Part shown: positions 1-35,473 of the stretch, piece by piece
Layout of the letters: each line of letters begins with the position of its first letter
Position numbering within the stretch: the first letter of the stretch is position 1
IMG/VR virus record: IMGVR_UViG_3300049491_000278
Location: 1-35,473 of that record
DNA: 35,473 bases
Origin: a virus
Reading direction: 5' to 3' (one strand)
The notes under the pieces: generated by a model
The model's input: the letters and a program-made list of their open reading frames with translations, nothing else
What the model was told of the DNA's origin: nothing
Database searches by the model: none
Made by a program: the position numbers and the translations under genes

Positions 1-243
1 ATGTCAGAAAAAGACACATCATACATGACCATGCGACAGTATCTCTTGCTTTGTATATATGTATGGGAAACTGAAAAACAACATCTTGATGTTATTGGTT
101 GGACTCGTACGAGTTCGCTGTGGTCTGTTGGTAGGCTTGTGGACGGTCGCTGGTATGGCGGCGGTTCGTGGCTGAGGCTTGATGATGACGATGTTGGCGG
201 TCGCGATTCAGGCGATGGTCCTCGTCAGCAGTTTCACTTTTAA
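1..243 (+). CDS. 3' end of DGR target protein B (variable C-terminus), 5' part at 34993-35473
   Basis: This is the C-terminal part of a protein whose upstream part lies at the other end of the window (34993-35473). Joining 35473 to base 128 gives one uninterrupted frame of 198 codons. The ATG at base 1 aligns with an internal Met of the complete paralog at 33103, so it is probably not a start. The last third is Gly/Asp/Arg/Trp-rich and ends GPRQQFHF, in the manner of C-type-lectin-fold DGR target C-termini. It differs from the paralog at 18 of 88 bases (128-215), all explainable by adenine mutagenesis. The segment is visibly GC-richer than its surroundings. Ligand and location in the cell or virion are unknown. 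Confidence 0.85.
   Translation: MSEKDTSYMTMRQYLLLCIYVWETEKQHLDVIGWTRTSSLWSVGRLVDGRWYGGGSWLRLDDDDVGGRDSGDGPRQQFHF
128..215 (+). other. DGR variable region copy B (VR-B)
   Basis: Aligned with 33569-33656 without gaps. The differences are at 128, 133, 148, 149, 155, 163, 164, 169, 188, 190, 191, 199, 200, 205, 210, 212, 214 and 215. At 13 sites one copy has A; at the other five the copies carry two different non-A bases, as expected if both mutated away from a template A. Most affected codons are NNT or NNC, which fits AAT/AAC template codons. The following stretch, GTCCTCGTCAGCAGTTTCAC, is identical in both copies despite containing A, as expected of an initiation-of-mutagenic-homing site. The DGR mechanism is established knowledge; the assignment here is inference from two copies. 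Confidence 0.8.
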
Positions 244-280
244 TTTTTTACTTTAACATTATAAAAGAACTATTACTAAA

Positions 281-330
281 ACAGTCGAAGAAAGTTTATA
301 ACACCCACCCAAAGGGATAAGTTTGGGGAA
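281..330 (+). repeat. Cassette leader repeat 1, copy B
   Basis: A 50-base block identical to 33728-33777. Both copies lie between a DGR target gene and the next start codon, but the genes that follow (337 and 33783) are unrelated. It contains a CCCAAA / TTTGGG hairpin with an 8-base loop, and ends GGGGAA a few bases before the start codon, which may serve as a weak ribosome binding site. Confidence 0.85.
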
Positions 331-336
331 TGAAAG

Positions 337-687
337 ATGCTTATAACACCAATAATAATAAATGGTAGACACGGTGGTATATTTTTACCAAATATGGAGT
401 ATTATCCTACAATTAAACTACCAATAAATAATAAATGTCAAATATCTTTAGGTGAAAATTATGACAATAGTGTTAGAATCGGAGATATTATTGAATATAA
501 AGAGTGTTTTCGTTCAGTAGATAAAAGGTGCGTTATGTATTCAACAAATGGAAGATGGGATGATATAAAATATGCACTACTTTCTAATATAGAACATACA
601 TACCCAATAAATATATTTAATTTTGACCCACAAGAAAGGACTAAAAAACAAATATACAAAAATGAACATGGTAGAAAACTTAACTAA
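337..687 (+). CDS. Hypothetical cassette cargo protein, 116 aa
   Basis: I do not recognise this protein. It is a mixed, probably soluble polypeptide with no evident signal peptide or membrane segment, and a lysine/arginine-rich C-terminus (QERTKKQIYKNEHGRKLN). The ATG at 337 was chosen because it follows GGGGAA of leader repeat 1 by a few bases; an ATG at 330 runs into a stop after about a dozen codons. The equivalent slot in the sister cassette (33783) holds an unrelated 48-residue protein, so this is replaceable accessory cargo. Its stop codon lies inside leader repeat 2. Confidence 0.65.
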   Translation: MLITPIIINGRHGGIFLPNMEYYPTIKLPINNKCQISLGENYDNSVRIGDIIEYKECFRSVDKRCVMYSTNGRWDDIKYALLSNIEHTYPINIFNFDPQERTKKQIYKNEHGRKLN

Positions 688-709
688 CCCAGTATAAACT
701 GGAAACAAA
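681..709 (+). repeat. Cassette leader repeat 2, copy B
   Basis: 29 bases identical to 33935-33963. The core is a perfect hairpin, CCAGT-ATAA-ACTGG. In both copies it sits just upstream of a start codon (714 here, 33969 in the sister cassette) and overlaps or closely follows the previous stop. It could be a translational leader, a processing site or a recombination site. Confidence 0.85.
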
Positions 710-713
710 GAAT

Positions 714-1115
714 ATGAATAACGAAATAAAACAAAAGATAACAGAGATATTACCGAAAGAGAAAGAACATGCCTTTAAAGTATATAAAATAGAAGATATT
801 TCAGCTGAAAGCTACAACCAAGCACTTCAGGACACCCACCAAGTCTTAGACCAAATCATAAACCTAGTAAGGGGGGATATACGAGAAAAGATAGAAAATA
901 TGCAAAGCGTTGCAATTATTAGTCAAGGTACACCAATTCAAGAAGATTTAATATCTAAACTATTAGTATTAGATTTACTAGATAATAATAAAACCATGTC
1001 AGAAGACGGATTATACCCAATAGATTGCGAAACGTGCGGTGAGTCAATTACAAGCGATAATGAGGACTTTAACGGTATGTGTAAGGACTGTTATGAGACT
1101 CCAATAGAGGAATAG
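714..1115 (+). CDS. Zinc-ribbon protein with extra N-terminal domain, 133 aa
   Basis: The N-terminal ~94 residues are helical (YNQALQDTHQVLDQIINLV region). The C-terminal 39 residues carry two CxxC pairs (CETC at about 105-108, CKDC about 20 residues later) in an acidic context, a typical small zinc ribbon. Those 39 residues are encoded by 996-1115, which is identical base for base to the free-standing gene at 33969-34088. The long form is therefore either a fusion of a helical domain to the ribbon, or the short form is its deletion product. It lies 2 bases before the methylase gene and was probably co-transcribed with it. Function unknown; possibly nucleic-acid or protein binding. Confidence 0.75.
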   Translation: MNNEIKQKITEILPKEKEHAFKVYKIEDISAESYNQALQDTHQVLDQIINLVRGDIREKIENMQSVAIISQGTPIQEDLISKLLVLDLLDNNKTMSEDGLYPIDCETCGESITSDNEDFNGMCKDCYETPIEE

Positions 1116-1117
1116 AT

Positions 1118-1840
1118 ATGAAATACATGGGAAGTAAAGCAAAACATGCAACTGAAATATTAAATGCTATTCAAGATGAACTGGGTTATCCAAATCATCG
1201 TAATGTATGGGTAGAACCGTTTGTCGGGGGGGGCAACATGATTGCTGAAGTGATAGGAGTAAATAGACGTATTGGAAATGATTTGAATTTGTATGTCGTC
1301 AGAATGTTTCAATCATTGCAAAAAGGTTGGATACCACCAGATGAAATATCTGAAGAAAGATACCAAGAATTGAAAAGAAACGCACATTGTTTTATTGAAG
1401 ACCAAGCAGAAATACGAGGATTTGTCGGTATAGGTTGCTCATACTCAGCTAAGTGGTTTGGAGGATATGCAAGAGGAAATGACAACAAAGGAAATCCACG
1501 AAACTATTGTTTAGAAAGTAAAAAGAATGTTTTGAATCAAGTACCTAAAATTGCTTCAGTAGAATTTTATGGAGGAGATTATCAAGCATTTCCTATACCA
1601 GACAATTCAATCATCTATTGTGACCCACCATACCAAGGAACAACACGATATACAGGAAATTTTGACCACGATAGATTTTGGGAATGGTGCGATGAAAAAG
1701 TACAGCAAGGACATAAAGTATTTGTATCAGAATATAATGCACCTGAAGATTGGCGATGTATCTGGGAAAAGAAAGTAAACAATTCACTTACAAAACAAAC
1801 AGGAAGCAAACAAGGAATAGAACGTTTATTTACAAAGTAA
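1118..1840 (+). CDS. dam: D12-class DNA adenine N6-methyltransferase
   Basis: The 240-residue protein has the order expected of D12-class methylases: an N-terminal KYMGSKAKH segment, SAM-binding motif I as PFVGGGN at about 34-40, an ND motif near 54-55, and the catalytic DPPY at 169-172. It would transfer a methyl group from S-adenosylmethionine to adenine N6 in DNA; GATC is the usual Dam target, but specificity cannot be read here. No endonuclease partner is nearby, so it is best seen as an orphan methylase protecting phage DNA or influencing regulation. Motif I is encoded across a run of eight G (1226-1233), unusual in this AT-rich genome. The sister cassette has an unrelated gene in this slot (34102). 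Confidence 0.93.
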   Translation: MKYMGSKAKHATEILNAIQDELGYPNHRNVWVEPFVGGGNMIAEVIGVNRRIGNDLNLYVVRMFQSLQKGWIPPDEISEERYQELKRNAHCFIEDQAEIRGFVGIGCSYSAKWFGGYARGNDNKGNPRNYCLESKKNVLNQVPKIASVEFYGGDYQAFPIPDNSIIYCDPPYQGTTRYTGNFDHDRFWEWCDEKVQQGHKVFVSEYNAPEDWRCIWEKKVNNSLTKQTGSKQGIERLFTK

Positions 1841-1846
1841 TTTAAA

Positions 1847-1882
1847 AACTAAGAGCATCACATCTCAATAAACTGTGAGAAT
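1847..1882 (+). repeat. Cassette leader repeat 3, copy B
   Basis: 36 bases identical to 34700-34735. It holds inverted elements (CTCA-ATAAACTG-TGAG, and TCACA / TGTGA) and ends only a few bases before a start codon in both copies (1887 and 34742). In both cassettes the next gene encodes a small membrane protein, although the two proteins are not alike in sequence. Confidence 0.85.
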
Positions 1883-1886
1883 AGGA

Positions 1887-1994
1887 ATGAAAAAAACAAT
1901 AGGAATAATTCTTTTAATAATGATAATTGTTAATGCAATTATTGGATTACTTTGTTTTGCAAGTATTGGAATCATTGAAGTATATTTAATTTAA
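1887..1994 (+). CDS. Small membrane protein, 35 aa
   Basis: After MKKT the sequence is almost entirely hydrophobic (IIGLLCF and IIVNAI segments), giving a single predicted membrane span over roughly residues 5-28. The start is fixed by leader repeat 3 directly upstream with AGGA nearby. The sister cassette has a different single-span protein (34742) in the same position, so a small membrane protein seems to be a conserved role in this slot. Superinfection exclusion or accessory lysis would be plausible roles, without direct evidence. Confidence 0.6.
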   Translation: MKKTIGIILLIMIIVNAIIGLLCFASIGIIEVYLI

Positions 1995-2012
1995 CTATAC
2001 AGAATAAAACAT

Positions 2013-2372
2013 ATGGAACAAGAAATAGAAAAAGCATTGATGAAAAAAGCATATGCTTTTGATGAAGAACAATATAAAAAGGTTTTTTACAATCATAAAG
2101 TAAATGGTGTACACCTACAATTTCCAAACGGAAACTCATTGTCTACTATATGGGGCAATGGAACATATTCTGATAATTATGACTACGACAGTTACGTTAG
2201 TCCTATAGACAGATTAGGAAGTGATACTTGTGAAGTAATGCCTAGTTGTTCAGATGAAGTAAAAAATAAACTTGATGAGATGTTTCCTGAAAACGAAAAT
2301 GGAAGTGTTTTTGGTAGACTATCTTTTGAACAATGGCTTAAAATAGTCAATTATCTTAATGAAAATAAATAA
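2013..2372 (+). CDS. Hypothetical protein, 119 aa
   Basis: I do not recognise a family. The protein is acidic, with a Tyr/Asp/Asn-rich middle (GTYSDNYDYDSY) and a C-terminal FEQWLKIVNYL helix. It has no signal peptide, membrane span or cysteine motif; its few cysteines do not form a CxxC pair. It begins 18 bases after the small membrane protein gene and ends 2 bases before the 43-residue gene at 2375, suggesting one transcript. No Shine-Dalgarno is visible, as for most internal genes here. Confidence 0.6.
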   Translation: MEQEIEKALMKKAYAFDEEQYKKVFYNHKVNGVHLQFPNGNSLSTIWGNGTYSDNYDYDSYVSPIDRLGSDTCEVMPSCSDEVKNKLDEMFPENENGSVFGRLSFEQWLKIVNYLNENK

Positions 2373-2374
2373 CC

Positions 2375-2506
2375 ATGCAAGACCAAATAAAATCCCTCCC
2401 AAAGAAATACATCCAATACACCAACAAGGACAGAAAAGACCGTAGAAAAGCATATGTGGCATTAGATGAGGTGATGGAGATAGTTGAACAATTTATAATT
2501 AAATAG
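2375..2506 (+). CDS. Small basic hypothetical protein, 43 aa
   Basis: An uninterrupted short frame with a charged N-terminal half (LPKKYIQYTNKDRKDRRKAY) and a helical C-terminus (VMEIVEQFIIK). It is tightly packed against the gene upstream. Its 3' end carries the promoter for 2519 (TTGAAC at 2484, TATAAT at 2507), so the end of this gene doubles as a regulatory region. No family recognised. Confidence 0.5.
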   Translation: MQDQIKSLPKKYIQYTNKDRKDRRKAYVALDEVMEIVEQFIIK

Positions 2507-2512
2507 TATAAT
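2484..2512 (+). promoter_or_regulatory. Sigma70-type promoter for the packaging operon, likely leaderless
   Basis: The -35 element is TTGAAC (2484-2489), the spacer 17 bases and the -10 element a perfect TATAAT (2507-2512). The ATG of the next gene is at 2519, six bases past the -10, so a start at the usual distance would give a transcript with essentially no 5' leader. Confidence 0.7.
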
Positions 2513-2518
2513 AAATAT

Positions 2519-2794
2519 ATGAAACTAAACACAAAACAAGTATTAGTAAATTTTAAAAACGAAGAACTTAAAAACGGAGAAAAATCTCTTACTATTGCAG
2601 ATGTGCTTTGTATGGTACTTTCAGGAAAAGTATCAAATCCAGTAAAAGGCTGGTATCTTGGTAAAGAAATCGCTACCAAAGATGAAGTAACTCTTAAAGC
2701 AGAAGATATTGTCTTTCTCAAGAAGGAACTTGAAGCAACTGAAATTTGGAACGCTATTGTTGTCGGACAAATGATTGAAATGTTGGATAAATAA
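2519..2794 (+). CDS. Conserved-looking hypothetical protein at head of packaging operon, 91 aa
   Basis: A small, soluble, mixed-charge protein (ADVLCMVLSGKVSNPVKGW, then KKELEATEIWNAIVVGQMIEML) with predicted helices and no cysteine motif or membrane span. It is the first gene after a strong promoter and ends one base before the next start codon. Position before the terminase genes hints at a packaging or early-morphogenesis role, but I do not recognise the family. Confidence 0.65.
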   Translation: MKLNTKQVLVNFKNEELKNGEKSLTIADVLCMVLSGKVSNPVKGWYLGKEIATKDEVTLKAEDIVFLKKELEATEIWNAIVVGQMIEMLDK

Positions 2795-2795
2795 T

Positions 2796-3026
2796 ATGCC
2801 ACTACTCAAAGGAAAAAAGAATATTGGTAAAAACATCACTAAACTCAAAGTAGATAACATGAAAAAAAGTAAAGCTATGGGTGCAAATGGTGTTAAAAGA
2901 CCAATGAAACAAATACTTGCTATGGTACTATCAAAGGCAGGTGTTAAGAAAAATGAATTAAAACATTCAAAAATGCACGAAAAGAAAGAATCAATGTCAA
3001 TGAAACTGAAAGAAAAGAAAATGTAA
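2796..3026 (+). CDS. Small lysine-rich phage protein (MPL-KGK family), 76 aa
   Basis: The sequence starts MPLLKGKKNIGKNITKL and continues with RPMKQILAMVLSKAG, the layout of a short lysine-rich protein common in phages and usually found near terminase or portal genes. The tail is highly basic (KMHEKKESMSMKLKEKKM). It is probably nucleic-acid binding, but its role is not established. A longer frame starts upstream inside the previous gene; the ATG at 2796 is preferred because it restores the family's MPL start and the compact 1-base spacing. Confidence 0.75.
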   Translation: MPLLKGKKNIGKNITKLKVDNMKKSKAMGANGVKRPMKQILAMVLSKAGVKKNELKHSKMHEKKESMSMKLKEKKM

Positions 3027-3049
3027 AAAAAAAGTTAGTTTATATACTC

Positions 3050-3067
3050 TGCTCATAAGAAATTGTG
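3050..3067 (+). promoter_or_regulatory. Leader hairpin resembling leader repeat 3
   Basis: CTCATAAGAAATTGTGAG resembles the hairpin core of leader repeat 3 (CTCA, a spacer, TGTGAG) and likewise lies about ten bases before an ATG (3077). A -10-like TATACT sits at 3043-3048. Its presence argues for ATG 3077 as the start instead of GTG 3065, which would fall in the stem. Confidence 0.4.
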
Positions 3068-3076
3068 AGTAGTAAT

Positions 3077-3325
3077 ATGAAAGCTAAAATCACATCAGCA
3101 ACAGCAAAAGGTAAAACTTGGAAAGCCGAGATTATTTCTAATGGTAAAAAAGTAAAAACTATTCAAGGAGGACAAAAGGGAGCTAAACTAGGAGGTTCAA
3201 GAACAAAAGCATTTTTAGCTAGACACGGTAACACTACAGCAAAACAATACATAAACGACCTACGTTGGAAAGGTGGAGCTAAGATAGGTTCAACTATTAC
3301 TATTCCTAAAGGAAAGAAGATATAA
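3077..3325 (+). CDS. Small basic hypothetical protein, 82 aa
   Basis: The protein runs MKAKITSATAKGKTWKAEI, a Gly/Lys-rich middle (GGQKGAKLGGSRTKAFLARHG) and ends in PKGKKI. It looks like a small beta-rich, nucleic-acid-binding protein. The pattern of a short basic strand region followed by an R..RH segment loosely recalls DUF5754-type proteins of other viruses, but I would not assign it. GTG 3065 would add four residues; ATG 3077 is preferred because of the hairpin upstream. The stop is directly followed by the next gene's ATG. Confidence 0.65.
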   Translation: MKAKITSATAKGKTWKAEIISNGKKVKTIQGGQKGAKLGGSRTKAFLARHGNTTAKQYINDLRWKGGAKIGSTITIPKGKKI

Positions 3326-3326
3326 C

Positions 3327-3713
3327 ATGGAAGATAACAACATAATAATTGAAAACAATCAAGATGTAACTCTATCAAATAATGGTAAAGTAATAGAAAG
3401 AGAACCAAATGGTCAATTAAAGAAAGGTACTATCTTAAATCCAAAAGGTAAACCTAAAGGTTCAAGACATTTCTCAACTCTTATTAAAGAAGCTATACAG
3501 AAAGTAGCTGATGGAGATGATGAACCTGCTGATAGACTTATAGTTAAACAACTTGTAGACAAAGCGAAGAAAGGAGACTTATCTGCTATTGATAGAGTTA
3601 TTGATAGAGTAGATGGTAAAGCAGAACAAACTATAAACCTTGATGCTGATATACACACAGACGATGGACTGACTAAAGAAGAAAAAGAAGCACTATTAAA
3701 TCTTTTAAAATAA
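3327..3713 (+). CDS. DUF5681-type protein, probable small terminase subunit
   Basis: Residues ~28-50 match the GQxxxGxxxNPxGxPKGS signature of DUF5681 (NGQLKKGTILNPKGKPKGS), followed by a helical region (FSTLIKEAIQKVADGDDEPADRLIVKQLVDKA) and an acidic, helical C-terminus. DUF5681 proteins typically sit immediately upstream of large terminase genes, as here, and are thought to act as small terminase subunits that recognise the packaging site and load the motor. The assignment rests on motif plus position; no helix-turn-helix is obvious to the eye. Confidence 0.75.
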   Translation: MEDNNIIIENNQDVTLSNNGKVIEREPNGQLKKGTILNPKGKPKGSRHFSTLIKEAIQKVADGDDEPADRLIVKQLVDKAKKGDLSAIDRVIDRVDGKAEQTINLDADIHTDDGLTKEEKEALLNLLK

Positions 3714-3714
3714 T

Positions 3715-3870
3715 ATGTTTACTATAAAGATACAACATGCAACTGATAAAATAGGTTTTAATGTATTTGTAAGAAAAGATAATAAAATAACTGCTTTTTA
3801 CTGTGAAAAAGAAAATGATATTAAAGATAGTGTTGAATTAGCAAAACAAAGACTATTAAATGATAAATAA
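3715..3870 (+). CDS. Small hypothetical protein overlapping terminase, 51 aa
   Basis: A short frame (MFTIKIQHATDKIGFNVFVR to LAKQRLLNDK) that starts one base after the DUF5681 gene and ends 11 bases inside the large terminase gene. The alternation of small polar and hydrophobic residues suggests a beta-strand pair plus a C-terminal helix. The overlap suggests translational coupling to the terminase. No family recognised. Confidence 0.6.
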   Translation: MFTIKIQHATDKIGFNVFVRKDNKITAFYCEKENDIKDSVELAKQRLLNDK

Positions 3871-5347
3871 AAAAGCCCTAGAGAAAATGCTATCAGGTAC
3901 TCCTCAAGAGAGAAAGTTCCTTGCAGAACAATCTTTTGGGCTTTTTGCTATTTATTACTTTTCAGACTATTTCAAATATGCACTCGCAGATTACCACTAT
4001 GACTTCTTCCAAGACTTACATGACCTTACTGACAATAAGATACGAGAGGTAGCATGGATTGGATATCGTGAATGTGCAAAGACTACCGTAGCAAAACTAG
4101 GTATCATATGGCTTATTGCAAACAATAAACGTAAATATATCAACGTAGATTCTTTTGATAAAGAAAATGCAGAACGTATACTCTTTGACGTTGCATATGA
4201 AATGGTAAACAACAAACGATTGCAAGCAGACTTTGGTGTTTTATTCTCAAAGGAACGAGGTATACAGGATATTAAACAGAATCGTATCAATAACTTCGTA
4301 TGTGAAAATGGTGTGCGTGTAGAAGCTCATAGTACACAAGAAAGTGTTCGTGGACGTTTACACTTAAATCAACGTCCTGATGCTCTTATTCTTGACGATA
4401 TAGAGACTAACAAGACTAAAGATTCACAAGCATACACAAAACAAGTAGCAGACCACCTTTCAGAAGCAATGGCTGGTATGAGTACAGACGGATTCATGTT
4501 GTATCTCGGTAACTACATTACAGAATATGGAAATATCGCCAACATATTTAAACGTGCTGAATCTGACCCAAAAATACGAGTACGCAACATTCCTATCATT
4601 ATTGATGGTAAACCTGCATGGGACGCAAAATACTGTCTTACAGATGATGAAGCAAAATTAACAGGCAAAGTTTCTATCGAAGATAAACAAAGACAACTAG
4701 GTTCACAAGTATTTAGTTATGAAATGATGAATCAACCTATTGATGATACTATTGCAGAGTTCAAAAAAGAACACATACAAACATTTGAAGAAGATAAACT
4801 AAAGCACATAAATACCAATACCTATATCACTATAGATACCGCTATATCAGAGAAAACAAGTGCAGACTTTACTGGTATCACTATCAATAGAGTTTCTCAA
4901 GAGAATAAATGGTATATCACAGCGTATAAAATCAAAGTAAATCCTAAAGACTTGATTGACCACTTGTTTCACTTACAAGATACCTACAGACCTGTTTTAT
5001 TTGGTATAGAAAAAACTACATTCACAATGGGTATAAAACCTTTCCTTGAAGATGAAATGCGTAACCGTAATAAGTTTCTCAACATTCGTGAACTGACACA
5101 CACAACACAGTCAAAAGAAACTAGAATTAGAGCATTGATACCACGTTGGGAGAGTAAAAGTATCTTTTTTGTAGGTAATTGTGATGACTTAGTGCAAGAA
5201 ATGAGAACATTCCCACGAGGAAACCATGATGACGTGCTAGATTCACTTGCTATGCAAGAAGAAGTAGCAGAAAAACCTATCAACATGGATGAATGGGATA
5301 GGATTTTAGGAAATAATAGTGTCATGTACCCTGATATAGGAATATGA
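3860..5347 (+). CDS. terL: Terminase large subunit (packaging ATPase-nuclease)
   Basis: A 495-residue protein of normal TerL length. The N-terminal ATPase has a Walker-A-like GYRECAKTT at about 68-76 and a Walker B / catalytic segment DALILDDIE at about 174-181, followed by a coupling region (MLYLGNYITEYG). The C-terminal RNase-H-like nuclease shows acidic clusters at TYITIDTAIS (Asp about 326), FGIEKT and HDDVLDSLAM (about 455-464). It would power DNA translocation into the procapsid and cut the concatemer. It ends in TGA, so TGA is a stop in this genome. The neighbouring small-terminase candidate and portal complete the packaging set. Confidence 0.95.
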   Translation: MINKKALEKMLSGTPQERKFLAEQSFGLFAIYYFSDYFKYALADYHYDFFQDLHDLTDNKIREVAWIGYRECAKTTVAKLGIIWLIANNKRKYINVDSFDKENAERILFDVAYEMVNNKRLQADFGVLFSKERGIQDIKQNRINNFVCENGVRVEAHSTQESVRGRLHLNQRPDALILDDIETNKTKDSQAYTKQVADHLSEAMAGMSTDGFMLYLGNYITEYGNIANIFKRAESDPKIRVRNIPIIIDGKPAWDAKYCLTDDEAKLTGKVSIEDKQRQLGSQVFSYEMMNQPIDDTIAEFKKEHIQTFEEDKLKHINTNTYITIDTAISEKTSADFTGITINRVSQENKWYITAYKIKVNPKDLIDHLFHLQDTYRPVLFGIEKTTFTMGIKPFLEDEMRNRNKFLNIRELTHTTQSKETRIRALIPRWESKSIFFVGNCDDLVQEMRTFPRGNHDDVLDSLAMQEEVAEKPINMDEWDRILGNNSVMYPDIGI

Positions 5348-5348
5348 T

Positions 5349-5378
5349 TTGCATTATATAAACAACAAGTGGTATAAT
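5349..5378 (+). promoter_or_regulatory. Promoter for the portal operon (extended -10)
   Basis: The -35 element is TTGCAT (5349-5354), the spacer 18 bases and the -10 element TATAAT (5373-5378), preceded by TG as in extended -10 promoters (TGGTATAAT). The -35 starts right after the terminase stop. Confidence 0.75.
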
Positions 5379-5395
5379 TTGTACATAACAATAAC

Positions 5396-5418
5396 TTTAG
5401 TGGAGGGAAAACACTAAA
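5396..5418 (+). promoter_or_regulatory. Portal ribosome binding site displayed in a hairpin loop
   Basis: TTTAGTG (5396-5402) can pair perfectly with CACTAAA (5412-5418). The loop is GAGGGAAAA, so most of the Shine-Dalgarno is unpaired, while the A of the start codon closes the stem. The portal is one of few genes here with a strong Shine-Dalgarno, and this fold may tune its translation. Confidence 0.55.
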
Positions 5419-7448
5419 TGGCAATCAATAAAACAAAAAGAGACAAGATAGTTAGTCAAGCAGTATACGAAATACAATTTGCACGAACATACAAACAAGG
5501 AATAATTTGGCGTTGGTGGAAAAATGAAGACCTTTACTATGGAAAGCGTGATAACCAATACTACGGAACACCAAATGCAGATAACTATATGGCTACACCT
5601 AACGGTGGAGTTGCAGAAGCACGAGCAAATGTAAACGTAGCAAGTGCTAAGACTATGTCATTCGTTGAAACAATGCTTTCAAAGATTGACAGTCCTTTGA
5701 CTTTCAAGTTCAAGAAAGCAAAGATGTCAGACTACAAACGTGCAAAGCTCATAAACGCTCTTAAAGAACAAGATGCTAACAAGAACGACTGGAATTTTAA
5801 AGATTTGCTTGGTAAGGTAGACGCTATCATCTACGGTCGTGCTATCTATACCTATTACGCAGACAGTACAAATGGATATAAGTCTCACCTAGAGAACGTA
5901 TCAGTATATGATTTCCTTATTGACCCTAGTGGAAGTGGCTATGATCTAGACCATGCTATGTATATGGGTCGCTACAATGTTCGTAAATCAAAGTATGACC
6001 TAGAAAAAGGACGTAGAGAAGGTATTTATATCGCAAGTGAAGTAACTCGTCTTATCAATGGAAGTGGTAACGATGCAAACCAACTTTCACAAGAAGATGT
6101 AAACAAAGAAAACAAATACGCATATATTGGAAGTCCTGCCAATCGTACTATCAACAATCCTGATATGTACAAGTTCTGGGAATGGTATACAACATACGAA
6201 GGAGAACGCTATTACCTTTTGATGACTGAAAACGGAGAATGTATTCGATGTGAGAAACTTGCTGATTTGTTTGGAATAGATAAAGACTTAGGAGACGCAA
6301 ACTATCCTTTTTGGTCATACGCATATATGCCAAACCTTACAGAGTTCTGGACACCATCAAAAGTAGATTATGTTCGTGAGATATTCATGGCTCAAGGTGT
6401 ATCAGTAAATCAAATGCTTGATAATGCTGAAGCTATCAACAAACCTCAAAGAGCTGTAGATGTATCAGCAATAGAAAACATTGCAGACCTTGTATACAAA
6501 CGTAATGGAGTAATCAGAATAAAACCTGGAATAAACATCAACAACGCTTTCAAGATACTCGAAGTAAACTCAATCAACACACCTATTCTCACATACAATA
6601 CACTTGAAGGAATCCAACAGTTAGAATCAGGTATTACCGCAGCAGCAAAAGGTGTTGCAGAAGAAGATAAAGTAGGAATCTACGAAGGAAACCAAGCAAA
6701 CACAGCAGACAGATATGGAGTATGGAACAAGTCTTACTCACAAGGATATAAACGATTTGCAAAACTATGGGCTTATGGAGTAGAAGACCACCTAACTATG
6801 AAGACAGCAGTAAAGATACTTGGAACTCAAGGACTTGAAGAAACAGTATTTATTACTAAGCGTGATATCAAACCTACAGCAGACTGGAATATCCTTATCG
6901 AAAGTACTAATGCAGAAGAACAAGCAGACTCAAACGATAAGAGAAATAAACTTACTTTCATGGCTGGATATAAAGGTGACCCAAGTATCAATCAAAAAGT
7001 TATCTTTGAAAAATCAGCAAGTATTGTAGGTTTCAACAATGATGATGTGCGTGAGTTCCTAGACAATTCAGAATACGGAGATGCAGAAATTATGTCAGAA
7101 GCAGAACGTGATATGGAAGACTTACTCAACAAAAAGATTATTGAACCTAATGAAAGAGCAAACGTAGCATACGCAACTCATGTCTTAAATTATATGCGAG
7201 ACCACAAAGAAGATATGAACGATGACCAATGGGCTTTGTTCGATGACTACATGAAGCGTATCGAACCAGTAGTCATGCGTAACATGGGAACGCAATTTAT
7301 CAATCAATTAGTAAAACAAGGACTTAATCCAATGGATGTAAGTCAAGGTAATCCACAAGACGTTGCTGGTATACAACCAGAAGTTATGGGACAAACACCT
7401 GAACAATTAACAACAAATCAACCTAACGGACTAAGTCCACAACAATAA
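5418..7448 (+). CDS. Portal protein (head-tail connector)
   Basis: A 676-residue protein directly after the large terminase, in the size range of podovirus portals (P22 gp1 type). Features include an N-terminal helical region with RWWKNEDLYYGKRDNQYYG, a central segment with YGRAIYTYYADST, FLIDPSGSGYDLDHAMYMGRYNVR and WTPSKVDYVREIFMAQGVSVNQ, and a C-terminal helical part ending in a Gln/Pro/Asn-rich tail. As a dodecamer it would form the vertex through which DNA is pumped and to which connector proteins bind. The start is fixed by GGAGGG about 10 bases upstream. Confidence 0.9.
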   Translation: MAINKTKRDKIVSQAVYEIQFARTYKQGIIWRWWKNEDLYYGKRDNQYYGTPNADNYMATPNGGVAEARANVNVASAKTMSFVETMLSKIDSPLTFKFKKAKMSDYKRAKLINALKEQDANKNDWNFKDLLGKVDAIIYGRAIYTYYADSTNGYKSHLENVSVYDFLIDPSGSGYDLDHAMYMGRYNVRKSKYDLEKGRREGIYIASEVTRLINGSGNDANQLSQEDVNKENKYAYIGSPANRTINNPDMYKFWEWYTTYEGERYYLLMTENGECIRCEKLADLFGIDKDLGDANYPFWSYAYMPNLTEFWTPSKVDYVREIFMAQGVSVNQMLDNAEAINKPQRAVDVSAIENIADLVYKRNGVIRIKPGININNAFKILEVNSINTPILTYNTLEGIQQLESGITAAAKGVAEEDKVGIYEGNQANTADRYGVWNKSYSQGYKRFAKLWAYGVEDHLTMKTAVKILGTQGLEETVFITKRDIKPTADWNILIESTNAEEQADSNDKRNKLTFMAGYKGDPSINQKVIFEKSASIVGFNNDDVREFLDNSEYGDAEIMSEAERDMEDLLNKKIIEPNERANVAYATHVLNYMRDHKEDMNDDQWALFDDYMKRIEPVVMRNMGTQFINQLVKQGLNPMDVSQGNPQDVAGIQPEVMGQTPEQLTTNQPNGLSPQQ

Positions 7449-7449
7449 T

Positions 7450-7851
7450 ATGGAATATACATACAAAATAGTAGAAAAAAAAGATAATGATTTAGAAACA
7501 ATTATCGAGAAGGGTAATCTTACTACTCGTTTTACTATTCAAGATATTAAAGACCACCTAGAATTTACAAAAAAAACATTAAGAGAGTCTAAAGGCAAAC
7601 TTGAAGCAGAAAAAACACAAGATAAAATGGCAGAAGCTATTATGCCTTCTCTTAAAGAAATACCAGAAGATAAATACAATCTTGTTATGATGTATGCAGG
7701 ACGTAAACTACAACGTGCATCACTTGAAGACATTGTAACGACAGCAGAAGAAACTATTAAAAGTTATACAGAACAACTTGCATACATTAAAGAAACTCTT
7801 GGACTTACAGAAGAAGGTGAAGCAGTAGAAAAATTAACAGAAGTTGAATAA
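7450..7851 (+). CDS. Coiled-coil hypothetical protein, 133 aa
   Basis: Highly charged and helical, with Lys/Glu-rich heptad-like stretches at about 40-62 (KDHLEFTKKTLRESKGKLEAEK) and near the C-terminus (TAEETIKSYTEQLAYIKETLG). It begins one base after the portal stop and ends one base before the next start, as part of the portal-to-scaffold region. A small accessory head-assembly factor is possible; I do not recognise the family. Confidence 0.65.
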   Translation: MEYTYKIVEKKDNDLETIIEKGNLTTRFTIQDIKDHLEFTKKTLRESKGKLEAEKTQDKMAEAIMPSLKEIPEDKYNLVMMYAGRKLQRASLEDIVTTAEETIKSYTEQLAYIKETLGLTEEGEAVEKLTEVE

Positions 7852-7852
7852 T

Positions 7853-8110
7853 ATGGATAAAAACGAACTGGAAAAGCTAGAAAATATAAAAGCATTCAGT
7901 GAGACTGATGGAGGTATATATGTACGAGACACAGCAAAAGAAGTAGTATTAAACACTATACAAATGCTCTCCAATACATATCAAGAAAAAACACACACAG
8001 AACTTATTGCTTTATGTGCGAAGATGTCAGCAAATCTTTCATTGTTCCAATTACTCACAGGTATTGAAGACCAAATAGAAGCAATTAAAGAATTGTACGA
8101 ACAAAAATAA
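7853..8110 (+). CDS. Small helical hypothetical protein, 85 aa
   Basis: The ATG at 7853 follows the previous stop by one base (TAATATGG pattern, repeated across this genome); a TTG nine bases upstream would add three residues but is less likely. The protein is helical (AKEVVLNTIQMLSNTYQE, then GIEDQIEAIKELYEQK) with no membrane span. It is the last gene before the structured intergenic region at 8111-8269. Function unknown. Confidence 0.6.
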   Translation: MDKNELEKLENIKAFSETDGGIYVRDTAKEVVLNTIQMLSNTYQEKTHTELIALCAKMSANLSLFQLLTGIEDQIEAIKELYEQK

Positions 8111-8114
8111 ATAG

Positions 8115-8170
8115 AAGTACCACAAGCGTGGTGCTTGCTCGGTAGAAGTTATCCCTCCTTTCTTCTACTT
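8115..8170 (+). promoter_or_regulatory. Intergenic hairpins after the portal operon
   Basis: Two inverted repeats follow the 8110 stop: ACCAC-AAGC-GTGGT, and GTAGAAG / CTTCTAC around a 13-base loop holding CCCTCC, an anti-Shine-Dalgarno-like sequence. There is no long T run, so a classical terminator is not convincing. They may stabilise the upstream mRNA end or attenuate read-through. Confidence 0.4.
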
Positions 8171-8184
8171 AGCAAATACTACAC

Positions 8185-8212
8185 TTGCATTTAAAAATGT
8201 TAGTAGTATAAT
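8185..8212 (+). promoter_or_regulatory. Promoter for the capsid operon
   Basis: The -35 element is TTGCAT (8185-8190), the spacer 16 bases and the -10 element TATAAT (8207-8212). The same -35 sequence occurs at the portal promoter. The transcript would carry a folded leader of about 50 bases. Confidence 0.7.
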
Positions 8213-8219
8213 TAAATTA

Positions 8220-8273
8220 TCAGGGCGAAAGCCTTTTGCGGATAGTCTCCGTAAAATAGACTGGCAGTTATGC
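8220..8273 (+). promoter_or_regulatory. Structured leader of the scaffold gene; start codon in hairpin
   Basis: In order: AGGGC-GAAA-GCCTT with a GNRA tetraloop; CGGA-TAGTC-TCCG, whose loop can pair with GACT further downstream (possible small pseudoknot); and GGCA-GTTA-TGCC, which contains the ATG at 8270. No Shine-Dalgarno is visible before this start, so translation may depend on melting the last hairpin. I could not match it to a known riboswitch consensus. Confidence 0.45.
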
Positions 8274-9058
8274 CTAAACTAATGGAAGAAATTCTAAGCT
8301 CATCTGTAGAGTTAAGTGCAGAACCGACAGAAACCGTAAAGGAAGAAGTCAAGAAAGTGGTTGTCCATGAAAAACAACCAGAGGAAACACTAGAAGTACT
8401 AGAAACAATGTCAGAGAAATCTGATGATGTTGTCCCTCTTAAAAAATACATGGCAGAGAAGAACGCTAAGAAAGATGCCGAGCATAAAGCCAAAGAGCTT
8501 GAAGCAGAACTTGCTCAACTTAGGTCAAATCCTTACAAGAGTAATCAAGACATCAAAATTGACGTACAATCTCTCTCTGAAAAACATGGAATTGATGCGG
8601 AAGTACTGTCAGACATTCTCAATGCGTCATACAATATGACCAAAGACAAAGTCAAAGCAGAACTTGAACAGGAGTTTACTCCTAAACTAGCAGAATTTGA
8701 ACAAATCAAACGTGAAAAAGAAAAACAAGACTTTGAAACTAAATTTAATGGACTTGTAAATCAATCTCTCGTAGAAATGCCCGAATACGCTGACCTAGTA
8801 GACAAAGAAGACCTAAAACAATGGGTAAAATCTGGTCAATACTCAAAACTAACTCTACCTCAACTCATAGAGCAAAAGTATGGAAAGTTTTTAGTAGGTA
8901 AAAAAACAATTGAATCTTCTCATGCCTCAAAGCAAGTAGAGATGCCTGATACTTCAAAACCTTTATCTGATGAGCAGTTGCTAAAACTAGACACTGACCC
9001 AGAATTGCGTAAGAAGTGGGCTGAAGGACTTACAGAAAGAATGAAAAGAATGATGTAA
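8270..9058 (+). CDS. Capsid scaffolding protein
   Basis: 262 residues, directly upstream of the major capsid gene, as scaffolds usually are. It is very charged and largely coiled-coil: an acidic N-terminus, a heptad region at about 63-90 (YMAEKNAKKDAEHKAKELEAELAQ, split here by description only) and FEQIKREKEKQDFETKFNGL near the middle. The basic C-terminus (RKKWAEGLTERMKRMM) resembles the coat-binding end of P22-type scaffolds. It would template procapsid assembly and leave before DNA packaging. Sequence similarity was not tested; the call rests on position, composition and size. Confidence 0.75.
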   Translation: MPKLMEEILSSSVELSAEPTETVKEEVKKVVVHEKQPEETLEVLETMSEKSDDVVPLKKYMAEKNAKKDAEHKAKELEAELAQLRSNPYKSNQDIKIDVQSLSEKHGIDAEVLSDILNASYNMTKDKVKAELEQEFTPKLAEFEQIKREKEKQDFETKFNGLVNQSLVEMPEYADLVDKEDLKQWVKSGQYSKLTLPQLIEQKYGKFLVGKKTIESSHASKQVEMPDTSKPLSDEQLLKLDTDPELRKKWAEGLTERMKRMM

Positions 9059-9060
9059 AT

Positions 9061-9090
9061 AAGGAGGGAATTATTAAATTATTCCCAATA
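9061..9090 (+). promoter_or_regulatory. Orphan Shine-Dalgarno and hairpin before the capsid gene
   Basis: AAGGAGGG lies just after the scaffold stop but has no start codon at usable distance. It overlaps an inverted repeat, GGGAAT (9066-9071) with ATTCCC (9081-9086). The capsid ATG is about 57 bases downstream. It could be a standby ribosome site, an mRNA stabiliser or a relic. Confidence 0.4.
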
Positions 9091-9110
9091 TCTAAAAACA
9101 AATAATTAGA

Positions 9111-9116
9111 TATAAT
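9111..9116 (+). promoter_or_regulatory. -10 element directly before the capsid start codon
   Basis: TATAAT lies at 9111-9116 in an AT-rich stretch, with the major capsid ATG at 9125. The -35 region is weak (TATCTA at best). If active, it would make a nearly leaderless capsid mRNA in addition to read-through from 8185. Confidence 0.45.
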
Positions 9117-9124
9117 ATAAAAAA

Positions 9125-10342
9125 ATGGCAGCAAATCTAGATGCTTTTAAGACAGCATTCAGTAACACTTATCAGGAAATATTCCAAAAAGTGCTTACAG
9201 CGATGAAAATCGCAAACACACGACTTCTTTCAGACCTTTACTACGGTAAATCTATCGAACGTGTATACATTGACATTTCAGCAGCAAACGTAGAAGACAT
9301 TACAGCATATGTAGATATGACTTCACAAGCAGTATCTGACACATCAGAAACTCTTACTGTAGACAAAAACAAAGGTATTATGTTCCAAATTTCTGAAAAG
9401 GAATTGGTACAAGCAGGTCCTTTGAATCCTGGAGAATTTATTGGTATGCAACTTGCTACAAAAGTAGCTATCTACGTTGATGCTGATGTTCTTTTTGAAA
9501 CAACAAACGCTTTGTATGACTTCGACAACGGAGACCTTACAACTGGTGCTTCTACAGGTACACCTATTACTCTTTCAAGTACAACTGTACCTCAAATGGT
9601 AATGCGTCTTCCTGCAAAACTTCGTGCTAAAACAAACCAAGTTATCAATGCAGGTTCAAACCTTGCTTTCGTTGTGGACTCATACGGTATTGCTGATATG
9701 TTCCAATACTTGCTCGGTAAGAATGCAGACTTCGTAAATGCTTTGTTCCAAAACGGTTACGTTAATGAACAAGTAGCAGGTGCTAAAGTATACGTTTCAG
9801 AAAACCTTACTGGTGAAGCTACACTTACTTCAACAGGAACATTCTCTGATGGAGATACTGTAACAATCGGTGGAGTGGTACTTACAATGAAAACAACTCT
9901 TGGTTCTACACCAGGTAACGTTCTTATTGGTGCAAACGCAGCTGCTTCTATCACAAACCTTGCTTCTGCTATCAATGGTTCTGCTGGTGCAGGTACAACA
10001 TATGTTGAAGTTTCTGCAGCAAATAGAATCGTTCTTTCTAAGACACTTCGTCTAACAGCTACAGCTACATCAGCTACTGTTCTTACAATCGTTGGTAAAG
10101 GTTCAGGTCGTCTCGTACTATCTGAGACTGCTGCAAACTTCTCATGGACTACAAACTTTATCCATGCTTACTTCGGTAAAGAAGGTGCGATTGACGTTGT
10201 TGTTCAAAAAGATGTTAAGGCAGACATGCGTCCAGAACCTAAACAACCTACAACAAACATCATTTCACGTGTATTGTACGGTGTTAAAACGTTCCAAGAC
10301 GGTGCTCAAAAATTCCTCGACGTTCTTATTGACGCTCGCTAG
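9125..10342 (+). CDS. Major capsid protein
   Basis: 405 residues, next to the scaffold gene. The body looks HK97-fold-like of the P22/N4 coat type: an N-terminal helix, IERVYIDISAANVEDITAYVDMT, a NKGIMFQISEKELVQAG segment, a spine-helix region with PQMVMRLPAKLRAK, and a C-terminal GAIDVVVQKDVKADMRPEP. Residues ~230-345 look like an inserted beta domain (GDTVTIGGVVLTM, NVLIGANAAASITNLASAI, ATVLTIVGKGSG), probably surface exposed, as in P22-like coats with inserted domains. It forms the icosahedral shell. The codons are more C-ending and GC-richer than in neighbouring genes, as expected for a highly expressed protein. Confidence 0.88.
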   Translation: MAANLDAFKTAFSNTYQEIFQKVLTAMKIANTRLLSDLYYGKSIERVYIDISAANVEDITAYVDMTSQAVSDTSETLTVDKNKGIMFQISEKELVQAGPLNPGEFIGMQLATKVAIYVDADVLFETTNALYDFDNGDLTTGASTGTPITLSSTTVPQMVMRLPAKLRAKTNQVINAGSNLAFVVDSYGIADMFQYLLGKNADFVNALFQNGYVNEQVAGAKVYVSENLTGEATLTSTGTFSDGDTVTIGGVVLTMKTTLGSTPGNVLIGANAAASITNLASAINGSAGAGTTYVEVSAANRIVLSKTLRLTATATSATVLTIVGKGSGRLVLSETAANFSWTTNFIHAYFGKEGAIDVVVQKDVKADMRPEPKQPTTNIISRVLYGVKTFQDGAQKFLDVLIDAR

Positions 10343-10380
10343 TTTATTTCTTCAATCTCTAGTTCATTTACAACAAAATA

Positions 10381-10389
10381 TGTTATACT
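10381..10389 (+). promoter_or_regulatory. Extended -10 promoter of the HNH gene
   Basis: TGTTATACT matches TGn-TATAAT in eight of nine positions. The ATG of the HNH gene is at 10397, seven bases past the -10, so the transcript would be leaderless. A private promoter is typical of free-standing homing endonuclease genes. Confidence 0.6.
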
Positions 10390-10396
10390 TTACAGT

Positions 10397-10921
10397 ATGT
10401 ACAAAAACTACAAAGACCCAATAAAGCGTTCTAGTTATATGAAAAAATATAGCAAAGAATGGCGCGAAAATAATAAGGATAAAATAAAAGAATATAATCG
10501 TATCTATATGCAAAAATATAGAGAAGATAATAAAGAAAAAATATCCTTATACAAAAAGTCTTTATACAAAAATAATCCTCAAAAATACTTAGAATATTCT
10601 AATAAAAATAGATATAAGTATATAAAAAGTCCAAAATCAAGATTTTCTAAATATAAATATGGTGCAAAATCAAGAGGATATAATTTTGACTTAGATTTTG
10701 ATAATTTTACTAAATTACTTAGTGGTCAATGCCATTATTGTGGTTCAAAAGAAAATATTGGAATTGATAGAATGGATAATAAAATAGGATACACTATAAA
10801 AAATTGTGTATCTTGTTGTACAGAATGTAACTTTTTTAAAGGAAGTAAAGAATATACTTACTTTATAGAAAAGTGTAAAAGCATATCATATTTTGTTGTA
10901 AATAACATGAGGTTGGGATAA
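10397..10921 (+). CDS. Free-standing HNH homing endonuclease
   Basis: 174 residues. The N-terminal half consists of basic repeats of the YxKKxxxNNKDKIKEY kind (about residues 15-75), a DNA-binding pattern common in phage HNH enzymes. The C-terminal half has a zinc-bound HNH core: CHYC at 112-115, IDRMDN at 123-128, and CTEC at about 141-144 followed by NFFKG. It would nick or cut intron-less homologous DNA to spread itself. It sits between the capsid and connector genes, has its own promoter and is markedly richer in AT and lysine than its neighbours, all signs of recent insertion. No intron is apparent around it. Confidence 0.88.
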   Translation: MYKNYKDPIKRSSYMKKYSKEWRENNKDKIKEYNRIYMQKYREDNKEKISLYKKSLYKNNPQKYLEYSNKNRYKYIKSPKSRFSKYKYGAKSRGYNFDLDFDNFTKLLSGQCHYCGSKENIGIDRMDNKIGYTIKNCVSCCTECNFFKGSKEYTYFIEKCKSISYFVVNNMRLG

Positions 10922-10940
10922 GTAAATTAAACAAAACAAC

Positions 10941-11537
10941 ATGAACTCAACACAAGACATAATAACAGCATTTGAATTATACTTTGGAGATGAAACAAGT
11001 CTTTCTTCTGCTGAAGAATTAGCATTGGTACAAAAGAAATATAATGAAGTTCTTATGAGTGAAGAATGGGAATTTCTTAAAACATCTGCTAGTGGGACAA
11101 TGGCAGGTACAGACATCACACAACCAATAGATTTTGACAGAATGACTACAGACCAACAAATTTATATAGGTTCAGGTCTACAAAACTTTCAAGTAATTCC
11201 TTTTACAGACAGACGTAAATATGTAAATCAACGTGGTTTCTTTTATTACGATGCAAAAAATGAAAAATTTGTTTCTACACAAACAATCAATGATACTTAT
11301 TCATTTGATTATATTTATGTTCCACCTGCACTAGACTTGGTATCATCTAATCCTGTATTCCCTGTTCGTTTCTACGACATGCTCTACCACGCTATGTGTA
11401 TTGATAGTGACATCATCAATATGTCAGACAAGGCACGTTCATACGCTAAAGAAAATGAAGCAAAATACCAGCAATTCCTCAATAGTATGAAATCTTGGAA
11501 CTTAAAATTATCAGGATTTAACACCTACGGAGTGTAA
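10941..11537 (+). CDS. Head-tail connector / tail adaptor (P22 gp4-like)
   Basis: 198 residues, mostly helical. It has the layout of podovirus adaptor or tail-tube A proteins: an N-terminal helical part (LALVQKKYNEVLMSEEWEFL), a middle beta part (FTDRRKYVNQRGFFYYDAKNEKFV, YSFDYIYVPPALDL), then FPVRFYDMLYHAMCIDSDII and a C-terminal YAKENEAKYQQFLNSMKSWN. It would form a ring under the portal and receive the nozzle. It overlaps the start of the nozzle gene by one base (TAATG), suggesting translational coupling. The call rests on position and pattern. Confidence 0.72.
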   Translation: MNSTQDIITAFELYFGDETSLSSAEELALVQKKYNEVLMSEEWEFLKTSASGTMAGTDITQPIDFDRMTTDQQIYIGSGLQNFQVIPFTDRRKYVNQRGFFYYDAKNEKFVSTQTINDTYSFDYIYVPPALDLVSSNPVFPVRFYDMLYHAMCIDSDIINMSDKARSYAKENEAKYQQFLNSMKSWNLKLSGFNTYGV

Positions 11538-13444
11538 TGGCTTTTATCGAATATAAAACAGAAGGATATGTAAGTGGTATTCAGAACAAACTACCTGCTG
11601 AAGATATTAAACGTGAAGCAGGTGCTGATGCAGTAAATTGGTTTGCAACTGATGGAGTACTTGAACTTGTAAGAGGACGAAGACTTGTAGGTAGTGCAGG
11701 TTCTCTTGGGGGTGTATTTGGAGAGATATTTGCTCCTAAACGTAATGGAACAAAAGTACATTATCGTAAAATAAACACTAAGATTCAATACTTTGATGGT
11801 ACTACATGGCAAGATGTTATAACTGGTTTGACTGCTGGTGCTAATTACACGTTCTCGTCTTATATCTCACAACTTGGTGCGTATGTATATGCTTCTGGTA
11901 TAGACGGATTGTACAAAATTGCTACTGCTAATCCTGCTTCATTCAAACAAATGTATGATGCTACTAAAAACTTTAAAGGATTTTCTATCATCAATGACCA
12001 ACGTATGTTTATGTGGGATGTATCAAGTCCTAACATAGATAAAACTGCTGTATACATGTCTAAAATTGACCCACAAGGTACAAACTATACAACAGTAACA
12101 AATGAAAATCTTGGAGCATCTGGTTCAACAACATATTCAGGAACATTAAGTGCTGTTACAGGTACTCGTTTTTGTCGTATAACAAGTATTACAGGTACAA
12201 CTGGTGCAGGTGTTGAAACATTCACTGATAATGGCTCAGGAGTGCTCATAGGCTCTCTAGGAGGCACTGGAACAATCAACTATGCTACTGGTGCATACTC
12301 TGTAACCTTTAGTGGTGTTGTAACATCTGGTACAGTTAGTGGTAATTACCAATGGGAAGACAGTAATGTTGGTGGTGTAACTGATTTTACTTTTTCACCA
12401 ACACGTCTTGCAGGTGAAGGAGATATTATTCCACAAGAATATCTCGGTGAACCGATACAAAACATTCTCGTCTTCGAGGGTAAGTATTATTCATTCAAAA
12501 AGACTTGTGTATACGAGCTTGACCTAACTACAGATGATACAAACGCAACAAATAAAGTATATCGTTCAGATATTGGTATACCTTCTATGCGTGCATGTGT
12601 ATCTACGGGTAAAGGAATGATATATTTAGATACTGCAAACCCTGATAAACCTATCCTTTCAATACTTCAACGTAATCCTATTGGTGGAAACCTTGAACCA
12701 ATAAACCTCACACCATTGTTCAAATGGGAAAATTATACTTTTGATGAGTGTAATGTAGATACTTGGGGTGAAAATATCATTGTAAATGCAAAAGGTGATG
12801 GTTTCACAAAAAACAACCTTTTATTCCTTGTGAACGTAGCACAAAATTACTCTGTAGACATCACGGGATATGGAGGTAATACTTCTGCTAAAAATGAAGG
12901 ACTTTTATACATAGGTGATTCTATTTCAGATAGTGTGTATGAAGTATTTTCAGGTTTTGATGACTTAGATAACGTGATTGATAACTATTGGGACGGAAAA
13001 GCAGAAGATTATACTAATGATTTACTTAAAAGATTCCGTTTCTTACGATTAAAAGGATTGATTGACACTGCTCAATCAATAGAAGTATGGGCAAACTTTG
13101 ACTATGCAGGATTTACACAACTTGGAACGATTGTCGGAACAGGAAGTTATGTTGATTACACAGACCCACAAACTATTGGTGCAAATATGATAGGAACAGT
13201 AACGATAGGAGGAGGTGACCCAGCTATTGCGTATCCTTACTTACTAGAAATACGTTGCCGTGTGCCGAAGTTCAGAGTAAGACAACTACGATTTATAGCA
13301 AAAGGAATAGGGTATGCTTCAGTTCAGTGGACAATAGACGTAGATATACTGAAATTTGACCAACGAATACCAGTACGAAATAGACAAAAAGAAAATGTTT
13401 CACTTGATGGATTGATAACTGACCAACCAAATCCGACACACTAA
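11537..13444 (+). CDS. Tail nozzle / stabilisation protein (P22 gp10-like)
   Basis: 635 residues of repeated beta blades (e.g. FAPKRNGTKVHYRK, GAYVYASGIDGLYKI, FSIINDQRMFMWDV, KYYSFKKTCVYELDL), as expected of a beta-propeller nozzle that plugs the portal after packaging. A low-complexity insertion at about 195-275 (Gly/Thr/Ser-rich, ending TINYATGAYSVTFSG) looks like an added surface domain. The C-terminal ~150 residues form a separate beta domain. The gene follows the connector gene with a one-base overlap, the order seen in P22-type tail modules. No tape-measure or sheath gene is present, which supports a short tail. Confidence 0.75.
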   Translation: MAFIEYKTEGYVSGIQNKLPAEDIKREAGADAVNWFATDGVLELVRGRRLVGSAGSLGGVFGEIFAPKRNGTKVHYRKINTKIQYFDGTTWQDVITGLTAGANYTFSSYISQLGAYVYASGIDGLYKIATANPASFKQMYDATKNFKGFSIINDQRMFMWDVSSPNIDKTAVYMSKIDPQGTNYTTVTNENLGASGSTTYSGTLSAVTGTRFCRITSITGTTGAGVETFTDNGSGVLIGSLGGTGTINYATGAYSVTFSGVVTSGTVSGNYQWEDSNVGGVTDFTFSPTRLAGEGDIIPQEYLGEPIQNILVFEGKYYSFKKTCVYELDLTTDDTNATNKVYRSDIGIPSMRACVSTGKGMIYLDTANPDKPILSILQRNPIGGNLEPINLTPLFKWENYTFDECNVDTWGENIIVNAKGDGFTKNNLLFLVNVAQNYSVDITGYGGNTSAKNEGLLYIGDSISDSVYEVFSGFDDLDNVIDNYWDGKAEDYTNDLLKRFRFLRLKGLIDTAQSIEVWANFDYAGFTQLGTIVGTGSYVDYTDPQTIGANMIGTVTIGGGDPAIAYPYLLEIRCRVPKFRVRQLRFIAKGIGYASVQWTIDVDILKFDQRIPVRNRQKENVSLDGLITDQPNPTH

Positions 13445-13449
13445 AAACT

Positions 13450-13478
13450 TTGACTATTAACATTTAATAAATTATAAT
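13450..13478 (+). promoter_or_regulatory. Strong promoter for the fibre / ejection operon
   Basis: TTGACT (13450-13455), a 17-base spacer and TATAAT (13473-13478) form the best consensus promoter in the window. It is followed by AGGAGG (13485-13490), nine bases before the ATG at 13500, so both transcription and translation signals are strong. Confidence 0.85.
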
Positions 13479-13499
13479 TAAAAGAGGAGGACAAATAAA

Positions 13500-15458
13500 A
13501 TGTCACTAACACTACTAAAAATTTTAGCCGATTTCGATACACAGTTAGCAACTGCTGCTTCTATTGGTGGCACTACCTCAACTTTGGTATCTGCAACTGA
13601 TGATGATGGAAACGCTCTACCTACAGGAACATATGGACTTACTATAGACGCAGGAAACTCATCAAAAGAATATATTATCTGTACTCTTACTGGTACAGCT
13701 CTTACTTCTATCCTTTCAATAACACGACAAGGTGTCACTTCAAGTGGTTTTGCTCGTACTCATAGACGAGGTGCTAAAGTAACTGTCACAGACTGGGCTA
13801 TTCTTTCAAGAATACTGAATAATCTTGATGGTACTACAGGTTTTAACTCTCTTGTAAAACTAGGTTATGACGCAGACCCTGGTATTGTTTCTGGGGACGT
13901 TACTAAATTTGCTACAGTGCAATATGTAAACGATACAACTACCGCTGGTGCACCAGATGCTTCAACAACCGTCAAAGGTATCTCTCGTCTCTCTACAAGC
14001 TCAAACGGTACTCCTACAGCACTTACCTCAATCTCAAACGCTTCTCCTGCAGTCCTCACACTCACTGATCATGGTTTGACAGTTAATGACAGTATCATAC
14101 TCACTACTACAGGAACACTTCCAACAGGACTTTCACTCGCAACTACATACTATGTCATCAGTGCTGGCTTCGGTGCAAACTCATTTGAAGTTTCTGCAAC
14201 ACTTGGAGGTAGTGCAATAAATACTTCAAGTGCAGGTTCAGGAACCCATAGTTTTACAAAGACAACACCTATTGCTGTAGGTACTTTTGACCCTCGTGTC
14301 CCTACTCAATCAGAAAATGATGCTCTTGTAGGTACTTCTGGTACTCCAAGTTCAAGTAATAAATATGTTACAAATGATGATACGAGTACTACTAGTTCTG
14401 GTTCAAAAATTCCAAGAGGTGTAAGTGGTAAAATAGATAATTCTTGGTTTCCATCAAGTGTTTCAACATCATTTACCATGCCAGCAGGTGAAAATATTAC
14501 AGCAGGACAAGCTTTATATGCAGGTGTATATCAATCTACTCCTATTTTATATGATAATTCTGCTACTTTTATAAATTCTGGTGTTAGTAGTTCAAGCAAT
14601 AGTTTTACTGTTGGTTCTGGTTCAAACAAAATATTAATTGTTTCTATTGTTTTAAGTTCTGGTACTGCTACTGTAACATCTGCTCAGTACAGTGGAATTG
14701 CAATGACATTACTACAATCAGATACAAGTAATACAAATGGAACAACGTCTTATTTGTATTCAATAACAAATCCAACATCTGGTGCAAATAATTTAACATT
14801 TAGTTATAGTGCTTCTATAAATGCACGTATTATTGCATATTCATTTGCAAATGTTTCTGGTGTAAGTACAAGTAATAAAAACATAGGTGTAAGTAGTATT
14901 AATAGTGTTGTTGAATCAAATATAAATACTGGATTAGTTGTAGGTTTTGGTTTTATTCAAATAGGAGGATTATCTGGTAGTGCGTCTTCATCTTCTGTAG
15001 AATTACCTAATAATAATATTGTTTCTGTTGGATTACCAACAAACAATATGGCTTATTTTGGCGGATATTCAAACCAAATAGATGTTGCTGGAAGCTCAAC
15101 TTTTAATTGGACTTTTGTAACAAATTTATCTTACTTTACTTCTGTTTATAGTGTTTCTCTTACCCCATCAAATACTGCTGTAACTGGTTATGCACGTTTA
15201 GCAACAGCAAGTAATTCTTATTTAGGAGGTACAGATAGATATACTAAATTTATAGGTTTTGCTACAACAACTACTGCTGCAACAAATAATGCAACAATAA
15301 GTGCTTATTTAATGGATTCATTAAGTGGACTTACTGGAAATTCTATTTATTATCTTTCTGATACACCAGGTGCAATAGCAACATCTGCTGGCACCAATAG
15401 TAAAAAAGTTGGAATAGCAATATCAGCAACAAGTCTTATTCTTAAAGATTCAATTTAA
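13500..15458 (+). CDS. Tail fibre / receptor-binding protein
   Basis: 652 residues rich in Ser, Thr, Gly and Asn. The N-terminal ~120 residues (LADFDTQLATAASIGGTTSTL, then ITRQGVTSSGFARTHRRGAKV) look like a virion-anchoring domain. Residues ~180-260 hold a beta module (LTDHGLTVNDSIILTTTG, YYVISAGFGANSFEVS) that I associate with phage fibres. The middle is a long beta-rich, Ser/Asn-rich region, and the end (YARLATASNSYLGGTDRYTKFIGF) is another fibre-like module. It probably contacts the host surface. Codon use shifts to more AT after about 14400, suggesting that the distal half was exchanged. Confidence 0.75.
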   Translation: MSLTLLKILADFDTQLATAASIGGTTSTLVSATDDDGNALPTGTYGLTIDAGNSSKEYIICTLTGTALTSILSITRQGVTSSGFARTHRRGAKVTVTDWAILSRILNNLDGTTGFNSLVKLGYDADPGIVSGDVTKFATVQYVNDTTTAGAPDASTTVKGISRLSTSSNGTPTALTSISNASPAVLTLTDHGLTVNDSIILTTTGTLPTGLSLATTYYVISAGFGANSFEVSATLGGSAINTSSAGSGTHSFTKTTPIAVGTFDPRVPTQSENDALVGTSGTPSSSNKYVTNDDTSTTSSGSKIPRGVSGKIDNSWFPSSVSTSFTMPAGENITAGQALYAGVYQSTPILYDNSATFINSGVSSSSNSFTVGSGSNKILIVSIVLSSGTATVTSAQYSGIAMTLLQSDTSNTNGTTSYLYSITNPTSGANNLTFSYSASINARIIAYSFANVSGVSTSNKNIGVSSINSVVESNINTGLVVGFGFIQIGGLSGSASSSSVELPNNNIVSVGLPTNNMAYFGGYSNQIDVAGSSTFNWTFVTNLSYFTSVYSVSLTPSNTAVTGYARLATASNSYLGGTDRYTKFIGFATTTTAATNNATISAYLMDSLSGLTGNSIYYLSDTPGAIATSAGTNSKKVGIAISATSLILKDSI

Positions 15459-15462
15459 TCAT

Positions 15463-17121
15463 ATGGCATACACCCCACTACAACAAGGAGCGACACCAAC
15501 ACTAGGAACATCTGGTTCTGCGGTACTTGAATTACAAAAAAAATTAAATGCACAAGGAGCTGGGCTTAAAGAAGACGCTTTATATGGCACACTTACAGCA
15601 GCTGCGTTTGCAAAATATAATCAACCAAAAGTAGATACAAATCAACCTGTTGGTACTGCTTTTCAAATGCCTAGCATTGGTAACAGTTATGAATCAGACC
15701 CTAATTATATAAAATCACAAAATATACTTGCTAATAACTTAAATGGTATAGACAATGTAGATACTAACTCTATCCGCTCTTCAACACTTGTAGACTTCCA
15801 AGACCGTATCAACGCTATCAATCAGGTATACGCAGGAAAGCTTGCAGAAGCAAAACAACAAGGTGTAGGACGTGTAGGTTCAACTACATCAGTACTCGCT
15901 AATAGAGGGCTTGCAGGCTCTGCTAGAGGTGGTGCTATCGCAGAAGGTACACTCACACAAAATCGTCAAATAGAAGACGTTATCAATGCAGAAAAAAATG
16001 CTGCTATTCAAGCTATTTATTCAGATGTAAACTCTATAGCACAAGCTGAAGCAGAACGTCGCCGTCAAGCTCTCGAAGGTGGTGCAAAATCTTACATTGA
16101 CTTCATCAAAGGACAAGAAGCTACTAAACAAACAAACCTCGGTAATACTGTAGGTGCATTTATCGCACAAGGTATTGACCCAAGTACACTTACTCCTGAT
16201 GAATTAAAAGGTATCGCAGATAAACTCAAGGTAACAACAGGAGATATTGTTTCTTCATACAAACAAAAAAAATACGAACAAAAACAAGCAGAAATAAAAG
16301 CAAATCCTGCAAAAGAACTTTCACAAGGAGAAGCACTATATAATTATGACCCTACAACAGGAACATATAAACAAGTAGGATTTAATCCAAAAACAAGTGT
16401 TGCAAAATCTGGTACAGGTGGTACTAAAGGCATTGGTAAATATAGTACAGACTTAGATGCTCTTATTGGTAATACTGTTGCTACAATTCCTACTAAATTT
16501 GGTCAAGAACAATTTAATGTTCAACTTTCTAAAGCAAGAAATGAAGCAGATAAAATATCTCTTATAGGTTCTGTTGTTCTTAAAAATGCACCAGCACCAG
16601 TAAAACAAGATTTTTCTAATCAATCTATTGCTATTTCAAACATAGATAAAGCTATTGCAGAAATAGATAAAGGTGCAAAATCAGGATTTATAAATGATAA
16701 ATTACAAAAAGGATTTAACATTGTTGGTAGAGACTATGACCCGTCACTTGCATCGATTGCTGCTTATGTTACATCAGCAGTTCAGCCATATCGTAACTCT
16801 GTTACAGGTGCAGCATGGGGTTCTCAAGAAGAAGCTGAATATTCACAACTATTTGGTAGTACTTCATACTCTCCGACTGAACTAAAACAAAGACTTACTC
16901 GTCTAAAAGAAATAATGCGAGATAAATCAGCACAAGGACTTAATGTTTATATCAATCCCATGAATACATATGCTAATCCATTTGTAACAGGTTCACAAAC
17001 ATCATTTAATACACAACAAAGTAACACTGTCACTGTGTATAGTGTTAAAACAGGAGCACCAGCACAAATACCAGCAGATAAAGTACAACAAGCATTATCA
17101 TCAGGATTATTTAGACAATAA
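15463..17121 (+). CDS. Internal virion / ejection protein with peptidoglycan-binding N-terminus
   Basis: 552 residues. Residues ~13-54 match a PG_binding_1-type domain (GTSGSAVLELQKKLNAQG, then DALYGTLTAAAFAKY). The centre is a long Ala/Gln/Glu-rich helical region (INAIQAIYSDVNSIAQAEAE-like stretches, QKKYEQKQAEIKA) and the C-terminal third is helical with a Gly-rich linker near 320. This fits a podovirus internal protein released with the DNA, with an end that binds the cell wall during penetration. It lies between the fibre and a second candidate ejection protein. There is no catalytic wall-hydrolase motif. Confidence 0.68.
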   Translation: MAYTPLQQGATPTLGTSGSAVLELQKKLNAQGAGLKEDALYGTLTAAAFAKYNQPKVDTNQPVGTAFQMPSIGNSYESDPNYIKSQNILANNLNGIDNVDTNSIRSSTLVDFQDRINAINQVYAGKLAEAKQQGVGRVGSTTSVLANRGLAGSARGGAIAEGTLTQNRQIEDVINAEKNAAIQAIYSDVNSIAQAEAERRRQALEGGAKSYIDFIKGQEATKQTNLGNTVGAFIAQGIDPSTLTPDELKGIADKLKVTTGDIVSSYKQKKYEQKQAEIKANPAKELSQGEALYNYDPTTGTYKQVGFNPKTSVAKSGTGGTKGIGKYSTDLDALIGNTVATIPTKFGQEQFNVQLSKARNEADKISLIGSVVLKNAPAPVKQDFSNQSIAISNIDKAIAEIDKGAKSGFINDKLQKGFNIVGRDYDPSLASIAAYVTSAVQPYRNSVTGAAWGSQEEAEYSQLFGSTSYSPTELKQRLTRLKEIMRDKSAQGLNVYINPMNTYANPFVTGSQTSFNTQQSNTVTVYSVKTGAPAQIPADKVQQALSSGLFRQ

Positions 17122-17122
17122 T

Positions 17123-18673
17123 ATGGAAGAACAAGACTTTTTAAACTCAATAGGTGGAAGCTATATACAACCAGAAGTAGTACAACCAAAACAAAACGGA
17201 TTACTTAAAAGAATCGGTAAAGGTGCTTTAGATTTAGGTGTAGGTTTTGCCAAAGGTGCTGCAGAAACACTAGGTTCAGTTGCTGTAAATACTGAAAAAG
17301 TAATAAAAGATATTGCAACAACAAAGAGTAATAAAGAATATGCTTCTCTTTTAGATGATATAAATACTCAAAATCAAAAACTTATTTCACTAGCAAATCA
17401 ATACCCAAAAGAAGACCCAAAACATACTCGTTATATGGATTTGATTAAACAAAATCAAGAACAAGCAAATATTTTGCGTGATGAATTTTTTGGTACTGGT
17501 GGTATACAAGAAAATATACAAAAAGCAGGACTTACTAAAGGAATAAAAAAAATTACAACACCAACAAATGCAACACAAAAATTTGGTAGAGGTGCAGAAA
17601 AAGTAGGAGAATTTCTTGTATCTGCTAAAGGAGCTACTGGACTAATTCCAAAAGGTACAACACCTTTAACTAAAATTGCATCAAACACTGCGTCTGGTTT
17701 TGTTGGAGGTGCTGTTCCAAGTACTATGCAAAGTGCTACACTAGGTCAATTTGATACTATGTCTGGTACAAAAGAATCATTAAAAGAAGCTGGTGTTTCA
17801 GGTACTGTTGGAGGTGCTGTTTCAGGTGCATTATCTGCTACTGGTGAAGCATTACGAGCATCAAAACTACCATCTCGTTTAATGAGTAATATATATAAAA
17901 GTGACAAGAAAACTGTAGAAAAAATATTTAGTGGTGAAAAAGTAGATGGTGAAAAGTTATCTGATTGGGCAGTTAAAAATAAATTATCTGGTTCAGTAGA
18001 ACAACAAGCAGAAAAACTAAATACTATTCTTAAAAATAGTGAAAATAGTGTTATTAAAAGTGCAGAAGCATCAAAAATAAAAGTACCTGTACATCAAAAT
18101 CTATTTAAATTAGCACAAAATATAATGAAAGATTATGAAACTGTAGGTCGTGGAGAAATTGCAACATCTGCTGATGATTTCTTGCGTGCAGTAAAAGATA
18201 ATTCTGTCACAGTAAAAGATGCTATTAAATTTAGACGTGTACTTGACAGTTTAAGAACAGAAAATTCATTTGTAAATCCAAAATTAGGAAATGAATTAGG
18301 ATATTGGTCAGATGATTTAAGAGAAATAATAAATAATTCTGATGGTATCGGTGCAATAAATAAAGAATACAGTAATGCTATTAAGGCTCGTAAAGCACTT
18401 ATAAATTATGCAACATCTACTGGTAATCAAAAAGCATTAGGTGCTTTAGAAGCATATTTCTTAGGTGGTGGTGCTATTACTGGACAAACAGCACCGACAG
18501 TTGGAACGATTATTGCAAAAAGAACAGTACAAAATCCTAGAGTTTTATCAGGTACTGCTCAAGCAATTGAAAATGCAAAACCAAGTACCAAAGTAAGAAC
18601 CTTAATAAGTAAAGGTGTTGGAGATACATATAGAAAAAATAAGGAAAATAAAATTATTCGAAGCCTGCAGTAG
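17123..18673 (+). CDS. Internal virion / DNA-ejection protein, 516 aa
   Basis: The start at ATG 17123 (MEEQDFLNSIGGSY) follows the previous stop by one base; the longer open frame from 17042 would lie inside the upstream gene and is rejected. The protein has Gly/Ala-rich amphipathic or hydrophobic segments at about 27-50 (KGALDLGVGFAKGAAETLGS) and 170-230 (ASNTASGFVGGAVPSTMQ, VSGTVGGAVSGALSATG), resembling pore-forming parts of ejection proteins, separated by charged helices. The C-terminus is basic. Together with the upstream gene it probably forms the trans-envelope ejection channel of a short-tailed phage. Confidence 0.62.
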   Translation: MEEQDFLNSIGGSYIQPEVVQPKQNGLLKRIGKGALDLGVGFAKGAAETLGSVAVNTEKVIKDIATTKSNKEYASLLDDINTQNQKLISLANQYPKEDPKHTRYMDLIKQNQEQANILRDEFFGTGGIQENIQKAGLTKGIKKITTPTNATQKFGRGAEKVGEFLVSAKGATGLIPKGTTPLTKIASNTASGFVGGAVPSTMQSATLGQFDTMSGTKESLKEAGVSGTVGGAVSGALSATGEALRASKLPSRLMSNIYKSDKKTVEKIFSGEKVDGEKLSDWAVKNKLSGSVEQQAEKLNTILKNSENSVIKSAEASKIKVPVHQNLFKLAQNIMKDYETVGRGEIATSADDFLRAVKDNSVTVKDAIKFRRVLDSLRTENSFVNPKLGNELGYWSDDLREIINNSDGIGAINKEYSNAIKARKALINYATSTGNQKALGALEAYFLGGGAITGQTAPTVGTIIAKRTVQNPRVLSGTAQAIENAKPSTKVRTLISKGVGDTYRKNKENKIIRSLQ

Positions 18674-18754
18674 AAAGTCCCCAAACAATACCTATAATGA
18701 TGAATAATATAATCATAATAACATAATGCAATTTTAAACAAATAAAGTCAATAT

Positions 18755-21544
18755 ATGGAAAACATAGAAGAAGCAAAACTCATACAGTCTATCGAAACAA
18801 ACGATAAACTAGAAAAAATCGGAAAAGATACCGAGGCTTCTTTACTATTACAAAGTGAAGGAAATGATGCGTTAAAAGAACTTTCACAAGTTGTAGAAGC
18901 AACTATTATAAATGATGATGAAAACACTGATAAAATAGTACAATCTGTAAAAGAACTTTCTGATAAACTAGAACCTAAAGAAATTGGAGATGGTGCTGTA
19001 TTCACAGTAAAAGGATTAAAAGGTGATAAAGGAGATAAACCTACAGAAGAAGAACTACTTGTACTTATTAAACCACTTATACCTGAACCAATAAAAGGTG
19101 ATGATGGAGAAGATTATATTCTTACAGAACAAGACAAAAAAGACATCGTTTCTTCTATTGAAGTACCTATTATTGAAAAAATAATTGAAAAAACTGAAAC
19201 AATCATAGAAAAACCTATTACAATAGACAAAACAGTAACTATAGACAAAACTAAAACTGTTGTAAAAGAAGTTGCTAAATATGAAACAGCAGAAGATATT
19301 GTTGCAAAACTAAATACTCTTTCAAAAGCACTAGATTGGAAAACAATAAAAAACTTCCCTGATTTTTCTAAGAATGGAGGTAGTGGATTAAATACTGTCT
19401 TTACTGATGGTACAACTATTGTTGGAAATGGTCTTGCTGATAATCCTTTGCGTGCAGTTGGTTCTTCAAGCATTACAGGTCTTATAACAGCAGGTACTAA
19501 TGTAACTATCACAGGTAATGGTACAGCAACTAGTCCTTATGTCATAAACTCTACAGGTGGAGGAGGTGGTATCGGTGGCTCTATCGCATCTACTCAAATC
19601 GCTATAGGTTCTGGTACAGATACTATTGCAGGAAGTGGAGACTTTACTAAAGTAAATGGCGTTGTTTCTCTTTTCGCAGGTGCTATTGGTTCTCCAGCGT
19701 GGATAAACTACTCTGATACTTCTGCTAATGCTTCATCTCTTGGGTGGTTCGCAGGACAAAACAAGTCTAGTACAAATAACTTCCAAGTTTATTCAAATCA
19801 ACGTGCAAGTACTGTGCTTGATTTTGATAGTACTAACGATATTTATAAAATAGGTAGAAGTAGTGCAAAAGTTCGTACAGATGGAGTAAATAATGTAACT
19901 ATTGGTGATACTGATTCTCTTGATGATAGTACAAGGCTTATTGTAACTATTGGTTCTCAGATTGAATCATATACTACTCTTTTTAATTTTAAAGACCTTT
20001 CAGGTAATATATGGGGTGAATTTAATACATCAGGACAAGCAGTAAATTTCGGTGATTTAAGTAATGCAATAAATGGAACAAAATTTTCTGTTGATGTATC
20101 AGCTTCTGGTATAACTAATTTCTCTAATCTTTTCTATCTTAGAGATGTTGCAGGAACTCCACTTCTTGAAGCAGATATGTTTAACAAAACATTCTCTTTT
20201 GGTGATTTAACTAACGTAGTATCAAATACTAAGTTTATCCTCAATGCTAATACGTCTCTTACTCAATTACTTTCAAATACTTTTACAGTAGCAGACCCAT
20301 CAGCTGGTACTCTTTATACAAAAATTGATGCTCCTAATTTATCATTCTTTTTTGGAGATGGAGACCAATCTTCATCAGGTAGTACTAATATTGGTTCTAT
20401 TGTTTTTCAACCAGCTCAATGGGATATTTACGGTACTGTAGCAAATGGTAGTAGTCTTACTTCTGTTATTCGTAATGATAGTAATGGTGTTGTTTGGATT
20501 GGTGATTCAGACGGTGCTGTAAATGGTACATACTTTAGTGTTGATGATGTCAATACAACATTTAATTTTTCTACAAGAAACATAACTATCGGTGCTCAAG
20601 CATATCTTTTCCCAGCTTCAAGTGGGGCTGGTGTATTGACTAACGATGGTGTAGGAAATCTTACGTGGACTGCAGCTGGTTCAGGAACTGTAACAAACGT
20701 ATCTGTTGTAACAGCTAATGGTATATCAGGTAGTGTTGCAACTTCAACAACTACTCCAGCTATTACACTAACTTTAGGTGCAATAACTCCTACATCAGTC
20801 GTTGCTAGTGGTACAGTGACTGGTTCTAATCTTTCTGGTACAAACACTGGAAATGTTACTATATCTGGTGAAAATTATCTTTCATTAGCAGGTCAAGTTA
20901 TTACAGTAAATGCAGTAAATCTTTCTGGTACAAATGTTACTGGAACTCTTGCTGCTGCTCGTTTTGGTGCTTTAACAGGTGACGTGACAAATACTGCTGG
21001 TAGTTATGCAACAACAGTTGGAAAAATAAACGGTACTTCACTTGCAGGGCTTGCAACTGGATTACTTAAAAATACTACAGGTACTGGTGTACCAAGTATT
21101 GCAGTATCTGGTACTGACTATGTAGCACCAGGTGCAATAACTACAGATGGTATAACTATGTCTACTAATAAAATATTAGGTAGAACAACAGCAAGTACTG
21201 GTGCTGTAGAAGAAATAACTGTTGGTAGTGGACTTACATTATCAGCAGGAACACTTAGTGCATCAGGTGGTGGTTCTGTAACTATTACTGAAGCTGAAAT
21301 TGATTTTGGCTCTATTCCTGTACCAAGCAAGAAATTTACCATTACAAATGCTGGAATATCAGCAACAAGTAAAATAATGGTAACACCAAGTGGCAGTGTC
21401 GCTACTGGAAGAGTGGGAGATGATTGGGAATGGGACGCAATAAACTTCTCAGCAAAATCAGGAACAGGACAGTTCGTATTAACAGCAAAAACAACATATG
21501 GTAAAATAATAGGTAAGCGTAAAATCTATTATACGTATGCTTAA
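18755..21544 (+). CDS. Long trimeric tail fibre with coiled-coil and collagen-like parts
   Basis: 929 residues. An N-terminal coiled coil (~1-80) is followed by a short collagen-like GLKGDKGDKP, then PLIPEPIKGDDGEDY and a second helical stretch (IIEKIIEKTETIIEKPITID) of a kind I associate with fibres of Patescibacteria phages. The rest (about 230-850) is a beta-rich Gly/Ser/Thr/Asn stalk with repeated motifs such as TKFSVDVSASGITNF / FSFGDLTNVVSNTKF and SGTNTGNVTI / SGTNVTGTLAAARFG. The last ~90 residues (EIDFGSIPVPSKKFTI to GKRKIYYTYA) look like a separate receptor or trimerisation domain. It is the largest gene and probably the main host-range determinant. Confidence 0.75.
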   Translation: MENIEEAKLIQSIETNDKLEKIGKDTEASLLLQSEGNDALKELSQVVEATIINDDENTDKIVQSVKELSDKLEPKEIGDGAVFTVKGLKGDKGDKPTEEELLVLIKPLIPEPIKGDDGEDYILTEQDKKDIVSSIEVPIIEKIIEKTETIIEKPITIDKTVTIDKTKTVVKEVAKYETAEDIVAKLNTLSKALDWKTIKNFPDFSKNGGSGLNTVFTDGTTIVGNGLADNPLRAVGSSSITGLITAGTNVTITGNGTATSPYVINSTGGGGGIGGSIASTQIAIGSGTDTIAGSGDFTKVNGVVSLFAGAIGSPAWINYSDTSANASSLGWFAGQNKSSTNNFQVYSNQRASTVLDFDSTNDIYKIGRSSAKVRTDGVNNVTIGDTDSLDDSTRLIVTIGSQIESYTTLFNFKDLSGNIWGEFNTSGQAVNFGDLSNAINGTKFSVDVSASGITNFSNLFYLRDVAGTPLLEADMFNKTFSFGDLTNVVSNTKFILNANTSLTQLLSNTFTVADPSAGTLYTKIDAPNLSFFFGDGDQSSSGSTNIGSIVFQPAQWDIYGTVANGSSLTSVIRNDSNGVVWIGDSDGAVNGTYFSVDDVNTTFNFSTRNITIGAQAYLFPASSGAGVLTNDGVGNLTWTAAGSGTVTNVSVVTANGISGSVATSTTTPAITLTLGAITPTSVVASGTVTGSNLSGTNTGNVTISGENYLSLAGQVITVNAVNLSGTNVTGTLAAARFGALTGDVTNTAGSYATTVGKINGTSLAGLATGLLKNTTGTGVPSIAVSGTDYVAPGAITTDGITMSTNKILGRTTASTGAVEEITVGSGLTLSAGTLSASGGGSVTITEAEIDFGSIPVPSKKFTITNAGISATSKIMVTPSGSVATGRVGDDWEWDAINFSAKSGTGQFVLTAKTTYGKIIGKRKIYYTYA

Positions 21545-21569
21545 CAATTAACAATTATTTAAATTTTTT

Positions 21570-23075
21570 ATGGCAATTATTGAAACAGGTTCTAGTGCTA
21601 CAGGTGTAGCAAATGTAGACACAAATTTTAACTTACAAGTAAATGCTCCAGGTTTTACATCTGGTGGTGTTTCTCGCGGGGGTGGTAGTGAAAATGGTAA
21701 CGCAATTTTATCAGAAGTAGATGATGGTTCAGTTAATGGAAGTCGTGAAATGCTTTCACCAGAAGTAGATAAGGATTATCGTCTTCGTGTAGCACATGAT
21801 AATGTGCTTGACCAAGAACTTTTTGATTACACAGCACAAAATACTGGTAAACATACATTTACGTTCACAACTCTTGCAGCGACAATTGGTACAAGTGGTA
21901 TTACAACAAACTCTGGTAACATTACAACAACTACAACAGGTCTTACTTTTGGTACATTTGCTCAATTTCCAGTAGGAGGAACTCAAACTATTGTGTGTGA
22001 AACTTCTGTTGCTTTTTCAGCACAACCTAATGCCAATACTGTTATTGATTTTGGTCTATTCCAACGTGGTGCTACTACTGCTTTTGCTCCATTAGATGGA
22101 ATATATTTCCGTATGAGTGCAGCTGGTATGACTGGTGTTATTAACTCTGGTGGTGTTGAAACATCAACTGCAGTATTTCCTTTAGCTCTTGGTACAGGAA
22201 CATTCACATATACAAATAATGCTACTAATCGTTATCTTATTCAAAGTAACAACGTTTCTACTACATTTTGGATAAACAATGTTAAATATGGAGAAATCGA
22301 TACACCAGTAAGTCTTAATTTCCCATGTAAGTCTACGGCTCTTCCTTGGTCATTCCGTCACGCTATCGTTGGAGGTGCAGCTGGAGCAGTTACTCAAGCA
22401 GTATTTTCAGATTATCGTGTACTAGTTCGTGGACCACAATACTCAGACCGTCTTGGTGTTGTTGGTAATCGTGTTCTTGGTTCTTATCAAGGTCTTTCTG
22501 GTGGTACTATGGGAGGTCTTGCAACATATGTAAACTCAACAAACCCAACAGCTGCAGCACCGTCTAACACAGCACTTACAGCTAACTTGCCTGGAGGTTT
22601 CGGTGGTCAAGGTTCTGTGGTTGCAGCTGCCGCTGCTGCTACTGACGGTATTTGGTCTAGTTATCAAATACCAGCAGGTTCATCTACTGTACAAGGTCGC
22701 AGATGTGTTCTTCGTGGTGTATTGGTTGATGCGATAAACCTTGGTGCTGTAGTTGCAACAACAGCTACTACGGTACAATTTAGTCTTGCATGTGGACATA
22801 CAGCAGTATCTCTCGCAACAGCAGAATCTGCTTCAATGGCAACTGCAACAACTAAAGCACCTCGACGTATACCACTAGGATTTATGACATGGGCAGTAGG
22901 TGCAGGTATCGGTTCACAAGCTCAATCAGGTTCATTGTTTGTAGACCTTGGAGATGCTCCTGTTTATATAAATCCAGGAGAATTTGTCGCTCTTGTTGGT
23001 AAATTCCGAGTTGGTACAGCAACTGCATCACAAACAATTGACTTCACTTATACACCTGTTTACTCATGGGAATAA
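21570..23075 (+). CDS. Virion structural protein, beta-rich, 501 aa
   Basis: A Gly/Thr/Ala-rich beta protein starting MAIIETGSSATGVANVDTNFNLQ. Residues ~90-290 look like a jelly-roll or lectin-like domain (KHTFTFTTLAATIGTS, FGLFQRGATTAFAPLDGIYFR, FWINNVKYGEI, then FSDYRVLVRG). Residues ~330-500 form another beta domain (QGRRCVLRGVLVDAI, VYINPGEFVALVGKFRVG) ending in a typical FTYTPVYSWE. It may be a capsid decoration or tail-associated protein. It lies between the long fibre and the lysis module. I do not recognise a named family with confidence. Confidence 0.6.
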   Translation: MAIIETGSSATGVANVDTNFNLQVNAPGFTSGGVSRGGGSENGNAILSEVDDGSVNGSREMLSPEVDKDYRLRVAHDNVLDQELFDYTAQNTGKHTFTFTTLAATIGTSGITTNSGNITTTTTGLTFGTFAQFPVGGTQTIVCETSVAFSAQPNANTVIDFGLFQRGATTAFAPLDGIYFRMSAAGMTGVINSGGVETSTAVFPLALGTGTFTYTNNATNRYLIQSNNVSTTFWINNVKYGEIDTPVSLNFPCKSTALPWSFRHAIVGGAAGAVTQAVFSDYRVLVRGPQYSDRLGVVGNRVLGSYQGLSGGTMGGLATYVNSTNPTAAAPSNTALTANLPGGFGGQGSVVAAAAAATDGIWSSYQIPAGSSTVQGRRCVLRGVLVDAINLGAVVATTATTVQFSLACGHTAVSLATAESASMATATTKAPRRIPLGFMTWAVGAGIGSQAQSGSLFVDLGDAPVYINPGEFVALVGKFRVGTATASQTIDFTYTPVYSWE

Positions 23076-23088
23076 TAATTAAAATTAT

Positions 23089-23295
23089 ATGATATATACA
23101 TACAAAAAAACACAAGGAGGTACAATCGGTATTAAAACAGATGAAAAAGGAGTAGAAACAATCGTAAAGATTGCTACACTAGCACCACGTCTCAATGCTT
23201 TTAATGCTCAAAAAGTAATTTTACAGAAAAATATAGATGATACCAGTAATGATATTACAAAGTTTACCAATGCAGTAATAGATGAAACTATTTAA
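23089..23295 (+). CDS. Small hypothetical protein, 68 aa
   Basis: MIYTYKKTQGGTIGIKTDEK followed by a helical C-terminus (NAQKVILQKNIDDTSNDITKFTNAVID) that could form a short coiled coil. It sits between the virion proteins and the lysis module and ends one base before the next ATG. It might be a small chaperone or virion protein. Function unknown. Confidence 0.55.
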   Translation: MIYTYKKTQGGTIGIKTDEKGVETIVKIATLAPRLNAFNAQKVILQKNIDDTSNDITKFTNAVIDETI

Positions 23296-23296
23296 T

Positions 23297-23521
23297 ATGA
23301 CACAAGAAACACTCAAAAAACTAGAAGAAGTATTTGGAAAAATTCGTGCAACATCAAATGGTTCAAGTAACATAGATGAAGAAACAGCAGGTATTCTCCA
23401 TGCAAGTAGTGGTGGACACGCATATCTTGTTATTGATGATGAAAAGTTTGAACTTGATATGGAAGATGTAGAAGCACTTACTAGACATTCACAATCTAAC
23501 GCTGGGACTAATAAAGAATAG
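23297..23521 (+). CDS. Small acidic hypothetical protein, 74 aa
   Basis: ATG 23297 is one base after the previous stop; an ATG at 23282 in the same frame would overlap the upstream gene and is less likely. The protein is acidic, with a helical N-terminus (LKKLEEVFGKI) and a beta segment (HAYLVIDDEKFELDMEDVEAL). No membrane span or cysteine motif. Its position just before the XhlA-like gene suggests a link to lysis or virion completion, but there is no direct evidence. Confidence 0.55.
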   Translation: MTQETLKKLEEVFGKIRATSNGSSNIDEETAGILHASSGGHAYLVIDDEKFELDMEDVEALTRHSQSNAGTNKE

Positions 23522-23525
23522 GCTT

Positions 23526-23780
23526 ATGAGTGACAAAAACGATGCAATAATTCAAAGACTTTCTGATGATATGGCTTACATGCGAGGTAAGCTTGATGAA
23601 GCACTACCAGAAATGAAGAAAAGTACTGAGACAATAAACTCAATACTCATACTTCATTCAGAAGAAATCGCTACTTTGAAATCAAACCAAGAGAATATCA
23701 AAGGAAAAGTAGCAGTAGCAGGTGCTGTCGCTGGTACAGTCATGGGAGCATTATTCGCATGGATAGGTAAACAATTTTAA
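23526..23780 (+). CDS. XhlA-like lysis accessory protein
   Basis: 84 residues: an N-terminal coiled-coil part (RLSDDMAYMRGKLDEALPEM, then EEIATLKSNQENIKGK) and one C-terminal membrane span (VAVAGAVAGTVMGALFAWIG, residues ~62-81). This is the layout of XhlA/hemolysin-type proteins that accompany holins in phage lysis cassettes and anchor or modulate the endolysin. It is followed 3 bases later by the peptidase gene. The call rests on topology and neighbourhood. Confidence 0.65.
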   Translation: MSDKNDAIIQRLSDDMAYMRGKLDEALPEMKKSTETINSILILHSEEIATLKSNQENIKGKVAVAGAVAGTVMGALFAWIGKQF

Positions 23781-23783
23781 ATT

Positions 23784-24950
23784 ATGTATAAACTTGGAGC
23801 AATACCCAATAAAAGAGACGTTCGTGATATCCCTGTAGGTGCTGTACAAAGCCCTGTAATCGTCCCAGACGCATTTAAAACAGATATTAGTATGATACCT
23901 ATACTCAATCAAAATGCACTTGGTGCGTGCGTAGGACACGCTCACGCTGTTATTCACGCATACCTAGAATATAAAGAGACAGGAAGTGTAAAACTATTCT
24001 CTCCTAGATACTTATATGCACTTTCTAAAAGAATAGACGGACTTGCAACAGAAGGCACATATCCTCGTGTTGCTAATCGTATTATGCAAAAAAATGGTTG
24101 TGCTTTAACGGACACTGTCCCTAATGACACGACACTTTCACATAACGAATACATCAACATAAAAGACACTGTAAAAGTCACAAAACAGGCAAGTATTTAT
24201 AAGACAAAAGGGTACGCAGATGTTTCACCAACAAAAGAAGCTATAAAACAAGCACTATATCAAAATGGTGTTATTGCTATGTCTATTTGTGTTGGCGACT
24301 ATAATTACGCTCCAATGGCTAAAGGTGATATAGGACAACATCGTGTTGTCGCTTATGGCTATCAAACTGTAGGAAATGACCTTAAAATACTTTGTCGTAA
24401 TTCATGGGGTGAACAATGGGGTGATAAAGGAAATTTTTACATCATGTTCAATACTTTCAAAGATGGTATTTTTGATATAAACGTATATGTAGATATTCCT
24501 AATGAAATACTTGAAGAATACAAAAAAGTAGACGTAACTATCACTCGTTCAAAAAGTACTAAAAAACAAACACTTGGAAAATTAGTAGCAAAACGTAATG
24601 GTGCTACGTTTACTTGTGATACGTTAGAGTTACCAGACCTTCAAAATGCTCCTAATATCTCGTGCGTTCCAAAAGGTACATATGATGTGAGTTATACACG
24701 TTCTGGTCTTTTCAAAAAGTCTACGTATGAACTTTTAAAAGTGCCTAATCGTTCAGGCATAAGATTGCATAGCGGAAATTACGCATGGAAAAAAGACGGA
24801 AAAGGTGATATTCAAGGTTGTATACTACTTGGAAGTGGATTTTCTGACATAAACAAAGACAATAACGAAGATATTATAAACAGTCGTTTGACAATAAACG
24901 CTTTCGAGCAGTTTATGGGAAAAACTTCTTTCAAACTTTTAATAAAATAA
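23784..24950 (+). CDS. Papain-like (C1) cysteine peptidase fused to a DUF5675-like domain
   Basis: 388 residues. The N-terminal ~240 form a papain-fold peptidase with the expected residues: oxyanion Gln43 and catalytic Cys49 (NQNALGACVGHA), His186 (GQHRVVAYGYQ) and Asn206 in RNSWGEQWG. Residues ~250-388 (VTITRSKSTKKQTLGKLV, SCVPKGTYDVSYT, NRSGIRLHSGN, GCILLGSG) match the DUF5675 pattern found in phage lysis regions. There is no signal peptide, so holin-dependent release is likely. It may cut wall-peptide or surface-protein bonds during lysis, or process virion proteins. The fusion is unusual. Domain identity is fairly sure; the substrate is inference. Confidence 0.82.
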   Translation: MYKLGAIPNKRDVRDIPVGAVQSPVIVPDAFKTDISMIPILNQNALGACVGHAHAVIHAYLEYKETGSVKLFSPRYLYALSKRIDGLATEGTYPRVANRIMQKNGCALTDTVPNDTTLSHNEYINIKDTVKVTKQASIYKTKGYADVSPTKEAIKQALYQNGVIAMSICVGDYNYAPMAKGDIGQHRVVAYGYQTVGNDLKILCRNSWGEQWGDKGNFYIMFNTFKDGIFDINVYVDIPNEILEEYKKVDVTITRSKSTKKQTLGKLVAKRNGATFTCDTLELPDLQNAPNISCVPKGTYDVSYTRSGLFKKSTYELLKVPNRSGIRLHSGNYAWKKDGKGDIQGCILLGSGFSDINKDNNEDIINSRLTINAFEQFMGKTSFKLLIK

Positions 24951-24955
24951 ATAAC

Positions 24956-25210
24956 ATGAAAAAATACAAAAGAGTAGTGGGGAAAGTAAAGGGGGCATAT
25001 GGTATTACAGATTTTGATAAAAAAAAGATAACAATAAACAAATCTTTAATAAAAAAACATGGAGAATCAATAATTTCCACAATATTACATGAAGAAACTC
25101 ATGCAAAACATCCAAAAATGCATGAAAAAACTGTTAGAAAATTAGAAAAGAAATTAGTAAAAAAAACTTCTCCTTCTATAAAGAAAAAACTTTATTCAAA
25201 ATATAACTAA
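24956..25210 (+). CDS. Small HExxH metallopeptidase-like protein
   Basis: 84 residues, very basic. Residues 45-49 are HEETH, a zincin HExxH motif, in the context SIISTILHEETHAKHPKMHEK; the later histidines could provide the third zinc ligand. It resembles the minimal SprT or ImmA-like core with only one helix pair, so activity is uncertain. It sits in the lysis module five bases after the peptidase gene. A wall- or protein-cleaving accessory is possible. Confidence 0.6.
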   Translation: MKKYKRVVGKVKGAYGITDFDKKKITINKSLIKKHGESIISTILHEETHAKHPKMHEKTVRKLEKKLVKKTSPSIKKKLYSKYN

Positions 25211-25211
25211 T

Positions 25212-25220
25212 TGTGGATAA
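25212..25220 (-). promoter_or_regulatory. DnaA box upstream of the holin promoter
   Basis: TGTGGATAA is the exact reverse complement of the DnaA box consensus TTATCCACA. It lies about 28 bases upstream of the -10 at 25248, that is, next to the expected -35 position. Confidence 0.5.
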
Positions 25221-25244
25221 ATCAAGTGTACTTTCTTGTACATT

Positions 25245-25253
25245 TGGTATAAT
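25245..25253 (+). promoter_or_regulatory. Extended -10 promoter before the holin
   Basis: TGGTATAAT is a perfect extended -10. No good -35 is present, as is common for this class. A TGTAC-TTTCTT-GTACA inverted repeat (25227-25242) lies just upstream and could be an operator. GGG-TAATAAA-CCC follows in the leader. Confidence 0.6.
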
Positions 25254-25279
25254 TACACAGGGTAATAAACCCAAACAAT

Positions 25280-25492
25280 ATGACAAACAAAACAAAAGTA
25301 GTTTTAAAAAGATTTCTCAAAGGTGCATTATCTGGTGCAGTTTCAACAGCTTCAGTGATTGTTGTAATGCTTCCACAAAACACTTTTGCAGAAGTAAGTG
25401 CTTGGATTGGCACAGTAATGTCTTCTTTGCTTGTAGGTGCTATCAGTGGCGGTATTCTTGCTGTTGATAAGTACGTAAACTACAAAGCGTAG
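25280..25492 (+). CDS. Holin
   Basis: 70 residues with two predicted membrane spans (about 14-30, GALSGAVSTASVIVVML, and 41-62, WIGTVMSSLLVGAISGGIL) and a charged C-terminus (DKYVNYKA). Size, topology and its place immediately before the transglycosylase gene fit a class II holin that opens the membrane at lysis time. It has its own promoter and DnaA box, which would allow timed expression. Confidence 0.75.
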   Translation: MTNKTKVVLKRFLKGALSGAVSTASVIVVMLPQNTFAEVSAWIGTVMSSLLVGAISGGILAVDKYVNYKA

Positions 25493-25522
25493 TCCTGTCC
25501 ACTAGAACATATCTAGCACAAT

Positions 25523-25933
25523 ATGAACTTAAAAAAATCATTGATGGCTTTTGCTATATTGCCACTGGGAATATTATTGAACCAACCAATAGAGCCAGTC
25601 ATCATAGAAGCACCAAATGTTATTCAACTTTCAAAAGAAGAAGTAATAGCAAAATATAGTGAACAGTATGGCACGTCATCAGAACTTATAACAAAAGTAA
25701 TGATGTGCGAAAGTGGAGGTAATCCAAATGCCGTAAACAATAACGAACCAAATAACATACAATCTTTTGGTATCATGCAGTTTCAAAAACCTAGTTTTGA
25801 CTATATGTCTAGCAAAATGGGTGAACAGTTAGACTTTTATAGTTATCACGACCAGATAAAACTTGCGTCATGGGCTATATCAAATAACATGGGCAGAAAC
25901 TGGTCTTGCTATCGTAAAGTTACTGGTAAATAA
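25523..25933 (+). CDS. Lytic transglycosylase endolysin with N-terminal signal
   Basis: 136 residues. The N-terminus (MNLKKSLMAFAILPLGILLN) is a signal peptide or signal anchor. Residues ~44-130 form a compact lysozyme-like transglycosylase domain: catalytic Glu63 in MMCESGGNP, SFGIMQFQKPSFDYM, and DQIKLASWAISNNM with a C-terminal WSCYRKV. It would cleave the peptidoglycan glycan strand. Export by its own signal makes it SAR-like and partly holin-independent. It is the last gene of the late operon, followed by a strong terminator. Confidence 0.82.
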   Translation: MNLKKSLMAFAILPLGILLNQPIEPVIIEAPNVIQLSKEEVIAKYSEQYGTSSELITKVMMCESGGNPNAVNNNEPNNIQSFGIMQFQKPSFDYMSSKMGEQLDFYSYHDQIKLASWAISNNMGRNWSCYRKVTGK

Positions 25934-25956
25934 CTAAATGTATTATTTATCAAATT

Positions 25957-25988
25957 AAAAACACACTCCTTTCGGGGTGTGTTTTTTT
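25957..25988 (+). terminator. Rho-independent terminator of the late operon
   Basis: The stem AAACACACTCC pairs with GGGGTGTGTTT (one G-U) around a TTTC loop, followed by a run of seven T. It is the strongest terminator in the window and ends the structural and lysis transcript. Confidence 0.92.
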
Positions 25989-25999
25989 ATTACATGTTA

Positions 26000-26150
26000 T
26001 AGGAAACTATTATTCGTTTCTGAATTTGCGGAATCGTGTTTATTCCTTTTCTTGTGGCACATAAACAAAGTAACATATTTACTACTATTGTGTCAATAGA
26101 TACTAACATGATATAGTCTATCTACTGGTCGCAAGACTAGGACACATAAG
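26000..26150. other. Non-coding stretch between the late terminator and the next genes
   Basis: From 25989 to 26280 I see no supportable gene. The stretch has a GGAAT / ATTCC hairpin near 26030, an inverted TAGTCT / AGACTA pair at about 26114-26139 and a possible weak plus promoter (TTGTGT, 18 bases, TATAGT). A short transcript from there would end at the 26151 terminator. No integrase or attachment core is evident. Confidence 0.4.
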
Positions 26151-26172
26151 GCACACTTTCGGGTGTGCTTTT
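26148..26172 (+). terminator. Rho-independent terminator
   Basis: GCACAC (26151-26156), loop TTTCGG, GTGTGC (26163-26168), followed by TTTT. No gene precedes it directly, so it either ends a short RNA or backs up the 25957 terminator. Confidence 0.75.
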
Positions 26173-26208
26173 GTGTTATTAGTTGCTTATCGACAGGGCA
26201 ATTACTAG

Positions 26209-26242
26209 AAAAAAGATATACACATTGTTGTATATCTTTTTT
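26209..26242. terminator. Bidirectional terminator
   Basis: A perfect 14-base inverted repeat (AAAAAAGATATACA / TGTATATCTTTTTT) around the loop CATTGT. The A run on one side and T run on the other make it a candidate terminator for both strands. Confidence 0.75.
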
Positions 26243-26280
26243 ATTTGTACAATGTATTCAGATATTTAATTCTTTTAAAA

Positions 26281-26547
26281 ATGGCAAAGCAAAATACAAA
26301 GCACCATAGAAAGTGCAAGTCACATCAAGGTAGTGACAACCCAAGAAACATATCAATGGTTTCAGTAAAATCACATCAGTCATGGTATCAGCTTTTTGGA
26401 AACAAAACGCCAGACCAAATCGCACGAATTATAAACAAAGTATGGATTGACCCAGACTTTAAATTCATTGTTGTAAAAAACGACACTTTTAAAGACCCAA
26501 ATCAAACTAACTTATTTCAAGGAGGACATGATGGAAATGGATACTAA
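26281..26547 (+). CDS. HNH-like small protein resembling Patescibacteria-type proteins, 88 aa
   Basis: The protein has HHRKCKSHQGSDNPRNISMV, then KSHQSWYQLFGNKTPDQIA and INKVWIDPDF. The spacing H...R(N)..V...H..W..LF.N..P..IA..IN..W.DP is a compact pattern I recall from short Patescibacteria proteins with an HNH/zinc-fold look. Function unknown. Start ATG 26281 was preferred because longer versions run into the 26209 terminator. The 3' end carries a GGAGG that serves the next, overlapping gene. Confidence 0.65.
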   Translation: MAKQNTKHHRKCKSHQGSDNPRNISMVSVKSHQSWYQLFGNKTPDQIARIINKVWIDPDFKFIVVKNDTFKDPNQTNLFQGGHDGNGY

Positions 26548-26665
26548 TGTAACTACCGACCAAATTCTTGGTACTATCGCCTTTGTAGGCACTTTCTGCT
26601 TTGCTATATGTATTGCAGGTATCGTAATTCACTTACTAGATAAGTGGAAAGCAAAACACCCTTAA
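26531..26665 (+). CDS. Small membrane protein, 44 aa
   Basis: MEMDTNVTTDQ, then one membrane span (ILGTIAFVGTFCFAICIAGI, about 12-34) and a basic C-terminus (DKWKAKHP). GGAGG at 26521-26525 gives good spacing to ATG 26531; ATGs at 26528 and 26537 are in the same frame. It overlaps the upstream gene by 17 bases. Role unknown. Confidence 0.65.
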   Translation: MEMDTNVTTDQILGTIAFVGTFCFAICIAGIVIHLLDKWKAKHP

Positions 26666-26676
26666 TTTTTTGTAAT

Positions 26677-26817
26677 ATGACAATAGAACAAATGATTATT
26701 GCCATATATTGTTTATATGGTTTATGTATTACATTTTCTGTAGTACTTATTGTACTTTTGTACAAAGAAAATAAAGAATTTGATATATTCTTTAAAAACA
26801 TAAACAACCCTCACTAA
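26677..26817 (+). CDS. Small membrane protein, 46 aa
   Basis: MTIEQ followed by a membrane span (MIIAIYCLYGLCITFSVVLI, about 6-28) and a charged cytoplasmic tail (YKENKEFDIFFKNINNPH). It follows another single-span protein by 11 bases, so the two may work as a pair. The stop codon lies inside the terminator stem-loop at 26806. Confidence 0.6.
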   Translation: MTIEQMIIAIYCLYGLCITFSVVLIVLLYKENKEFDIFFKNINNPH

Positions 26818-26832
26818 TTGTGGGGGTTTTTT
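26806..26832 (+). terminator. Rho-independent terminator overlapping a stop codon
   Basis: AACCCTCAC pairs with GTGGGGGTT (one T-G) around TAATT, followed by TTTT. The preceding gene's TAA is in the loop, a compact arrangement. Confidence 0.82.
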
Positions 26833-26963
26833 AATACAAACAAAAAATACCTTTTGCAAGGTATCTTCTGTACACAGTGTCTAAAGGGTCGATTCCATAG
26901 ACAAATATAGTGTAGCATGAAAGAAAGTAGTATTATGTACATAGACATTAAAACATAGAAATC

Positions 26964-27203
26964 ATGCTCTTTGAACCACTAACATTCAGACAGAGATGTC
27001 GTGTATGCAAAACAGTAACTGACCATTATTCTGTGTTTTATTCTATGGACTTTAAAAACCATAAGATTATCATAGAAGAACATTGTGCTGTATGCAATAT
27101 GAACGCTCACAAGTACGAAATAAAAGAGCAATACTCTCACGTTTCTTACATCATTGAGGAATACGCTCGTATTATTCCACCAGATATTTCTGAATTAAAC
27201 TAA
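26964..27203 (+). CDS. Zinc-ribbon hypothetical protein, 79 aa
   Basis: Two cysteine pairs, CRVC at about 12-15 and CAVC at about 41-44, separated by a beta hairpin-like stretch (HYSVFYSMDFKNHKIIIEEH), make a classical zinc ribbon. The C-terminus is helical (VSYIIEEYARII). It ends in a terminator shared with the opposing gene at 27200-27388, with a four-base overlap of the two stops. Probably nucleic-acid binding; no family recognised. Confidence 0.68.
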   Translation: MLFEPLTFRQRCRVCKTVTDHYSVFYSMDFKNHKIIIEEHCAVCNMNAHKYEIKEQYSHVSYIIEEYARIIPPDISELN

Positions 27204-27388
27204 CAAGCATCTTTTGGTGCTTGTTTTTGTCTACATTCTCCACAATGTGTTTCATTAAACTTAGGAAATAATTGTCCACACTTTACACAGTATTCGCACT
27301 CATTCAATATTTCAATAGCTAGTTTGCCTTTTGCGGTGAGATGACTTGCATTACTGAGTTTATACACTTGTTTAGTCGTATTGTTCAT
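27200..27388 (-). CDS. Minus-strand zinc-ribbon protein, 62 aa
   Basis: This is the only convincing minus-strand gene. MNNTTKQVYKLSNASHLTAK leads to a helical part (GKLAIEILNE) and then CVKC...CGEC, a zinc ribbon. Its stop overlaps the stop of the converging plus gene, and both end at the 27203 hairpin. On the minus strand a TAACAT -10-like element lies a few bases before its ATG, so it may also be leaderless, divergent from 27405. It could be a small regulator. Confidence 0.6.
   Translation of the reverse strand: MNNTTKQVYKLSNASHLTAKGKLAIEILNECEYCVKCGQLFPKFNETHCGECRQKQAPKDAC
27203..27229. terminator. Terminator between converging genes
   Basis: ACAAGCATC pairs with GGTGCTTGT (one G-U) around TTTT, followed by a T run on the plus strand. 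It would end the 26964 transcript; for the minus gene at 27200 it lies at the very end of the frame. Confidence 0.75.
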
Positions 27389-27392
27389 GTGA

Positions 27393-27398
27393 TAATGT
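27393..27398 (+). promoter_or_regulatory. -10 element for a leaderless GTG-start gene
   Basis: TAATGT ends 6 bases before the GTG at 27405; a TTGTTT lies about 19 bases upstream. Initiation at the normal distance would fall on the GTG, giving a leaderless transcript. Confidence 0.45.
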
Positions 27399-27404
27399 TA
27401 GCAC

Positions 27405-27740
27405 GTGAGACCTATACCTGAAAAACTAAAAAATGAATTATCTGTGGATAAGTATTATTCAAAATGTTGCTTGTCATATCTTGGTTCATGTTCTGGTCGT
27501 GTAGAGTGGCATCACAACCTTATTTATCAAGGAAGACAAGAAAATGCTCGTTTCTGTATACTTCCAGTTTGTCATGCACACCATGAAATAGAAAAAAGAA
27601 AAGATATAGGAGAACAACTTGACTGGATAATGCTTAATAGAATATCTGATAATGAAATTCAACAGTATTGTAAAGCGGTAAACTATCTACACATTAAAAA
27701 TATTTTAAATAAAAAATATGGTACTTATATTGAAAGGTAA
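27405..27740 (+). CDS. HNH-type nuclease-like protein, 111 aa
   Basis: The sequence CCLSYLGSCSGRVEWHHNLIYQG, then FCILPVCHAHHEIEKRKDIG, has the cysteine-rich arrangement and double WHH/HAHH histidines of phage HNH-like recombination or nuclease proteins found beside RusA. The start is GTG 27405, supported by the -10 element in front; no better ATG exists before the conserved part. A perfect reverse-oriented DnaA box (27443-27451) lies inside the gene. It overlaps the RusA gene by 23 bases. A role in recombination or DNA processing is likely. Confidence 0.65.
   Translation: MRPIPEKLKNELSVDKYYSKCCLSYLGSCSGRVEWHHNLIYQGRQENARFCILPVCHAHHEIEKRKDIGEQLDWIMLNRISDNEIQQYCKAVNYLHIKNILNKKYGTYIER
27443..27451 (-). 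promoter_or_regulatory. DnaA box inside the HNH-like gene
   Basis: TGTGGATAA, the exact reverse complement of TTATCCACA. About 40 bases into the gene and about 50 past the -10 at 27393. Confidence 0.4.
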
Positions 27741-28095
27741 ACCAAAAAGCACTTCTCACATTTATAAAATGACTTGTCGTGGTCGTTTTGCTTCAATGTA
27801 TATGTCTGCTGATGGTAAAGCACTAAAAGAAAGTTACGCATGGCAAGCAAAAGAACAATGGAAAGAACCTGTGCTTATTGGTGACATTTATGTTTCAATG
27901 AAAATATATTTTGACACTAAAAGAAAATCAGATATAGACAATTTTAATAAACTTACTTTTGACTCTTTGACAGGTATAGTATGGCAAGATGATAGTCAAA
28001 TTCGCAAGATACTGATTGAAAAATTTTATGATAAAAATTCACCAAGAATCGAAATATGTGTACACCCTTTTATAAGTTATTATGGAACGTTTTAA
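27718..28095 (+). CDS. rusA: RusA-family Holliday junction resolvase
   Basis: 125 residues. The conserved core KRKSDIDNFNKLTFDSLTG (about 68-86) with Asp72 and Asp74, followed by VWQDDSQI with Asp91-92, matches RusA catalytic residues. The N-terminal ILKGKPKSTSHIYKM is the usual strand-loop start. The dimer would resolve branched recombination intermediates, which suits a phage with an exonuclease-annealase pair and concatemer packaging. It overlaps the HNH-like gene upstream. Confidence 0.88.
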   Translation: MVLILKGKPKSTSHIYKMTCRGRFASMYMSADGKALKESYAWQAKEQWKEPVLIGDIYVSMKIYFDTKRKSDIDNFNKLTFDSLTGIVWQDDSQIRKILIEKFYDKNSPRIEICVHPFISYYGTF

Positions 28096-28104
28096 ATCAC
28101 TCAT

Positions 28105-28245
28105 ATGAATAAAAAAACCCCGTTAAAGTCCCATTTTGCCCCAATAAAACGATATGAAAGTGGCTATAGATGTATAGAATGTGATGCAAAAGTATCAATT
28201 CTTTATTCTGGTAAATGTGAAGACTGTACAGAGTATTTTGACTAA
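28105..28245 (+). CDS. Small zinc-ribbon protein, 46 aa
   Basis: MNKKTPLKSHFAPIKRYES, then CIEC and, after 12 residues, CEDC. This is a minimal zinc ribbon with a basic N-terminus. It is one of several such proteins here (see 714, 26964, 27200, 33783). It starts 9 bases after rusA and ends before the 28251 terminator. Function unknown. Confidence 0.6.
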   Translation: MNKKTPLKSHFAPIKRYESGYRCIECDAKVSILYSGKCEDCTEYFD

Positions 28246-28250
28246 ACAAA

Positions 28251-28272
28251 AAAACACAGGAGATGTGTTTTT
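28251..28272 (+). terminator. Rho-independent terminator
   Basis: AAAACACA, loop GGAGA, TGTGTTTTT. An A-rich upstream and T-rich downstream flank make it a good terminator for the rusA transcript. Confidence 0.75.
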
Positions 28273-28276
28273 AAGG

Positions 28277-28336
28277 ATGGCGAGATATATAGTACTTATT
28301 ATTTATGCGTTTCTTTTATATGTTGAAATTATTTGA
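28277..28336 (+). CDS. Possible tiny membrane peptide, 19 aa
   Basis: MARYIVLIIYAFLLYVEII, ending in TGA, with AAGGA just upstream. Nearly all residues are hydrophobic. It is too short to judge; it could be a real membrane peptide or chance. Confidence 0.25.
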   Translation: MARYIVLIIYAFLLYVEII

Positions 28337-28434
28337 GTAGAACATAAGAACAATGCGTGACAAAGTCCATCTTGTTTGCCTGCAAGTATATTGTACACCA
28401 TATAAAAATAAAAATGTATAGGCAGTTTATTCAC

Positions 28435-28443
28435 TTATACACA
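28435..28443 (+). promoter_or_regulatory. DnaA box (R2 type) upstream of the replication promoter
   Basis: TTATACACA, equal to the E. coli oriC R2-type box, one base off consensus. It lies 10 bases upstream of the -35 at 28454. Confidence 0.45.
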
Positions 28444-28453
28444 GTTTACTTAT

Positions 28454-28483
28454 TTGACTTAGTATGTGTACTTGCGATAATGT
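28454..28483 (+). promoter_or_regulatory. Promoter for the replication initiator operon
   Basis: TTGACT (28454-28459), 18-base spacer, TAATGT (28478-28483). AGTA-TGTG-TACT (28461-28472), an inverted repeat, lies in the spacer and may be an operator. Confidence 0.65.
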
Positions 28484-28487
28484 ATAT

Positions 28488-28573
28488 GCCGTAGTATCGA
28501 CTATGGCGATATTAACAAATTAGCTTGGATTCTCTAGCCTCGCCATTCTTCCAAGCGTGGCAGGACTAGAGAA
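28488..28573 (+). promoter_or_regulatory. Structured leader with possible pseudoknot before the initiator gene
   Basis: First hairpin: GCCGTAGT-ATCG-ACTATGGC (28488-28507). Second: TTCTCTAGCCT (28530-28540) plus GCCA pairs with TGGC, AGG and CTAGAGAA (28558-28573), with two single-base bulges. The loop of the second contains TCCAAGC (28550-28556), the exact complement of GCTTGGA (28523-28529) just 5' of the stem. Both pairings together would make an H-type pseudoknot. The gene starts ten bases downstream. Confidence 0.6.
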
Positions 28574-28582
28574 GATTTAACA

Positions 28583-29308
28583 TTGAATAAAATAGAATTT
28601 GTAAAAGATAAGATACCTTTTACACAAGTTGCAAATGGTGTACTTACAGACAAAAGACTTTCTGCGAAAGCAAAAGGATTGTATGCGTATTTGTATTCAA
28701 AACCTGATGGTTGGGATTTTGCTATTGATAGAATTGCTCTTGAAATGTCAGATGGTAGAAAATCTATTAACGAAGGATTAAAAGAATTAGAAGTATTGGG
28801 ATTTTTAACAAGAAAAAGACAAGCAGATGGTCGAGTTTTATATTTGGTACATTTTCCACCAATAGAGCCAAATGCCCAAAATGGACATATGGATATAGAG
28901 CCAAATGCCCAAAAAGCCATAGTGCCAAAAAGCCATATGACCAAAATGGGAACAGTAAGTAATAAAGATATTATAATAATAAAGAATAATACAAGTAATA
29001 AAGATAGCAACGCTGTCGCATTGCAGGGTATACCAGTAATTATTGAAGCTTTTGAAAAGGTAAATAAAGCATGTGCTGATTTTTATGGAAATACTACTCA
29101 AAGAAAATACACTGAAAAACTTATAATTGCATATGGGCAAGAAATGGTACTTAAGGTAGTTTCAATGCTTCCGCAATTTAACGCTAAGTTTTACCATAAA
29201 GCTACTACACCAAAAGAACTATGGGACAAGTGGGCAAAAATATCTGCCGAAGCACAAGCACTAAAACAAGGTCGTGGAAATAAATATCAAATAACTAAAG
29301 TATACTAA
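28583..29308 (+). CDS. Replication initiator / replisome organiser with embedded origin (lambda O-like)
   Basis: 241 residues. The N-terminal ~85 look like a winged-helix domain (ANGVLTDKRLSAKAKGLYAY, IALEMSDGRKSINEGLKELE, GFLTRKRQADGRVLYLV) as in phage replication proteins. A linker at about 94-150 repeats IEPNAQ and KSHM and ends in low-complexity Ile/Asn. The C-terminal half (FEKVNKACADFYGN, YGQEMVLKVVSMLPQF, TTPKELWDKWAKISAEAQA) is helical and may bind the host helicase. The start is a TTG, since no ATG precedes the conserved part. The linker DNA contains iterons and an AT-rich stretch, as in lambda O. No phage helicase or polymerase is present, so host replication proteins must be used. 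Confidence 0.75.
   Translation: MNKIEFVKDKIPFTQVANGVLTDKRLSAKAKGLYAYLYSKPDGWDFAIDRIALEMSDGRKSINEGLKELEVLGFLTRKRQADGRVLYLVHFPPIEPNAQNGHMDIEPNAQKAIVPKSHMTKMGTVSNKDIIIIKNNTSNKDSNAVALQGIPVIIEAFEKVNKACADFYGNTTQRKYTEKLIIAYGQEMVLKVVSMLPQFNAKFYHKATTPKELWDKWAKISAEAQALKQGRGNKYQITKVY
28862..28941 (+). repeat. Iterons inside the initiator gene (candidate origin)
   Basis: ATAGAGCCAAATGCCCAAAA occurs at 28862-28881 and 28895-28914, 33 bases apart. A second related pair, AAAAAGCCATA at 28911 and 28927, follows 16 bases apart. The unit shares GCC-AAA cores. All are in frame and appear as IEPNAQ and KSH repeats in the protein. Confidence 0.7.
28951..29010 (+). other. AT-rich stretch next to the iterons (possible DNA unwinding element)
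   Basis: Nearly all A/T, with the 14-base direct repeat AAGTAATAAAGATA at 28957-28970 and 28993-29006. Position directly after the iterons is as in lambda-type origins. Function is inferred. Confidence 0.55.
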
Positions 29309-29309
29309 T

Positions 29310-29618
29310 ATGCAAAAATACATAAAAATCTTATTTAGAGATAAACGAATTGAACCAGTGTATCTTTCAATTGAAAAATGGGAAGGTATCGTGAATGATG
29401 ACAAAAATTTAGTAGCGTATAAATTGGATAACGAAACAGAGTGGACTGGTAGAGTATTAAACAAGGCAGAAGTAATATATTCTGAATTTGACAAAGAATA
29501 TTCAAAGAAACAATCAGAACCTAAAACAACTTTTTACCGACATATAGTAAAAAATACTGTTGTAGAAATGTTAGAAGGACAATTACCAGATGATATAAGT
29601 GAGTATGTAAAATTATAA
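29310..29618 (+). CDS. Hypothetical protein in replication operon, 102 aa
   Basis: Small mixed-charge protein (MQKYIKILFRDKRIEPVYLS, WEGIVNDDKNLVAYKL, TFYRHIVKNTVVEMLEGQL). The beta-rich front and helical end suggest a compact fold. It starts one base after the initiator stop, so it is surely co-translated with it. Not recognised. Confidence 0.6.
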   Translation: MQKYIKILFRDKRIEPVYLSIEKWEGIVNDDKNLVAYKLDNETEWTGRVLNKAEVIYSEFDKEYSKKQSEPKTTFYRHIVKNTVVEMLEGQLPDDISEYVKL

Positions 29619-29622
29619 AAAC

Positions 29623-29835
29623 ATGACGACAATAGAACAAAATGTGCGACTTGTAATAAAACAAATGAAAGAAAAACTACACACAGAAGATAATTTTACA
29701 ATGTGGTATGCAGGATATAGGCTTGATATAAACATACAAGAAGAAATAATATATATTCCAAAAGAACCTTTTGAATTAAAAACAATAATTCCTGAAAAAT
29801 TTTTAAATTTAGAAATTAAAAATGAAACCAATTAA
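29623..29835 (+). CDS. Hypothetical protein in replication operon, 70 aa
   Basis: N-terminal helix (TTIEQNVRLVIKQMKEKLHT), then a beta part (FTMWYAGYRLDINIQEEIIYIP). No cysteine motif or membrane span. It overlaps the 33-residue zinc-ribbon frame at 29822. Not recognised. Confidence 0.55.
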   Translation: MTTIEQNVRLVIKQMKEKLHTEDNFTMWYAGYRLDINIQEEIIYIPKEPFELKTIIPEKFLNLEIKNETN

Positions 29836-29923
29836 AAGAAAGAAAAAACCAAAACAACAACATTGTAAAAAATGCTCAATGTTATTAGAAAGTAATTATC
29901 ATAAGAAATATCCTTGTATATGA
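29822..29923 (+). CDS. Tiny zinc-ribbon-like peptide, 33 aa
   Basis: MKPIKRKKKPKQQHCKKCSM, then a final Cys in KYPCI. A very basic N-terminus with a CxxC and a lone later Cys. It overlaps the upstream gene by 14 bases and ends in TGA. It is followed by the promoter region with a DnaA box. Short, so only moderately supported. Confidence 0.4.
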   Translation: MKPIKRKKKPKQQHCKKCSMLLESNYHKKYPCI

Positions 29924-29937
29924 AACATATAAATAGT

Positions 29938-29946
29938 TTATCCACA
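29938..29946 (+). promoter_or_regulatory. DnaA box (perfect) upstream of the recombination promoter
   Basis: TTATCCACA, exact consensus, 9 bases upstream of the -35 at 29956. Confidence 0.55.
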
Positions 29947-29955
29947 TCTAAGTAG

Positions 29956-29984
29956 TTGCACCAATGTGCATACTGTGCTAACAT
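29956..29984 (+). promoter_or_regulatory. Promoter for the recombination operon
   Basis: TTGCAC (29956-29961), 17-base spacer, TAACAT (29979-29984). A GCAC-CAAT-GTGC inverted repeat overlaps the -35 and could be an operator. Confidence 0.7.
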
Positions 29985-30002
29985 ATAAAAGTGAGTAATT
30001 AA

Positions 30003-30060
30003 CAGCTTTACATGCTGTATCTTGTATCCATACTTGTAAAGCGTGGATACAGGATATAGC
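30003..30060 (+). promoter_or_regulatory. 17-bp hairpin leader with possible pseudoknot
   Basis: GCTGTATCTTGTATCCA pairs along its whole 17-base length (two G-U) with TGGATACAGGATATAGC. The 13-base loop contains TGTAAAGC, the exact complement of GCTTTACA immediately upstream of the hairpin. It lies between the promoter at 29956 and the ATG at 30070. The loop 3' side and stem start share AAGCGTGG with the 28488 leader. Confidence 0.65.
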
Positions 30061-30069
30061 AACAATTAT

Positions 30070-30273
30070 ATGAATGAAATAATACAAAAAGAACAACTTT
30101 TAGTAGTCAAAGAAATAAAACAAAAACTACTAGAAGCAGAATTAGATGGTCAAATAGTACCAGAAAATGTATACGAGATTATCAAGCAAGTAGAAGACTT
30201 ATATACACCATTAGAAAAATACGATGATGGTCAAGGTCGAGGATACGATATATTAGACGAAGAATTAAACTAA
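30070..30273 (+). CDS. Hypothetical protein at head of recombination operon, 67 aa
   Basis: Acidic, helical (MNEIIQKEQLLVVKEIKQKL, YEIIKQVEDLYTPLEKYDDG). ATG 30070 is preferred over GTG 30043 because the latter lies in the long hairpin. It starts right after the structured leader and ends one base before the annealase gene. A small adaptor or regulator is possible. Not recognised. Confidence 0.6.
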   Translation: MNEIIQKEQLLVVKEIKQKLLEAELDGQIVPENVYEIIKQVEDLYTPLEKYDDGQGRGYDILDEELN

Positions 30274-30274
30274 C

Positions 30275-30769
30275 ATGAAAAAAACACCAACGATAGATTT
30301 AAAAGGTAAAGCATACGCAACTGTACCTGCTCGTATAAAAGAATTTCGTGAAGATAATCCAAATGGACTTATTGAAACAAAACCAGAAATACTTGAAAAT
30401 GAGATAATGTTTTCTGCTCGTATTCTTAAAGACAAAGCAAATCCTTTTTCTGGTGAAGCAACGGGACACGCTATCGGTAAGAAACAAGGCGATAAAGCGT
30501 TTGAAAAACTTGAAACAATCGCAGTAGGTCGTGCATTAGCACTTCTCGGATATATGGCTTCTGGTGATATTGCTTCTGGTGAAGAAATGGAAGAATACAT
30601 TGAATACCAAAAAGAAAAAAAAGAAAGTGATATTATTGAAGCAAAACAATTACTTTCAGAATGTAAAAATCTTAAAGAATTGCAAGAAACATGGGTATCA
30701 CTAGGCACGCTTATCAAAGAACCAGAAGTACTGGCAAAAAAAGACGAATTAAAACTAACGCTTAAATAA
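30275..30769 (+). CDS. Single-strand annealing protein (ERF/Rad52-like)
   Basis: 164 residues. KGKAYATVPARIKEFREDNP at the start, FSARILKDKANPFSGEATGHA, and GDKAFEKLETIAVGRALALLGY are the pattern of ERF/Rad52-type phage recombinases (an A-x-GRALA-LLG helix). A charged helical C-terminus follows. It would bind ssDNA and anneal complementary strands during phage recombination and replication. It is followed, one base later, by a YqaJ-type exonuclease, the usual partner. No cysteine or membrane features. Confidence 0.7.
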   Translation: MKKTPTIDLKGKAYATVPARIKEFREDNPNGLIETKPEILENEIMFSARILKDKANPFSGEATGHAIGKKQGDKAFEKLETIAVGRALALLGYMASGDIASGEEMEEYIEYQKEKKESDIIEAKQLLSECKNLKELQETWVSLGTLIKEPEVLAKKDELKLTLK

Positions 30770-30770
30770 C

Positions 30771-31373
30771 ATGTTTAAAAAACAATTTGAAACAAAAGAA
30801 GAATGGCTTGAAGCACGAAAAGGTAAAATAACAGGCTCACGACTTAACGGACTTGTTGTAAAACGTGGTACTGGTGAAAAAATAGCATATTACGAACTGA
30901 TTGCAGAACGTATCGCACAATCACCAGACGAAGAAAACCCTATGGATAGAGGTAATCGTCTTGAAGAAGAAGCAATTACATTATTTTCAGAAAAAACAGG
31001 TAAAAAAATAAACACGTCACTGGTACTATGGGAACGTGAAGATAATCCTAGTATTGCAATCTCACCAGATGGATATATGGAAAATGAAGCAGTAGAAGTA
31101 AAATGTTTATCTTCTGCAAAACACATCGAAGCATATCTTACAAAGAAAATACCTGATGAGTACGAATATCAAGTATTACAATACTTCATCGTAAATGACA
31201 AATTAGAAACTTTATACTTTGTTATGTATGACCCACGTATGCCTGAACACTTGAAACTTCATTATTTCATAGTAACTCGTGAAGAAAAGAAAGACGACAT
31301 TGAAACATACAAAACATACCAAGAAGAAAAACTTGCAAAAATTGACGAGATTATAAACCAACTAACATTTTAA
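30771..31373 (+). CDS. YqaJ-type alkaline exonuclease (PD-(D/E)XK)
   Basis: 200 residues. The order of motifs fits lambda-exonuclease-like YqaJ proteins: WLEARKGKITGSRL at about 12-25, GNRLEEEAITLF with Glu65-67, ISPDGY with Asp100, AVEVKC with Glu109 and Lys111, and YEYQVLQYFIV with the conserved Gln. It would resect dsDNA 5' ends to expose 3' tails for the annealase next to it. Confidence 0.9.
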   Translation: MFKKQFETKEEWLEARKGKITGSRLNGLVVKRGTGEKIAYYELIAERIAQSPDEENPMDRGNRLEEEAITLFSEKTGKKINTSLVLWEREDNPSIAISPDGYMENEAVEVKCLSSAKHIEAYLTKKIPDEYEYQVLQYFIVNDKLETLYFVMYDPRMPEHLKLHYFIVTREEKKDDIETYKTYQEEKLAKIDEIINQLTF

Positions 31374-31377
31374 TTTT

Positions 31378-31638
31378 ATGATATTTAAAGACATTGTTAC
31401 AAAAAAAAATTATACAAAAGACGGGCAAGAAAAAGCAACTTGGTTGAATGTAGGAACATATAAAAAAACTGATGATGGAAAGGAATATATTGAACTCAAT
31501 ATGTTTCCTAATACTCAATTTTATGTTTTTGAAAAAACTAATAAAACAACTGTTCAAAAGGATGCTGTAAACGACACAGTCACTACTGCAAGTGATGATT
31601 TTCCTGAAGGACTAGATTTGTCAAAAATACCATTTTAA
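31378..31638 (+). CDS. SSB-like single-strand DNA-binding protein candidate, 86 aa
   Basis: Beta-rich (IVTKKNYTKDGQEKATWLNV, EYIELNMFPNTQFYVF) with a low-complexity acidic tail ending DFPEGLDLSKIPF. The acidic tip with terminal IPF resembles the DDDIPF protein-docking end of bacterial SSB, although the core is shorter than SSB. Its place next to annealase and exonuclease supports a role in ssDNA handling. Homology not tested. Confidence 0.6.
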   Translation: MIFKDIVTKKNYTKDGQEKATWLNVGTYKKTDDGKEYIELNMFPNTQFYVFEKTNKTTVQKDAVNDTVTTASDDFPEGLDLSKIPF

Positions 31639-31641
31639 TGT

Positions 31642-31986
31642 ATGGAAAAACCAAGAACTTTAAAACAAAACGACAGTCTTCATTTGTTTTGTAAAAAACT
31701 TGCAGATGAACTCAATGGACGAGGGTATTATGTTCAACTGGTTTTGAAACCAACATACGAACTACGATGGGACACAAAAACCGTAAAAGAACATCTTTGG
31801 AAACCGATACAACAAGCAATCTTAAAAAAAGAAAGTACTACATCACTTGAAACAAACGAAGTAACAAAAGTACACGAACAACTTATGCTTGCATTACAAG
31901 ATAAACTCACTGAACTTGATTACATAGATTTTCCAAGTGAAACACAAACACAAGAATACCTAGCATCATATGAAAAAAACTTGTAA
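31642..31986 (+). CDS. NinB-like recombination-associated phage protein, 114 aa
   Basis: The sequence RTLKQNDSLHLFCKKLADEL, VKEHLWKPIQQAILKKESTT and EVTKVHEQLMLALQDKL follows a pattern I recall from a widespread phage protein group (often placed with NinB-type recombination mediators): an N-terminal TxxQNxxLH, a helical WxxxQ middle and a helical end. The probable role is DNA recombination or repair. It overlaps the 31970 gene by 17 bases. Confidence 0.6.
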   Translation: MEKPRTLKQNDSLHLFCKKLADELNGRGYYVQLVLKPTYELRWDTKTVKEHLWKPIQQAILKKESTTSLETNEVTKVHEQLMLALQDKLTELDYIDFPSETQTQEYLASYEKNL

Positions 31987-32125
31987 AAAATGCAATAACA
32001 TGTTTTCTACAGGACACAAAGATGCTGTGCTTGTAAAATACAAAGGTACAGTCATAGGAATCATCGCCTGTACAAAACATGCAAAAGAAATAATTAAACT
32101 TATTGAACATGAAATCACATCTTAA
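31970..32125 (+). CDS. Small Cys/His-rich protein, 51 aa
   Basis: MKKTCKKCNNMFSTGHKDAV, then IIACTKHAKEIIKLIEHE. The CKKC pair and later C-TK-H form a candidate zinc site. It overlaps both neighbours, indicating translational coupling. Function unknown. Confidence 0.5.
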   Translation: MKKTCKKCNNMFSTGHKDAVLVKYKGTVIGIIACTKHAKEIIKLIEHEITS

Positions 32126-32408
32126 ATACGATACACTTGCATATCACTTGTACCAGTACCTCATAAAAAACGAGGGGTGGCACAGTAAAGGAAGTTTATA
32201 TCAAATATCAGAACGTGAAGAATATTCACCAGAGACATGTGGAAGAACACTTCGCACCATGTCAGAAGATGGAATCATTCAGTGTGAATATTACAAAGGA
32301 AAACGTAAACAAAAACTAGCAAAGTACTCTGCATTACCAGTCGTGCAAAAAGTACTTATACCAACAATTATTATTAGAGAAGACGGAACAAGAGCAGTAA
32401 GAATATGA
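32109..32408 (+). CDS. Winged-helix DNA-binding protein, 99 aa
   Basis: AYHLYQYLIKNEGWHSKGSLYQIS, then SPETCGRTLRTMSEDGIIQCEYYKGKR is a typical winged helix with a beta wing. It could be a transcription regulator or a replication accessory. ATG 32109 preferred over TTG 32103. The gene overlaps the previous one and its stop overlaps the next start (ATGA). It is a candidate ligand for the inverted repeats at early promoters. Confidence 0.65.
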   Translation: MKSHLKYDTLAYHLYQYLIKNEGWHSKGSLYQISEREEYSPETCGRTLRTMSEDGIIQCEYYKGKRKQKLAKYSALPVVQKVLIPTIIIREDGTRAVRI

Positions 32409-32539
32409 TAAACCTAAAAACAACAGAAAGAATAGTTGGTTATATACCAAAAGGAACAAAAGCAAAATTGACTAAGAAATACAAAAAACCTATTTCACAA
32501 ATAATAGAAATGCTTTTATTGAAAGACTTGCAAAAATAG
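32405..32539 (+). CDS. Small basic protein, possible ribbon-helix-helix, 44 aa
   Basis: MINLKTTERIVGYIPKGTKA, then KLTKKYKKPISQIIEMLLLK. A short strand followed by two helices fits a ribbon-helix-helix repressor, which would suit its position at the end of the operon just before a promoter. Coupled to the upstream gene by ATGA. Not verified. Confidence 0.5.
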   Translation: MINLKTTERIVGYIPKGTKAKLTKKYKKPISQIIEMLLLKDLQK

Positions 32540-32548
32540 TTTTCCACA
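32540..32548 (+). promoter_or_regulatory. DnaA-box-like 9-mer next to the -35
   Basis: TTTTCCACA, one base from consensus, one base upstream of the -35 at 32550. Confidence 0.35.
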
Positions 32549-32549
32549 G

Positions 32550-32577
32550 TTGCAAAAGTGTACACACTTGCTATACT
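32550..32577 (+). promoter_or_regulatory. Promoter with palindromic operator in the spacer
   Basis: TTGCAA (32550-32555), 16-base spacer, TATACT (32572-32577). AAGTGT-AC-ACACTT (32556-32569) fills most of the spacer and could be bound by a repressor. It drives the small genes 32616 and 32743 and perhaps the DGR cassettes. Confidence 0.65.
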
Positions 32578-32615
32578 ATATACAGAGCAAACAACACTAA
32601 AAATGCTCTATAATT

Positions 32616-32738
32616 ATGAAACCATTTGATGAATCAGAAATATATACTTTACCAAGTGAAACTAAAAATTGGTACAAAGTAATAATCGTAAGTATCGCAA
32701 TCATGACAGTATTATCAATCGTAGCGTATTTTTTTTAA
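32616..32738 (+). CDS. Small membrane protein, 40 aa
   Basis: MKPFDESEIYTLPSETKN, then a membrane span (WYKVIIVSIAIMTVLSIVAYFF, split here as WYKVIIVSIAIM and TVLSIVAYFF). Predicted single-pass with a cytoplasmic acidic front. It is the first gene after the 32550 promoter. Not recognised. Confidence 0.55.
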   Translation: MKPFDESEIYTLPSETKNWYKVIIVSIAIMTVLSIVAYFF

Positions 32739-32742
32739 TAAT

Positions 32743-32916
32743 ATGAAAACAAACGAAGAATTAAAAACAATTTCATTTAGTATCGAAGAACAAGAATTTA
32801 TAAAAATATCACCTGATGGATTTTTCTATAAAGGTGAAAAGATAGATGATGTTCACAATGTATATGAACGTTTTAATGAGTGGCTTAAGCAATCAGAAAT
32901 AGAAAAAAATAAGTAA
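32743..32916 (+). CDS. Small hypothetical protein, 57 aa
   Basis: MKTNEELKTISFSIEEQEFI, then KISPDGFFYKGEKIDDVHNV and YERFNEWLKQ. The DGFFYKGEKI segment is a pattern I have seen in short phage proteins, but I cannot name a family. A beta part with a helical end. It ends shortly before the structured element at 32946. Confidence 0.5.
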   Translation: MKTNEELKTISFSIEEQEFIKISPDGFFYKGEKIDDVHNVYERFNEWLKQSEIEKNK

Positions 32917-32945
32917 TTTAATAATCCCACAGTCGTGTATCAAAT

Positions 32946-33068
32946 GTAGGAGTGCGTGCAAGTGTGAAATAAAGGCAGTTTAAATAAGGGCGGTAGTTGC
33001 CTAACCGTAGAGAAATTGTGAAATGGTAGAAATACAAAAGTACCAATCTATCAACTTGCCACTCCTAC
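32946..33068 (+). ncRNA. Candidate structured RNA element upstream of the DGR target
   Basis: GTAGGAGTG (32946-32954) pairs with CACTCCTAC (33060-33068). After a CGT bulge, GCAAGT (32958-32963) pairs with ACTTGC (33054-33059), giving a 15-pair closing stem around about 90 bases. Inside are AGGCA / TGCCT (32973-33002), CGGT / ACCG (32991-33007, alternative) and GGTA / TACC (33025-33044). The order suggests a multi-branched element. It is not tRNA-like, and I cannot match it to a known riboswitch. It ends 34 bases before the ATG at 33103, so it may be a leader or a free RNA. Confidence 0.45.
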
Positions 33069-33102
33069 CTCTGGTACATGACTAATTAACAAAACAAAAC
33101 AT

Positions 33103-33684
33103 ATGAAAATAACAATCACAAAGAAAGAAGTAGATGAAAAAATCTTAAAAATATACAATCTTCCAAAAGAAACCATTGTGGAGATTGTAGGTGAGAGTAT
33201 TGCACAGCAAATACTCGGTGCAGTTTCGCCAAAATCATTAGAATACTGGACCATAACTGATAAAGCAAGTGAAAAAACAAGTGAAATACTTGCAAAAGCA
33301 CGAAGTTTGTTTGATGTATATGTATACGATGAAAAAGATATTGATGCAGTATTCCCTGCACCAAAAAAAGACATAACAGTATCTTTCAAGAAATCTATAG
33401 AACCAGATGAAGAACATAGAAATAAGTCATACAATGATTTTATGTCAGAAAAAGACACATCATACATGACCATGCGACAGTATCTCTTGCTTTGTATATA
33501 TGTATGGGAAACTGAAAAACAACATCTTGATGTTATTGGTTGGACTCGTACGAGTTCGCTGTGGTCTGATGGTCGGCTTGTGGACGGTTACTGGTTTGGC
33601 GGCCTTTCGGGGCTGAGGCTTGATGATGGCAGTGTTGGCAATCGCAATTCGGACTGTGGTCCTCGTCAGCAGTTTCACTTTTAA
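33103..33684 (+). CDS. DGR target protein A (variable C-terminus), 193 aa
   Basis: Three parts. The N-terminal ~60 residues (MKITITKKEVDEKILKIYNL) diverge slightly from the paralog at 34993. Residues ~62-155 are identical in both copies and end with MTMRQYLLLCIYVWETEKQH. The C-terminal ~40 residues (GRLVDGYWFGGLSGLRLDDG, then GNRNSDCGPRQQFHF) are the variable segment. This is the layout of a DGR target with a C-type-lectin-like C-terminus. There is no signal peptide or membrane span, and it is far from the tail genes, so it may be a cytosolic or accessory binding protein instead of a fibre. It heads cassette A. Confidence 0.82.
   Translation: MKITITKKEVDEKILKIYNLPKETIVEIVGESIAQQILGAVSPKSLEYWTITDKASEKTSEILAKARSLFDVYVYDEKDIDAVFPAPKKDITVSFKKSIEPDEEHRNKSYNDFMSEKDTSYMTMRQYLLLCIYVWETEKQHLDVIGWTRTSSLWSDGRLVDGYWFGGLSGLRLDDGSVGNRNSDCGPRQQFHF
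33286..33568 (+). repeat. Exact 283-base repeat within target gene A
   Basis: Identical to 35191-35473. The last 127 bases are also identical to 1-127. The identity stops exactly at the first VR difference (33569 vs 128). Confidence 0.95.
33569..33656 (+). other. DGR variable region copy A (VR-A)
   Basis: Homologous to 128-215 with 18 substitutions and no gaps. Affected codons include GAT (GTT in B), TAC (CGC), TTT (TAT), CTT (GGT), AGT (GAT), AAT (GGT), AAT (GAT), GAC (GGC) and TGT (GAT). Nearly all are reachable from AAT, AAC or TAT by changing A only. The flanks are identical. Confidence 0.8.
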
Positions 33685-33727
33685 TTTTTTATTTTAACCC
33701 TGTGAAAGAACTATTACTAGAACAAAA

Positions 33728-33777
33728 ACAGTCGAAGAAAGTTTATAACACCCACCCAAAGGGATAAGTTTGGGGAA
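33728..33777 (+). repeat. Cassette leader repeat 1, copy A
   Basis: Identical to 281-330 (50 bases). It precedes the unrelated gene at 33783 and contains the CCCAAA / TTTGGG hairpin. Confidence 0.85.
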
Positions 33778-33782
33778 ATATT

Positions 33783-33929
33783 ATGCAAAAAATATTCCAC
33801 TGGCTAGGTTATCATAAATGGAGTAAATGGGTAGACATAGAAGAAAATATACATCCATATAACCACAATCATCAATACAGAGAATGTATTACTTGTGGTA
33901 AAAAACAAAAACGCTGGTATCATTCCTAA
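33783..33929 (+). CDS. Small Trp/His-rich zinc-binding-like protein, 48 aa
   Basis: MQKIFHWLGYHKWSKWVDIE, then NHNHQYRECITCGKKQKRWY. One CxxC and many His/Trp residues, a pattern of short phage zinc-binding proteins. It occupies the slot that holds the 116-residue protein in cassette B. Its stop is followed by leader repeat 2. Confidence 0.55.
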   Translation: MQKIFHWLGYHKWSKWVDIEENIHPYNHNHQYRECITCGKKQKRWYHS

Positions 33930-33934
33930 TTTAC

Positions 33935-33963
33935 TAACTAACCCAGTATAAACTGGAAACAAA
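33935..33963 (+). repeat. Cassette leader repeat 2, copy A
   Basis: 29 bases identical to 681-709, with the CCAGT-ATAA-ACTGG hairpin. Five bases separate it from the ATG at 33969. Confidence 0.85.
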
Positions 33964-33968
33964 TAACC

Positions 33969-34088
33969 ATGTCAGAAGACGGATTATACCCAATAGATTG
34001 CGAAACGTGCGGTGAGTCAATTACAAGCGATAATGAGGACTTTAACGGTATGTGTAAGGACTGTTATGAGACTCCAATAGAGGAATAA
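33969..34088 (+). CDS. Free-standing zinc-ribbon protein, 39 aa
   Basis: MSEDGLYPIDCETCGESITS, then CKDC about 12 residues later, and an acidic tail. Its 120 bases are identical to 996-1115, the end of the 133-residue gene of cassette B. Here leader repeat 2 lies directly before it, so it is expressed as a separate ribbon. Zero divergence points to a very recent duplication or to strong conservation. Confidence 0.7.
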   Translation: MSEDGLYPIDCETCGESITSDNEDFNGMCKDCYETPIEE

Positions 34089-34101
34089 AAAAATAAAATT
34101 T

Positions 34102-34701
34102 ATGACAAATACACAGTCACATGCGAAAAAAGAATTAGATATACTATTAAAAACAACACCAGATGCAATTATTAAAGACTTTGTCCCTGAAATTCTTGAA
34201 ATTTGCGAAGCATTTGGAAATTCTGGTCAATCTGGTGCTTCTGCTCCATATACAGCAAGTGCCTTATCTCAAGCAATAAAAAAACTATGTCTTTATCAAC
34301 CAATATGTCCTATTACTGGTATTGATGAAGAATGGAATAATTGTTCCGATATGGGTAATAAAGGTAATATGTATCAAAACAATAGATGTTCAAATATATT
34401 TAAGAAAGGTAAAGATGGTAGAGCATATTTTCTTGATGCAATAGTTTGGCAAGGAGAAGATGACTATGACACTTTTACTGGAACTATAAACGGAATAACC
34501 AGTAGACAGTATATAAAATCTTTCCCTTTTGAACCAAAAACATTTTACATAAATGTTGTAAGAGATTTTAATATAGATGGATTACCAGAAAAAGACATTA
34601 TTGAAACAGGACTTGGTAAATATACATATAAAATAAAAGACGAAAATGAAATAAAAGAAGTCTTTAATTATTACGATAAATATAAAAAAGAAGATTACTA
34701 A
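34102..34701 (+). CDS. Conserved phage protein of unknown function, 199 aa
   Basis: The middle (SGQSGASAPYTASALSQAIK, PICPITGIDEEWNNCSDMG, YQNNRCSNIFKKGKDGRAYF and ITSRQYIKSFPFEPKTFYI) follows a pattern I recall from a protein present in many unrelated phages, with function unknown. The front is helical and the end is charged. It sits in the slot that holds the adenine methylase in cassette B. No catalytic motif can be named from the sequence. Confidence 0.7.
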   Translation: MTNTQSHAKKELDILLKTTPDAIIKDFVPEILEICEAFGNSGQSGASAPYTASALSQAIKKLCLYQPICPITGIDEEWNNCSDMGNKGNMYQNNRCSNIFKKGKDGRAYFLDAIVWQGEDDYDTFTGTINGITSRQYIKSFPFEPKTFYINVVRDFNIDGLPEKDIIETGLGKYTYKIKDENEIKEVFNYYDKYKKEDY

Positions 34702-34735
34702 CTAAGAGCATCACATCTCAATAAACTGTGAGAAT
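34700..34735 (+). repeat. Cassette leader repeat 3, copy A
   Basis: 36 bases identical to 1847-1882, overlapping the stop of the 199-residue gene and ending 6 bases before ATG 34742. Confidence 0.85.
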
Positions 34736-34741
34736 GGAAAT

Positions 34742-34885
34742 ATGGACTTTGAAGACGCAATAAAATTGATAGCACTTGTTTTAGTAATAGTTTCAATAGT
34801 TTTTAGTGTTTTTGTAACAGTAAGATGTTGGAACATAAGACTTGCAGATAGAGTCGGTATCTGTGCCATGCAACATACGAGATAA
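34742..34885 (+). CDS. Small membrane protein, 47 aa
   Basis: MDFEDAIK, then a membrane span (LIALVLVIVSIVFSVFVTV, about 9-27) and a basic tail (RCWNIRLADRVGICAMQHTR). Positional equivalent of the 35-residue membrane protein at 1887, but not similar in sequence. Role unknown. Confidence 0.6.
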   Translation: MDFEDAIKLIALVLVIVSIVFSVFVTVRCWNIRLADRVGICAMQHTR

Positions 34886-34887
34886 TT

Positions 34888-34974
34888 ATGCAACTCCTCC
34901 TAGAACCAACAAATTTATTAAACGTAACTATAGCAATCTGCATTATTGTGGCGTGCTATAATTGGACTAAATAA
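34888..34974 (+). CDS. Tiny membrane peptide, 28 aa
   Basis: MQLLLEPTNLLNVTIAICII, then VACYNWTK. Largely hydrophobic. It begins 2 bases after the previous stop and is close to the start of target gene B. It could be a second membrane component or a chance frame. Confidence 0.4.
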   Translation: MQLLLEPTNLLNVTIAICIIVACYNWTK

Positions 34975-34992
34975 TATGAAACAATAAAACAT

Positions 34993-35473
34993 ATGAAAAT
35001 AACAATCACAAAGAAAGAAGTAGATGAAAAAATCTTAAAAATATACAATCTTCCAAAAGAAACTATTGTGGAAATTGTAGATGATAGTCTTGCACAGAAA
35101 ATACTTGGTGCAACTATTACAAATACCATTTTACCAAAACCATCAGAATACTGGACTATTACAGATAAAGCAAGTGAAAAAACAAGTGATATACTTGCAA
35201 AAGCACGAAGTTTGTTTGATGTATATGTATACGATGAAAAAGATATTGATGCAGTATTCCCTGCACCAAAAAAAGACATAACAGTATCTTTCAAGAAATC
35301 TATAGAACCAGATGAAGAACATAGAAATAAGTCATACAATGATTTTATGTCAGAAAAAGACACATCATACATGACCATGCGACAGTATCTCTTGCTTTGT
35401 ATATATGTATGGGAAACTGAAAAACAACATCTTGATGTTATTGGTTGGACTCGTACGAGTTCGCTGTGGTCTG
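34993..35473 (+). CDS. DGR target protein B, 5' part (continues at 1-243)
   Basis: Paralog of 33103-33684. The first ~30 residues are nearly identical, then residues ~31-55 differ, including a five-residue insertion here (ILGATITNTILPKPSEYW against ILGAVSPKSLEYW). From 35191 the sequence equals copy A until the window ends, at the base before the first VR difference. Joined with base 128 it yields a complete 198-residue protein. It heads cassette B. Confidence 0.85.
   Translation, partial: MKITITKKEVDEKILKIYNLPKETIVEIVDDSLAQKILGATITNTILPKPSEYWTITDKASEKTSDILAKARSLFDVYVYDEKDIDAVFPAPKKDITVSFKKSIEPDEEHRNKSYNDFMSEKDTSYMTMRQYLLLCIYVWETEKQHLDVIGWTRTSSLWS
35191..35473 (+). repeat. Exact 283-base repeat within target gene B; window-end overlap
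   Basis: Identical to 33286-33568. The final 127 bases (35347-35473) equal 1-127. 127 is a common assembler k-mer length, so the overlap is probably an assembly junction and not a natural terminal repeat. Confidence 0.9.

Follow-up and report, generated by a model that had tools for sequence, protein, structure and literature searches.

How two genes of one phage genome came to differ over 88 bp near their 3' ends while the bases on both sides of that segment stayed the same is the question raised by this locus. The window, meaning the whole stretch of 35,473 nucleotides that was analyzed, is best read as an essentially complete 35.3-kb genome of a tailed phage that infects Patescibacteria. 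Tailed-phage genes for the large terminase, portal, major head protein, replication, and recombination are present in it, and relatives of the terminase were found in 44 IMG/VR records at 45-81% identity. A papain-like protease fused to DUF5675 is encoded at positions 23784-24950.

In the Nomurabacteria order, a terminase match at E ≤ 1e-10 was obtained in 52 of 397 genomes, in most cases a remote one, and the best three were informative. One, G826:C6, is 35.9 kb long, carries end repeats of 139 bp, and represents a phage binned with that genome. In the other two, G535:C2 (409 kb) and G827:C6 (68 kb), related phage structural genes lie beside core genes, which from their sequence we take to be those for YchF, the leucyl-, alanyl-, prolyl-, and cysteinyl-tRNA synthetases, DnaB, and DnaJ. 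This position beside core genes in Patescibacteria contigs indicates that the phage group integrates into Patescibacteria, and the putative related prophages support the host assignment.

Two target genes and their variable regions

The features of the phage and of the related host loci are listed in Table 1. Both contig ends lie inside the duplicated target gene, and the terminal repeat measures 127 bp (1-127 = 35347-35473). Since this repeat is part of a duplicated gene, circularity is no independent proof of completeness. The second variable region (VR-B) is not part of an 80-aa gene opening the contig but of the 198-aa gene that starts at 34993 and crosses the join to position 243. The 5' parts of the two target genes have diverged and are distinguished by a 15-bp insertion; therefore, the identity preceding the variable regions does not simply reflect a recent duplication of the whole gene.

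Table 1 Coordinates of the features in the phage window and in three host-type DGR loci
Feature	Position	Strand	Description
Target gene 1	33103..33684	+	193 aa; C-terminal part homologous to Patescibacteria DGR targets
Identical stretch	33286..33568	+	283 bp, identical in both target genes; includes the 127-bp contig terminal repeat
108-nt block, gene 1	33562..33669	+	TGG TCT ... CGT CAG; gap-free alignment to the L070 and L068 TRs
VR-A	33569..33656	+	stretch with the 18 differences
Candidate homing end, gene 1	33658..33669	+	GGTCCTCGTCAG, IMH-like
Tad3 homologue	34102..34701	+	type I Thoeris inhibitor, between the target genes; PF25185, E 7e-27
Target gene 2, 5' part	34993..35473	+	whole gene 198 aa, continues at 1-243 over the contig join
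Target gene 2, 3' part	1..243	+	contains VR-B
108-nt block, gene 2	121-228		counterpart of the block in gene 1
VR-B	128..215	+	stretch with the 18 differences
Candidate homing end, gene 2	217-228		GGTCCTCGTCAG
DNA methyltransferase	1118..1840	+	D12-class, adenine; after target gene 2
L070 target	2674-3447
L070 TR	3690-3797
L070 Avd	3823-4221	-
L070 RT	4153-5184
L068 target	9359-10147
L068 TR	10429-10536
L068 Avd	10559-10864	-
L068 RT	11172-11951
L118 target	359-1237
L118 TR	from 1410
L118 Avd	1540-1845	-
L118 RT	1923-2945

Comparison of the two variable regions (VRs) gives exactly 18 differences over 88 positions, and the 283 bp upstream are identical in both genes, in agreement with the preliminary description. 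The 28 identical bases which it had counted downstream reach only as far as the last base of the stop codon; the identity itself continues for 35 bp, to position 33691. Its counts by base were reproduced, with A present in 13 of the 18 differences and absent from the other five. The differences affect 13 codons, 10 of them of the form NNT/NNC. All differences except one (17/18) fall at codon positions 1 or 2, and the 13 changed codons result in 11 amino acid changes and two silent ones. The clustering of differences in the VR with sparing of the flanks, also described from the sequence earlier, was significant (Fisher P = 3e-13, VR versus flanks), and A was enriched among the differences compared to the regional composition (P = 2e-4). 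Variation limited to a short 3' segment is what a DGR target gene should show.

Codon adaptation in the VR is low compared to the rest of the phage, none of 411 windows being as low. Its use as proof of overwriting in the phage was rejected because host VRs are GC-rich too, and the GC-rich VR block of the phage resembles them. The low adaptation is evidence only that the block has retained the composition of its DGR lineage.

Host-type DGRs and their template repeats

Genomes were scanned with a composite query of the target domain and the terminase, of which the pattern WTRTSSLW was informative; a second pattern, running over the artificial join of the two parts, carried no meaning. The C-terminal domain (GWTRTSSLW...GPR) was found in five genomes, namely, two Nomurabacteria, one Parcubacteria-group bacterium, and two other MAGs. 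Three genomes (G046, G048, and G049) were recovered again in a sample of one order, and G045 belongs to the same family as G048. Complete DGRs are present at two of the five scan loci (L070 and L068), and a third one, L118, comes from genome G638. Each of them contains a target, a template repeat (TR), Avd, and a reverse transcriptase (RT) which matches RVT_1 and has the motif LGNVTSQ; the Avd proteins of L070 and L068 matched NF033474 and bAvd, in both cases below the curated cut-offs. The target domain was absent from the other IMG/VR contigs, the phage collections, and the plasmid collections searched, and the target protein had no close relatives in IMG/VR. Twelve IMG/VR contigs matching the degenerate pattern GWTRT(S/T)(S/T)LW were rejected, as they contained no homologue once translated.

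The phage target matched that of L070 over 124 aa (tblastn E 5e-19), that is, well beyond the VR, and the most convincing alignment by eye was obtained between the phage protein and the L079 target (179 aa) from Nomurabacteria RE-4nov15-362. Alignment to host targets over approximately 120 residues places the phage protein in the host target family, as a member with a shortened N-terminal part. The VR domain gave no sequence match in Pfam or PDB, and its structure model (pLDDT <50) was too weak to judge a C-type lectin fold.

The 108-nt block of the phage aligns codon by codon, without gaps and at the same length, to the TRs of L070 and L068, which were picked by homology of the invariant residues and not for A content. 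At the 18 variable sites of the phage, A is found at 15 in the L070 TR (28% A; P = 9e-8) and at 15 in the L068 TR (27% A; P = 5e-8), and these two P values are not independent because the TRs are mutually related. Differences between each locus's own VR and TR occur at A in 17 of 17 cases in L070 and in 15 of 16 in L068. The A content at these sites in heterologous TRs, the gap-free blocks, and a common homing end support the earlier claim that both genes were rewritten by an adenine-mutagenic RT. A template without A at the variable sites had been named as evidence to the contrary, and neither the L070 nor the L068 TR is such a template.

The homing end GGTCCTCGT(C/G)AG is common to the phage VRs and the Patescibacteria DGRs. 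Its phage form, GGTCCTCGTCAG, is identical to that in the L070 VR and TR. Of six Patescibacteria VRs read, five retain GGTCCTCGT and the sixth, L067, has one silent change in it. In the phage, GGTCCTCGTCAG would act as the homing end. Bordetella phage BPP-1 has a hairpin/cruciform just downstream of its VR, unlike the phage VRs here, past which no perfect stem of at least 6 bp with a short loop was found within 110 bp. Hairpins of the host VRs are located up to ~55 bp further on and are mostly terminator-like.

The known TRs are not the donors, since only 56-59 of 78-79 non-A positions match the phage VRs. At three of the 18 variable sites these TRs have a base other than A, and for the TCG/TCA difference to arise the true TR would have to carry an A. 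At nine A positions of the L070 TR, both phage VRs share one non-A base, which exceeds the expectation for independent rewriting and calls for another TR or a common history of the two copies. Searches of the viral and genome collections with VR/TR DNA patterns gave no match to a cognate TR, and IMG/VR contains no TR of the phage VR lineage; the cognate TR would sit in a genome outside those examined.

Several minor features of the host loci were observed. The L118 target seems to be out of frame within the VR, which may mean that the gene is broken or that the assembly is wrong at this point. The TRs of L068, L070, and L118 are nearly identical in protein reading (SNGKLxLNNGNxDNRNSDNGPR), and the L070 RT is only 51-52% identical to those of L068 and L118; near-identical TRs despite this RT divergence suggest that the TR/VR cassette is conserved or exchanged. 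Adjoining the homologous target, a second ORF with a W/Y/D/N-rich C terminus (L067:2601-3206) looks like a different type of DGR target in the same Nomurabacteria genome.

Source of the rewriting

No RT was detected in the window by PF00078 at E ≤ 1 or by tblastn with host RTs, and PF00078 was not matched in the 44 related IMG/VR phage records, many of which are fragments. The host Avd gave no tblastn match in the window. An A-tolerant scan of the whole phage genome on both strands found only the two VRs; the best non-VR score (27) was at shuffle level, whereas the true TRs of L070 and L068, used as positive controls, scored 63 and 61, and a TR on the phage record was thereby excluded. The phage feature is a pair of orphan DGR targets, not a complete DGR. 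As RT, Avd, and TR are all absent from the phage, either the rewriting occurs in trans or an RT is missing from the assembly.

The orphan targets have probably been rewritten in trans by a chromosomal DGR of the host, and we infer that the host chromosome is the donor. The phage or prophage would be present in the same cell as the chromosomal DGR, whose RT and Avd would copy the host TR into cDNA, making errors at A. Since the phage VRs have kept both the 108-nt block homologous to the TR and the homing end GGTCCTCGTCAG, this cDNA would home into them, and the 88 bp would be rewritten independently in each gene copy with the remainder spared.

An RT and a TR of the phage's own, acting in cis, would have to lie on a stretch missing from the contig. 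Both contig ends fall in the repeated target gene, so that assembly could have dropped a third unit flanked by this repeat, and the 127-bp end repeat lies exactly within the 283-bp repeat and ends one base before the first variable site, as expected of an assembler stopping at a repeat. Such a loss is nonetheless unlikely in view of the lack of an RT in the 44 related records, fragmentary as many are, and of the related phage contig with the 139-bp end repeat, which at 35.9 kb is of the same size and contains no host-type RT. Moreover, DGRs of the Patescibacteria type are reported to be cellular almost without exception (PMC8144416), and a TR of the phage VR lineage is lacking in IMG/VR. The latter point also weighs against an RT and TR supplied by another mobile element (co-infecting phage, plasmid, or prophage) in place of the resident chromosomal DGR. 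Some DGR in trans is required anyway and the cognate TR was not identified, which would suit such a donor, but the target domain was not found in the other IMG/VR contigs, phages, and plasmids searched, and the known target loci are on chromosomal contigs, making this origin quite improbable.

Alternatively, no rewriting took place on the phage itself, which instead acquired already diversified VR alleles from host targets by homologous recombination (gene conversion). The host-like GC-rich block starting ~24 bp before the VR block, outside the known TRs, and the patchy homogenization of genes 1 and 2, identical over 283 bp and diverged at the 5' ends, are consistent with this exchange. Recombination should, however, import host flanking bases, and the differences are bounded within the TR-homologous block at A sites, both copies having the same phage-type flanks. 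The known host target genes are also only ~30-45% identical in protein, and we consider acquisition by recombination rather improbable. Ordinary divergence, positive selection, or assembly error would dispense with a reverse transcriptase altogether. The comparison is of two sequences only, which gives such causes some room, but the sharp limits, the restriction to codon positions 1 and 2, and the A content of independent TRs at the variable sites (15/18) make them very improbable.

The proposed rewriting by a host DGR can be compared with several known systems. Patescibacteria possess their own cellular DGR clade (DGR clade 2, Roux et al. 2021, PMC8144416). Homologous targets, VR length, homing end, and A-site variation are common to these Patescibacteria/CPR DGRs and the phage, in contrast to which the targets here are phage-borne and without RT, Avd, and TR; the RTs of the host loci may belong to that clade. 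Diversification of DGR targets in trans inside a single genome was described in Thiohalocapsa PB-PSB1 (PMC10907252), where, as in the phage, a target has no RT and TR of its own and the components are located elsewhere. In that bacterium donor and target share one genome, whereas here the target is viral and the likely donor is the host. A VR carried by a phage can be targeted from a DGR on a donor plasmid (PMC3240598). As with Mtd of BPP-1 and other phage DGRs, mutagenic homing would act here on the 3' end of a gene of the phage. BPP-1 encodes RT, Avd, and TR itself and the protein it diversifies belongs to the tail, whereas our phage carries none of the three and has the gene in an accessory island. 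A limited literature search yielded no description of viral VRs served by a host DGR. If a host RT does rewrite the phage genes, a virus is diversified by machinery that it does not carry, and RT-based surveys of DGRs overlook all such targets.

The accessory island and possible counter-defence

The target genes are located far from the structural genes and not near the tail genes. Because they flank the Tad3 homologue, lie near the DNA methyltransferase gene, and stand apart from the tail genes, their products may serve counter-defence as diversified binders or decoys, which is more weakly inferred than the rewriting itself. In gut prophages, second, distal VRs are found near counter-defence genes (PMC12629997), and, as here, the gene with the VR can have a DNA methyltransferase or another counter-defence gene as its neighbour. 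Unlike the phage described here, the gut prophages possess an RT cassette of their own. Targets of cellular DGRs have been proposed as antigen sensors (PMC10907252).

Tentatively, phages of Patescibacteria may retain nothing of a DGR except its target and borrow the chromosomal RT, Avd, and TR of the host, acting in trans, for the diversification of counter-defence proteins of their own. The host's diversified proteins would be defence sensors, which the phage copies would imitate or block; we regard this extension as possible but doubtful. The DGR targets of Patescibacteria are without known function, and their capture by a phage, their duplication, and the proximity of Tad3 and a methyltransferase suggest a role in phage-host conflict.

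Four pairs of repeats were observed in the island (269-330 and 33716-33777; 681-712 and 33935-33966; 992-1114 and 33965-34087; 1834-1888 and 34687-34741). All four are intergenic or at gene ends, three contain short hairpins, and one extends over 123 bp with 100% identity. The repeats bracket different accessory genes in each half, in the manner of exchangeable cassettes, as if a unit of target and cargo had been duplicated and the cargo then exchanged.
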